Of a stretch of DNA of 45,472 nucleotides, positions 1 through 45,472 are shown one piece after another. The stretch spans positions 1 through 45,472 of the forward strand of contig MUCK01000049.1 in NCBI GenBank assembly GCA_002816705.1, read 5' to 3'. Numbering within the stretch: position 1 is the stretch's first letter; the number at the start of each line of letters is the position of its first letter. The notes under the pieces were generated by a model, which saw only the letters and a program-made list of their open reading frames with translations, was not told the DNA's origin and ran no database searches. The translations under genes were made by a program, and so were the position numbers. Source of the DNA: SAR202 cluster bacterium Casp-Chloro-G4. Lineage in GTDB: Bacteria; Chloroflexota; Dehalococcoidia; Lucifugimonadales; JADFKI01.

Positions 1-2
1 AT

Positions 3-485
3 GAGGAAGGATTTGGGTCCGGCGTATCTGGGGCTGATACTTCAGGCCTGTTGGCCTTTTTGCCATTTGACGTAATCATCGCCCTAAAACGGTCCGGCAT
101 AGCCGCAGGCTCTGCCTTGGCGCTTTGGATTCTGGTTTTCATCGCGTGGCGTTGGAATTTGAGAGGCCTCACACCAGTGGAAAAAGCGTACACTCAGATG
201 TCTCGCCTGGGCGCTATCGCCGGTATAGGCAGAAGACCCAATCAGACGCCTCTCGACTATGCGTTGACCCTGGGTAACTCAGCAGAAAACGTCAGAGAAC
301 CGGCCCGCCGAATAGCCTGGGCGTACTCCGGCATGCGCTACGCCCCGCCGGTAGAAAGTCAGAGCGATGGCGAGACATTGCACGATGAACCAGAATCTAT
401 CTACAGAGATTGGCGAAGCATCAGAGGGGCCTTACTGTCTAAAGCCTTACGAAGACTGCTTCCCGGAGGTCAAAAAACGCTATGA
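3..485 (+). CDS. C-terminal part of a membrane DUF4129/transglutaminase-like protein (5' end outside window)
   Basis: The reading frame is open from base 3 to the TGA at 483-485, so the gene begins upstream of the window. It shows one hydrophobic membrane segment (from about VIIALKRSG to IAWRW), then a cytosolic tail with the pattern VEKAYTQMSRL...RRPNQTPLDYA and a later helix ARRIAWAYSGMRY. That is how the DUF4129 domain at the end of TgpA-like transglutaminase proteins looks: a membrane helix followed by a domain with 'P..TP.EYA'. The transglutaminase part itself is not in the window, so the assignment rests on the tail. The stop overlaps the next gene's start (ATGA), suggesting co-translation. 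Confidence 0.55.
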   Translation, partial: EEGFGSGVSGADTSGLLAFLPFDVIIALKRSGIAAGSALALWILVFIAWRWNLRGLTPVEKAYTQMSRLGAIAGIGRRPNQTPLDYALTLGNSAENVREPARRIAWAYSGMRYAPPVESQSDGETLHDEPESIYRDWRSIRGALLSKALRRLLPGGQKTL

Positions 486-1012
486 CGTATTACTTTGATA
501 TCTTCGAAACGCCGTACGGTTGGATGGGGGTTGTTGCGTCTGATATAGGACTTCGACGAACTACGTTGCCCCAGCCATCTCCAGAGGATTGCGCGGCTCA
601 ACTTGGCAAGGCGTTGGATGGCGCGGAGCTTGATCCGGAGCGCTTCCTATCTCTTCGCGAAAAGGTCATTCAATATCTCAATGGCGAGGACGTTACTCTG
701 GCTGATGAGGCCATCGATGTAGAGGACGCATCTCCCTTCCATCAGGCGGCCTGGAAGGCGTGCCGCACTATACCAAAGGGTGAGACTCGGACGTACAAGT
801 GGTTGGCCACGGAAGCAGGCAAACCCTTGGCTCCCAGGGCGGCTGGTCAGGCGATGGCACGGAATAGGCTCGCCCTGATTATCCCCTGCCACCGCGTTGT
901 CGCCAGCGATGGGTCGCTACGGGGGTTCGGGAAAGGCGCATCGCAGCTTGGCCTCAAACAGCGTCTACTGGACCTGGAACACCCCAGGGCGAAGATGGTT
1001 CTGGAAGTTTAG
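482..1012 (+). CDS. ogt: Methylated-DNA--protein-cysteine methyltransferase
   Basis: Suicidal repair protein that moves the alkyl group from O6-alkylguanine (or O4-alkylthymine) in DNA to its own cysteine. The 176-aa length is normal for the family. The active-site motif PCHRV is at residues 135-139, with Cys136 as acceptor; the DNA-binding winged-helix segment RAAGQAMARN lies just before it at 119-128, and the downstream GFGKG loop is present. The N-terminal half is the usual poorly conserved ribonuclease-like domain. The ATG overlaps the previous gene's stop by 4 bp, so the two are probably co-transcribed. It faces dnaE across a shared two-way terminator. Whether it is Ogt- or Ada-C-like cannot be settled from sequence alone. 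Confidence 0.93.
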   Translation: MTYYFDIFETPYGWMGVVASDIGLRRTTLPQPSPEDCAAQLGKALDGAELDPERFLSLREKVIQYLNGEDVTLADEAIDVEDASPFHQAAWKACRTIPKGETRTYKWLATEAGKPLAPRAAGQAMARNRLALIIPCHRVVASDGSLRGFGKGASQLGLKQRLLDLEHPRAKMVLEV

Positions 1013-1037
1013 CGAACGAGCCAATCGAAGTAAAATA

Positions 1038-1073
1038 AAAACGGGGGTGGTATTTAGTTACCACCCCCGTTTT
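1038..1073. terminator. Bidirectional intrinsic terminator between ogt and dnaE
   Basis: Perfect hairpin: ACGGGGGTGGTA (1041-1052), loop TTTAGT, TACCACCCCCGT (1059-1070), extended by AAA before and TTT after. The A-run on one side and the T-run on the other let it work for both convergent genes. It starts 26 bp after the ogt stop and lies 32 bp past the dnaE stop. Confidence 0.9.
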
Positions 1074-1104
1074 GTCTCATTCTTAAACTGGCCTCGGAAA
1101 AAAC

Positions 1105-4100
1105 CTAGTCGGCGGCTACGTAAGCAAACCCTGATTCCCCGAGCACCTGCTGAAGACGTTCCTGTAGCTCGTCGCAAGCGTTGACGCGCACCATGGGCCA
1201 TTCCATGGTAACGATGCGGCCTTCGGTGGCTATTTCAAGCAGAACCTCGTCCTTGCCCTGGTACTCCATAAGCAGGTTCTTCAGGTCTAACAACAGGTAC
1301 TTGTCGTTGTCAGGCTGGCCGCTTTCGCGAATGCGTAGGCCCAGGCGATGTGCCACCTCTACTGGTTCCCTGACCACCACTGTAGAGGGCAAACTGGAAT
1401 TGCCGCCGTTGCCATTTGCTACGCTTGCACCGTTCGCGCCGTTCGTTTCAGACGTTTGGCCATTCAAATCTGATTGACCGTCGCTGTTGATTTGCGCTCT
1501 GGTCTCTCCTGTTGGCGCTGCCAAGACTGGTTCGGCCATTGGCTCATCGTTGGCTTCCTCTTCGTCGACAACGTCCGGGATGATGAACTCATGAACCGAA
1601 TTACACCCGATGCTCAGCTGGTCGTCGCGGTCGCGTTTCTTCACGCTACCATTAATTGTCACTAACTTACCCTCTTCCCAAAGTACGTTGCTCTGTAAGT
1701 CTTCGTTCCACACAAATATTTCTACGGACCCGTCCATAAGCGCCAGCGTTGCTATGGTGAATTGCCTGTTATCCCGGGTGTACCGACGGGTGACATCAGC
1801 AATCTGGCCCGTGACTTTCACCTTCTTGCCAGCCACGTCCCCATCCAAGTCGCTGAGGAACACTACGCTTTCGGCGTCGCTGGACTGGGCAATCAACTGC
1901 GCCAGGGAGTTGGACGAGATTGAAACTCCCAGAAGTTCCTGCTCCCACCTGCTCTTGTCGGTATCCGGGGTTTTGAGAGCCGGCACATCAATGCTGACCA
2001 TCTCAGCCGGCATGGAATCGCCCATAATCTCGAACATGGAAGTCTGGTTGGAGTCCCTCATTCGAGACTCGCTCTGCGCCAGCGACAGCATGCGGTCTAT
2101 GATCTCCAGCAGGCCATTGCGTTCACCATACTGGTCAAATGCGCCCGCCTTCATCAGGCTCTCTAGCGTTTTTCTGTTCAGGCTTCCCATGTCTGCCACC
2201 TGGCATATGTGCTCCAACGACTTGAAGCCGCCCTCCTTCTTGCGGGCATTAACCACCGACTCAACGGCACCGGAACCGACGTTTTTCACAGCGGCCAGGC
2301 CGAACCTTATCCCTTGCTTGCCGTCGATTTCTTCGATGGAGTAGTCGACTTCGCCCTTGTTGATGTCCGGCAGCATCACCGGTATATCAAGTCGCCGGCA
2401 TTCCGCTACTGCAGAGGCCACCTTCTCCGTATTATCTCGGTAGGAGTTCAGCAGGGATACCATGTACTCGGCCGTAAAGTTGGCCTTCAGGTAAGCGGTC
2501 CAATATGAGATAAGCCCGTAGCTCACGCTGTGGGCCTTGTTGAAGGCATAACCTGCGAAGGGCTCTATGAGGGCGAATATCTGATCTGCCATCTGCTGGG
2601 TGTACCCCAGGCCCAGCGCCCCGGTGATGAACTTGCCCTTCTCTTCGGCCATGATGGCCGCATCCTTTTTGCCCATAGCCTTGCGGACAATGTCGGCCTC
2701 TCCGAGAGTGTAGCCGGCGAAAGTCTGTACTATCTTCAGCACCTGGTCCTGGTAGACGATTATGCCGTAAGTCTCCTCCAGAATATCCTTGAGTGCCTCA
2801 TGAGGGTAGTTAGGCTTGGTCACACCATGCTTGGACCTGATGAAGGTGTCTATGTGCTCCATGGGACCGGGACGGTACAGCGCGATCATAGCGGCCACGT
2901 CTGCCAGAGAGGTTGGCTTCAAGTCCTTGATGTAGCGGGTCATGCCCCCGCCTTCCATCTGGAAGACCCCTACCGTGTCGCCTCTGGACAGCAACTCGAA
3001 AGTCTTGCCGTCGTCCAGCGGAATCTCGGTCAACTCGAATCGGAAGCCGCGAGTTTGGGCGATCAGGTTCCGTGCCCTGGCAAGAATGGACAGGTTGGAT
3101 AGGCCCAAGAAGTCCATCTTGAGCAGGCCCAGGGCGGCACATGGCTCCATGGTGTACTGGGTCATCGCCGCGCCGTCCTCGTTGCCCTTGGTAGGCCTTT
3201 GGAGGGGCACCACGTCGTCTAGCGGCTCCTGCGATATCACAACCCCGGCTGCGTGGGTGCTGGAGTGACGGGTCACGCCTTCCAGGCCCTGCGCTGTGTC
3301 CACCAGTTTCTTGACATCAGGTTCCGCGTCGTAAATCTCTTTGAACTCAGGGCTGGTCTCCTTGGCCTCTTGGAGAGTCATGTGCAGCCTTGTGGGAATA
3401 AGGCGCGCCACGCGATCCACATCGCCGTATGCCATGCCCAGAGCCCTACCAACGTCGCGCACCGACGCCTTGGCGCCCATGGTGCCGAAGGTAATTATCT
3501 GCGCTACGTGCTCACGGCCATACTTTTCGACGACGTAGTTGATGACCTCCTCGCGACGGTCGTCCTGGAAGTCCATGTCGATGTCTGGCATCTCTTTGCG
3601 TTCCATGTTTAGGAATCGCTCAAATACCAGCGTGTAAGAGAGCGGATTCACGTCGGTTACGCCCAGGCAGTACAGGACCAAGCTAGCGGCGGCGCTGCCC
3701 CGAACGGCAAAGAAGATATCCTCTCTCCGCACAAACTTAGCAATGTCCCAGACCACCAGGAAGTAGTTCGGGTACTGGGTGTACCTAATGACATCCAACT
3801 CGTACTCAAGCCGGTCTTCCTCAGCCTTGCCGTAGTTGGGGATGCGTTGCCTGAGTCCCTCCATACATATCTTGCGAAGGTAATCGTCACCTGAGAGGCC
3901 GTCCGGCACCGGGTACTGTGGCAAACGTAGCTTCGTGAAGTCCAACTCCAAGTTGCACATCTCTGCGATGACCTGGGTGTTGGAAATAGCCTCTGGGACC
4001 TCGGGCCACAGCGCGGCCATCTCCTCCGGGCTGCGCAGGTAGTAGGAGTGCTCCTCCATCCTCATTCGTTTGGGATCGCTTACGTTCGTATTGGTCTGTA

Positions 4101-4761
4101 TACAAAGGAGGATGTCCTGCAGGTATGCCTCTTCCTGCTTCGTGTAATGCGAGTCGTTCGTCGCCACGACAGGTATGCCCAATTCTCGATGCAATTCCAT
4201 GATGCCCGAGTTAATCTGGGGAAGATCTGGAACGTCACCGTGGCTCATCAGCTCAAGGAAGTAGCGCTCGCCCAGTAGCTCTCGATACCAAGAAGCGGCC
4301 TCCTTGGCCTGGTCCATTGTGCCGTTGGTTATTGCCTTGGGCACCTCTCCACTGGGGCAACCGGACATTACGATGAGGCCGTCGGAGAACTTCTCCAACA
4401 GCTCTCGGTCTATGCGAGGCTTGTAGTAGTACCCTTCCAGGTGTGATCGGCTGACAAGCTTTACCAGGTTTTCATATCCCTGGGCATTCTGAGCCAGCAC
4501 GGTCATATGGTAAGGCGACTTCTCATTGGGGTTGCGGCTGTGACGGCTACTCGGAGCGACGTACATCTCGCACCCTATGATTGGCTTTACTCCAGCCTTC
4601 TTTGCAATGCGGTAAAAGTCGATAGCGCCGTACATGCCGCCATGGTCGGTGATGGCTAGGCTGTTCATGCCAAGGTCCTTGGCGTGGTTTACCAGAGGTT
4701 CTAGTCGACTGAGGCCGTCCAGAAGGCTGAATTCGGTGTGAACATGAAGATGGGTGAACAA
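1105..4761 (-). CDS. dnaE: DNA polymerase III alpha subunit
   Basis: Catalytic subunit of the replicative polymerase. At 1218 aa it is normal DnaE1 size. The N-terminal PHP domain begins HLHVHTEFSLLDG with metal-site histidines and ITDHGGMYG. The C-family polymerase palm carries the aspartates of PDIDMDFQDDRR near residue 390. Next come the helix-hairpin-helix region and an OB-fold near residue 1000 (KVKVTGQIADVTRRYTRDNR). A poorly ordered Asn/Gly/Ser-rich linker near 1100-1140 precedes a small C-terminal domain; that linker is unusual. The start is TTG (4759-4761), chosen because homologues start with (M)FTHLHVH; an in-frame TAG lies 30 nt upstream and GGAG sits 12 nt before the TTG. The first in-frame ATG would cut into the PHP domain. 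Confidence 0.96.
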   Translation of the reverse strand: MFTHLHVHTEFSLLDGLSRLEPLVNHAKDLGMNSLAITDHGGMYGAIDFYRIAKKAGVKPIIGCEMYVAPSSRHSRNPNEKSPYHMTVLAQNAQGYENLVKLVSRSHLEGYYYKPRIDRELLEKFSDGLIVMSGCPSGEVPKAITNGTMDQAKEAASWYRELLGERYFLELMSHGDVPDLPQINSGIMELHRELGIPVVATNDSHYTKQEEAYLQDILLCIQTNTNVSDPKRMRMEEHSYYLRSPEEMAALWPEVPEAISNTQVIAEMCNLELDFTKLRLPQYPVPDGLSGDDYLRKICMEGLRQRIPNYGKAEEDRLEYELDVIRYTQYPNYFLVVWDIAKFVRREDIFFAVRGSAAASLVLYCLGVTDVNPLSYTLVFERFLNMERKEMPDIDMDFQDDRREEVINYVVEKYGREHVAQIITFGTMGAKASVRDVGRALGMAYGDVDRVARLIPTRLHMTLQEAKETSPEFKEIYDAEPDVKKLVDTAQGLEGVTRHSSTHAAGVVISQEPLDDVVPLQRPTKGNEDGAAMTQYTMEPCAALGLLKMDFLGLSNLSILARARNLIAQTRGFRFELTEIPLDDGKTFELLSRGDTVGVFQMEGGGMTRYIKDLKPTSLADVAAMIALYRPGPMEHIDTFIRSKHGVTKPNYPHEALKDILEETYGIIVYQDQVLKIVQTFAGYTLGEADIVRKAMGKKDAAIMAEEKGKFITGALGLGYTQQMADQIFALIEPFAGYAFNKAHSVSYGLISYWTAYLKANFTAEYMVSLLNSYRDNTEKVASAVAECRRLDIPVMLPDINKGEVDYSIEEIDGKQGIRFGLAAVKNVGSGAVESVVNARKKEGGFKSLEHICQVADMGSLNRKTLESLMKAGAFDQYGERNGLLEIIDRMLSLAQSESRMRDSNQTSMFEIMGDSMPAEMVSIDVPALKTPDTDKSRWEQELLGVSISSNSLAQLIAQSSDAESVVFLSDLDGDVAGKKVKVTGQIADVTRRYTRDNRQFTIATLALMDGSVEIFVWNEDLQSNVLWEEGKLVTINGSVKKRDRDDQLSIGCNSVHEFIIPDVVDEEEANDEPMAEPVLAAPTGETRAQINSDGQSDLNGQTSETNGANGASVANGNGGNSSLPSTVVVREPVEVAHRLGLRIRESGQPDNDKYLLLDLKNLLMEYQGKDEVLLEIATEGRIVTMEWPMVRVNACDELQERLQQVLGESGFAYVAAD

Positions 4762-4802
4762 GTGAAGTGGACACTCCGAACATAAAATCTAAAAGCGACC
4801 TT

Positions 4803-4811
4803 ATTATAGCA
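4803..4811 (-). promoter_or_regulatory. dnaE promoter, extended -10
   Basis: On the minus strand the sequence reads TGCTATAAT: a perfect -10 hexamer (4803-4808) with an extended TGn. No clear -35 is seen at 16-18 bp spacing. Predicted transcription start is about 4796, giving a leader of about 35 nt before the TTG start. Confidence 0.6.
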
Positions 4812-4956
4812 TCGGCGTATGCCACGAAGTTAAGGGGGAGATACGAATTTTATAAAGATTAATATTATTGACAAACCTGGATTTAGAAGTCTATTAACTA
4901 AGTTTTTATACTTTTCTTATACTTGGGTTAAGAATTTGTCTCGTGACCTTCGCCAC

Positions 4957-4988
4957 AAAAAAAGGCCCCGCAATTGCGGGGCCTTTTT
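4957..4988 (-). terminator. Intrinsic terminator of groEL
   Basis: The perfectly self-complementary GGCCCCGCAATTGCGGGGCC (4964-4983) is flanked by seven A's and five T's. It lies 24 bp past the groEL stop, and read on the minus strand it is a strong hairpin followed by a U-tract. The T-run on the plus strand makes it potentially two-way, but no plus-strand gene enters it. Confidence 0.9.
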
Positions 4989-5011
4989 CGATCCCTCGTG
5001 GGAAGTTTTTC

Positions 5012-6619
5012 CTAGTAGTCCATCGGAGGCATGCCAGGGCCTGGGCTTGCCTCTTTGATGTCGGCGATAAGGGACTCGGTTGTCAGCACCATTGCCGCAA
5101 CGCTGGCCGCATTTTCGATGGCGGCTCGCGTAACCTTGGCGGGGTCCATAATGCCGCGCACCAACAGGTGCGTGAAGTCGCCGACCTCGGCGTCGTACCC
5201 AAAGTCGCCCTCGCCCTTGAGGCTCTCGGAGAGGATGACCTCGCCGGATACGCCGGTGTTCTCGGCGATGAGCTTAAGGGGCTCCTGCAGTGCGCTCTTT
5301 AGGATGTTGATGGCCGTGGCCTCATCACCGGAAAGGTTCATATTATCCAGGGCTGCGCGGGCGCGTATCAGCGCAAGTCCGCCGCCCGGTACGATGCCTT
5401 CCTCAACAGCGGCTCGGGTCGCCGAAAGGGCGTCCTCAACGCGCTGCTTCTTCTCGCGAAGCTCAACCTCGGTGGCAGCGCCAACCTTGATGATGGCTAC
5501 GCCGCCGGAGAGCTTGGCCATGCGCTCCTGTAGCTTCTCGCTGTCGAAGTCTGAGGTGGTCTCCTCGATCTGTGCCTTGATCTGGTTGATTCGGCCCTGG
5601 ATGGCGTCATCAGCTCCGCCGCCGTCCACGAAAGTCGTCTCATCCTTGCTGGAGACAACGCGCCTTGCTCGGCCCAGGTCCTCTACAGTTACGGAGTCCA
5701 GCTTGCGGCCGACCTCTTCGCTGATGACCTGTCCGCCGGTCAGGATGGCCATGTCTTCGAGCATTGCCTTGCGGCGATCGCCGAATCCAGGGGCCTTCAC
5801 TGCCAATACGCTAAGCGTGCCGCGAAGCTTGTTGACTACTAGAGTAGCCAGGGCCTCGCCGTCAACGTCCTCAGCGACGATCAGGAGGTTCTTGCTGACC
5901 TGAAGGATCTTCTCCAGAGCCGGCAGAATGTCGGCAACGGCAGAGATCTTCTTGTCTGTAATGAGGATGTATGGGTCTTCCAAGACCGCTTCCATCCTCT
6001 CCTGGTCGGTGATGAAGTAGGGGGAGACATAGCCGCGGTCGACCTGCATGCCCTCTACGAACTCGGTCTCATAGGCCAAGCCCTTGGACTCTTCTACGGT
6101 GATTACGCCGTCCTTGCCGACCTTTTCCATAACGTCTGCGATGAGGTTACCCATCTCTTCGTCATGTGCAGAGAGGGATGCTACCTGCGCGATCTGGTTC
6201 TTGCCTTCTACCGTGGTAGACATGTTGCTAATCGCCTCACGAAGAACAACGACACCCTTCTCGATGCCGCGCTTCAGGGCCATTGGGTTGGCGCCGGCCG
6301 CTATGTTCTTGAAGCCCTCGTGTACGATGGCCTGGGCCAGGACCGTTGCCGTAGTGGTGCCGTCACCTGCTACGTCGTTGGTCTTGCTGGCGGCTTCCTT
6401 AAGAAGCTGAGCGCCCATATTCTCGAATGGGTCTTCCAGCTCGATCTCCTTGGCAATGGTTACGCCGTCGCTGCAGATCTGCGGCGGTCCGAACTTCTTG
6501 TCCAGAACCACGTTGCGGCCTTTGGGGCCGAGAGTGATTCCGACGGTGTTTGCCAAAGTGTCGATACCGCGCTTCATCGCGGCTCGGGCGTCCTCACTGA
6601 ACGCAAGTTGTTTGGGCAT
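5012..6619 (-). CDS. groL: 60 kDa chaperonin GroEL
   Basis: ATP-driven folding chamber that works with GroES in the cytosol. The 535-aa length fits. It begins [18 protein letters not shown], has the nucleotide-binding GDGTTT at 85-90, and is intact in equatorial, intermediate and apical domains with no frame disturbance. The C-terminus ends PGMPPMDY, a short Met/Pro tail instead of the GGM repeats of E. coli GroEL. The start has AGGAGT 6 nt upstream. It lies 52 bp after groES on the same strand with no terminator between, so it is one operon under the CIRCE-like operator in front of groES. Confidence 0.98.
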
Positions 6620-6671
6620 TGTTTACTCCTTTAGAATCTGGTCAAAATGCGGTTAATTACTTGTGTTTGAT

Positions 6672-6977
6672 CTACTTCTTGAAAAGAACGTCGTCCTCGC
6701 GCAAAACGAGGTACTCGATGTCGCCCTCTTTGTACTCAGTGCCTGCGTACTTGGAGTAAACAACAGTGTCGCCAACCGTCAACTCCATAGGAATGCGGTT
6801 TCCTTCTTCGGTCTGCCTGCCTGGGCCCGCCGCTACGACGGTGCCTTCCTGAGGCTTTTCCTTGGCGGTGTCGGGAATGTAGATACCACCAGCGCTTAAC
6901 TGGTCTTCTGAGTCGTTGGGCTTAATGACTATCTTGTTGCCGAGAGGCTTGAAGCTAACCTGGGCTTGTTTCGCCAT
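6672..6977 (-). CDS. groS: 10 kDa co-chaperonin GroES
   Basis: Lid of the GroEL chamber. The 101-aa protein has the family pattern: KPLGNKIVIKP at the start, a mobile-loop region (SEDQLSAGGIYIPDTAKEKP) that contacts GroEL, the GTVVAAGPGR strand, VGDTVVYSKYAGTEY and a terminal YLVLREDDVLF. GGAGGT lies 7 nt before the ATG. First gene of the groES-groEL operon; upstream are a consensus promoter and a CIRCE-like inverted repeat, so HrcA-type heat-shock repression is likely. Confidence 0.97.
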   Translation of the reverse strand: MAKQAQVSFKPLGNKIVIKPNDSEDQLSAGGIYIPDTAKEKPQEGTVVAAGPGRQTEEGNRIPMELTVGDTVVYSKYAGTEYKEGDIEYLVLREDDVLFKK

Positions 6978-7014
6978 CTAAGGGACCTCCATGAAATTGA
7001 TTTACATTGGATCA

Positions 7015-7041
7015 TTAGCAGTCTACGACCTCGTCTGCTAA
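7015..7041 (-). promoter_or_regulatory. CIRCE-like operator (putative HrcA site) of groES-groEL
   Basis: Inverted repeat TTAGCAGTC-N9-GTCTGCTAA with the 9-9-9 layout of CIRCE (TTAGCACTC-N9-GAGTGCTAA). It matches 8/9 and 7/9 positions; the outer arms TTAGCAG/CTGCTAA are perfectly complementary. It covers about +1 to +27 of the predicted groES transcript, the usual CIRCE position. That HrcA binds it is inference. Confidence 0.7.
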
Positions 7042-7047
7042 TAATAA

Positions 7048-7076
7048 ATATTAAGGGAGCCGAATCCCCTTGTCAA
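7048..7076 (-). promoter_or_regulatory. groES-groEL promoter (sigma-70/SigA type)
   Basis: Minus strand: TTGACA (7071-7076), 17-bp spacer, TAATAT (7048-7053). The predicted start near 7041 falls on the edge of the CIRCE-like repeat. Both hexamers and the spacing are near-ideal. Confidence 0.82.
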
Positions 7077-7244
7077 CCGTTAATTGTTTTGTCACTAAAT
7101 ATCCATATGCCCTGCGTGGTTATGGGGTTTAGCGAATCTGACGAGTATGCCGGAATCACCCGTGTTTTGAGACCAAATTGCGTGTCCTCATAATGACCAT
7201 AGAAATGCCGTAGGCAGCTTTTGAAAATTATGGTGGCTACCACG

Positions 7245-7273
7245 TTGACTTGGTTATAGGCAGGTCATAACAT
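7245..7273 (+). promoter_or_regulatory. Promoter for the UbiA-family gene, predicted leaderless
   Basis: TTGACT (7245-7250), 17-bp spacer, TAACAT (7268-7273). With a 6-nt discriminator the transcript would start at 7280, the A of the ATG. No Shine-Dalgarno precedes the ATG, in keeping with a leaderless mRNA. Confidence 0.6.
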
Positions 7274-7279
7274 CAACTC

Positions 7280-8218
7280 ATGGATCGGTCCCAGGGTTCC
7301 ACTGAAGGAAAACCAGCCGGCGTCATCAAGGCGTTAGTTATCGCGGTTCGCCCCAAGCAATGGGCCAAGAACCTGATAATTTACCTCGCCTTTTTCTTCA
7401 CGCTGAACGAATACTGGAGCTTGGGCGATGCCTTCGCTGCCGTTCCACTGTTCGGCGAGGCGACCGCAGCTTTTGTCATATTCTCGGCGCTTACCGGAGC
7501 CGTCTACCTTGTAAATGATATTTTCGACGTGGAGCGAGACCGCCTGCACCCTCGTAAGAGGTTCAGGCCCATCGCGTCGGGTCAGCTCCCTGTATCCGTT
7601 GCCTGGTTCGCCGCAGTTGCTTTGATCGGCCTCGGCCTCGTTGCGGCCTTCGTATTTCGGCCGCTGTTTGGGGTAGTGTCGTTGGCCTACGTTGTCTCAA
7701 TTGTGGGATATTCCGTGTACTTGAAGCAGATGGTCCTGATTGACGTTTTCACCATCAGCGGCGGGTTCGTCCTTAGAGCCGTGGCGGGCGCGGTTGTGAT
7801 GCAGGTGCCTGTTTCGCCCTGGCTGTTCATTTGTACAGGCCTTGCCGCTTTGCTGCTGGCGCTGGCCAAGCGTAGGAGTGAACTGGTCCAAGCGGGCGAA
7901 AACGCGGGCAGCCAGAGGGAGTCCCTGCAAGCCTACAGCCTTCCCTTTCTTGATCAACTCATCGCGTTGGTTGCCACGGCCTCTGTTGTGGCCTACTCCT
8001 TATATACATTCACAGCGGAGAACTTGCCCGAAAACAACGCCATGATGCTGACGATTCCCTTCGTCGTTTACGGCCTGTTCCGCTACCTTTACCTCGTGCA
8101 CCAGACCGGTGTAGGGGAGAATCCCGAAGACCTTTTTTTTGGCGACGTGTCGCTTGCCGTAGCCATAGCGCTTTGGTTGGTTTCCGTGGCACTGGTCCTC
8201 GGCCTGTTTAGAAGCTAA
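7280..8218 (+). CDS. UbiA-family decaprenyl-phosphate phosphoribosyltransferase-like protein
   Basis: Polytopic membrane prenyltransferase of 312 aa. It starts with the RPKQWAKN signature and carries the aspartate-rich motif NDIFDVERD at 79-87 followed by HPRKRFRPIASG. That combination is typical of enzymes moving phosphoribose from PRPP to polyprenyl phosphate (Rv3806c-like), the first step to decaprenyl-phospho-arabinose, rather than of quinone prenyltransferases. About eight to nine hydrophobic helices are visible. The expected partner epimerase genes (DprE1/DprE2-like) are not in this window, so the physiological product is uncertain. The ATG is chosen because a consensus promoter ends 6 nt before it. 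Alternative: another UbiA-type transferase. Confidence 0.75.
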   Translation: MDRSQGSTEGKPAGVIKALVIAVRPKQWAKNLIIYLAFFFTLNEYWSLGDAFAAVPLFGEATAAFVIFSALTGAVYLVNDIFDVERDRLHPRKRFRPIASGQLPVSVAWFAAVALIGLGLVAAFVFRPLFGVVSLAYVVSIVGYSVYLKQMVLIDVFTISGGFVLRAVAGAVVMQVPVSPWLFICTGLAALLLALAKRRSELVQAGENAGSQRESLQAYSLPFLDQLIALVATASVVAYSLYTFTAENLPENNAMMLTIPFVVYGLFRYLYLVHQTGVGENPEDLFFGDVSLAVAIALWLVSVALVLGLFRS

Positions 8219-8269
8219 ATTGCTTCACGTAATCCTCACGAACTCGGCTGGTTCATCAATTCGGCGCTG

Positions 8270-8278
8270 TGCTACACT
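8270..8278 (+). promoter_or_regulatory. Possible extended -10 promoter of the Fe-S oxidoreductase gene
   Basis: TGCTACACT: -10 hexamer TACACT (8273-8278) with an extended TGn; no convincing -35. Predicted start near 8285 would leave a 48-nt leader ending in AGGAG, 6 nt before the ATG at 8333. Confidence 0.4.
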
Positions 8279-8332
8279 CCTTTGTGAAAAAATGCATATG
8301 CTAGGTCTTAGACTCTTGCACAGGAGTGATAG

Positions 8333-10405
8333 ATGGTCCCACCAGATTCGCTTTTCGGCGTCATACCCACATGGATAGGTGTATACCTAATCTCAATTCT
8401 GGCATTCGGGACCGCGGGGTATTTCCTATATCAGCGAGTTTTCAGATTAGTCCTCTTGGGAAGACCATCCAATAGGTTCGATCAGCCGGGCAGGCGGCTC
8501 ATTGGGTCCCTTCCTTACATATTTGGCCAACGTAAGGTACTTCAGCGCGTGTCCCTTCGACAGGACCGGGCGGGCCTAATCCATTTCATCATCTTTTGGG
8601 GATTCCTATCCTTCACAATAAGCTACGTTCTTTTCATATTCCTGGACGTGGCATGGCGCCCGCTTTCAAAGACAATCCTTACTGACACCGGCGTGAGGAT
8701 ATTTGTCTCCTACCTGGATGTGCTGGCGGTCGTGTTTCTGGGGGTCTTGGTTTGGGCAGCGGTCCGACGCTGGGTGGCAACCCCGCGACGATTGTCCTTC
8801 GACCTCACCCAAGGCAAAGAGGCAGGTATCATCCTGGCGCTCATTGCCTTGCTTATGGTCTTTACCCTCCTGGCCGAGGCCTTCTACGTGGCGTCTGGAG
8901 GCACAGGGCCTCACTCTGCTGCACCCATAGGTGGCGCATTGGGAAATGCTTTCGCTGGAGCGGGCATGGGCGTCGGACTGGCCAATGGACTACAGGGCTT
9001 CTTCTGGTGGGCCCACCTGGTAATAATTCTTGGATTCGCCGTATACATTCCGATATCCAAGCACATGCACATGATCGGTGCGCCCATAAATTTTGTGACG
9101 CGCAACCTGGAGGCTCGCGGGACGCTGTCCACGCCAGCCGACCTGGAGACAGCCGAGGTATTTGGCGCTCATCGCATTCAGGACTTCACCCAACGGCAAC
9201 TACTGGATGGGTACGCCTGCTCGGTATGTGGACGTTGTTCTGATGTGTGCCCTGCCAACTTCAGCGGCAAAATTCTCTCCCCTATGCACATCGTAGAGAA
9301 CCTGAAAGAGCACATGCTGGAGGTAGGCCCCGCCCTTGCTGATGGTAATGACCTGCAGGAAGAGAAGCCTCTAATCGGCCCCTGGATACCGGAGCAAGCT
9401 CTATGGGACTGCCTGACCTGCGGCGCGTGCATGCAGGAGTGCCCTGTTGGCGTGGAGCATATCGATATCATCGTGGATATGCGGCGCTACATGGTTATGG
9501 AAAAGGCCGAAATGCCGGAGTCGGGCATGAACGCACTTGTCAGTCTTGAGCAGCGGGGCCACCCCTGGCGAGGCACCACCTACACCCGCACCGATTGGGC
9601 TGAGGGCTTAGACGTCAAGATACTTGCGGATCACCCGGATACCGAGGTGCTTTTCTGGGTAGGCTGTACGGCGGCGCTGGAGCAGAGAAGCCAGAGCGTT
9701 GCCAGGTCCATGGTTTCGGTGCTAAAGCGGGCTGGCGTGGACTTCGCCATACTGGGCAACGAGGAGACTTGCACCGGCGACCCGGCCAGGCGCATGGGCA
9801 ACGAGTACCTGTACCAGATGTTGGCCGGCCAGAACATAGAGACCTTCAAGCAGTACGACGTTAAGAAGATAGTGACCATCTGTCCGCACTGCTTCAACAC
9901 CATAAAGAATGAGTATCCTCACCTGGGCGGCGATTTCGAGGTCATGCACTATAGCGAGTTTGTGGCAGACCTGATCGCCCAGGGTCGCATTAAGCCGCTT
10001 GTGGAACTGAATACAACCATCGCATACCACGACTCCTGCTACCTGGGGCGCCATAACGAGGTCTACGAGGCGCCCAGGCAGATAGCCAACGCCATCCCCG
10101 GCGTTAAGCTGGTGGAGTTTGACCGTTGCCGTGGTCAAGGTTTCTGCTGCGGTGCCGGTGGTGGGCATATGTGGATGGAGGAGAGCGGCGGACGTCGTGT
10201 GAATCACATTCGGACGGAGCAGTACCTGGACACCGAGGCCGACACGGTGGCTGTTTCCTGCCCCTACTGCCTCCAGATGTTCGAAGAGGGCATTGGTTCC
10301 TTGAATTCCGAAGGTGAAAATGAGGGCAAGTTCGAGGGCAAAAGAGCCAAGGACCTCCTGGAAATCCTGGACGAAAGCCTGGGAGAGGCTGAACCGGCGG
10401 ACTAG
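8333..10405 (+). CDS. Membrane-bound heterodisulfide-reductase-like Fe-S oxidoreductase (ETF:menaquinone oxidoreductase type)
   Basis: 690-aa fusion. Residues 1-250 hold about six membrane helices with histidines, like the cytochrome b subunit of NarI-type enzymes. Next are two 4Fe-4S ferredoxin motifs, C296-x2-C-x2-C-x3-C306 (ending CPANF) and C360-x2-C-x2-C-x3-C370 (ending CPVGV), then two CCG (DUF224) domains with TCTGDPARR, CPHC and HDSCYLGRHN...FCCGAGGG. This order is that of B. subtilis YwjF and the EMO proteins, which pass electrons from ETF during acyl-CoA oxidation to menaquinone. No etfAB or acyl-CoA dehydrogenase gene is adjacent, so the electron donor is inferred from family. SD AGGAG precedes the ATG. 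Intact. Confidence 0.82.
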   Translation: MVPPDSLFGVIPTWIGVYLISILAFGTAGYFLYQRVFRLVLLGRPSNRFDQPGRRLIGSLPYIFGQRKVLQRVSLRQDRAGLIHFIIFWGFLSFTISYVLFIFLDVAWRPLSKTILTDTGVRIFVSYLDVLAVVFLGVLVWAAVRRWVATPRRLSFDLTQGKEAGIILALIALLMVFTLLAEAFYVASGGTGPHSAAPIGGALGNAFAGAGMGVGLANGLQGFFWWAHLVIILGFAVYIPISKHMHMIGAPINFVTRNLEARGTLSTPADLETAEVFGAHRIQDFTQRQLLDGYACSVCGRCSDVCPANFSGKILSPMHIVENLKEHMLEVGPALADGNDLQEEKPLIGPWIPEQALWDCLTCGACMQECPVGVEHIDIIVDMRRYMVMEKAEMPESGMNALVSLEQRGHPWRGTTYTRTDWAEGLDVKILADHPDTEVLFWVGCTAALEQRSQSVARSMVSVLKRAGVDFAILGNEETCTGDPARRMGNEYLYQMLAGQNIETFKQYDVKKIVTICPHCFNTIKNEYPHLGGDFEVMHYSEFVADLIAQGRIKPLVELNTTIAYHDSCYLGRHNEVYEAPRQIANAIPGVKLVEFDRCRGQGFCCGAGGGHMWMEESGGRRVNHIRTEQYLDTEADTVAVSCPYCLQMFEEGIGSLNSEGENEGKFEGKRAKDLLEILDESLGEAEPAD

Positions 10406-10492
10406 CTTTGGTCTTGCGTAGGCGTTAACATTGGCGACTAGAGGGACATTTATCGCCTGAACGCCTGGGCAGGCCATCCGGGAGCAAATCCG

Positions 10493-11977
10493 TTGAACAT
10501 CGAGAAAACCTTTCAGAAGTTCACCACGGGGCGTGGACCATACGCCGTTACTGCGGGCAACGTCGAGCGTTACGTAAGCTCGCCCATCAATTTCTGGTGC
10601 GAGGCGCACGCTCCCGCTGAGGAACGCGACCCCACCAACCTCTACATGCAGCACCTGGAGGAAACCGGCAAGGAGCATAGGGCAGACATCCTGCGTCAGT
10701 CGTACGCGTCTGCTGCTTCGCAGCCGTTCTACTCCGAAATGGAAGGCTTCCGTAGCACGCTGGAGATGATGATCAACGGCCAGCGGCACATAAGCCAGAT
10801 GCCTCTTTGGGACCTCACCCGTGGCCTCAAGGGCACTCCCCACGTCCTGATAAGGACCGACTCCATTCCCTCTGACTTGGGCGAGTTCAGCTACTTTCTC
10901 GCTGAGATAAGGAGCGCTCGTAGGATCACCGAAGGTCACAGGCTTAAGGTGGCCACTCTTAATCGATTGTTGGGCGCTATCCAGGGCCACGAGCCCGACC
11001 AAATGCTTATCGTCAACATGGACGGCGATATGGAGTACGTTCAAATGTCTGGCTTGTCCCCAAGGCTTGACCTGGTGTTGGCGGATATGCGGGCGGTTGC
11101 CGACGGAACTAGGGAAGTCGTAGCCATTCATGGCGCGGCCGACTGGCCCTGGGAAAGCTACGTCAATCGATTGGCTGCGGAGCGCCGGTGTGTCTCGCTG
11201 GTTAGTGGTGTTGGCGCTACTATGCGGAGGACTTTGGCCGAGGCCGAGTACGTCACTGTGGATGACCTGGCCGGCGCAAAGCTAGACTCGCTTACGGACC
11301 TGAAGGGCATAGGGGCAAAGTCGGCCAAACGCTTCATCTCGTCGGCCCAGGCGATTTGCGGCGGTAAGCCGGTGTCCCGCGAATCCGGGAAGCGCATACC
11401 GACAGCCACCACAGAGGTGTTCTTCGACTTCGAGGGGTCGGACCCAAGGCTAGACCGACAAGGCCTGGGAGTGGTCAACTACCTCATTGGTGCGGTGCTA
11501 CGGCAGCAGGGACGAGAGCCGAAGTTCCTGCCGTTCATAGCCCATTCGCCAGATGAAGAGGAGACGGTGGTCCGGGAATTCATCCGGTGGGCCAATTCGC
11601 TGGAGTCCGCCCTGTTCTACCACTGGCATAACTACGAGAAGATTCACCTCACCAAGATGGCAAACCACTACGGCGTAAACCCAGAGGAATTGGATACGGT
11701 CCTTAGTCGTATGGTAGACCTGCATCCTATCGCCGTGAACTCATATGCCTTCCCGACTTATGGTGATGGCCTCAAGGATATCGCCAAGTACCTGGGCTTC
11801 TCCTGGCGTCAGGACGATGTTGACGGCCTCACTACGGTAGCTCTTTACCATCAATACCTGGCGGCAGGCGGACTCGATGCAGATGTCATGGGGCGAATCC
11901 TGGACTATAACGAGGATGACTGCATGGCTACGATGCATGTTTTCGACTGGCTCCAAAGTCAAGCCGGGGTGATATGA
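10493..11977 (+). CDS. TM0106-family RecB-like/RNase H-like nuclease with eroded RecB motif
   Basis: 494 aa. The N-terminal half follows the TM0106 family: an opening helix with NVERYVSSPINFWCE, then the segment where the PD-(D/E)XK site should be. Here that reads PHVLIR (116-121) and AEIRSAR (137-143) rather than the expected x-D-x-L-x-R and D-x-K-x-A-R, so the catalytic Asp and Lys appear replaced by His and Arg. A helix-hairpin-helix (LTDLKGIGAKSAKRF) follows. The C-terminal RNase H-like exonuclease fold keeps its acidic residues: FDFEG (D312, E314), YHWHNYEK, MVDLHP and YNEDDC. The start is TTG (no nearer ATG fits the family). The stop is followed one base later by the next gene's ATG. 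Confidence 0.75.
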   Translation: MNIEKTFQKFTTGRGPYAVTAGNVERYVSSPINFWCEAHAPAEERDPTNLYMQHLEETGKEHRADILRQSYASAASQPFYSEMEGFRSTLEMMINGQRHISQMPLWDLTRGLKGTPHVLIRTDSIPSDLGEFSYFLAEIRSARRITEGHRLKVATLNRLLGAIQGHEPDQMLIVNMDGDMEYVQMSGLSPRLDLVLADMRAVADGTREVVAIHGAADWPWESYVNRLAAERRCVSLVSGVGATMRRTLAEAEYVTVDDLAGAKLDSLTDLKGIGAKSAKRFISSAQAICGGKPVSRESGKRIPTATTEVFFDFEGSDPRLDRQGLGVVNYLIGAVLRQQGREPKFLPFIAHSPDEEETVVREFIRWANSLESALFYHWHNYEKIHLTKMANHYGVNPEELDTVLSRMVDLHPIAVNSYAFPTYGDGLKDIAKYLGFSWRQDDVDGLTTVALYHQYLAAGGLDADVMGRILDYNEDDCMATMHVFDWLQSQAGVI

Positions 11978-11978
11978 A

Positions 11979-13034
11979 ATGAAGGCTGCGGTCTTTTATG
12001 GTGGTCAGGACGTTCGAGTCGAAGACCTGCCCACACCGGAGCCTGAACCGGGCGAGGTTCTGATAAGAGTGAGGGCTGGCGGGGTATGCGGAAGCGACCT
12101 GCATCCGTACCGAGGCCAGAACCCTTACGGCGTTCGTGAACCTCACCAACGCGGGCACGAGCTGGCAGGCGAAATTGCCGGCCTTGGCGAAGGCGTCGTG
12201 TCGTTGAAGATTGGCCAGCGGGTGGGTATCCAGGCCGAACACCTGCTGGGTTGCGGGACCTGCCGCTACTGCCTTCGGGGGGAGTACCACTTGTGCCCTT
12301 CCAGGGGTTTGCCACACGGCCGCCGCACGGAGAGCCATGGTTTCTCCCAATACGACACGTGCGTGGCATCTAACTGCTATCCCCTACCCGTCAATGTGAC
12401 TTACGATGCGGCCTCGCAGTTGGACTGCTATGCCTGCGGTGTCCATGCTCTTAACAGGGCCAACCCAACGCCAGACTGGACTGCCGTCATAATAGGCACC
12501 GGGGCCATTGGTATGACGCTGGGACAGTTGGCCAAGGCCTACGGTGTGGGCAGGGTCATAATGGTTGGCACGCGACACGAGCCCCTGAACGTCGCAAAAA
12601 CGGTTGGCGCGACAGATGATGTGGTGGCCAACGCAGACGGCGATCCTGTCCAAGCCGTTTTGGACGCCACCGACGGCGAGGGCGTGGACGTTGTGTTCGA
12701 GACCGTAGGAGGTTCCGCTCCCACGTTAACCCAGGCCGTAGGCATGGCCAGGCGAGGCGGCATCGTCAGTGTACTGGGCGTTTTTACGGGCAGCCAGGAC
12801 GTGGACGTTGTTACGGCTTATCGCAAAGAGCTTCGCATCCAGTGGTCCAACAGCTACTCCAATTGGCAGGGTGTCCCCGAATACAAGACGGCCCTGGACC
12901 TTCTGGCCGCTGGCCGAATCGATCCGTCGGGGTTCATCACCCACCACTACCCCGTGGAACAGATCGGCGAGGCCTTTGCGGCAGCCAACGACAAGCGACA
13001 GTCCGGAGCTATCAAGGTCATTATCAACCCATAG
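11979..13034 (+). CDS. Zinc-dependent medium-chain alcohol/sugar dehydrogenase
   Basis: 351-aa MDR-family enzyme oxidising an alcohol with NAD(P). Seen: catalytic-zinc ligands in GVCGSDLH and RGHELAGE, the four structural-zinc cysteines in CGTCRYCLRGEYHLC, and the nucleotide-binding loop GTGAIG followed by MTLGQLAKAYG. The closest functional groups are threonine/sorbitol/L-galactonate-type dehydrogenases. It starts one base after the upstream nuclease stop (TGAaATG), so translation is coupled, although the products look unrelated. It converges on the sugar-gene group (mutarotase, aldo/keto reductase), so a sugar or sugar-acid substrate is a reasonable guess, not a demonstrated one. Confidence 0.85.
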   Translation: MKAAVFYGGQDVRVEDLPTPEPEPGEVLIRVRAGGVCGSDLHPYRGQNPYGVREPHQRGHELAGEIAGLGEGVVSLKIGQRVGIQAEHLLGCGTCRYCLRGEYHLCPSRGLPHGRRTESHGFSQYDTCVASNCYPLPVNVTYDAASQLDCYACGVHALNRANPTPDWTAVIIGTGAIGMTLGQLAKAYGVGRVIMVGTRHEPLNVAKTVGATDDVVANADGDPVQAVLDATDGEGVDVVFETVGGSAPTLTQAVGMARRGGIVSVLGVFTGSQDVDVVTAYRKELRIQWSNSYSNWQGVPEYKTALDLLAAGRIDPSGFITHHYPVEQIGEAFAAANDKRQSGAIKVIINP

Positions 13035-13050
13035 ACACATCGGGGCCTTG

Positions 13051-13371
13051 TCAGGATATGCCGTAGAATTTTGCTGCGTTTTTGCCCAAAAGCTTCACGG
13101 TGTCATCATCCGATATTGGCCCGATTGCTTCCAGCGCCGCGCTCAAAACCTGATCGTAAGTGGCCGCCAGAAGGCACACCGGCCAGTCGCTGCCGATCAT
13201 GAGCCTGTCGATTCCGAATATCTCCACGATGTGCTGGACGTAGGGCTTGCGGTCTTCAACCGACCAACTTTCGTGATTGGACTCGGTTACCCTGCCGGAA
13301 ATTTTGCAGTCCATGCTTGGCCGTTCGCGCTCGATTAACCTTGGGGTTATTGGCCTTGCAGGTCGCCAGGG
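13051..13371 (-). pseudogene. 5'-truncated amidohydrolase (L-fuconolactonase-like) remnant
   Basis: Only the last third of an amidohydrolase-2 family (PF04909) protein is present: DCKISGRVTES, then HIVEIFGIDRLMIGSDWPVC with the metal-binding Asp of GSDWP, then a C-terminal NAAKFYGIS. Family members are about 280 aa; here there are at most 107 codons, and 87 from the only ATG. The frame is closed upstream by the TAA that ends the mutarotase gene (13372-13374), which is in the same frame, so the missing N-terminal metal-binding HxH region is not hidden in another frame nearby. Most likely a deletion remnant of a lactonase that worked with the neighbouring mutarotase and dehydrogenase; expression of a short product cannot be excluded. 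Confidence 0.7.
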
Positions 13372-13710
13372 TTACTCGAAAAGCGAGAACACCTGTTGCA
13401 TTGGGGCCCACCACTGACCCTCTTTGGCCGCTGGCACCGGCTCCTGGAATGTAGTCATCAGGTCGTCCCACTCCTGGGCGCGGGGGGAGCTTTCCATGTA
13501 GCGTGGAAAGTCCCTCTCCAGATCGAAATCGTCCGGAGCCTCCAGGTACATCAACAGACCCCTGCCGTGCAGGAATATCTTCATCTTCTCGATACCCAGA
13601 CCCTTCAGTCCGTCCAGGACCTCGGGCCAGGTGTCGCGGTGGTACTCGATGTATTTCTCGATGACCGTCGGGTCGTCTTTGAGGTTCAGTGTCATGGCGA
13701 AGGATTTCAT
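13372..13710 (-). CDS. L-rhamnose mutarotase family protein
   Basis: 112 aa, the full length of the RhaM/DUF718 family, which interconverts alpha and beta anomers of L-rhamnose or related 6-deoxy sugars. Seen: EYHRDTWPEV with the catalytic-type His, the strand MKIFLHGRGLLMYLEA, and a C-terminal DLMTTFQEPVP...GQWWAPMQQVF with the paired tryptophans of the sugar pocket. The upstream gene on the same strand encodes an aldo/keto reductase and the downstream one is the truncated lactonase, so it probably prepared the sugar for oxidation. The substrate could be L-fucose or another sugar. Confidence 0.8.
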   Translation of the reverse strand: MKSFAMTLNLKDDPTVIEKYIEYHRDTWPEVLDGLKGLGIEKMKIFLHGRGLLMYLEAPDDFDLERDFPRYMESSPRAQEWDDLMTTFQEPVPAAKEGQWWAPMQQVFSLFE

Positions 13711-13763
13711 GGATGGCCCTCTCCGTGGTTTGCACGGTCATGTAGTTTTGCTGAGAACATGAA

Positions 13764-14747
13764 TTACGGCGTAGGCGCTTCTTCCGGAATCAGCTTCTCG
13801 TGCTTCAGTTCAGCCCACAGGTCGGACGGAATTTCGAACGCGGCCATCTGAAAATTCTCACGGACCTCGTCCGCAGAACGAGCACCGGGGATAGTGGCGG
13901 CCACTGCCGGATGAGCCAGGCCGAACTGTAGCGCCGCTGCCTTTAACGGAACGCTGTGCCTGTCGCATACGGCTTTTATCTTGCGGGCCTGCGCCAGTAC
14001 CTCCGGCGGGGTCGACTGGTAGAAGTACGTGGTGCCCTCGCTAAGGTCGGAGGCCAGCACGCCGCTGTTGTATGGCCCACCCAAGACGATGCTCATCTTC
14101 TTCTCGACGCACAACGGGAGGAGGTCGGTAAGCCCCGAGTGGTCCAGCAGGGTGTATCGGCCTGCTAGTAGGAAGCAGTCGAAGTCGGCCTCGCGGGCGA
14201 ATTGCGCTAACGGCTCACAGAAGTTCATGCCTGCGCCGATAGCCTTGATTACGCCCTGAGAGCGCAACTCGGCCAGAGCGGGGAAGGCCTCACTCACAGC
14301 CTGGGCGTGGAAGTCGTCCGGGTCGTGAATAAAAACGATGTCAATTCTGTCCAGCTCTAACCGCTTGAGGCTATCTTCGATGGACCGCAACACGCCATCC
14401 CTGGAAAAATCGAAGGCGACCTCCATTGGGGGCAGGTTCACGTATATATCATCGGTTTGTGTTTCGTCCGTAGGATTTAACAGGCGGCCGACTTTGGAAG
14501 ACAGGACATATGAGTCTCGTTCCACCCCATGTAGCGCCGACGCGTAATAGCGTTCGCTCTTGCCGTTGCCATAAAGGGGAGCCGTGTCGAAGTAGCGAAT
14601 GCCCACGTCAAGCCCGGCAGCAATACTCTCGGTTGCTTGCTGCAGCGCCACGTCCTCAAACAGGCCGCCAAATGGCGCGCCTCCAAGCCCAAGTCGCGTG
14701 ACTTTAAGTCCCGTGGTGCCGATTTCCGCTTTGCCTAGTGGGTCCAA
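13764..14747 (-). CDS. Aldo/keto reductase, L-fucose (D-threo-aldose 1-) dehydrogenase-like
   Basis: 327-aa TIM-barrel NAD(P)-dependent oxidoreductase. The N-terminus (LKVTRLGLGGAPFGGLF) and YFDTAPLYGNGKSE, with catalytic Asp and Tyr, followed by VLSSKVGR (Lys) and VFIHDPDD (His), make up the AKR tetrad. The GLGGAP...GLF start and SERYYASAL pattern resemble D-threo-aldose 1-dehydrogenase, which oxidises L-fucose to the lactone. The start is TTG at 14745-14747, with GGAGGA 6 nt upstream; an in-frame reading from further upstream would add about 45 residues unlike the family. Next to a mutarotase and a lactonase remnant, it suggests a non-phosphorylating 6-deoxy-sugar oxidation route. Confidence 0.82.
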   Translation of the reverse strand: MDPLGKAEIGTTGLKVTRLGLGGAPFGGLFEDVALQQATESIAAGLDVGIRYFDTAPLYGNGKSERYYASALHGVERDSYVLSSKVGRLLNPTDETQTDDIYVNLPPMEVAFDFSRDGVLRSIEDSLKRLELDRIDIVFIHDPDDFHAQAVSEAFPALAELRSQGVIKAIGAGMNFCEPLAQFAREADFDCFLLAGRYTLLDHSGLTDLLPLCVEKKMSIVLGGPYNSGVLASDLSEGTTYFYQSTPPEVLAQARKIKAVCDRHSVPLKAAALQFGLAHPAVAATIPGARSADEVRENFQMAAFEIPSDLWAELKHEKLIPEEAPTP

Positions 14748-14852
14748 CGCTGTTCCTCCATATTGGGGCGCATTATGGTCGGCATATGTTATCCCAAATG
14801 AATCTCGGTTGACAGACTGAGGCCCGTTCGCTTTCGTAGGCAACGGTAGATT

Positions 14853-14860
14853 GCTATAAT
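14853..14860 (+). promoter_or_regulatory. galU promoter, extended -10
   Basis: TGCTATAAT, with the perfect -10 hexamer at 14855-14860 and extended TGn; the -35 (TTTCGT at 17 bp) is weak. Predicted start about 14867, leader about 37 nt. Confidence 0.6.
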
Positions 14861-14903
14861 CGCACCAAATGGCCCTTTGCATTTGATTTCGGCAGGAGCG
14901 CTA

Positions 14904-15764
14904 ATGAAAGTACGAAAAGCCGTCATCCCCGCCGCGGGCTTCGGCACCAGGTTCCTACCAGTCACCCGCACAATACCTAAAGTCATGCTTCCGATCATCG
15001 ATCTACCGGCCATCCACTTCTCCGTGGAGGAGGCGGCCAAGGCTGGCATCGAACACGTCGTGTTCGTGATATCTCGCGGGCAGGAGGCCACCAGCGACTA
15101 CTTTGGGAGGATTCCTGCGCTGGAAGCGGCATTGGAGGAGCGCGGCAACACGGCTCTATTGGACGGCATGCTGGCAATAAGTAATATGATGGAAGTTAGC
15201 TACGTCTACCAGGATGAGCCTCTGGGGCTGGGCCACGCTGTCCTTATGGCCAAGGATGAAGTGGGCGATGAGCCCTTTGCCGTGTTTCTGCCCGACGATA
15301 TCATCTGGAGTGATAAGCCAACCATAGGGCAGATGATCGACATATATGATGAGCGGGGAGGGGCCGTCATATCAGTCAAAGAGGTTCCGGACGAGGCTGT
15401 GCCCTATCTTGGTATCGTAGACCCCGAACCTATTAGCGATGAGCTGTCGCGCATACGGCGCATGGTGGAGAAGCCCAGGCTGGAAGACGCTCCATCCAAC
15501 CTCGCCATTATTGGGAGATACGTCCTGCCTCCGGAAGTATTCCAGGAGATCGAGAAGACAAAACCAGGCGCAATTGGCGAGATTCAACTTACGGACGCCC
15601 TGGATTCCATACGCCAGTCCCAGGGAGCCTACGCCTATCGCTTTCCCGGCATCCATTTCGACGTGGGTACGCCGTTGGGCATGCTGAAGGCATCGGTGTA
15701 TGCGGGCCTGCATCGAGATGACATTGGGCAGGATTTCAAGGACTGGCTTACCGAAACGATATAG
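14904..15764 (+). CDS. galU: UTP--glucose-1-phosphate uridylyltransferase
   Basis: Makes UDP-glucose from UTP and glucose-1-phosphate for cell-surface polysaccharides and glycolipids. 286 aa, standard size. The nucleotidyltransferase signature AAGFGTRFLPVTRTIPKVMLP is at the N-terminus, followed by EEAAKAGIEHVVFVISRG and later GLGHAVLMAKD, FLPDDI and GEIQLTDAL. ATG 14904 is chosen because AGGAG lies 5 nt upstream; an in-frame TTG 27 nt earlier lacks this. It diverges from the aldo/keto reductase, with a promoter between them. Confidence 0.93.
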   Translation: MKVRKAVIPAAGFGTRFLPVTRTIPKVMLPIIDLPAIHFSVEEAAKAGIEHVVFVISRGQEATSDYFGRIPALEAALEERGNTALLDGMLAISNMMEVSYVYQDEPLGLGHAVLMAKDEVGDEPFAVFLPDDIIWSDKPTIGQMIDIYDERGGAVISVKEVPDEAVPYLGIVDPEPISDELSRIRRMVEKPRLEDAPSNLAIIGRYVLPPEVFQEIEKTKPGAIGEIQLTDALDSIRQSQGAYAYRFPGIHFDVGTPLGMLKASVYAGLHRDDIGQDFKDWLTETI

Positions 15765-15797
15765 ATTTGCCAAAGACAACGGGTTAGGAGATAGACA

Positions 15798-17012
15798 ATG
15801 GATAAGGCACTGGCGGGCGTAAAGATCGTAGACCTGACGCAATTCGAGGCAGGCACATCCTGCACACAAATGCTGGCGTGGTTTGGAGCGGACGTTGTAA
15901 AAATAGAAGAGCCAACTCATGGCGATCCTGGCCGAAATGCTATGGGCTCTCGCACAGACCGAGACGCGGAGTACTTCCTGAACCTCAACGCCAATAAGAG
16001 AAGCCTTACGCTGAACTTGAAGTCCGAGGAGGGCAAGGAAATCCTGTTCGACCTCATCAGGCAGGCGGATATCGTGGCCGAAAATATGGCTCCGGACACA
16101 TTGGAGCGCCTCGGACTGGGTTATGACGTGATATCGGAGATCAATCCGCGAATCATTTTGGCTAGGATCAAAGGCTTTGGCACCTATGGGCCGTACAGCA
16201 AGTACAAGAGTTTCGACCCGGTGGCACAGGCGGCGGGTGGGGCGTTCTGCGCCACGGGTGAGCCCGATGGCCCCCCTACGCGTCCTGGCTTTAACCTTGG
16301 CGATACTGGCACGGGAATGCACGCCGCAATTGGCATCTTGGCGGCGCTTTGGCAGCGACAAACGACCGGCAAGGGGCAGGTAGTGGAGGTCTCCATGCAG
16401 GACGCCTTGGTTAACCTGGGCCGTGTGTTTATGGCACGTTCGAATCAAGGAGAGTTTTCTCCATCCCGGCGTGGGCGCTTTTGGCCAGGAAGGCCGGCCA
16501 TTGGTACGTTCAAATGCGCCCCTGGTGGCCCAGATGATTACGTTTTCTTAATGGGGTATCCCACTCGAATACATATGTGGCATGCCCTTCTCAAAGGCAT
16601 GGGACGTGAAGACCTGATCGACAACCCCGATTATCAGGATGTTGCTCGTCTGAGCGAGATGACCGATGAAATCAACGAAATGGTTGAGGTCTGGACGCAG
16701 AAGCACACCAAGTTTGAAGCCATGGAAATCTTGGCTGAGTTGGGTGTCCCTGCCAGTGCCTGCTTTAATTCGGTGGACGTCTACGCCAGCGAACACCTGC
16801 GTGAGCGCGAAATGATCGTAAGCGTTGACCATCCTCAGTGGGGCGAATTTACCATGCCCGGTTGCCCGGTGAAGTTGTCGGATTCGCCTGTGCAGGTGAC
16901 GACTGCGCCTTTATTGGGTCAGCATAACGCGGAGGTCCTTAGCGAGATGTTAGGCTTCGATGAGGAGCGCCTCGCCCGGCTTCGCGCGGAAAAGGTCATC
17001 GGCGCCCAGTAA
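15798..17012 (+). CDS. Class III (CaiB/BaiF) CoA-transferase
   Basis: Moves CoA between carboxylic acids through an aspartyl-CoA thioester. 404 aa, full length. It begins LAGVKIVDLTQFEAG, contains GADVVKIEEP, NKRSLTLNLKSEEGKE and LGYDVI..INPRIILARI, and has Asp169 in NLGDTGTG, the position of the catalytic Asp169 of formyl-CoA transferase. Substrate pair unknown; families of this type in SAR202-like genomes are often multi-copy. AGGAG is 7 nt before the ATG. The VOC gene follows 34 nt later on the same strand, so the two probably form an operon. Confidence 0.9.
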   Translation: MDKALAGVKIVDLTQFEAGTSCTQMLAWFGADVVKIEEPTHGDPGRNAMGSRTDRDAEYFLNLNANKRSLTLNLKSEEGKEILFDLIRQADIVAENMAPDTLERLGLGYDVISEINPRIILARIKGFGTYGPYSKYKSFDPVAQAAGGAFCATGEPDGPPTRPGFNLGDTGTGMHAAIGILAALWQRQTTGKGQVVEVSMQDALVNLGRVFMARSNQGEFSPSRRGRFWPGRPAIGTFKCAPGGPDDYVFLMGYPTRIHMWHALLKGMGREDLIDNPDYQDVARLSEMTDEINEMVEVWTQKHTKFEAMEILAELGVPASACFNSVDVYASEHLREREMIVSVDHPQWGEFTMPGCPVKLSDSPVQVTTAPLLGQHNAEVLSEMLGFDEERLARLRAEKVIGAQ

Positions 17013-17046
17013 CTTCGTAAGGACATGGTTTTAATTGGAGGACGAT

Positions 17047-17499
17047 ATGGTAAAGCCATTGCAGCTTGGGCACCTGGTATTGAGGGTGCGCGACGTGGAT
17101 GCTTCAGAGAAGTGGTATCAGGACATTTTGGGCCTGCACACCACTCACAAGATGGCCGGTCAGATGGTGTTCATGAGCGCCAACGAAAGGGCATCTCACG
17201 AGTTGGCGCTCATGCAATTGGGGCCTGACGCCCCCGGACCGGAGTCTAATCGCGTCGGCCTTTACCATTTTGCCTGGGAGATGGAGTCCTTCGCCGATTT
17301 AAAGACGCTTTACGAGCACGTAAAGGCGAAGGACGTGAACATCGCTGGGATAGGCGACCACGGTATCTCCATTGGCGTGTACATCATGGACCCCGACGGT
17401 AACGAGATTGAGGTGTTTTACGAAAATCCAAAGGAGCAGTGGCCTAGCGATGGCAAAATCTTCGCAGGTAAATTTGACGGTGGCAGCCTAGAGGACTAG
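17047..17499 (+). CDS. VOC-family metalloprotein (glyoxalase/extradiol dioxygenase-like)
   Basis: 150 aa, one paired beta-alpha-beta-beta-beta module set. Metal ligands can be placed at His9 (LGHLVLRVRD), His74 (YHFAWE) and Glu122 (DPDGNEIEVFY), the 2-His-1-Glu set of extradiol dioxygenases and many VOC isomerases. The ATG at 17047 has GGAGG 5 nt upstream; an in-frame TTG 12 nt earlier overlaps that site and is rejected. It follows a CoA-transferase gene, hinting at catabolism of an aromatic or other organic acid. The function (dioxygenase, epimerase, lyase) cannot be fixed. It ends in a CTAG shared with the converging protease gene. Confidence 0.8.
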   Translation: MVKPLQLGHLVLRVRDVDASEKWYQDILGLHTTHKMAGQMVFMSANERASHELALMQLGPDAPGPESNRVGLYHFAWEMESFADLKTLYEHVKAKDVNIAGIGDHGISIGVYIMDPDGNEIEVFYENPKEQWPSDGKIFAGKFDGGSLED

Positions 17500-18101
17500 A
17501 CCGTTGCCTTAACCGCTTTCACCTCCCGGTCCAAGAACCGCTTTATTTCGTGGACAGGAACAGCCATGCCGACGTCCGGTCCGTTCATCATGGTATTGAT
17601 TCCGATTAGCCTGCCCTCTGCGTCAATCAACGGCCCTCCAGAATTGCCGGGGCGTAGAGGCAGGTTCACAGCCAGCCACTGCTTGCTGGGGTCTTCGCTA
17701 TTTGGCGACTCCGACTCCAGGCCGATAATGACTCCTGCGGTGGCGGCGTTTACCATCCCCCAGGGGTGACCTATGGCCATGACCCATTGCCCCGCCGCCA
17801 CGTCCAGCGAATTTCCAATAGGCATCGACGTAAGCCCCTGCGCGTCGATGGACAGAGCCGCTATGTCTTGAGCTTCGCTGCGGGCAACTACGCTGGCGGG
17901 AAACTCCCTTCCGTCGCTGAGAACCACCGTCGGATTGTCTCCGTGGACGACGTGAGCGTTAGTTATTATTAAACCGTCCGAATGCCAAACGGAGCCTGCG
18001 CCCGCCCCACCTCCGGAGTTTCGGACTTGCACTATGCTCCTGCTCGCACTGTCCACGAGTTCTCCCATTTCAAGGTCAAGTTGCTGTAATAAAGATCCCA
18101 T
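17496..18101 (-). CDS. HtrA-like trypsin-fold serine protease without PDZ domain
   Basis: 201-aa S1C-type protease. Catalytic triad visible: His50 (ITNAHVV), Asp79 (QDIAAL), Ser154 (RPGNSGGPL). There is no signal peptide or membrane helix at the N-terminus (MGSLLQQLDLEMGELV) and no PDZ domain, so it looks like a bare cytoplasmic protease domain, unlike ordinary periplasmic DegP/DegS. It lies 9 nt downstream of a second protease gene with a PDZ domain, and their start/stop spacing suggests coupled translation. Its stop overlaps that of the VOC gene by 4 bp (CTAG). Substrate unknown. Confidence 0.85.
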   Translation of the reverse strand: MGSLLQQLDLEMGELVDSASRSIVQVRNSGGGAGAGSVWHSDGLIITNAHVVHGDNPTVVLSDGREFPASVVARSEAQDIAALSIDAQGLTSMPIGNSLDVAAGQWVMAIGHPWGMVNAATAGVIIGLESESPNSEDPSKQWLAVNLPLRPGNSGGPLIDAEGRLIGINTMMNGPDVGMAVPVHEIKRFLDREVKAVKATV

Positions 18102-18110
18102 GTTACTTAC

Positions 18111-19007
18111 CTACTCCCTCTCGCCCAGCGTCACGCTGATCTTTGCAGGGGTGCCGCCTCTAACCACTGCGACATCCACTGACTTGCCGACTCTGTCGCT
18201 GCTGAGCAACGAAAGCAAGTCGTCCACCTGGCGGACCGGTTCACCATCCAGGGAAACTATGGTGTCGCCCTGAAGCAGTCCGCCTTCATCGGCAGGGCCG
18301 GACGCCTCAACCGAAATGATCAGCAGGCCCGTCTCCTGTTCAACGCCCGCCGAGGCCGCAGATTGTAGCCTTACCGGCTGCGTTCCGACCCCCAGGTAAG
18401 CCTTGCGAACCTTGCCGTGTTCGAGAATCGAGGCCACCACTCTCTCCAGCGTCTCCACGGGTATGGTGGCGACCGAGCCTCGTAGTAGCCCGGAGGTGTT
18501 CATGCCCAGAACGGCCCCTGCGGAGTCCACTAGCGGCCCGCCCGAGAAGCCTGGGTACATCGTGACCTCAGTCTGTATGTAGCTGTCCACAGGGCCACCT
18601 GCCGGAGTGCGCCAGGACTCCCCTACAACGTTAACCATGCCCATCGTCGCTCTTACGCTTTTGCCTGGTCTACCTAGCGCCAGCGCTAGATTACCGACCT
18701 TCACCCCGTCAGAGGCCGCCCAGGGTGTGGCCTTCAGACCTGACAGGTCGGCCCGCAACACTGCAACGTCGGTGAATGGATCGCGGCCTACCAACACGGC
18801 AGATGTCGTGCTTCCGTCGGGAAGGCCAACAATGATATTTTCGTCCTGTTCCACGATGTGGTGGGACGTTACGATAACGCCGTCGTCGTACCAGACAATT
18901 CCTGTAGCGGGCATTCGCTGTCGTGCCTCCACTCGAACGATGCCTTTGCCGGCGCTCTCTACAATTGATGAGATGTCATTGGATAGCTTGGATAATATCT
19001 CTGCCAA
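18111..19007 (-). CDS. HtrA-like serine protease with C-terminal PDZ domain
   Basis: 298 aa: protease domain about 15-195, PDZ about 204-298 (RKAYLGVGTQ, then GLLQGDTIVSLDGEPV). Triad: His50 (VTSHHIV), Asp80 (TDVAVL), Ser155 (YPGFSGGPL). The residue before the catalytic Gly-Ser pair region is Phe instead of the usual Asn of GNSGGP, which may affect the oxyanion loop. No signal peptide or membrane anchor is seen. The start is TTG (19005-19007), preceded by GGAGGAG. It sits between a LuxR-type regulator (upstream) and the PDZ-less protease (downstream), all on the minus strand with short gaps. Confidence 0.87.
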   Translation of the reverse strand: MAEILSKLSNDISSIVESAGKGIVRVEARQRMPATGIVWYDDGVIVTSHHIVEQDENIIVGLPDGSTTSAVLVGRDPFTDVAVLRADLSGLKATPWAASDGVKVGNLALALGRPGKSVRATMGMVNVVGESWRTPAGGPVDSYIQTEVTMYPGFSGGPLVDSAGAVLGMNTSGLLRGSVATIPVETLERVVASILEHGKVRKAYLGVGTQPVRLQSAASAGVEQETGLLIISVEASGPADEGGLLQGDTIVSLDGEPVRQVDDLLSLLSSDRVGKSVDVAVVRGGTPAKISVTLGERE

Positions 19008-19142
19008 TTCGCTCCTCCTCTTTCCTCAGCCATATTGCTTGATTCGCTGAGTACAAATTCAAGTCTATGCCTGGAGGGGTACGTATCCCACTGCAAAAAG
19101 GGTTAGGGCGTTACCTGGAAGAATGGCTAGGGAGATATCAGG

Positions 19143-19787
19143 TTAGAGAGGGATCAAGCCAGTGCGCGTGGCGATAACCACGGCTTCGGTGCGGTTGCGG
19201 GCGTCTAGTTTCGTCATGAGCGAGTTTACGTGGAACTTCACGGTGTGCTCGCTGATGTCGAGTTCGTAGGCGATGGCCTTATTGGAGGTGCCTTGCGCCA
19301 ATTGCCGCAATACCTCCAACTCGCGAGGCGTCACGTCAATTTGGCCTACCTGTTCCGAGGAGTCTGACACGGCCCTCGGCGTAGACAGTGCCGCGGCGAA
19401 GGAGGGGTCCACGACTACCAGCCCTTGCATCACGGCGGTCATGGCGGACACTATGAGCTTAGGTGAGGCATCTCGGGGCAACACGCCCTCAACGCCCAGG
19501 CCTCTAACCTGCGATGCGACTGTCCCGTCTGCAACCAGCGCGATGGCCGGGACATCGTCGGGAAAGACTGATAGCACACCGCCCATTCCCACGTCCCAAA
19601 CGAGTATGTCTGGCTGGTAGATTTCCAGCTCACCTTCCAGACTTTTGCCATCCGCCTGTCCCACGACCTTGACGCCCCTCTGGTCTGTCAGAAGCGAGGC
19701 TAGCCCCGCCCTGGCGAGCATTTCGTCGGCGACCACTAGAATGCGCACGCCTGTGGACTGCATAAAGATGTCATTTGCGTATGCCAT
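19143..19787 (-). CDS. LuxR/NarL-type response regulator with degenerate receiver
   Basis: 214 aa. The C-terminal helix-turn-helix is standard (DVTPRELEVLRQLAQGTSNKAIAYELDISEHTVKFHVN in two stretches). In the receiver, Asp65 (ILVWDV) is kept, but the first residue of the acidic pair is Ala20 (VVADE), the conserved Thr/Ser is Val86 (ALVAD) and the conserved Lys is Arg106 (LPRDAS). Phosphorylation-driven switching is therefore doubtful. The ATG at 19785-19787 is preferred because a -10-like TATGAT ends 7 nt upstream, suggesting a leaderless message; an ATG 12 nt earlier overlaps that box. No kinase gene is adjacent. Two protease genes follow on the same strand, after a gap of 135 bp. Confidence 0.82.
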   Translation of the reverse strand: MAYANDIFMQSTGVRILVVADEMLARAGLASLLTDQRGVKVVGQADGKSLEGELEIYQPDILVWDVGMGGVLSVFPDDVPAIALVADGTVASQVRGLGVEGVLPRDASPKLIVSAMTAVMQGLVVVDPSFAAALSTPRAVSDSSEQVGQIDVTPRELEVLRQLAQGTSNKAIAYELDISEHTVKFHVNSLMTKLDARNRTEAVVIATRTGLIPL

Positions 19788-19794
19788 TGAATTA

Positions 19795-19800
19795 ATCATA
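19795..19800 (-). promoter_or_regulatory. -10-like box of the LuxR regulator gene
   Basis: TATGAT on the minus strand, 7 nt before the preferred ATG (19787), which would give a leaderless transcript. The -35 region at 17-18 bp is poor, so this is tentative. Confidence 0.35.
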
Positions 19801-19841
19801 GCCGCAGACCGGCCTTCAGGCCAGTGCTGAATATGGACGTT

Positions 19842-19850
19842 TGGTATAAT
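19842..19850 (+). promoter_or_regulatory. Promoter of the CCG-domain gene, extended -10
   Basis: TGGTATAAT, a perfect -10 hexamer (19845-19850) with extended TGn; no clear -35. Predicted start about 19857, leader about 75 nt. Confidence 0.55.
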
Positions 19851-19931
19851 CCCATTAATCGAGAACCTCAGAGTAAATTAGAGGTAGATTTGCCTTAGCC
19901 GCTCGGGCGAGCACTGTGTGAGGATTTAGCC

Positions 19932-20906
19932 ATGGCAGATAAGCCGATCAGTCGAAACAAATCGGGATTCGCATACGGCCCCTACTTCCGCGAAATGACG
20001 GTACAGCACGACACCATGATGATGCCCGAAAACAAGTCGTGGCTGGCCGTGCCTGACAAGGACCCGGAGCCGCATAAGGTAGTGCTTTACCTCGGCTGCA
20101 ACGTCCTGCGCACGTCACACATGATTCGCACTGTGACTGACGTCTTCGATCTGCTAGGTGTTGATTACGTTGCTGTGGGAGGTCCGGCTTACTGCTGCGG
20201 AATCGTCCACCAGCGCAAGGGCGACACCGAGTTGAGCCAGACCATGGGCACTAACACCGTAAAGTACTTTGAGCGCTACCAGCCAGAGCGTGTTGTGATG
20301 TGGTGCCCCTCTTGCATCTACTACTATGACGATGTCTTCCAGGTTCCTGCCTCCTTCGAAACACTGCACGTCACAGAATTTCTGGTGGAGCAACTGGACA
20401 AGATGAATCTCGCCCCACAGCCAAGTCAAAAGGTCGCGCTACACTACCACTCTGCACACCCCAGAAGGCTTCAGGAAGCCCGTGCCGCCGAGCAGCTTCT
20501 TTCCGCCCTACCTGGCGTTGAGTACATTGATATCGGGACTGACGATCGGCTGGAAAAGGCGTGCTCGCCATCTAGTCTGGAGGTCACCGGTGAGGAGTTG
20601 TGGAAGGAGATCGTGGAGGGACAGCTTCAGGCTGCCGCGGATGCGGGAGTGACGACCTTCGCTAATCTCTATCATGGCTGCCAACGTCAAATATGTGGCT
20701 ATGAGGCCAACCAGCCTTTCACCGTAGAGCATTACCTCAGCGTGTTCGCGCGGGCTCTGGGCATAGAGCATGAGGACACATATAAGAAGTACATGCTGCT
20801 GGGCGACACAGATAAGATTTTGGCCGACATGGCACCTTGTATGCAGGCTAACGGCGTCAAACCCGAAGAGGCCCGGCGTATGGTGGACCGAACGTTTTCC
20901 GGCTAG
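19932..20906 (+). CDS. HdrB-like (CCG-domain) Fe-S protein
   Basis: 324-aa soluble protein related to heterodisulfide reductase subunit B. First CCG half complete: Cys56 (YLGCNV), Cys88-Cys89 (AYCCG) and Cys125/Cys128 (WCPSC), enough ligands for one Fe-S cluster. The second half is altered: the expected first Cys region reads HSAHPRR, the CC pair is C211-S212, and only HGCQRQIC (250, 254) remains. HdrB-like proteins carry electrons or thiol/disulfide chemistry in larger complexes; no HdrA/HdrC gene is adjacent. Its own extended -10 promoter lies upstream. It is followed by a strong hairpin, so it may be a single-gene transcript. Confidence 0.75.
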   Translation: MADKPISRNKSGFAYGPYFREMTVQHDTMMMPENKSWLAVPDKDPEPHKVVLYLGCNVLRTSHMIRTVTDVFDLLGVDYVAVGGPAYCCGIVHQRKGDTELSQTMGTNTVKYFERYQPERVVMWCPSCIYYYDDVFQVPASFETLHVTEFLVEQLDKMNLAPQPSQKVALHYHSAHPRRLQEARAAEQLLSALPGVEYIDIGTDDRLEKACSPSSLEVTGEELWKEIVEGQLQAAADAGVTTFANLYHGCQRQICGYEANQPFTVEHYLSVFARALGIEHEDTYKKYMLLGDTDKILADMAPCMQANGVKPEEARRMVDRTFSG

Positions 20907-20928
20907 TCACCTCGTCATAATTCCGATA

Positions 20929-20955
20929 GTCCAGGTTGGCCCTGCCAACCTGGAC
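20929..20955 (+). terminator. Strong hairpin downstream of the CCG gene (possible terminator)
   Basis: Perfect 12-bp stem GTCCAGGTTGGC / GCCAACCTGGAC with a 3-nt loop, 23 bp after the stop codon. An outer pair CGATAG (20924-20929) / CTATCG (20963-20968) could extend it. There is no T-run, so it may act as a factor-dependent terminator or RNA-stabilising element. Confidence 0.5.
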
Positions 20956-21026
20956 GAAACGGCTATCGATCACTTCCCTCGAAAACCACTCTGCATTAAC
21001 TTACCCCGAAAACAAGAAACCTTCGG

Positions 21027-21055
21027 TTGCCGGTGCAAAGGCCCCGTGCTAGAAT
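21027..21055 (+). promoter_or_regulatory. Promoter of the LLM flavin oxidoreductase gene
   Basis: TTGCCG (21027-21032), 17-bp spacer, TAGAAT (21050-21055) preceded by an extended TGC. Predicted start near 21062. This makes starts upstream of 21062 unlikely for the following gene. Confidence 0.55.
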
Positions 21056-21152
21056 CCGTGATGTCCTGAGCTTGGCCTTGGAAGCTCTAAATCAGGCCGT
21101 TACAACGGTAATGCCCAACGCAAAAATCCAAATTAGTAAGGATGTAAATGCT

Positions 21153-22322
21153 ATGGCCCTTCCCGAGCGCATGAAATTCGGCGTCTTTATGGCCCCCTTC
21201 CATTGGAAGGGCGAAAACCCTACCCTTTCGCTGGAGCGCGACCTGGAGATGATCAAGTGGCTGGACGATCTAGGTTACGACGAGGCCTGGATCGGTGAGC
21301 ACCACAGCGCTGGCTGGGAGATCATTGCATCCCCCGAGGTTTTTATGGCCACCGCCGCCGAGCGCACCAAAAACATCAAGCTTGGTACCGGGGTCATCAG
21401 CCTGCCCTACCACCACCCTATGATGGTTGCTAACCGCATGGTGCTACTGGACCACCTTACCAGAGGCCGCGTGATGCTCGGTGTGGGTCCTGGAGCTCTG
21501 GTTACCGATGCCTCCATGCTCGGTATTGAGCCCACGCTGCAACGGCGCCGTATGGATGAGTCCCTGGGTATCATCATGCGCCTGCTCAAAGAGAAGGAGC
21601 CCATTACATATGAGTCTGACTGGTTCAGACTGCAAGAGGCGCAACTCCACCTGCGACCGTACACCAAGCCGCATTTTCCCATAGCAGTAGCCGCGGCGCA
21701 GTCGCCTTCCGGCATGGTGCTGGCTGGTAAGCATGGGACTTCCGTGCTGTCCGTGAGCGTCATTCGGGGCGGCAATGAAGTATCGGACTTGAACGAGTTC
21801 TGGAAGATTGCAGAGGAGACCGCAGCGCAACACGGCAACACTATGGATCGCAAAGAATGGCGTGTTGTGATGCACGTTCACCTGGCCGAAAGCAAAAAGG
21901 AAGCGATGGAGCAGGCCCGTAAGAATGCGGGCCGCTACCAGAGAGAGTACTTTGAGGAGACGCTGGGTCAACCGGCGGCGATTGACGGCCCTCCCGATAA
22001 GATTATCGACGCTATGGTGGAACGGGGAGCGTGGTGCGTTGGCACTCCGGATGACCTCATCGCGTCCATCAAGCGGCTGGACGAGCAAAGCGGCGGGTTT
22101 GGCGGCTTCATGATCCAGTCCACAGAATGGGGCACCAGAGAGCAGGTGTTGCATAGCTACGAGTTGGTCGCTCGTTACGTAATGCCTCAGTTCCAGGGTT
22201 CTATCGAAAGTTTGGAAAGCTCCCAGGCGTGGTCTGCGGCCAAGAGGCCTGAGCTGTTGGCGCAACGCGACGCCGCATTGGCCAGGGCCCGGGCTGACTA
22301 CGCTGAGTCAAAGCCTTCGTAA
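21153..22322 (+). CDS. LLM-class flavin-dependent oxidoreductase (luciferase-like monooxygenase)
   Basis: 389-aa TIM-barrel FMN/F420-type monooxygenase. Starts MKFGVFMAPFHW shortly after the ATG, then LDDLGYDEAWIGEHHSAGWE, KLGTGVISLPYHHPMMVANR and LDHLTRGRVMLGVGPGAL, the usual bacterial-luciferase barrel signatures. The HHPMM...DHLTRGR core is like limonene/alkanal monooxygenase groups that SAR202-like genomes carry in many copies, used in ring or C-C bond oxygenation of recalcitrant organics (family knowledge; substrate unknown here). ATG 21153 is preferred: AAGGA lies about 10 nt upstream, and the longer frame would start within the promoter. A terminator follows. Confidence 0.87.
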   Translation: MALPERMKFGVFMAPFHWKGENPTLSLERDLEMIKWLDDLGYDEAWIGEHHSAGWEIIASPEVFMATAAERTKNIKLGTGVISLPYHHPMMVANRMVLLDHLTRGRVMLGVGPGALVTDASMLGIEPTLQRRRMDESLGIIMRLLKEKEPITYESDWFRLQEAQLHLRPYTKPHFPIAVAAAQSPSGMVLAGKHGTSVLSVSVIRGGNEVSDLNEFWKIAEETAAQHGNTMDRKEWRVVMHVHLAESKKEAMEQARKNAGRYQREYFEETLGQPAAIDGPPDKIIDAMVERGAWCVGTPDDLIASIKRLDEQSGGFGGFMIQSTEWGTREQVLHSYELVARYVMPQFQGSIESLESSQAWSAAKRPELLAQRDAALARARADYAESKPS

Positions 22323-22341
22323 ACGTCGCCACACCTTCGTG

Positions 22342-22378
22342 AAAGGAGCCCTTGTTTAAAAGCAGTGGGCCCCTTTTT
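22342..22378 (+). terminator. Intrinsic terminator after the LLM gene
   Basis: Stem AAAGGAGCCC (22342-22351) with GGGCCCCTTT (22367-22376), one mismatch, 15-nt loop, followed by a run of T. It lies 19 bp after the stop. Confidence 0.7.
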
Positions 22379-22422
22379 ACATAGCTTCTCATCGCATGTC
22401 CATGCGGAAAGGTTACTAAAAA

Positions 22423-24027
22423 ATGCCACAGATGACTGGCGGCCAAGCATTAGCCAAGCAACTTCACCTGGAAGGGGTGCGAGTAATATTCGGATTGCCG
22501 GGCGTACAGCTTTATCACGCTTTGGACGCACTCCGTGCCGAAACGGATATCAAGTTCATCACCACCCGTCATGAGCAGGCTACGGCTTATATGGCGGACG
22601 GCTACGCCAGGGCTGGAGGCGGTATAGGCACGGCGCTGGTAGTGCCGGGCCCCGGCTTGCAGAACGCTTCTGCGGCAATTGGCACGGCCTACGCTGCGTC
22701 TTCACCAATAATGGTGATCTCGGGCCAGATCGAGCGCGACATGATTGGCGGCGACCGTGGCATGCTCCATGAGGTAAATGATCAGTTGGACACCATAAGG
22801 CCGGTGACCAAGTGGGCCCAGCGCATTCTGGACCCGAGAGAAGTGCCAGAGGCCGTACACGAAGCCTTCTACCAGCTAAAGTCTGGCAGGCCGCGTCCTG
22901 TAGAGATTGAAATCCCGCCTGAGACTCTTGCCCAATTAGCCGATGTGGACCTCATGGAGCCGGTGAGCTACCAGAGGCCAGCGGCGAGTATGGAAAGTGT
23001 CCAAGAGGCGGTGCGGGTTCTGGCAGGCGCTACCAATCCGCTGATCCTAGTTGGCGGCGGCGGCAACCAGTCCGACGCAGGGGAGGCGCTGCTAAAGGTG
23101 GCTGAGCACTTGCAAGCGCCCATAATGGCGACTGCTGAAGGCAAAGGTGCCGTATCGGACAAGCACTACCTGTCCCTGGGCACCCCGCGAACCCGAGATG
23201 ATCCATTTCACGACTACATGGCCAGGTACGACGTTATTCTTGCAGTTGGGACGCGGAATGCCTCGCCCAATATTCTGCGAGGTCAGAAGATTGTTCAGAT
23301 TGATATTGATGAGGCTGAGATCGGCAGGAACTATGCCGACACTGTTGGCGTGGTGGGAGATGCCCGGCTAACTCTGGAGGATATGCATCGGGTAATGGCA
23401 TCTACTGTGCCGCAAAGGGAAAGGCACCAGGAGGACATAGATTCGGTACGGGCGCAGTATTTCGGCGAGGCCAATGCATCGGAACCACTGGAGTCCTTCA
23501 CCAAGGCCATACGTGGAGCCATGCCTGATGACGGCATACTGGTTGCGGGCATGACGCAAATGGGCTATTACAGTCGGCTGCATTTCCCTGTATACAACTC
23601 TCGCAGCTACCTGACATCCTCATACTTCGGCAACCTGGGATTCGCATATCCTGTGGCTCTGGGTGCTAAAGTTGCCTGCCCGGATAAGGCCGTAGTAGCG
23701 GTCTCCGGCGACGGCGGCTTCATGTATAACGTGCAGGAGTTGGCCACGGCTGCGATGTACGGAATAAACGTGGTGCTAGTGGTATTTAACGATAGCGCCT
23801 TCGGCAACGTGCTTCGCGACCAGAGGAACATGTTCGAGGGGAGGGCTTACGGCTCCGAGTTGAAGAATCCTGACTTTATGAAGCTGGCTGATGCCTTCGG
23901 AATTAAAGGCATAAAAGTAGAAAATCAGGACGCGGATAGGTTGCAAGAGGTCGTGAGCGAAGCCATTAATTTCAACGGGCCAAGCCTGATTGAGGTCCCA
24001 GTGGGTGAGATGCCTTATCCCTACTAA
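22423..24027 (+). CDS. ThDP-dependent enzyme of the acetolactate synthase/benzoylformate decarboxylase family
   Basis: 534 aa with the three ThDP-enzyme domains. PYR: FGLPGVQLYHALDAL and the catalytic Glu in TRHEQATAYMADGYAR. Central: VGGGGNQSDAGEALL, IDIDEAEIGRNY. PP: the Mg/ThDP motif GDGGFMYNVQELATA...VVFND. Acetolactate synthase, sulfoacetaldehyde acetyltransferase, oxalyl-CoA decarboxylase and 2-oxoacid decarboxylases share this frame; no ilvN-type small subunit follows, so a catabolic role (decarboxylase or carboligase) is more likely than valine synthesis. The start has AAGG 8-9 nt upstream. It is isolated by a terminator before it and a converging gene after it. Confidence 0.85.
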   Translation: MPQMTGGQALAKQLHLEGVRVIFGLPGVQLYHALDALRAETDIKFITTRHEQATAYMADGYARAGGGIGTALVVPGPGLQNASAAIGTAYAASSPIMVISGQIERDMIGGDRGMLHEVNDQLDTIRPVTKWAQRILDPREVPEAVHEAFYQLKSGRPRPVEIEIPPETLAQLADVDLMEPVSYQRPAASMESVQEAVRVLAGATNPLILVGGGGNQSDAGEALLKVAEHLQAPIMATAEGKGAVSDKHYLSLGTPRTRDDPFHDYMARYDVILAVGTRNASPNILRGQKIVQIDIDEAEIGRNYADTVGVVGDARLTLEDMHRVMASTVPQRERHQEDIDSVRAQYFGEANASEPLESFTKAIRGAMPDDGILVAGMTQMGYYSRLHFPVYNSRSYLTSSYFGNLGFAYPVALGAKVACPDKAVVAVSGDGGFMYNVQELATAAMYGINVVLVVFNDSAFGNVLRDQRNMFEGRAYGSELKNPDFMKLADAFGIKGIKVENQDADRLQEVVSEAINFNGPSLIEVPVGEMPYPY

Positions 24028-24051
24028 CCTGGGTGGGATGGGTCGAGCAGG

Positions 24052-24435
24052 CTATTCGCCGTTGAAGAGATTCTTCAGGGCTGGTTTGAGGCGGTTAATT
24101 AGGGCTTCAAGTTCCAGGTAGGCTGCCTTTGCATTGGTCATGTCTCCAGCCCGGCCCATCATTTCCAGCTTTAGCGCGGCCTCAAAAGCAGCGGTGGCTG
24201 GGAAGTTGCCCACGGCGCCTTTCAGCGTATGCGCCGTTCGGTAAACCTCGTCGCTATCGCCTTCCATGATTGCGTGTCGGAGATTGTCCAGGTATGACAC
24301 GCTGTGCTCGAGAAAAATGTTTATGATCTCCCGCAGCAGTGTCTCGTCGTTGTCCATCTGAGCGAGGGCTTCATCCTTGCTAATTAAAGCGAAAGGTCCC
24401 GGTGCGCCCGGAGGGTTGCCAAATGTCTCATTCAT
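24052..24435 (-). CDS. Orphan HPt (histidine phosphotransfer) domain protein
   Basis: 127 aa consisting of one HPt four-helix domain. The phosphorylatable His69 sits in RTAHTLKGAVGNF, the HxLKG motif; the preceding helix EIINIFLEHSVSYLDNLRHAI and the following AALKLEMMGRAGDM are typical. Such proteins relay phosphate between hybrid kinases and response regulators in the cytosol. No kinase or receiver gene is adjacent. The ATG has GGAG about 11 nt upstream. Converges with the ThDP enzyme gene, 24 bp apart. Confidence 0.88.
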   Translation of the reverse strand: MNETFGNPPGAPGPFALISKDEALAQMDNDETLLREIINIFLEHSVSYLDNLRHAIMEGDSDEVYRTAHTLKGAVGNFPATAAFEAALKLEMMGRAGDMTNAKAAYLELEALINRLKPALKNLFNGE

Positions 24436-24595
24436 ATGTGCACTCCTCTGCCCATTGCCTCATGTACCAATAGAATAAACAGGCACGCTGAGGCTGGAAC
24501 ATAAAAAGTGTAGCAGTGGGCTCCCAATAGTGAAATTAGCCGGTGTACCCATTTTCAGCGGGTGTTTGAACCAGGTAATATCGGTGGAAAATGAA

Positions 24596-24623
24596 CGAGG
24601 CCAGACGAAATCGTCTGGCCTCG
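24596..24623 (-). terminator. Intrinsic terminator of the Ldh-family gene
   Basis: CGAGGCCAGACG, loop of 4, CGTCTGGCCTCG: perfect 12-bp stem. Read on the minus strand it is followed by TTCATTTTCC, a modest U-rich tract. It begins 28 bp past the dehydrogenase stop. Confidence 0.75.
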
Positions 24624-24651
24624 CACCGTTCAGGGACGTAGTCACCCCGAT

Positions 24652-25752
24652 TTACGTTAGCGTGTAGGGTAAGGAAAGCTCCCCGCAGATATCTTGGAAC
24701 CACTCAATGACCTCGGGATGGAGAGGAATACCTTCTATCTTGCGCTTGGCCTCCTCTTCGGCTTCAGGCCTACCCGGATAGAGCACCCTGTCGTGGCCCT
24801 TAGCCGGCTTCGTGGACTCCAGCATTTGAATCCACTCATCCATGGTGCGTTTGAACTCGGCTGTGTCCATGAAGGCCTCTACGCTATAGGCCGCGACGTA
24901 ATGGCCAAAGTTGGGTCGGCCAGGATTTACGCCGTAACCTCCGCCTGAAAGCACTCCCCCAAGAATATCCACTATGCACGCAAGGCCGTAGCCTTTGTGG
25001 GATCCCATCTCGCGTGTGCTGCCCACCGGCAATAAGAAGGACGTTGCCCTGCCCTCGTATCCAGGTACGGGCGGCGGGACATTCTCCATTATGGGCACTC
25101 CGTCTGCATCGCCAACCCAGCCGCCGACCAAGTCGTTTCCTAGCCTTCGCGCCAGCCCCAACTTGTTGCCCGCAATAGTGCTGGTAGCCGCGTCAAAAAC
25201 GAAAGGAGGCTCCTTGTCAGCCGGGGCGGCTACTGCAATAGGGTTGGTTCCCATTCGCGGCTCGGCCCCGAAAGTAGGCAGCACGCTGGGCGGGCACGAA
25301 GTCATGCACACGCCGATCATGTCGTGTTCCAGTGCCATCATCGCATGGTAGGATGCCATGCCCAGGTGGCGTCCGTTGCGAATGGTGACCATTCCCACGC
25401 CCGTGTTCTTCGCCTTCTGGATGGCTATCTCCATGGCTTTAGGAGCGATGATAGTCCCCAGGCCTCTGTCGGAATCGATATTGGCTGTGGCGGGCGTCTC
25501 TCGGAGTATTTTCCAGTTGGGGTGTGGATTTATGGTTCCATCGTTATAACCATTTACGTAGGAGCGCAGCATGTTGGATACGCCGTGAGTCTCTACGCCT
25601 CGCAGGTCTGCCTTGACCATAACGTCTGCGCCCAGGACGCAGTCGCTCTCATCAAGACCCATCTTACGGAACACGCTGGTGACTGTTTCCCGTAACGCAT
25701 CTTCTTGGACCTTGACTGCTATATCTGGCGGTACTTTGAACTGCTCTAACAA
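24652..25752 (-). CDS. Ldh-family (malate/L-sulfolactate/ureidoglycolate) NAD(P)-dependent dehydrogenase
   Basis: 366 aa of the type-2 malate/lactate dehydrogenase fold, unrelated to Rossmann LDHs. Seen: ADLRGVETHGVSNMLRSYV near the N-terminus (catalytic His of THG), then TIRNGRHLGMASYHAMMAL, GTNPIAVAAP, FVFDAATSTIAGNKL and HKGYGLACIVDILGGVLSGGG. Substrates in this family include malate, (R)-sulfolactate, ureidoglycolate and 2,3-diketogulonate; none can be picked. The start is TTG with GGAGG 6 nt upstream. The upstream MFS gene ends 26 bp before it on the same strand, so substrate uptake and oxidation are probably linked. Confidence 0.87.
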   Translation of the reverse strand: MLEQFKVPPDIAVKVQEDALRETVTSVFRKMGLDESDCVLGADVMVKADLRGVETHGVSNMLRSYVNGYNDGTINPHPNWKILRETPATANIDSDRGLGTIIAPKAMEIAIQKAKNTGVGMVTIRNGRHLGMASYHAMMALEHDMIGVCMTSCPPSVLPTFGAEPRMGTNPIAVAAPADKEPPFVFDAATSTIAGNKLGLARRLGNDLVGGWVGDADGVPIMENVPPPVPGYEGRATSFLLPVGSTREMGSHKGYGLACIVDILGGVLSGGGYGVNPGRPNFGHYVAAYSVEAFMDTAEFKRTMDEWIQMLESTKPAKGHDRVLYPGRPEAEEEAKRKIEGIPLHPEVIEWFQDICGELSLPYTLT

Positions 25753-25778
25753 TGGAAACCTCCTATTTACCTAACTTC

Positions 25779-27065
25779 TCAACTTTGTCTCTCCGCAGGT
25801 TTGCCCAGGGTAAGAATCAACGGGATGGCTACGAGCACGCTGAACGCCATAATCATGAAAGGCTCCCGGTAGTTGCCTCGCACGTCAAAGACCCACCCTA
25901 CCAGCACCGGGCCTGCCACACCGAAAATAGCGCTGGTCGTCATCATTGTCCCCATTACTGAGCCGTAACTGCGCCGACCGAAAAGGTCTGCTATCAGCGC
26001 GAACCGCACGGGAATAGACGCACCGAAGCCGATTCCCCAGGCCACTAGGAATACTATCAGATGCCAGGGTGAAGAGCTGAAGGAGAATGCCAAGGTGCCC
26101 ACAAACTGGAAAACGAAGGAGATGGCGATCAGTTTTCGCTTGTCCATCTTGTCGCCGAAGTAGCCGCTGGCCAATCTTCCGATAACGCTGAACATAGAAA
26201 CGCCCAGGATGACCAGGGCGGCTGTTGTTCTACTCATACCGAAGCTTGTAATGGCCGGAATGTGATGGATCGATGCAGAAATGATGAACTGCGAAGCGCC
26301 CATAGAGAGGGCCAACTGCCAGAAGGCTTTCGTCTTCAAGGCCTGCTTCGCCGTGAAGTTGGCCTCCTTGGCACGGCCGGGCGTCACTACACCAGTTTTT
26401 TCATCTACCTCGTCTTCTGAATCCAGAGCGGGGTCCAGACCATCTGGAAAGAGGCCGTGATCCTCCGGCCTACTCTTCATCGTGAAGGACACGGGTATGC
26501 CGACGAGGAAGAACCCTATGCCTATGTATACGAGGCCTGTGCGCCAGTCTGTGGCGGCGATGAGCCAAACGACGATCGGAACCAGTATGCCGCCCAGACC
26601 TGATCCGGCCATAGTTAGAGACATAGCCTTGGATCGTTTCTTTACAAACCAGTTGGCCACCGTGGTGGTGACGATCAGGAAGGTACCGAAGGAGAGGCCT
26701 ATTGTTATGACGAGAAATGCTGCGTAGAACTGCCACAGGGACTGAATACGGCTCAGGAGAATGAAGCCTAACGAAAGAACAACCGTGCCGAAAAGCATTA
26801 CATTTCGAGGGCCGAACTTGTCTATGAAATAGCCAACGAAAGGGGAGATGGCGCCGGTCTCGGTGCGCTGCAGGGACATGGCTGCGGATGTGGTGGCGCG
26901 ACTCCAGCCAAACTGATCAACGATAGGGTCGAAGAATGCGCCGAAGCCTTGCCAGAATGCGCCGGAGGCGTACCCCTGGCTTATTGAGCCTCCCAACACG
27001 ATCCACCAACCGTGAAAAACGCGCTTCCTTCGCTGGGCAAGAGACTGAGGAAGAATTTTTACCAA
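25779..27065 (-). CDS. MFS transporter (monocarboxylate/oxalate-formate type)
   Basis: 428-aa 12-helix transporter. Starts RVFHGWWIVLGGSISQGYASG, typical of the OFA/MCT group, with the A-motif-like GYFIDKFGPRNVMLFG after helix 2 and the repeated GYFGDKMDKRKLIAIS after helix 8. A charged loop rich in Asp/Glu separates the two halves. TTG at 27063-27065 is chosen: GGAG lies 5 nt before it; the longer frame from 27149 would add 28 residues unlike the family. It is co-directional and close to the Ldh-type dehydrogenase, suggesting import of that enzyme's 2-hydroxy-acid substrate (inference). Confidence 0.85.
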   Translation of the reverse strand: MVKILPQSLAQRRKRVFHGWWIVLGGSISQGYASGAFWQGFGAFFDPIVDQFGWSRATTSAAMSLQRTETGAISPFVGYFIDKFGPRNVMLFGTVVLSLGFILLSRIQSLWQFYAAFLVITIGLSFGTFLIVTTTVANWFVKKRSKAMSLTMAGSGLGGILVPIVVWLIAATDWRTGLVYIGIGFFLVGIPVSFTMKSRPEDHGLFPDGLDPALDSEDEVDEKTGVVTPGRAKEANFTAKQALKTKAFWQLALSMGASQFIISASIHHIPAITSFGMSRTTAALVILGVSMFSVIGRLASGYFGDKMDKRKLIAISFVFQFVGTLAFSFSSSPWHLIVFLVAWGIGFGASIPVRFALIADLFGRRSYGSVMGTMMTTSAIFGVAGPVLVGWVFDVRGNYREPFMIMAFSVLVAIPLILTLGKPAERQS

Positions 27066-27223
27066 AGGCACTCCAACTGGGCACGAGGCCCCATATGCAA
27101 GACAATTAATGAATTGCAATGCATATCTTAACGCCCTATTCGCAGGCATGTAAACCGTTTTTGCTTTCTATTTAGAAGTAGGGATATTGGCCATGTTGAA
27201 GCCCTTTTGAAAAGCCAATTGTC

Positions 27224-27253
27224 TTGGTAAGGGGCGAACAATTAATGTAAACT
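27224..27253 (+). promoter_or_regulatory. Possible promoter of the carbamoyltransferase-fold gene
   Basis: TTGGTA (27224-27229), 18-bp spacer, TAAACT (27248-27253). Predicted start near 27260, about 30 nt before the preferred ATG. Moderate match only. Confidence 0.4.
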
Positions 27254-27290
27254 CGTTATGCGTCCCTTACCAATAATCCGTGGAGCGAAT

Positions 27291-28193
27291 ATGCCGAAAT
27301 TCTCCCATCTGACAAATACCGCCCAGATCGAACGCACGTGGCTTGAAGCTGAACTGTTTCCAATGTGCGAAAGGATACGGAAGTGGGACGGCAAAGGGCC
27401 TGACCTAACCGGTCGATCCCTCTACTGTCTTTTCTACGAACCCAGTCTCCTCACCAGGACATCCTTTGAGCGGGCTATGGGGCTTCTGGGAGGACAGTCC
27501 TACCATACCGAGGATGCCTCGCAGTTTTTCCCGGTGACGAGCCCTAATTACGTGGACAACGTGGTCAACATCCTGGCAAGCCTTCACGTAGATATGGTGG
27601 TGTTGCGCTGCAGCGACGACGGTGTTGTGGAGCGGGCGGAATTTGCTGATGCGCTGCCCATCATAAATGGCGGTAGCCTGGAGGACCACCCAACGCAGGC
27701 TTTGGCCGATATCTACACCCTTCATCGGGAACTCGGCGGTGTCGACGGCGCCAAGGTTGTGGTGGTAGGCCGCCTGGAGCATCGGAACGTCAACGCGCTG
27801 CTTAAGGGACTGGCCCTTTTCAAGAACGTCAAAGCCACGCTGATTCCGCTAAGCGGACAGGCCGACCCTGATGTGGTTGCCTATTGCGAGAAGAAGGGCA
27901 TGGAGATCACTTTGGAGCGGGATATGGAGGCTGTCCGCGATGCCGACGCCATTTACCTGAACGCCCCACGCACGGTTGCCCACGTTCAACTACTGCGAAG
28001 CCGTCATGCGTTGGATTTAACAATCGACAAGAAGTTCATGTCCATGCTAAAGCCCAACTGTGTAATCATGGACCCCATGCAGCGCAGCGGTGACTTTTCG
28101 GTGGAGGTTGCCGATGAGAGGTTGGCCTTCTATCGACAGTCGGAGAATGGCCTCATCGTTAGGATGGCCGTTCTGGCGCAGACTCTTAGCTAA
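27291..28193 (+). CDS. Aspartate/ornithine carbamoyltransferase-fold protein with altered carbamoyl-phosphate site
   Basis: 300 aa, the full ATCase/OTCase length, both domains present. Kept: HPTQALADIYTL, an Arg in VVLRCSDDG, and GRLEHRNVNALLKGLALF. Changed: the carbamoyl-phosphate loop STRTR reads SLLTR at 52-56, so the residue equivalent to catalytic Arg54 is Leu, and the region that normally supplies Lys84 (FFPVTSPNYVDN) has no lysine. The usual HPLPR near the C-terminus is DPMQR. So it is a real, intact gene of the family, but classic pyrimidine or arginine synthesis activity is doubtful. ATG 27291 has GGAG 5 nt upstream; the ATG at 27258 does not. No other pyr or arg gene is adjacent apart from pyrH far downstream. 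Confidence 0.78.
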   Translation: MPKFSHLTNTAQIERTWLEAELFPMCERIRKWDGKGPDLTGRSLYCLFYEPSLLTRTSFERAMGLLGGQSYHTEDASQFFPVTSPNYVDNVVNILASLHVDMVVLRCSDDGVVERAEFADALPIINGGSLEDHPTQALADIYTLHRELGGVDGAKVVVVGRLEHRNVNALLKGLALFKNVKATLIPLSGQADPDVVAYCEKKGMEITLERDMEAVRDADAIYLNAPRTVAHVQLLRSRHALDLTIDKKFMSMLKPNCVIMDPMQRSGDFSVEVADERLAFYRQSENGLIVRMAVLAQTLS

Positions 28194-28206
28194 GGCCTAT
28201 GGGCTT

Positions 28207-29412
28207 TTAGGCTCTTGCCCTCAAAAGCCGCGCGGCGAACGGTGCTACGGCAGGGCCGAACGACCGAATTATCTTTCGCATGTTAGCGTGGCGCAGCACC
28301 TTCATGATAATGTTACTGTGCCAATCGAAAGAGAAATCAGGCGCGTTCATGACCTCATTGAGCATCTCTTCAGACAAGAACTCCTCAAGCAATGACTCCA
28401 ACTGCTGGTCGTTCAGGGTCTCGAATAACAGCCGAGCGTAGTAACCGACGCGAAGCTCCTTGCCGAACACGCCCTTCCAAGCCTTTTCGTAATGTGCAAG
28501 CTGGCGTGACGAGAAGTTGTCGGCCTCAAAGGCCTCGCCAATCGTTTGCGCTGCAAATTCCCCTGAAAGCAGGGCGTAGTAAATGCCGCCCCCGGTAGTC
28601 GGCTTTACAAGTCCTGCCGAGTCCCCAACCACCAGTACCCGTGCCCCGTAGGTCTTGGGCAGTGGCCGTATGGGGATGCCCCAGGTCTGGGTCTGGCCTA
28701 ACACGTTCTTTACTACTCCACTGTCCTTCAGGTTTTCAAGCAGCCGGTCCATATGCCGTCCCACCTGTTCCCGCGGGGCCATTCCCACCAACGCTTTGCC
28801 GTTGGTAAGAGGGACTATCCACCCGAACGAGCTGGGCACGACGCTGTCTCCGACAAATACCTCGGTTTCCTGAAGCTCTGGGGCGTCCACGATGGACTGA
28901 CAGCCTATCATGTAGTCCTCTGGCTTACCGCTGGCCAGCCCGGCCATGCGCAGTAGAGGCGAGCCAAACCCGCCCGCGATGACGAGCATCTGGGCCTCCA
29001 AGGTAGTCTCCTCGCCATTGCAGGTGGCTGTGACGCTGGCGCAGGTTTTGCTGATTTCGAGGCTTGTTACTCTATGCTCAAGTAGGTAGTTAGCCCCGGC
29101 CTCTTGGGCTTTTACGGCGAAGGAATTCACATAGGCAACACGGTCCACGATGTAGGCCTGTGGCTCGGATTTTTCTACGCGGAAGCGATGTCCGGAGGGC
29201 GATACAATTGTGGCAGCGCTGGCCTCTCGATATACGTGTTCTGGGTTCGGCGGAAACTTGGTGACGCACTCTTTGCCGATTATGCCTGTGCAAAGCTTGT
29301 CGCCTACCTGGGCACGCCAATCCAAGACGGCTACGTCCCGGCCTGCCTGCGCCAGACGCAAAGCAGCCATGTTTCCCGCTGGTCCGGCGCCTATCACGAT
29401 TACGTTATACAA
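28207..29412 (-). CDS. Geranylgeranyl reductase-family FAD-dependent oxidoreductase
   Basis: 401-aa flavoprotein. N-terminal FAD-binding VIGAGPAGNMAALRLAQAG, a redox-type Cys in GDKLCTGIIGKE, and the GD motif VLVVGDSAGLVKPTTGGGI, all features of the ChlP/digeranylgeranylglycerophospholipid reductase group that saturates isoprenoid chains. The C-terminal alpha-helical part is present. With uppS, dxr and ispG in the same window it could saturate polyprenyl or quinone side chains, but that is inference; related flavoproteins act on other substrates. The start is TTG (29410-29412), because homologues begin (M)YNVIVIGAG. It converges with the carbamoyltransferase-fold gene with 13 bp between. Confidence 0.82.
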   Translation of the reverse strand: MYNVIVIGAGPAGNMAALRLAQAGRDVAVLDWRAQVGDKLCTGIIGKECVTKFPPNPEHVYREASAATIVSPSGHRFRVEKSEPQAYIVDRVAYVNSFAVKAQEAGANYLLEHRVTSLEISKTCASVTATCNGEETTLEAQMLVIAGGFGSPLLRMAGLASGKPEDYMIGCQSIVDAPELQETEVFVGDSVVPSSFGWIVPLTNGKALVGMAPREQVGRHMDRLLENLKDSGVVKNVLGQTQTWGIPIRPLPKTYGARVLVVGDSAGLVKPTTGGGIYYALLSGEFAAQTIGEAFEADNFSSRQLAHYEKAWKGVFGKELRVGYYARLLFETLNDQQLESLLEEFLSEEMLNEVMNAPDFSFDWHSNIIMKVLRHANMRKIIRSFGPAVAPFAARLLRARA

Positions 29413-29569
29413 AAGACAAATTTCATCCCCAGGATGCGATGATCACAGTCGAGGCGTTCGCTTTCGCGTCACGGTCCGCAAGAAATGTTAGTCCAACACG
29501 ATGTCCTAGGCAACGACCTGGTGGGTCTTCATGTGTCGGGTCGCGAAATGGACGGTCTGGTGAAGTGCT

Positions 29570-29929
29570 CTAATCAGGTTTGTCTGAACTGCCCGCGTAC
29601 ATGACGTCAGTCTTGGCCGCCATTACGAAGTCGTTTCGGTGCAGGCCGCGAATCTTGTGCGTCCACCAGTCCACGTCTACCCTGCCCCACTCCAATGTGA
29701 TGCGCGGGTGATGGCCTTCGCCGTCTGCTTCGAGGCCTAGCCTTGTCGTAAAGGTGAGCGCATCAGAAAAGTTCTTGAACTTGTAGGATTTTTCTAGCCT
29801 GGGAATGCCATCCGTATCGGTCACTTCCCAGTCAGGTATCTGAGGCAGAAGCTCGGCCATCTCAGCGTCGGTTACCTTGGGGGAGTCCCTGCGGCAGGCC
29901 ACGCAGCTCTCGCTGGTTAGAGTCGTCAT
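29570..29929 (-). CDS. Pterin-4a-carbinolamine dehydratase family protein
   Basis: 119 aa. The family signature is complete: EGHHPRITLEWGRVDVDWWTH with two adjacent His and the distal His, then NDFVMAAKTD. PCD dehydrates 4a-hydroxytetrahydropterin to recycle the cofactor of aromatic amino-acid hydroxylases; many bacterial members lack a hydroxylase and may act in molybdopterin or other pterin work. The N-terminus carries two cysteines (SCVAC). ATG 29929 is chosen: GGAGA is 7 nt upstream; the frame is open further but the added 60 residues do not resemble the family. No hydroxylase is in the window. Confidence 0.88.
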   Translation of the reverse strand: MTTLTSESCVACRRDSPKVTDAEMAELLPQIPDWEVTDTDGIPRLEKSYKFKNFSDALTFTTRLGLEADGEGHHPRITLEWGRVDVDWWTHKIRGLHRNDFVMAAKTDVMYAGSSDKPD

Positions 29930-30045
29930 AGTTAAATCTCCACTGGTTGTCAGCGTTTGATCGATTACTCGCTCTCCATTATCCCACCCTGCTGGCATGT
30001 CGTGCCAGAGTTCGGCGTAGAAGGCTGCCTGGCCACTGAGTCGGC

Positions 30046-30074
30046 TTGACGAGATTCGAGTAGACCCATAAACT
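30046..30074 (+). promoter_or_regulatory. Promoter of the HpcH/HpaI aldolase gene
   Basis: TTGACG (30046-30051), 17-bp spacer, TAAACT (30069-30074). Predicted start about 30081; AGGAG precedes the ATG at 30121 by 5 nt. Confidence 0.6.
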
Positions 30075-30120
30075 TCGCCCGGTAGCCATCGCCGTAAAGG
30101 CGCTAACAAAAGGAGATCAG

Positions 30121-30909
30121 ATGCGACAGAACCGCGTTAAGAAGCTTATGCGAGAGGGCCAGCTCGCCCTTGGCAAGTACGTCACCATGGCCGATCCGCA
30201 GATCGTTGAGATCATAGGCATCGCCGGATTCGATGCGGCATTTATCGATATGGAGCACACAACCTTCGACCTTGGCCTGGTGGAGCAGATGATCCGGGCC
30301 GCCGATTTAGCAGGCGTAACGTCTATGATCCGCGTGCCGGATAACGACGCCAAGTTAATTCTTCGGCTTCTCGACGCCGGAGCTGAGGGCATCATAGTGC
30401 CTCATGTGGATGGCATCGAAGGCGCAAAGCGCGCGGTGGATGCGGTCCGTTACCCGCCTTTGGGTGACCGCGGAGCCTCTGCGGGTTCCAGGGCGGCCCG
30501 ATTCGGTTCAGTCCCCTACCAGGAGCACTCCAGGCAGTCCAATGAAGAGATACTGCTCTCGGTAATGACAGAGGATGACAAGGGCATAAACGATATCGAG
30601 AAGATCGCCGCGCTGGATGGCATAGACCTGGTCTCCATCGGCCCGTCGGACCTGTCACAGGCGCTGGGCGTCACCGATCCTTCGGACCCCCGGCTGATGG
30701 CCAAGGTTACTGAGATGGCCAATCAGGTCAAGTCAATTGGCAAGGCCAAGCTTCAGTTCCCCATGAACCACAACGCTTGTCCCTTGACCCCTACTCAACT
30801 GGTAGGGTTGGGCGTTGGCTACACCCACGTTGGCCCGCCCCCTCCATCCATCCTGCTGCGCCACATGAGCGAAAGCCTGAAGGTGATACACGCGGAGCTT
30901 GGCAGGTAG
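30121..30909 (+). CDS. HpcH/HpaI-family class II aldolase
   Basis: 262-aa TIM-barrel, divalent-metal pyruvate aldolase. Seen: GKYVTMADPQIVEIIGIAGFD, AAFIDMEHTTFD, MIRVPDNDAKLILRLLDAGAEGIIVPHV and RYPPLGDRGAS, matching 4-hydroxy-2-oxo-heptane-dioate aldolase and 2-keto-3-deoxy-L-rhamnonate aldolase. The latter is attractive because the window also has rhamnose/fucose-type mutarotase and dehydrogenase genes 16 kb away, but gene order does not link them directly. Cleaves a 4-hydroxy-2-oxo acid to pyruvate and an aldehyde. Its own promoter lies upstream. Confidence 0.87.
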   Translation: MRQNRVKKLMREGQLALGKYVTMADPQIVEIIGIAGFDAAFIDMEHTTFDLGLVEQMIRAADLAGVTSMIRVPDNDAKLILRLLDAGAEGIIVPHVDGIEGAKRAVDAVRYPPLGDRGASAGSRAARFGSVPYQEHSRQSNEEILLSVMTEDDKGINDIEKIAALDGIDLVSIGPSDLSQALGVTDPSDPRLMAKVTEMANQVKSIGKAKLQFPMNHNACPLTPTQLVGLGVGYTHVGPPPPSILLRHMSESLKVIHAELGR

Positions 30910-30953
30910 AAAACATCCAAAAGCGATTTAACGCCCGCCGATTAGGCTCTGGA

Positions 30954-31760
30954 CTATTTGGTAAAGGCTTTGGCAACGTCCACTACGCGCATGAACTCGA
31001 CGTTGTCGAAGCCTTTGATGTACTCAATAAGCCTCTCCAGCATTCGCAGGCGGCCGGGACGGCCTATGCAGTGCGGGTGCATCGTCAGCAGGAACGAGCG
31101 GCCGTAGTGGTGCGCGCCCTCGAACGCAGCTGACCAGACCTGGTACACCTGCTCAGGGCTGGCGGCCACGTTGCGAATCCCAAGCGCAGGCGAGTAGTTG
31201 AAGTACGGAACGTCGTCCAGTTCCCAGTGCACCGGCACCTCAACCATGCTCTTCCCGTCGGCGTCCACCAGGTACGGGATGTCGTTCCCCATCATGCTGG
31301 AGTCGTACAGGAAACCACGCTCCGATAGCAGAGCCAGTGAGTCCTCACTTAGCTCCCAACTAGGTGAGCGGTACCCTGACAGCTTCTCACCCGTAATGCC
31401 CTCCAGAATGGCAGAGCCTCTGTCCAGAACGTCGGCCTCCTGCTGCCTCGTCAGGGTGGCAGGAGGCTCATGCATGTAGCCGTGGTGGGCCACCTCATGC
31501 CCTCGTTCGTGAATATCCTTCACCAGTTCCGGATGGGTCTCGGCCACATATCCGGGGATGTAGAAGCTGGCCTTGATTTCGTGAGAGTCCAACAGGTCCA
31601 GAATGCGGGATGTCGCCACCGAGGGACCGTACTCCCTCATGGACATGAAGCTTGGAAGGCGCGCGCTGTCCGGGTTCTGGTTGATTGCGCCTGATACGCC
31701 ATCAACGTCAAAGCTAAGCATTGCCACGCATTTCGTGTCGCCGGGCCAGATACCACTCAT
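30954..31760 (-). CDS. Polysaccharide deacetylase (NodB/PuuE-like) family protein
   Basis: 268 aa of the NodB homology fold. The metal site is visible as FDVDG near the N-terminus (the second Asp) and VAHHGYMHEPP with the H-x3-H pair; RSPSWELSEDSLALLSERGFLYDSS and TMHPHCIGRPGRLRML complete the barrel. There is no signal peptide, so it is probably cytosolic, and the pattern resembles the PuuE/allantoinase-like subgroup acting on small amides more than secreted chitin deacetylases. ATG with GGAG 6 nt upstream. Converges on the aldolase gene. Confidence 0.83.
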   Translation of the reverse strand: MSGIWPGDTKCVAMLSFDVDGVSGAINQNPDSARLPSFMSMREYGPSVATSRILDLLDSHEIKASFYIPGYVAETHPELVKDIHERGHEVAHHGYMHEPPATLTRQQEADVLDRGSAILEGITGEKLSGYRSPSWELSEDSLALLSERGFLYDSSMMGNDIPYLVDADGKSMVEVPVHWELDDVPYFNYSPALGIRNVAASPEQVYQVWSAAFEGAHHYGRSFLLTMHPHCIGRPGRLRMLERLIEYIKGFDNVEFMRVVDVAKAFTK

Positions 31761-31890
31761 ACCGATCTCCTGGGCGCATTTTCATATACCAGTTGGGTCT
31801 GGTACATATGTAACTTTTGTTCTATAATCGAATGCTTTAGTCTGAACGGAGACCAGTATAGTCGTTTGGCTGTGGTGAAAGGAACAGTTC

Positions 31891-33033
31891 ATGGCATGGC
31901 GTAAGGTATTCAAAGGGTTAGGCATCCTTTCAGTCCTGCTAATCACATCTGGGGTAATTGCCAGCGGAGTCTTTCTTTCCAACCTGATTCGGGATGGCGG
32001 CCTGACGCCCAAATATGACGAACCGAAGTTGGACCTGGTGGTGGCAGATGTCGACCAAGGGCTTATTACCCTGCGACTGCCCGATGGCGCTGAAGTTGCT
32101 GCCCTATTTGAGCAGGCGGGAATATTAGGGTTGAAAGGGCAACATAGCTATAACCGGGTGGGAGATATCGTGGGTGCCTCGGATAGAGAAGTGCGGCGTG
32201 AGTTCACAGAGATCACCGGAGCGCCGGAGGTGGGCGAGATGGTCCGGCTGGACAGCTTCGCATATGAAGGCGACCCTACCACTGCATTGGGCATGCCTTT
32301 TGAGGAGGTTTACTTCACCTCGCCTGCGGGAGAATTCCCAGCCTGGTACATCGATGGCGACGACGATACCTGGGCGATTATCGTGCACGGAAGGAACTCC
32401 CATCCCGACGAAGCACTGAGGCCCATGCCTACCCTTGCAGAGACAGGCATGCCGATACTGGCAATTCATTACCGGAACGACAAAGGCCTCCCTTCCAGCG
32501 ATGATGGCTTTCACAGATACGGCCTCACGGAGTGGGAGGATGTGGATGCTTCGGTCCGTTATGCTTTGGACAATGGGGCCAAAGATGTTGTCTTATATGG
32601 TTACAGCATGGGCGGAGGTATCATAGCCAATTTTCTATACCAGTCGACGTTAGTGGATAACGTATCCGGCGTGGTCCTGGATGCGCCCATGTTGCATTTG
32701 GGAAGAACCATTGATTGGGGTGGCCAGCAGATGGGCTATCCTCAGTTCATACTCGCGTACGCCAAATTCGCGGCTTCGCTCCGATTAGACGTAGATTTTT
32801 CGGCTACCGATTACCTGGCTCGGGTGGGAGAACTGGACGTTCCCATACTGCTCTTTCATGGAATGGAGGACACCACAGTCCCTTTCAGTATCAGCAAGGA
32901 CCTTGCAAGGGCTAGGCCAGATATAGTGACGCCGTTCTTCGTGGAAGGAGCAGACCACGTATTGTCCTGGAACGCGGACCCAGAGGCATATGATGCGGTG
33001 CTAGCGCAGTTCTTAGCGGCCATTCCAGACTAG
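31891..33033 (+). CDS. Membrane-anchored alpha/beta hydrolase
   Basis: 380 aa. N-terminal signal anchor (about residues 8-33, GLGILSVLLITSGVIASGVFL), an extracytoplasmic linker region of about 100 residues unlike known domains, then a hydrolase domain. Nucleophile elbow GYSMGG, acid in HGMEDTTVP and C-terminal His in GADHVLSW form the triad. Similar anchored hydrolases (YfhR/BEM46-like) have no firm substrate. A -10-like TATAAT lies at 31823-31828, 62 nt upstream, without a good -35. Divergent from the deacetylase gene and converging on proS. Confidence 0.82.
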   Translation: MAWRKVFKGLGILSVLLITSGVIASGVFLSNLIRDGGLTPKYDEPKLDLVVADVDQGLITLRLPDGAEVAALFEQAGILGLKGQHSYNRVGDIVGASDREVRREFTEITGAPEVGEMVRLDSFAYEGDPTTALGMPFEEVYFTSPAGEFPAWYIDGDDDTWAIIVHGRNSHPDEALRPMPTLAETGMPILAIHYRNDKGLPSSDDGFHRYGLTEWEDVDASVRYALDNGAKDVVLYGYSMGGGIIANFLYQSTLVDNVSGVVLDAPMLHLGRTIDWGGQQMGYPQFILAYAKFAASLRLDVDFSATDYLARVGELDVPILLFHGMEDTTVPFSISKDLARARPDIVTPFFVEGADHVLSWNADPEAYDAVLAQFLAAIPD

Positions 33034-33051
33034 GCAGAGAGCTTCTCGGAC

Positions 33052-34752
33052 CTACTGGGCAAGCATTTCCTTCACTCTGGCCACGACCTCGTTGGGGGAA
33101 AGCGTGAAGGCCTCGGCCTCTGAGCGACGCTTCATTTCGATGACGTTCTGCTTCAAATTGCGCGGGCTTACCACGAGGCGAACCGGCAATCCAAGCAGAT
33201 CGGCGTCGTTAAATTTCACCCCCGGTGACTCGGAGCGGTCGTCGTATAGCACCTCGACGCCTGCCTGCTGTAGCTGATCATAAAGGGCCTCGGCAGCCTC
33301 AGCGATCTCCGGGTTCTCTATGTTCAGTCCTATAAGCGACACGTCGTATGGGGCTATGGGCGTCGGCAGAATCATCCCCTTGTCGTCGTGGTTCTGCTCT
33401 ACGGCGGCGGCGAACAGACGGCCCACCCCAATGCCGTAGCACCCCATTATTATGGGCTGCTGTACGTCGTTCTGGTCTGGGAAGTTTGCGCCCGCGAGGT
33501 CACTGTAACGCGTGCCTAGCTTGAAGACGTGGCCAACCTCGATTCCCCGGCGAGTCGTCAGAGGCTCACCGCATTCGGGGCAGCCGAAACCATCTTCGGC
33601 CAGCGCAATGTCGGCGATAACGTCGGCCTTGAAGTCCCTTGGGTGATTGGAATTGCGCAGGTGATAGTCCGGCCTGTTGGCGCCAACTACGAAGTTAGAG
33701 CCCATATTGATGGAGTCGTCGGCGATGATGCGTATGCCTTCTAGGCCGATGGGAGACGCAGACCCGGCCACCAGGCCCTTTGCCTTAACCTCGTCTGGAG
33801 TGGCCAAACGCAGGTCTGCAACGCCGCCAAGGGCGTTATTAAGCTTGACCTCATTTACCTCAAGGTCGCCGCGAATCACGGCGAACACGATCTCGCCATC
33901 AGCCGAGTAGAACACTGCCTTCAAAGTCTTGCTGGTAGGTACGCTTAAGAATTCCGCCAGTGCTTGGATGGTCTTAATGCCGGGCGTGTGTACCTCTTCC
34001 AGGTCCAGGAGTTCCTCTGGGGCCTGCCCAGGCTTTCTGAATAGGGCTTTTTCGGCGTTGGCATAGTAGTGGCTCTTGGGGCAGATGATAATTGTGTCCT
34101 CACCAGCATCCGCCAGCATAATGAACTCGTTGGAGTCCTTGCCGCCTATCGCGCCGCTGTCGGCTTCCACCATTACGACGTCCAGTCCGCAACGCCGGAA
34201 GATGTTGTTGTACGCCTGGATCATGGCCTGATAGCTGTTGTCGAGGCCTTCTTCCGTGGCGTCGAAGCTGTACGCGTCCTTCATGTCGAACTCGCGGACG
34301 CGGATCAGGCCTCCTCTGGGACGAGGTTCATCGCGGAACTTTGTCTGAATCTGGTACACGATAAGGGGAAGGTCACGGTAGCTGTTCACGTTGGCCTTCA
34401 CCATGTTGGTGAGCAACTCTTCGTGCGTCGGCGCGAGCACCATCGGGCGTTCCCGCCGATCGTTCAATCTGAATAGCAGGGGCCCCATTATGTCTGCGCG
34501 GCCGGAATCGTCCCAAATGTCCTGGGGTTGCATTGCAGGCATGCGGACTTCCTGGCCTCCGACGGCGTTCATCTCTTCGCGGATGATCTGCTCCACTTTG
34601 CGCAGAGAACGCCATGCTAGAGGCATATAACTGTATATGCCTGATGAGACCTGGTATATCATGCCGGCCCTGAGCATAAGCCTGTGGCTTGCTAGCTCCG
34701 CCTCTGATGGGTCGTCTCTGAGAGTCTTTCCGAATAACCTTGATACGCGCAT
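33052..34752 (-). CDS. proS: Prolyl-tRNA synthetase, bacterial type
   Basis: Charges tRNA-Pro. 566 aa, the size of the bacterial form with the editing insertion between motifs 2 and 3. Class II features: motif 1 region RLMLRAGMIYQVSSGIYSYMP, motif 2 with FRDEPRPRGGLIRVREF, motif 3 GCYGIGVGRLFAAAVEQ, then the anticodon-binding domain. Its ATG directly follows the ispG stop (TAA|ATG, no gap), so the two are translationally coupled. Intact. Confidence 0.96.
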   Translation of the reverse strand: MRVSRLFGKTLRDDPSEAELASHRLMLRAGMIYQVSSGIYSYMPLAWRSLRKVEQIIREEMNAVGGQEVRMPAMQPQDIWDDSGRADIMGPLLFRLNDRRERPMVLAPTHEELLTNMVKANVNSYRDLPLIVYQIQTKFRDEPRPRGGLIRVREFDMKDAYSFDATEEGLDNSYQAMIQAYNNIFRRCGLDVVMVEADSGAIGGKDSNEFIMLADAGEDTIIICPKSHYYANAEKALFRKPGQAPEELLDLEEVHTPGIKTIQALAEFLSVPTSKTLKAVFYSADGEIVFAVIRGDLEVNEVKLNNALGGVADLRLATPDEVKAKGLVAGSASPIGLEGIRIIADDSINMGSNFVVGANRPDYHLRNSNHPRDFKADVIADIALAEDGFGCPECGEPLTTRRGIEVGHVFKLGTRYSDLAGANFPDQNDVQQPIIMGCYGIGVGRLFAAAVEQNHDDKGMILPTPIAPYDVSLIGLNIENPEIAEAAEALYDQLQQAGVEVLYDDRSESPGVKFNDADLLGLPVRLVVSPRNLKQNVIEMKRRSEAEAFTLSPNEVVARVKEMLAQ

Positions 34753-35904
34753 TTACGTCCTTGTCTCGGTTTGAAGTTCTGCCTCTACCTGCTTTACCTC
34801 TTCCATGAGGGCCGTCAGCATGTCGGCCTCCGCCACGATGCGGGACTTCTTCCCTTTGCGGAATATGATAGCCCTGCCCGCTCCGGCGGCGATTCCCACG
34901 TCGGCATCCTTTGCCTCGCCGGGTCCGTTGACCTCGCATCCCATGACTGCGACCTTGATAGGAGACTTGATCTTACGTAGCAGCTCGTCTACGTCGTTGG
35001 CGAGCTGTCGTATGTCTACGTCGGCGCGACCACAACTTGGGCATGCCACCAGGACTGTGCCCTCTTTGCGGATTTCCAGTGCCTTCAGTATCTCGAAGCC
35101 GGTGTAGATTTCCTCACGGGGGTCGTCGCTCAGCGATACCCTGATAGTGTCGCCAATGCCGTCGTATAGCAGCATGCCCAGGCCTATGGCGCTACGGATA
35201 CTGCCGGACTTGGCTGTGCCCGCCTCGGTGATGCCAAGGTGGAATGGGTACGGCACCATGTCGGCTAACCGGCGGTACGCCTCTACAGTCGTGTCGATGT
35301 CGAAGGCTTTGAGAGAAATCTTGATAAGGTCGAAATCCAGGTTCTCCAGGATACCGATCTCCCACAAGCCTGTCTGCACCATGTGGTCGACGGCGGAATA
35401 CTCGCCCTCTGCCGCCTCGCTTGCCTTGGGCAGGGTGTTCACCCCGTCAGTGTGCCTGGAAAGGCCTCTGGTGATTCCGATGCCGCCCACGGGAGGAAGG
35501 CTACCGAAGTTCACGCCAATGCGAATAGGCACCTGCCTGGCCTTGGCCTCGCGCACCACCTCTTCCACTTTCTCACGGTCCCGTATGTTGCCTGGATTCA
35601 AGCGCAGGCAGTCCACGCCGCTCTCCAGGGCTTGCAATGCCAGCTGATGGTGAAAGTGAATATCAGCGATAACCGGAATACGAGTCTGGCGTTTGATCTC
35701 AGCCAGTGCCTTGGCCGCTTCCATGTCGGGTACTGCGCACCGGATGATCTCGCATCCAGCCTCTTCCAGGCCCTTGATTTGCGCCACGGTGGCCTTCACG
35801 TCGCGGGTGTCGGTCTTGGTCATGGACTGCACGGTTACAGGGGCGTCTCCCCCGACTTTGACGTCGCCCACGTTCAGTGCTTTGGTTACGCGCCGCTTTC
35901 TCAT
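34753..35904 (-). CDS. ispG: 4-hydroxy-3-methylbut-2-en-1-yl diphosphate synthase
   Basis: MEP-pathway enzyme that converts MEcPP to HMBPP with a 4Fe-4S cluster. 383 aa, TIM barrel then a C-terminal cluster domain with CPSCGR and GCEVNGPGEA cysteines. VTVQSMTKTDTRDV and the RIGVNFGSLPP strand are as in IspG. The ATG (35902-35904) has GGAG 6 nt upstream; the TTG 12 nt before it overlaps that site and is rejected. Separated from rseP by a terminator, coupled to proS downstream. Together with dxr it shows the organism makes isoprenoids by the MEP route. Confidence 0.96.
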   Translation of the reverse strand: MRKRRVTKALNVGDVKVGGDAPVTVQSMTKTDTRDVKATVAQIKGLEEAGCEIIRCAVPDMEAAKALAEIKRQTRIPVIADIHFHHQLALQALESGVDCLRLNPGNIRDREKVEEVVREAKARQVPIRIGVNFGSLPPVGGIGITRGLSRHTDGVNTLPKASEAAEGEYSAVDHMVQTGLWEIGILENLDFDLIKISLKAFDIDTTVEAYRRLADMVPYPFHLGITEAGTAKSGSIRSAIGLGMLLYDGIGDTIRVSLSDDPREEIYTGFEILKALEIRKEGTVLVACPSCGRADVDIRQLANDVDELLRKIKSPIKVAVMGCEVNGPGEAKDADVGIAAGAGRAIIFRKGKKSRIVAEADMLTALMEEVKQVEAELQTETRT

Positions 35905-35969
35905 TTCGTGCTCCAACTGATAACGTCATGAATCGCCGGGCCAATGCCAAATGCCCACTTAGCAAAAGA

Positions 35970-36004
35970 AAACGGCAAGCCCAGGTTCGTCAGGCTTGCC
36001 GTTT
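35970..36004 (-). terminator. Intrinsic terminator between rseP and ispG
   Basis: Stem AAACGGCAAGCC (35970-35981) / GGCTTGCCGTTT (35993-36004), 11-nt loop; on the minus strand it is followed by TCTTTTGC. It ends the long rpsB-to-rseP transcript before ispG. Confidence 0.85.
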
Positions 36005-36088
36005 ATTTTTATTTCGATCTACCGGTGCCCTAAGCCTATCTAGCCTAACGCATAAGCATGCTGCCATTCAAGTTGCGATTTTGTCTCA

Positions 36089-37552
36089 CTACGGCAAAAG
36101 ACTGTCGCCGTTTATCAGACGCTGCACGTCCACGAAGGTAATGATGACGATCAGGCTTATAAGCACAACAAAGCCTACCATGTGGACCATGCCCTCGCGC
36201 TGCGCTGAAACTTTCTTCCCCCGTCGCACCCATTCGATCAAGACGAAAAGCAGCCTGCCGCCGTCCAACGCAGGGATTGGCAAGATGTTAACGACTCCAA
36301 GGCTGATACTGATTAGCGCCATGAATTCGATCAGTGGGGATATTCCTACTTGTGCGACCTGCCCGGTTACGCTGGCAATGCCCACAGGCCCCGCAAGGCC
36401 GGGATCGGGGCCGCCCACGGTCCATCGGGCGATGCCGTTCTTGGATATAAGTACCACGTCCCGCATGCGTCCGAGCGACATTGGCACTGCTTCAGTAATT
36501 GAGTAACTGCGTTTCACTACGCTTTCGTTGGCGGTGCCGATGAGCACGCCCAGGGCTCCCTGTGTCATCTCTTCTCCAAGCAACAATTCGGGATTGTATC
36601 GCTGGGCATCGGCCAAGGACACCTGTTTGCTAGGATCAGTGACTGTCTCAACCACCATCAACGTCGGAGGATTAAGCCTCGGCTCTATGGTCAAAACTTC
36701 TGGTTGGGCAGAAATAATCTCCGGTACGGGATTGCCGGTAATGAATGCGCCCCGCATTACGGTGACATCGGTGGGTGATCCCAATCGAGCCATGATTCGC
36801 TGTATGAGGTCAACGTGGTTGTCTATCTCTTCGCCATCTACGGCAACAATCATATCCCCAGCATTAATGCCGGCCATTTGAGCAGGAGAGCCTGGCGCCA
36901 CGCCATTAATGACTACGGTTCCCACGATGGCGTCCTGCGGCAGCAGGAGGATTATGGTAAAAACTATCGCTGGGAAAAGCAGGTTCATGAAAGAGCCGGC
37001 GCAGAGGACTATTACCCGCTTGAGCACGCTCTGATCGCCGAAATCGACCTCTACAGGTTGTGCCGTGGCCTGCTCTATTACAGCGCTGGTCCTGACGTAG
37101 ACAACGTTCTTGTCCGCCTCGTTTTCCTGGCCTACTAGCGTGCCTTTTTCAATGGCCTCGCCGTGTTCGCCCACCATGCGGACGAAGCCGCCCAGGGGAA
37201 TCCAGTTGATGGAGTAAATTGTGCCATGAGGCTTGAAGCGGATGCCCAACATTCGTGGCGGAAATCCGAAGCCGAACTCTTTCACGGTTATGCCGAACAA
37301 CTTGGCCGTCAGGAAGTGGCCTAGTTCGTGGATGAATATCAGGAACCCCAGAACGGGGAATATAAGCATCCAGCCCTGCGGTCGCAGTATTACGAAAAGC
37401 ACTACTGCTATGACGATGGGAATGTAAGCTATCCAGCGCCTGCGGATAAGCGCACTCATGTTGGATATCGGGAGAACGTACCAGAGAACGCCTGAAATTA
37501 GCGCTCCAAACGTCAGAAGAAGGATTTCCCAGATGGGTAGCCCAGCAAACAA
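36089..37552 (-). CDS. rseP: Site-2-type intramembrane zinc metalloprotease
   Basis: 487 aa, M50 family. The zinc motif HELGHFLTAK lies in an early membrane helix; a PDZ domain (GVAPGSPAQMAGINAGDMIVAVDGEEI) follows, and the third ligand is in NILPIPALDGGRLLF near the C-terminus. Two extra helices precede the HELGH helix. The family cleaves anti-sigma factors or clears signal-peptide remnants in the membrane. The TTG start (37550-37552) has GGAGG 5-6 nt upstream. It sits in the conserved dxr-rseP order, its start 2 bp after the dxr stop. Confidence 0.93.
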   Translation of the reverse strand: MFAGLPIWEILLLTFGALISGVLWYVLPISNMSALIRRRWIAYIPIVIAVVLFVILRPQGWMLIFPVLGFLIFIHELGHFLTAKLFGITVKEFGFGFPPRMLGIRFKPHGTIYSINWIPLGGFVRMVGEHGEAIEKGTLVGQENEADKNVVYVRTSAVIEQATAQPVEVDFGDQSVLKRVIVLCAGSFMNLLFPAIVFTIILLLPQDAIVGTVVINGVAPGSPAQMAGINAGDMIVAVDGEEIDNHVDLIQRIMARLGSPTDVTVMRGAFITGNPVPEIISAQPEVLTIEPRLNPPTLMVVETVTDPSKQVSLADAQRYNPELLLGEEMTQGALGVLIGTANESVVKRSYSITEAVPMSLGRMRDVVLISKNGIARWTVGGPDPGLAGPVGIASVTGQVAQVGISPLIEFMALISISLGVVNILPIPALDGGRLLFVLIEWVRRGKKVSAQREGMVHMVGFVVLISLIVIITFVDVQRLINGDSLLP

Positions 37553-37553
37553 C

Positions 37554-38696
37554 CTAACCCTCCACTATTTGGCTAACCTTCTCTCTGGCCCGCGATGCCG
37601 CGTCTATGGTCTCACCCAGGGAAGGCTCTTTTATACTTTGATGCTCTTTAAGCGCTTCCCGGATCAGAGTTGGTATTTCCAGAAAGCCGATCTTGCCTGA
37701 CAGGAACAGGTCCACAGCCATGTCGTTGGCCCCACATAGGGCGGCAGGCCAGGTTCCTTCCCTTCTTGCGAAATCGATTGCCATGTCGAAGCAAGGATAA
37801 CGCTCCGCTTCGTAAGGCTCAAAATTCAGCGAGCCAGTTGCCACGGCATCGAACTGTCGGATACTTTCATTATAAACCCTATCTGGATAGAACAAAGCGT
37901 ACTGAATGGGCAGTCGCATATCGGGCGGACTTATCTGTGCCTTAACTGATCCATCTACAAACTCCACCATCGAGTGAATGATGCTCTGAGGATGGATGAC
38001 GATTTCGATGTCATCCCACGGAACGTTGAACAGCCATCGCGCCTCTATGACCTCAAATGCCTTGTTCATCATCGTGGCCGAATCGATGGTGATCTTGGCC
38101 CCCATCTTCCATGTGGGGTGAGCCAGCGCCTGGTCTGGAGTAACGTCCGAAAGCTTTTCCAGTGGCGTTTTGCGGAAAGCTCCTCCGGATGCCGTGATAA
38201 TCAGCCTGGAAACTTTTTGCTCTTCACCTCTAAGGCACTGCCAAATTGCGTTAGGCTCGCTATCCATCGGGAATAGTGACACGCCCTTCTTGCGGGCCGC
38301 CTCTGTTACGAGCTGGCCGCAAATCACGACCGTTTCCTTGTTGGCCAGCGCAATGTTCTTGCCGGCTTCAATGGCGGCGAAGGTGGCAGGTATAGCGACA
38401 TCCCCGACGGTGGCGGTAACTACCGTGTCCACAATAGGGTCCGTTACCATGTCCAGCAGGTTGCGGTGTTCGCTTCCGTTAAGGGCTATAAAAGCCTTTT
38501 CGTCTTCAGTACCCTCGCACGACACGAAATTGGGGTGGAACTCCTCAACCTGTGCCCGGAGTAAATCCAGACTACGCCGAGCCGCCAGGCCAACCACGTC
38601 GAAGTTGGCGGGGAAGGTACGTACGATATCCAACGTCTGTGTGCCGACGGAGCCTGTGGAGCCTAGAACGACAAGCCGTTTTGAAGTGTTTCCCAT
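37554..38696 (-). CDS. dxr: 1-deoxy-D-xylulose 5-phosphate reductoisomerase
   Basis: First committed MEP-pathway step, DXP to MEP with NADPH. 380 aa. NADPH-binding VVLGSTGSVGTQTLD, then ANKETVVICG, metal/substrate segments MDSEPNAIWQCL, ASGGAFRKTP and MGAKITIDSATMMNKAFEVIEA, all intact. The ATG lies inside the end of cdsA (34-nt overlap); homologues start at about this place. Part of the uppS-cdsA-dxr-rseP run. Confidence 0.96.
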   Translation of the reverse strand: MGNTSKRLVVLGSTGSVGTQTLDIVRTFPANFDVVGLAARRSLDLLRAQVEEFHPNFVSCEGTEDEKAFIALNGSEHRNLLDMVTDPIVDTVVTATVGDVAIPATFAAIEAGKNIALANKETVVICGQLVTEAARKKGVSLFPMDSEPNAIWQCLRGEEQKVSRLIITASGGAFRKTPLEKLSDVTPDQALAHPTWKMGAKITIDSATMMNKAFEVIEARWLFNVPWDDIEIVIHPQSIIHSMVEFVDGSVKAQISPPDMRLPIQYALFYPDRVYNESIRQFDAVATGSLNFEPYEAERYPCFDMAIDFARREGTWPAALCGANDMAVDLFLSGKIGFLEIPTLIREALKEHQSIKEPSLGETIDAASRAREKVSQIVEG

Positions 38697-39487
38697 GACA
38701 CGAAATAATACACGACTACAAGGTTCAAAACAATTGAATCCAGGCGGTCTAGAACCCCTCCGTGTCCCGGTATAAGGGCACCCGAATCTTTGACGTCAGC
38801 AAGTCTCTTAATTCGCGACTCCGCCAAATCACCCAGTTGCCCGACTACGCCAATCAGGCTTCCTAGTATTAGCGCCTCCCATAATGAAACGTTCAGACCC
38901 AGGACGTAGTTAGCTGCCAGAGAGGCTCCCACCGCTCCAATCATTCCGCCTACTGCACCTTCAATGGTCTTGGACGGGCTTATAGAGGGGGCTAGAGGCG
39001 TCCTTCCAATAAACTTACCTACGAAATACGCAGAAGTATCTGTGGCGAAAGTAACCAGCAGTAGGAAAAGCACCCACTCCCTGCCCTGTTCTAACGCTCG
39101 AAGCAGGGGTAGATGAGAGAGGAATCCGCCAGCGTAGAGGATTATCGCCAAGGCTGTCACTGGCCGGGCGAAGGCCATTTGCCGACCCCTGTTCGCGACA
39201 AGCCAGGCTAACAACGCTACGGAAAGTACCGCCAGGGCGAAGGTAATGGCGTTTGGCGGCACGGACGTGCGTGATAAGACGTGAGCTATGGCGACTAGAG
39301 CGACCACGGGTACGGTGACCAGGGGAATCGATACGTAGTGTCCCCACCGCCTTGCCATCAAAGTCAACTCTATGGACGCCACGGCAGCCACTAATGTCAC
39401 GAGGGCGGAAAACCAGATCTCCCCTATCCAGACAGCGGCAAACAGAAGAGGTAATCCCACCAGGGCGGTGATAAAGCGAATTAGCAC
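38663..39487 (-). CDS. cdsA: Phosphatidate cytidylyltransferase
   Basis: Makes CDP-diacylglycerol from phosphatidate and CTP, the branch point of phospholipid synthesis. 274 aa, about eight membrane helices. The family signature is complete near the C-terminus: SRIKRLADVKDSGALIPGHGG followed by LDRLDS. GTG start. Its end overlaps dxr by 34 nt in another frame. Preceded by uppS in the usual order. Confidence 0.94.
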   Translation of the reverse strand: MLIRFITALVGLPLLFAAVWIGEIWFSALVTLVAAVASIELTLMARRWGHYVSIPLVTVPVVALVAIAHVLSRTSVPPNAITFALAVLSVALLAWLVANRGRQMAFARPVTALAIILYAGGFLSHLPLLRALEQGREWVLFLLLVTFATDTSAYFVGKFIGRTPLAPSISPSKTIEGAVGGMIGAVGASLAANYVLGLNVSLWEALILGSLIGVVGQLGDLAESRIKRLADVKDSGALIPGHGGVLDRLDSIVLNLVVVYYFVSWETLQNGLSF

Positions 39488-39528
39488 TGGATGTCCTGAT
39501 GTCCTAACAAACCCGGGAAAGCCCTAGT

Positions 39529-40257
39529 CTAGAGGACCTTTCCGAATCTACGTTGGCGCTGTCCGTAGGCTTCGATCGCCTTGGCTACTTCAGTTTCGTC
39601 GAAGTCTGGCCAATAAACTGGCGTGGAGTAGTACTCGGCGTAAGCGGCCTGCCAGATAAGGAAGTTGCTAAGGCGCAACTCACCGGCGGTTCGAATAATA
39701 AGGTCTGGATCGGGGATACCATCAGTGTGTAGGTAGCCAGCCAGCAGTTCCTCGGTGATGTCTTCGGCCTTCACACCGTCGCGTATGATGGCCTGCACTG
39801 CGCTGGTGATCTCGGCTCGTCCTCCGTAGTCGAAGGCCACGTTGAGGATGAGGCGGGTATTGTTCTTAGTTAACTCCACGCTGTCCAGAATGGCCTGTTG
39901 CAGGCCTGGTGATAGCCTGTCCAGCCGTCCAAGGTGTTGTATACGCACACCCTCCTGGTGCAGGTCTTCGGACTCTTTACGGATAACCTCTCGGATTATG
40001 GAGATAAGGGTCTGGACCTCTTCTCCGGGTCTATCCCAATTCTCTGTGGAGAATGCGAACAGCGTAACGTAATCCACTCCGTGTTGAACGAAGGCCTTAA
40101 TGACGTTACGGATATTGTCGGTGCCGGCGCGGTGTCCGTCGGACCTGGAGCGGCCCTGGCTGGTAGCCCACCGACCGTTGCCGTCCATAATAATCGCAAC
40201 GTGCTTTGGTATCGCCAGCAGTTGGGCATTATCGGAGGTCTGCTGGGAGGTATTCAA
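39529..40257 (-). CDS. uppS: Isoprenyl (undecaprenyl) diphosphate synthase
   Basis: Cis-prenyltransferase that builds the C55 (or similar) lipid carrier for cell-wall and glycan synthesis. 242 aa. Signatures: IIMDGNGRWA at the N-terminus, FAFSTENWDRP in the middle, and DLIIRTAGELRLSNFLIWQ...WPDF near the end. The TTG start is accepted since no ATG lies in the first 20 codons. Chain length cannot be told; a UbiA-family user of polyprenyl phosphate is present at 7.3 kb. Confidence 0.94.
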   Translation of the reverse strand: MNTSQQTSDNAQLLAIPKHVAIIMDGNGRWATSQGRSRSDGHRAGTDNIRNVIKAFVQHGVDYVTLFAFSTENWDRPGEEVQTLISIIREVIRKESEDLHQEGVRIQHLGRLDRLSPGLQQAILDSVELTKNNTRLILNVAFDYGGRAEITSAVQAIIRDGVKAEDITEELLAGYLHTDGIPDPDLIIRTAGELRLSNFLIWQAAYAEYYSTPVYWPDFDETEVAKAIEAYGQRQRRFGKVL

Positions 40258-40285
40258 GCCTCTAATTCCTTCACCCTGAGGTGGC

Positions 40286-40849
40286 TCAAACCTCCATTAC
40301 CTCCGACTCTTTCCCTGATTTTACATCGTTCATCTGGACGGAGAACCTGTCGGTGATACCCTGAAGTTTTTCCTGGGCTCTGTGCCCGTCGTCCTGGGAA
40401 ATTTCCTTGTTCTTTTCCAGCGATCGGAGCGCCTCAAGGCTGTCGCGACGAATATTTCGGATGGACACCAGTCCCTCCTCGACCTTCCTGCCAACCATGC
40501 GAACTAGCTCTTTGCGGCGGTCCTCGGTCAACGCTGGAAGGTTGATTCGTATGGCGGTGCCGTCGTTGTTGGGGACCAGGCCCATGTCCGACGTTAAGAT
40601 TCCCTTTTCAACTTCCTTCATCACCTGCTTATCCCAAGGCTGGATCATCAGGGATCGGGCCTCGGGCACGGAGATTGTGGCCAGTTGACTCAGCGGCGTA
40701 GGTACGCCATAGTAGTCGACCATGATGCTCTCGACCAGAGCGGGTGATGCTCTTCCTGTTCGTACGGTATTCAGGTCCCTCTGCAAGGCCTCGACGGATT
40801 TTTGCATACGGGAGTCGGTTTCAGCGAGGACTTCTTCTACGGTGGCCAT
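40286..40849 (-). CDS. frr: Ribosome recycling factor
   Basis: Splits post-termination ribosomes with EF-G. 187 aa, normal. Begins MATVEEVLAETDSRMQKSVE with the family's LNTVRTGRASPALVESIMVDYYG and the C-terminal long helices. AAGGAG lies 6 nt before the ATG; the frame extends upstream but those residues are not family-like. pyrH ends 28 bp upstream, in the usual order. Confidence 0.97.
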   Translation of the reverse strand: MATVEEVLAETDSRMQKSVEALQRDLNTVRTGRASPALVESIMVDYYGVPTPLSQLATISVPEARSLMIQPWDKQVMKEVEKGILTSDMGLVPNNDGTAIRINLPALTEDRRKELVRMVGRKVEEGLVSIRNIRRDSLEALRSLEKNKEISQDDGHRAQEKLQGITDRFSVQMNDVKSGKESEVMEV

Positions 40850-40877
40850 GTTTCGCTCCTTCTCGCTGCGTGGGAGA

Positions 40878-41630
40878 TCAGTTAAGAACTGGACTGCTCG
40901 ATACAAGGGAACCCAACTGCTCGCCAGCCATGATTTTCTCTATGGTGCCGCTGGTGAATAGGTCAAACACAATAATCGGTAGATTGTTGTCCATACAAAG
41001 GGACAGCGCCGTGGAATCCATTACTCCCAGTTGCTTTTCCAGCGCTTCCCGATGGGTTATGAAATCGAACTTCTTGGCGTCGGGGTTGATATTGGGGTCC
41101 GATGCGTAGACGCCATCGATTTTATTCTTGGCCATGAGGAGGACTTTTGCGTCAATCTCAATGGCTCTGAGCGCGGCGGCCGTATCGGTGGTCATGAAGG
41201 GGTTGCCTGTGCCGCCGGCGAATATCACGACCCGTTTTTTCTCCAGGTGTCTTATCGCCTTTCGCCTGATGTAGGGCTCCGCTATCTGCTGCACATTAAT
41301 GGCGCTCTGGGTTCTTACTTCGAGGCCATGTCGCCGCTCCAACTCATCCTGAAGGGCCAACGCGTTGATAATAGTGCCCAGCATGCCTGCGTAGTCCGCA
41401 GTAGCCCTGTCCATGCCGGCGGCCTCAGCCTGCCAACCTCGGAGGATATTGCCTCCCCCGACTACCACGCCTAACTCTACGCCCATATCCCAAACGTTTT
41501 TGATCTGCTGAGCAAGGTACTTCACCGCGCCTGGATCAGTACCAAAGCCACGGCCCCCTGTAAATGATTCGCCGCTTAGCTTGAGCAGGGTGCGAGAGTG
41601 GACGGCCTTACCGTTGGGGCTATTTGCCAC
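40878..41630 (-). CDS. pyrH: UMP kinase
   Basis: Phosphorylates UMP to UDP, hexameric amino-acid-kinase fold. 250 aa. Seen: [42 protein letters not shown] and [22 protein letters not shown] start (41628-41630) 5 bp after the tsf stop, GGGAG 10 nt upstream. Normal member of the rpsB-tsf-pyrH-frr set. Confidence 0.96.
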
Positions 41631-41635
41631 AGGTG

Positions 41636-42139
41636 CTATTCTCCCAACGCGAACCTGGTGAACCTTCGGACCTTGATGTTTTCACCCAACTTCCCTATGG
41701 ATTCATTGACCAGGTCCTGGATGGTCTTGCTGGGATCCTTTATGAACGGCTGTTGCATGAGCACAGCCTCCTGAGGGACATCAGTCTCGCCCTCGGGAAT
41801 ATCGTCGGAGTCGATGAATGCAGGCGCCATGGCCGCAACCTGCATGGCAACGTCGTGCGCAAGTTCCTTGAAGTCGTCAGTGCGAGCGACAAAGTCTGTT
41901 TCGCAGTTGATCTCCAGAAGGACACCTATGCGTCCGCCGCTGTGTATGTATGACTCTATTGAGCCCTCTCCGGTGGCCCGGGAAGACTTCTTCGCCGCGC
42001 TGGCGATGCCCATCCTGGACAAAATTTCAGTCGCCTTATCAAGGTCGCCGTTGGCCTCTTCCAGCGCCCTCTTGCAGTCCATTACACCTGCACTGGTGCG
42101 CTCGCGTAAAGCCTTGATGGTTTCCAAACTGGTAGTCAA
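41636..42139 (-). CDS. tsf: Elongation factor Ts, short form
   Basis: Nucleotide exchange factor for EF-Tu. 167 aa, the short form seen in Thermus and Chloroflexota rather than the 280-aa E. coli form. N-terminal UBA-like domain [21 protein letters not shown], then NCETDFVAR, the EF-Tu contact motif, in a single core domain. TTG start with GGGGA 6 nt upstream. A 13-bp hairpin separates it from rpsB. Confidence 0.95.
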
Positions 42140-42156
42140 TTCTATTCCCCAAATAA

Positions 42157-42188
42157 TCTACACGGTATCTAGCTTGATACCGTGTAGA
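42157..42188 (-). terminator. Intercistronic hairpin between rpsB and tsf
   Basis: Perfect 13-bp stem TCTACACGGTATC / GATACCGTGTAGA with a 6-nt loop. On the minus strand it lies after rpsB and before tsf. No long U-tract follows, so it is more likely an attenuator or processing signal that lowers tsf output than a full stop. Confidence 0.55.
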
Positions 42189-42202
42189 AAGTAAATCCTA
42201 AG

Positions 42203-43201
42203 TTATTCGGACTTTTCGGCCTCTGCCGCTGGAGGTGTCGCCTCGGCAGGCGTCTCTTCCGCCGCCGCTATTGCAGGCGCTGCTTCCGCTACGGGTGCCA
42301 CTTGAGGTGCGACTGCCGCTGGCGCTGCTTCTGCTACGGGCGCCACTGGAGGTGCGACTGCCGCTGGCGCAGCCACTACCGCGGGTGCGGCTACTTCTAC
42401 ACCTGCTCCAGAGTCTTCAACAGTTTCGTCATACTCAAGCGACATTCGCTGGTTCTGGCCCTCGACGATGGCTGTGGCCATGCGACCTGTAATCAGTCGA
42501 ATGGACCGAATGGCGTCGTCGTTGCCAGGAATGGGGTAATCAATAAGGTCGGGATCGCAATCAGAGTCGACCAGCGCAACAATCGGCACGCCAACTCTGC
42601 GGGCCTCTGCGACGGCTATAGCTTCCTTGCCGACGTCTACAACGAACAATGCACCCGGCATCTCGGTCATCTCTTTGATGCCGCCTAGGTATCGGTTAAG
42701 CCTGACGATGCTGCCATCTAACTTCAAGGCTTCCTTCTTGGTCAGCCTTTCAAATTCTCCCTTTGCCTTGCGGGTCTCAAGCTCTACAAGGTAGTCAATA
42801 CGGGACTGAATTGTCTTGAAGTTGGTAAGTGTGCCGCCCAACCATCGAGTGGTGATGTGGAATGCGCCTGAGCGTTGTGCCTCAGCGCTGATGGTATCCT
42901 GGGCCTGCTTCTTGGTCCCAACCATGAGAATCTTCTTGCCGTCGGCGGCTACGCTGGCCATGTAATCGGCCGCAACCTCCAGCATGCGCAAAGTCTTCTG
43001 AAGGTCGATTATGTGAATCCCATTTCGGTGCGCAAAAATATAGCGCCGCATTTTGGGATTCCATCGGCGCTTCTGATGTCCGAAATGAACGCCCGCTTCT
43101 AGCAGGGATTTCATGCTGACGTGCTCGGGTGCCTGTTTCTGCTGTGGCTGCGGTGGGGCGGGCTGAGTTGCGACGACGGGTTCTTGCACAATTTGCTCCA
43201 T
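42203..43201 (-). CDS. rpsB: 30S ribosomal protein S2 with Ala/Pro-rich extensions
   Basis: Ribosomal small-subunit protein. The core (about residues 29-255) is standard: [44 protein letters not shown] and [25 protein letters not shown]. The N-terminus adds about 28 residues rich in Gln/Pro, and the C-terminus adds about 75 Ala/Pro/Val/Glu-rich residues, including a 15-residue unit present twice (45-bp DNA repeat). Total 332 aa versus about 240 in E. coli. No good Shine-Dalgarno precedes the ATG; an alternative start at the internal Met (SMKSLLEAG) would remove the N-terminal tail. First gene of the operon. Confidence 0.93.
42276..42365. repeat. 45-bp tandem repeat (2 copies) inside rpsB
   Basis: Units 42276-42320 and 42321-42365 differ at only a few positions and keep the frame, encoding about 15 Ala/Pro/Val-rich residues each in the S2 C-terminal tail. 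Confidence 0.85.
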
Positions 43202-43278
43202 AAATTAGGACTTTACGAATGGCTTAGATGGGCTGTAGAAACCCTTATAGACTTAAAAATGGTTACCTCAGAAAGTAT

Positions 43279-43307
43279 ATCATAGACGCGAATAGGTGGG
43301 CAATCAA
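43279..43307 (-). promoter_or_regulatory. rpsB operon promoter
   Basis: Minus strand: TTGATT (43302-43307), 17-bp spacer, TATGAT (43279-43284). Predicted start about 43272, leaving a 70-nt leader that could hold an S2-dependent control element; no structure was established. Confidence 0.65.
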
Positions 43308-43387
43308 ACTGAGGATGCCTTAAAAGCAATTTGCGGAGCGAAATATCGGGTCCGGCGCGCTGTAGAGGAAGGTGACCTTCAGCCAAA

Positions 43388-43417
43388 TTGACACTAAATT
43401 TTTCTCGCTGATATAAT
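43388..43417 (+). promoter_or_regulatory. tRNA-Ala promoter
   Basis: TTGACA (43388-43393), 18-bp spacer, TATAAT (43412-43417), both perfect, with TGA before the -10. Predicted start about 43424, ten bases before the tRNA. Confidence 0.8.
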
Positions 43418-43421
43418 CAAT

Positions 43422-43643
43422 TTAGTATATGTTGGGGCTGTAGCTCATCTGGGAGAGCGCGGCGTTCGCAATGCCGAGGCACGGGGTTCGAGTCCCCGCA
43501 GCTCCACCATCATGCACAATAGGCAGAACTCCTGGGTATGTTCTTAGAACCCGAGTAGTTGTCTGGGGCACATGGTATCTCATCACAGGATCACCGCCCT
43601 TTTTCTGGATATCTTTAACGAAGGACTTGATAAACGCCTTCCT
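43422..43643 (-). pseudogene. Possible serine-recombinase C-terminal remnant running into the tRNA gene
   Basis: On the minus strand the frame reads RKAFIKSFVKDIQKKGG, then MRYHVPQ and VLPIVHDGG, before running antisense through the tRNA to a TAA at 43422-43424. A helix with '(R)KAFIKSFVK.I' followed by 'M.YHVP' is how large serine recombinases often end. It is in the same frame as the coiled-coil segment upstream, separated by a single TAG at 43644-43646, so the two may once have been one gene. There is no start codon with a ribosome site, so it is not translated on its own. Identification is by pattern only. Confidence 0.4.
43434..43509 (+). tRNA. tRNA-Ala (anticodon CGC)
   Basis: 76-nt cloverleaf with encoded CCA. 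Acceptor GGGGCTG/CAGCTCC contains the G3-U70 pair that marks alanine tRNAs. D-arm GCTC...GAGC, anticodon arm with loop TTCGCAA (CGC at 34-36, reads GCG), T-arm CGGGG-TTCGAGT-CCCCG. It lies just downstream of a perfect promoter. The flank beyond its 3' end is a degraded, mobile-element-like stretch. Confidence 0.97.
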
Positions 43644-44339
43644 CTAGGCAGTCGATCCTTCCTCCAGCACTTTGCGTAACTCCCCCAACTGATTCTTGAT
43701 CTCCTCAATTTCTCGGGCGCGCCGATGGGTATCCTGCGACTCTTTATCGACTTGTTCTCTCTCCGTAAAGCGGGTTGCGTGACTGGAATCAAGCGACCTC
43801 ATATGTTTTTGCTGGCTGTCATAGAACTCCCAGAAAAAATGAGCTTGGACTTTCCCATTGGTTCCAGGGATGTGATTGTTGCCTGAAAGTTGAAGTAGAT
43901 CTCCGTTAGCTCACAGACGGTCATGAAGAAGTCCCTGGCTTATTGCCAAACGCCGGTATATATCTGACCTATTGGAATTTCGACTGTGTTCTGATTCATG
44001 ATTACCTGTATCGCCATATTGAAATCTCCTTCTTTCTTCTGAGTTTCCTGTTCCTGCTGCGTTCATTGTAATGACAATGTTGCCCGCAGCCCAGCTACTC
44101 CACATCTGGAGAGCCAAGTATCTTTAAGACAGAGCGAATCCCCGCAATGCGGAGGAGGCGTACCGCGAAATACGTAGAACCAGCAGCTCTCGAACATAGA
44201 TGGCTACGTAGGGCCAGAGATTAGCGGGTATGTTCATGAGTCAGGGGCAAGCGTAGCATCAGGCTACATGGAGGTCAGTGGCCTGCATCTGGGTGGTCAG
44301 TGCTAGGAGAGTAAGCGAGTGTCTGATAAGTAGGCAAGA
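43510..44339. other. Low-integrity interval between tRNA-Ala and the LuxR remnant
   Basis: About 830 bp with no intact gene. It holds the recombinase-like remnant and a broken small gene (both minus strand, entered separately). From 44118 to 44339 I see no coding signal, only a small hairpin near CCGCAATGCGG (about 44146-44156) and the 8-bp direct repeat GGTCAGTG at 44273 and 44295. No copy of the tRNA 3' end was found here as an att repeat. Confidence 0.6.
43644..44017 (-). pseudogene. Interrupted small gene with strong ribosome site, in-frame stop and -1 frame change
   Basis: GGAG at 44026-44029 lies 8 nt before ATG 44017. The frame reads MAIQVIMNQNTVEIPIGQ..., meets TAA at 43940-43942, then continues in the same frame as ARDFFMTVCELTEIYFNFQ...LEPMGKSK. 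From about 43856-43834 coding character passes to the -1 frame: HFFWEFYDSQQKHMRSLDSS, then a coiled-coil-like EIEEIKNQLGELRKVLEEG and a TAG at 43644-43646. The change lies at either GGGAAAG (minus strand, 43850-43856, in the correct phase for -1 slippage) or a run of six T's (A6 at 43834-43839 on the plus strand). Family not recognised. Either a decayed gene or two frames joined by slippage, with the stop codon arguing for decay. Confidence 0.5.
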
Positions 44340-44759
44340 CTAGACCTGGTTGTGGCGATTCGCGTAGGAGGCGGCTTGAGTGCGGTTGGCGGAGTCAGTC
44401 TTGTTCAGGATGTTGAGTACGTGGTTCCTAGCGGTACTGATGCTCATGAATAGTTCGCCGGCGATCTCCCGGTCTGTTCTGCCTGCGGCTACGAGCCGAA
44501 GTATCTCCACTTCTCGCTCGGTCAGGTCGTCAGGGTACTCAGTCTTCCGCGAAGGTCGAGCCTCCAGCTGGTGCAATGCAATTTCGCAAAGATGGCCCGA
44601 AAAGAGGTTCCCCCAAACGCCCACTCCGCAGGGATTTCCATTTGGCGCCCATGACACCTGGGATATGATCTGCCGCCTGCCTGCCTGACTCAATTCGCCC
44701 CTGAGATAATATCCAGCTACCACTCGGTTCCCGCTCGACAGACGGGCTCGCCGGTTCAA
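44340..44759 (-). pseudogene. LuxR-type DNA-binding domain protein, probable remnant
   Basis: The last 65 residues form a clear LuxR helix-turn-helix: DDLTEREVEILRLVAAGRTD, then EIAGELFMSISTARNHVLNI and NKTDSANRTQAASYANRH, like the C-terminus of large ATPase/TPR-LuxR regulators common in Chloroflexota. The first 70 residues match no receiver, ATPase or TPR pattern. The only start is a TTG overlapping the end of the ABC gene with no ribosome site. So it is more likely a 3' fragment of a larger regulator than a complete gene, but a small stand-alone regulator cannot be excluded. Confidence 0.55.
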
Positions 44760-45403
44760 AGTATCTGAGACAGGAATAGTTTGGTGCGATCGCTTTGAGG
44801 ATTATTGAATATTTGCTCCGGTGTTCCCTCTTCAACGATTACGCCCTCATCGAACATCATCATGCGGTCGGCGACCTCCCTTGCGAATCCCATCTCGTGC
44901 GTAACTACGATCATTGTTATGCCTGAGGTGGACAACTCCTGCATCACGTCTAGTACCTCTTTGATCATCTCCGGGTCCAGAGCTGATGTCGGTTCATCGA
45001 ACAACATGATCTTGGGCTGCATGGCAAGAGCTCGAGCTATCGCCACACGTTGTTGCTGACCACCGGAAAGTTGGGTGGGATACTTGTCTGCCTGGTCCAG
45101 TATTCCTACCCTCTCCAGAAGTTGATGAGCTAATTCTTCGGCCTTTTGCTTAGGCCATTTTCGTACGTTAGTTGGAGCTAAGGTGATGTTGCGAAGAACA
45201 CTCAAATGCGGAAACAGGTTGAATGATTGAAAGACCATTCCTACTTCGCTCCGAATGGCTTCAATATTCTTGATGTCATTGGTGAGTTCGATCCCATCAA
45301 TGATTATCTGACCCCGCTGGTGATCTTCCATTTTATTAAGGGTCCGAATAAATGTCGATTTGCCGGAACCAGACGGACCGAACAGTAAGGTGGATCTACT
45401 TAT
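44756..45403 (-). pseudogene. Amino-acid ABC transporter ATPase lacking its N-terminus
   Basis: GlnQ/HisP-type ATPase. Walker A (GPSGSGKST) lies upstream of the first ATG (45331), then [20 protein letters not shown] (Q-loop), the signature [15 protein letters not shown], Walker [13 protein letters not shown] and the switch His in VVTHEMG. The frame is closed by TGA at 45404-45406 only nine residues before Walker A, so the first 25-30 residues (A-loop and first strands) are absent and no other frame supplies them. The 191-aa product from the internal ATG would lack Walker A. Probably a truncation caused by rearrangement, in keeping with the fragment just upstream. No permease or binding-protein gene is in the window. 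Confidence 0.75.
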
Positions 45404-45472
45404 TCAAACAACAATGAGGCCAAATTAAGAGAGTCTTCCGCTACTTGGGGGCGGGTCTCAATGCCGGATGGT
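45400..45472 (-). pseudogene. 3' end of an unidentified coding frame at the window edge
   Basis: Minus-strand frame open from the window edge, reading [23 protein letters not shown] and ending with TAA at 45400-45402. Too short to place in a family. It abuts and slightly overlaps the truncated ABC frame, which suggests a junction between two gene pieces, though it could be the normal end of a complete upstream gene. Confidence 0.3.

Follow-up and report, generated by a model that had tools for sequence, protein, structure and literature searches.

The window studied here (the whole stretch of 45,472 nucleotides) encodes a protein resembling aspartate transcarbamylase (ATCase) in which residues that all characterised transcarbamylase classes use on carbamoyl phosphate have been replaced. 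This raises the question of whether the gene is decaying, whether its product still works on carbamoyl phosphate, or whether the fold has been turned to another ligand.

Gene, reading frame and predicted fold

27291..28193, + strand: ATCase-like carbamoyltransferase-fold protein without the SxRT arginine, Lys84 and HxLP (300 aa plus stop)

The ATG at 27291 is in frame with the stop codon at 28191-28193; a longer open reading frame starts at 27258, and the orthologs back 27291 as the start. The first-pass annotation had described a full-length carbamoyltransferase-fold protein with its own ribosome site and a possible promoter. Full length is borne out by the 300 residues and by Pfam matches above the cut-offs for both domains (OTCace_N 5e-22, OTCace 2e-13), and a GGAG ribosome-site-like motif was seen by eye immediately upstream of 27291, while a sigma-70 scan of the + strand from 27000 to 28400, covering the sigma-70 type only, returned no promoter site. 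The transcarbamylase superfamily is recognised by the OTCace_N and OTCace domains in a common fold, and the window protein has both: its alignment-based AlphaFold2 model has a mean pLDDT of 90, and the top Foldseek matches of the model in the PDB are Arabidopsis ATCase structures, with TM values of 0.85-0.89. At the level of the model, the fold is thus shown to be ATCase-like. Scores against the NCBIfam equivalogs were below cut-off for both PyrB (TIGR00670, 120.1 bits, cut-off 236.95) and ArgF (TIGR00658, 81.6 bits, cut-off 280.85), and no SMG loop corresponding to the ArgF DxxxSMG motif was found in the protein sequence.

Active-site motifs across the clade

Orthologs were searched for in 250 genomes of the order (E <= 1e-30), and 40 of these gave a match. 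Two (G475 and G496, 33% identity) represent a different group and were left out, giving 38 genomes. Of these, 37 supplied the 39 sequences studied, two of them with two copies each, and the remaining genome holds a fragment. The orthologs, all from one order, are 52-88% identical to the window protein. One alignment combined them with the window protein, ArgI, YgeW and the local pyrB and argF proteins, using E. coli PyrB from the MG1655 record as the reference (mature E. coli numbering). The segments that matter for the active site are:

27444..27458, + strand: SLLTR, residues 52-56, the former SxRT phosphate-binding loop (coordinates computed from the start at 27291)
27522..27545, + strand: QFFPVTSP, residues 78-85, the former 80s loop, without Lys (alignment)
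27687..27698, + strand: HPTQ, residues 133-136, the carbamoyl-binding motif, kept (alignment)
27768..27788, + strand: GRLEHRN, residues 160-166, Asp162 replaced by Arg, Arg167 equivalent kept, Thr168 replaced by Asn (alignment)
27957..27983, + strand: LNAPRTVAH, residues 223-231, where the RxQxER aspartate-binding loop was (alignment)
28071..28085, + strand: DPMQR, residues 261-265, at the HPLPR site (alignment)

Three motifs are common to all known transcarbamylases according to the 2015 review by Shi and colleagues: SxRT, which binds the phosphate of carbamoyl phosphate, HPxQ, which binds the carbamoyl group, and HxLP with its cis peptide (PMC4581275). The SxRT loop of the window protein aligns with that of E. 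coli PyrB without gaps (FFEASTRTRLSFE in E. coli PyrB, FYEPSLLTRTSFE in the window protein), with Thr53 and Arg54 both replaced by Leu and with Ser52, Thr55, Arg56 and Ser58 unchanged. Since the alignment is gap-free, no neighbouring residue stands in for Arg54, and the idea that a displaced loop brings another Arg into its place is ruled out. The replacement of STRTR by SLLTR reported in the first-pass annotation is thereby confirmed and extends to the whole clade, in which the Arg54 position is Leu (32 sequences), Ile (6) or Val (1), position 53 is Phe or Leu instead of Thr, and Ser52, Thr55 and Arg56 are retained. The missing Lys in the K84 segment and the change of HPLPR to DPMQR proved equally real, with the same kinds of change in all 39 sequences: the Lys84 position holds Thr, Asn, Ser, Glu or Ala and never Lys, the Ser80 position is Phe in 38 of 39 and is followed by an invariant Pro81, and HPLP has become (Asp/Asn)-Pro-(Met/Ile)-Gln, with Gln in every sequence. 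Further changes go beyond that earlier account. The RxQxER motif of the 240s loop is absent from the clade, its place being taken by LN-x-P-R-T-x-A-H, a loop within which the residue-by-residue matching differs between the two alignments made, and the Asp162 position is Arg in 38 of 39 sequences. The HPTQAL segment had been described as intact, and HPxQ is indeed invariant, as are Thr55, Arg105, His134, Gln137 and Arg167 (39/39). Of the features that mark the superfamily, HPxQ and the Arg of strand beta4 (Arg105) are therefore present, while SxRT and HxLP with the cis peptide are gone; of those that mark PyrB, RxQxER and the Lys84 and Ser80 that an adjacent subunit contributes are all missing.

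These losses do not carry equal weight. Arg54 and Lys84 had both been put forward as central to carbamoyl phosphate binding, also at the matching OTCase residues; this stands for Arg54, as the SxRT Arg is found in all nine characterised classes, and does not hold generally for Lys84, as the 80s-loop residue is Lys in some classes, Gln in OTCase, PTCase and YTCase, and Trp in AOTCase/SOTCase (Table 1 of PMC4581275). Loss of Lys84 alone thus carries little information, and what stands out is that the SxRT Arg and HxLP are gone. Among the closest known proteins, Arabidopsis PyrB (plant-type ATCase, 6ypo/6yw9) has the same full-length fold at about 31% identity and shares the HPxQ, Arg105, Thr55 and Arg167 equivalents, whereas the window protein has no SxRT Arg, Lys84 or RxQxER loop and carries DPMQ for HPLP. 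UGTCase (ureidoglycine transcarbamylase) from Rubrobacter likewise belongs to the ATCase branch, has diverged within it and acts on a substrate other than aspartate; by the review's description, however, it keeps S74-T75-R76-T77, Ser102/Lys106 and H(T/S)LP (PMC4581275). YgeW (YTCase) is another carbamoyltransferase-fold paralog, with its second substrate not known as of the 2015 review, but it retains the SxRT Arg and HxLP, can bind carbamoyl phosphate (PMC4581275) and is distant in the tree.

The protein could still be a carbamoyl phosphate-dependent transcarbamylase that acts on a different acceptor, the phosphate being bound by Arg161, Arg106 or other residues. The invariant Arg105, Thr55, His134 and Gln137, the near-invariant Arg in place of Asp162 and the variability of the 80s-loop residue among known classes are compatible with such an enzyme, and it is conceivable that Arg161 and further new polar residues hold a phosphate from another side, which counts against the explanation favoured below. 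Against it, both SxRT and HxLP, present in every characterised class (PMC4581275), are lost, and the strictly aliphatic position 54 suggests selection for an uncharged environment; we regard continued carbamoyl phosphate use as improbable.

Conservation and selection

Whether the relatives share these changes had been set as a check, and they do, as the changes are fixed across the clade (39/39), which excludes both chance and sequencing error as the cause. Among 13 ortholog pairs with usable dS, dN/dS was approximately 0.04-0.13 (NG86), values that are approximate as several dS exceed 1. Columns conserved to at least 97% make up 74 of the 300 positions overall versus 22 of the 33 aligned positions that we take to be the active-site region, a list based on ATCase structures that includes neighbours of contact residues and overlaps Table 1 of PMC4581275 (hypergeometric p 6e-8). 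The low dN/dS together with the clustering of conserved columns at the old active site indicates a functional, remodelled pocket rather than decay: purifying selection on the protein is strong, and the pocket is still constrained, in a new form. Pseudogene decay or an error of assembly might have been suspected from the lost catalytic residues and from a host bin that is 67% complete; with 39 sequences in 37 genomes, no internal stops among the matches listed and such low dN/dS, a pseudogene or sequencing error is refuted, and we give this explanation next to no weight.

Paralogs, origin and distribution

A PF02729 search of 18 genomes, with the sequences then read, found three or four family members in most of the near-complete genomes tested, including canonical pyrB and argF forms. 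The genus of the window differs: its two genomes (G000 and G346; the window genome and the other one, 67% and 89% complete) contain only argF besides the window-type gene, and a search of them turned up no canonical pyrB and no orthologous pyrC. The question of canonical pyrB and argF elsewhere in the genome is thus answered positively for most near-complete relatives, and for argF only in the two incomplete bins of the genus. Relatives of the genus in the same family carry pyrB and pyrC side by side, and we take gaps in the assembly, or loss of the pair as a block, to be more probable than replacement by the window gene. Because both bins are incomplete, replacement of pyrB is not concluded; a role as the sole ATCase of the genus is the less likely reading, pyrC being missing along with pyrB. 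The coexistence with pyrB and argF in most near-complete genomes of the clade, together with the clade-wide fixation of the changes, fits the earlier suggestion that the product is either a paralog acting on a different substrate or not an enzyme at all.

The second of these options would make the protein a non-catalytic relative, acting as a sensor or regulator either through binding a metabolite with a carbamoyl group or as a partner of the canonical ATCase. It would account for the loss of carbamoyl phosphate residues used by all characterised classes while the fold and the carbamoyl subsite remain, and for the canonical pyrB in most near-complete relatives. It also has a precedent in the pseudo-dihydroorotase of P. 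aeruginosa ATCase, an inactive homolog required by a pathway enzyme (PMC7053772). The invariant or near-invariant new polar residues of the cleft (Arg161, His164, Asn166, Asn224 and Gln264) nevertheless resemble a rebuilt active site, and the nearest pyrB is distant and on another branch, which makes mixed trimers unlikely. We consider a non-catalytic role unlikely overall, with a stronger case than continued carbamoyl phosphate use.

The window clade was monophyletic (100) both in a quick tree of 78 proteins and in a careful tree of 33 proteins (100/100 in the latter). Seven proteins from the phylum (L152-L158) joined it as its sister group in both trees (98/96 in the careful one), although the window clade sits on a long stem (1.5-1.9 changes per column), so that long-branch effects may touch the placement. 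Like the window clade, the sister proteins are unnamed third paralogs, their genomes holding one to three additional family members, in which Lys84 is gone (Arg, Gln, Asp or Ala instead) and an extra residue precedes the Arg105 strand; their 80s loop is shortened and they have RAHxxR-like loops. Unlike the window clade, they keep STRTR, Arg229, HPLP and Asp162. Most simply, the phosphate site was lost in steps, in which the Lys84 loop and the aspartate loop changed first and the SxRT Arg and HxLP were lost later. One sister-group gene, in L153, lies between a CofD-family gene (407-1504) and a gene for an adenylation-carrier-thioesterase protein (3251-5992), which suggests a biosynthetic setting at that locus; conservation of the setting was not seen. 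Another divergent ATCase-like group (L091 8961-9899, L092 7962-8903, and L006) has kept STRTR, with Ser, Phe or Ile at the Lys84 position, TDLP in the Arg229 region and HPFPR instead of HPLPR.

The order was covered by the 250 genomes searched, and the class and phylum were sampled; in the phylum sample, all 19 proteins whose motifs were read carry STRTR. A scan of genome contigs with one protein as query gave a single match, an ordinary OTCase-like protein, no relatives were found in viral contigs, and plasmids yielded only distant family members (<34% identity among the matches listed). A significant number of genomic sequences without essential motifs of the known transcarbamylases has been remarked on before (PMC4581275), so the existence of divergent relatives is no novelty in itself, and we found no description in the literature of a clade with these losses. 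The window gene falls in a branch of the aspartate transcarbamylase family that is conserved in one bacterial order and had no name before.

Gene neighbourhood

28207..29412, - strand: geranylgeranyl-reductase-family flavoprotein, convergent neighbour (TIGR02032 above cut-off)

The first-pass annotation had the gene kept next to an isoprenoid-reductase-like flavoprotein. As a frequent convergent neighbour this holds: by our own count, 25 of the 38 clade loci have the flavoprotein adjoining or closely behind the gene, as do 8 of the 15 families. Convergent genes are not co-transcribed. An obligatory partnership is unsupported by the search of all 250 genomes of the order: the flavoprotein occurs in 81 of them, many without a window-type gene, and is missing from several that have one. 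In one genome (G506), two very similar copies of the gene lie on two contigs (L083 on C17, L084 on C21) with the same flavoprotein neighbour on both, perhaps through strain mixture or duplication. A pterin dehydratase-like gene is often nearby too, and the remaining neighbours vary from family to family; the gene context is too variable across families to name a pathway. Upstream in the window lie genes for a thiamine-diphosphate enzyme (22423-24027), an LDH2/sulfolactate-dehydrogenase-like protein (24652-25752) and an MFS transporter (25779-27149), and some other families also have members of the thiamine-diphosphate-enzyme and LDH2-like clusters close to the gene.

Proposed function

As the residues that grip the phosphate are lost while the fold and the carbamoyl pocket are kept, either the substrate must differ or the usual reaction is no longer catalysed. 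The explanation we lean towards, with moderate confidence, is an ATCase-derived third paralog, belonging to an order-level clade, whose active site has been remodelled to take a different ligand in place of carbamoyl phosphate plus aspartate. An enzyme with a changed substrate is probably the form this takes, ahead of a binder or regulator. Such an enzyme would form the usual trimer and bind a neutral carbamoyl, ureido or amide compound, the carbonyl of which may be held by HPxQ, Arg105 and Thr55; judging from the sequence, a hydrophobic patch (Phe/Leu53, Leu54, Phe80) would occupy the old phosphate position, and the carbamoyl, ureido or amide group could then be transferred or hydrolysed. More tentatively, and with rather less confidence, the clade might be a new class of enzymes that has the transcarbamylase fold and makes no use of carbamoyl phosphate: the carbamoyl subsite would now serve a neutral ureido or amide substrate, and the hydrophobic patch would stand where the phosphate clamp was. 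The favoured explanation makes a testable prediction, namely zero carbamoyl phosphate turnover.

The automatic label "aspartate carbamoyltransferase" is probably wrong for the window gene. The phosphate clamp is common to every class in the 2015 review, and a conserved clade has here lost it; together with an intermediate sister group, this clade offers a route to ask how a carbamoyl phosphate enzyme becomes something else.
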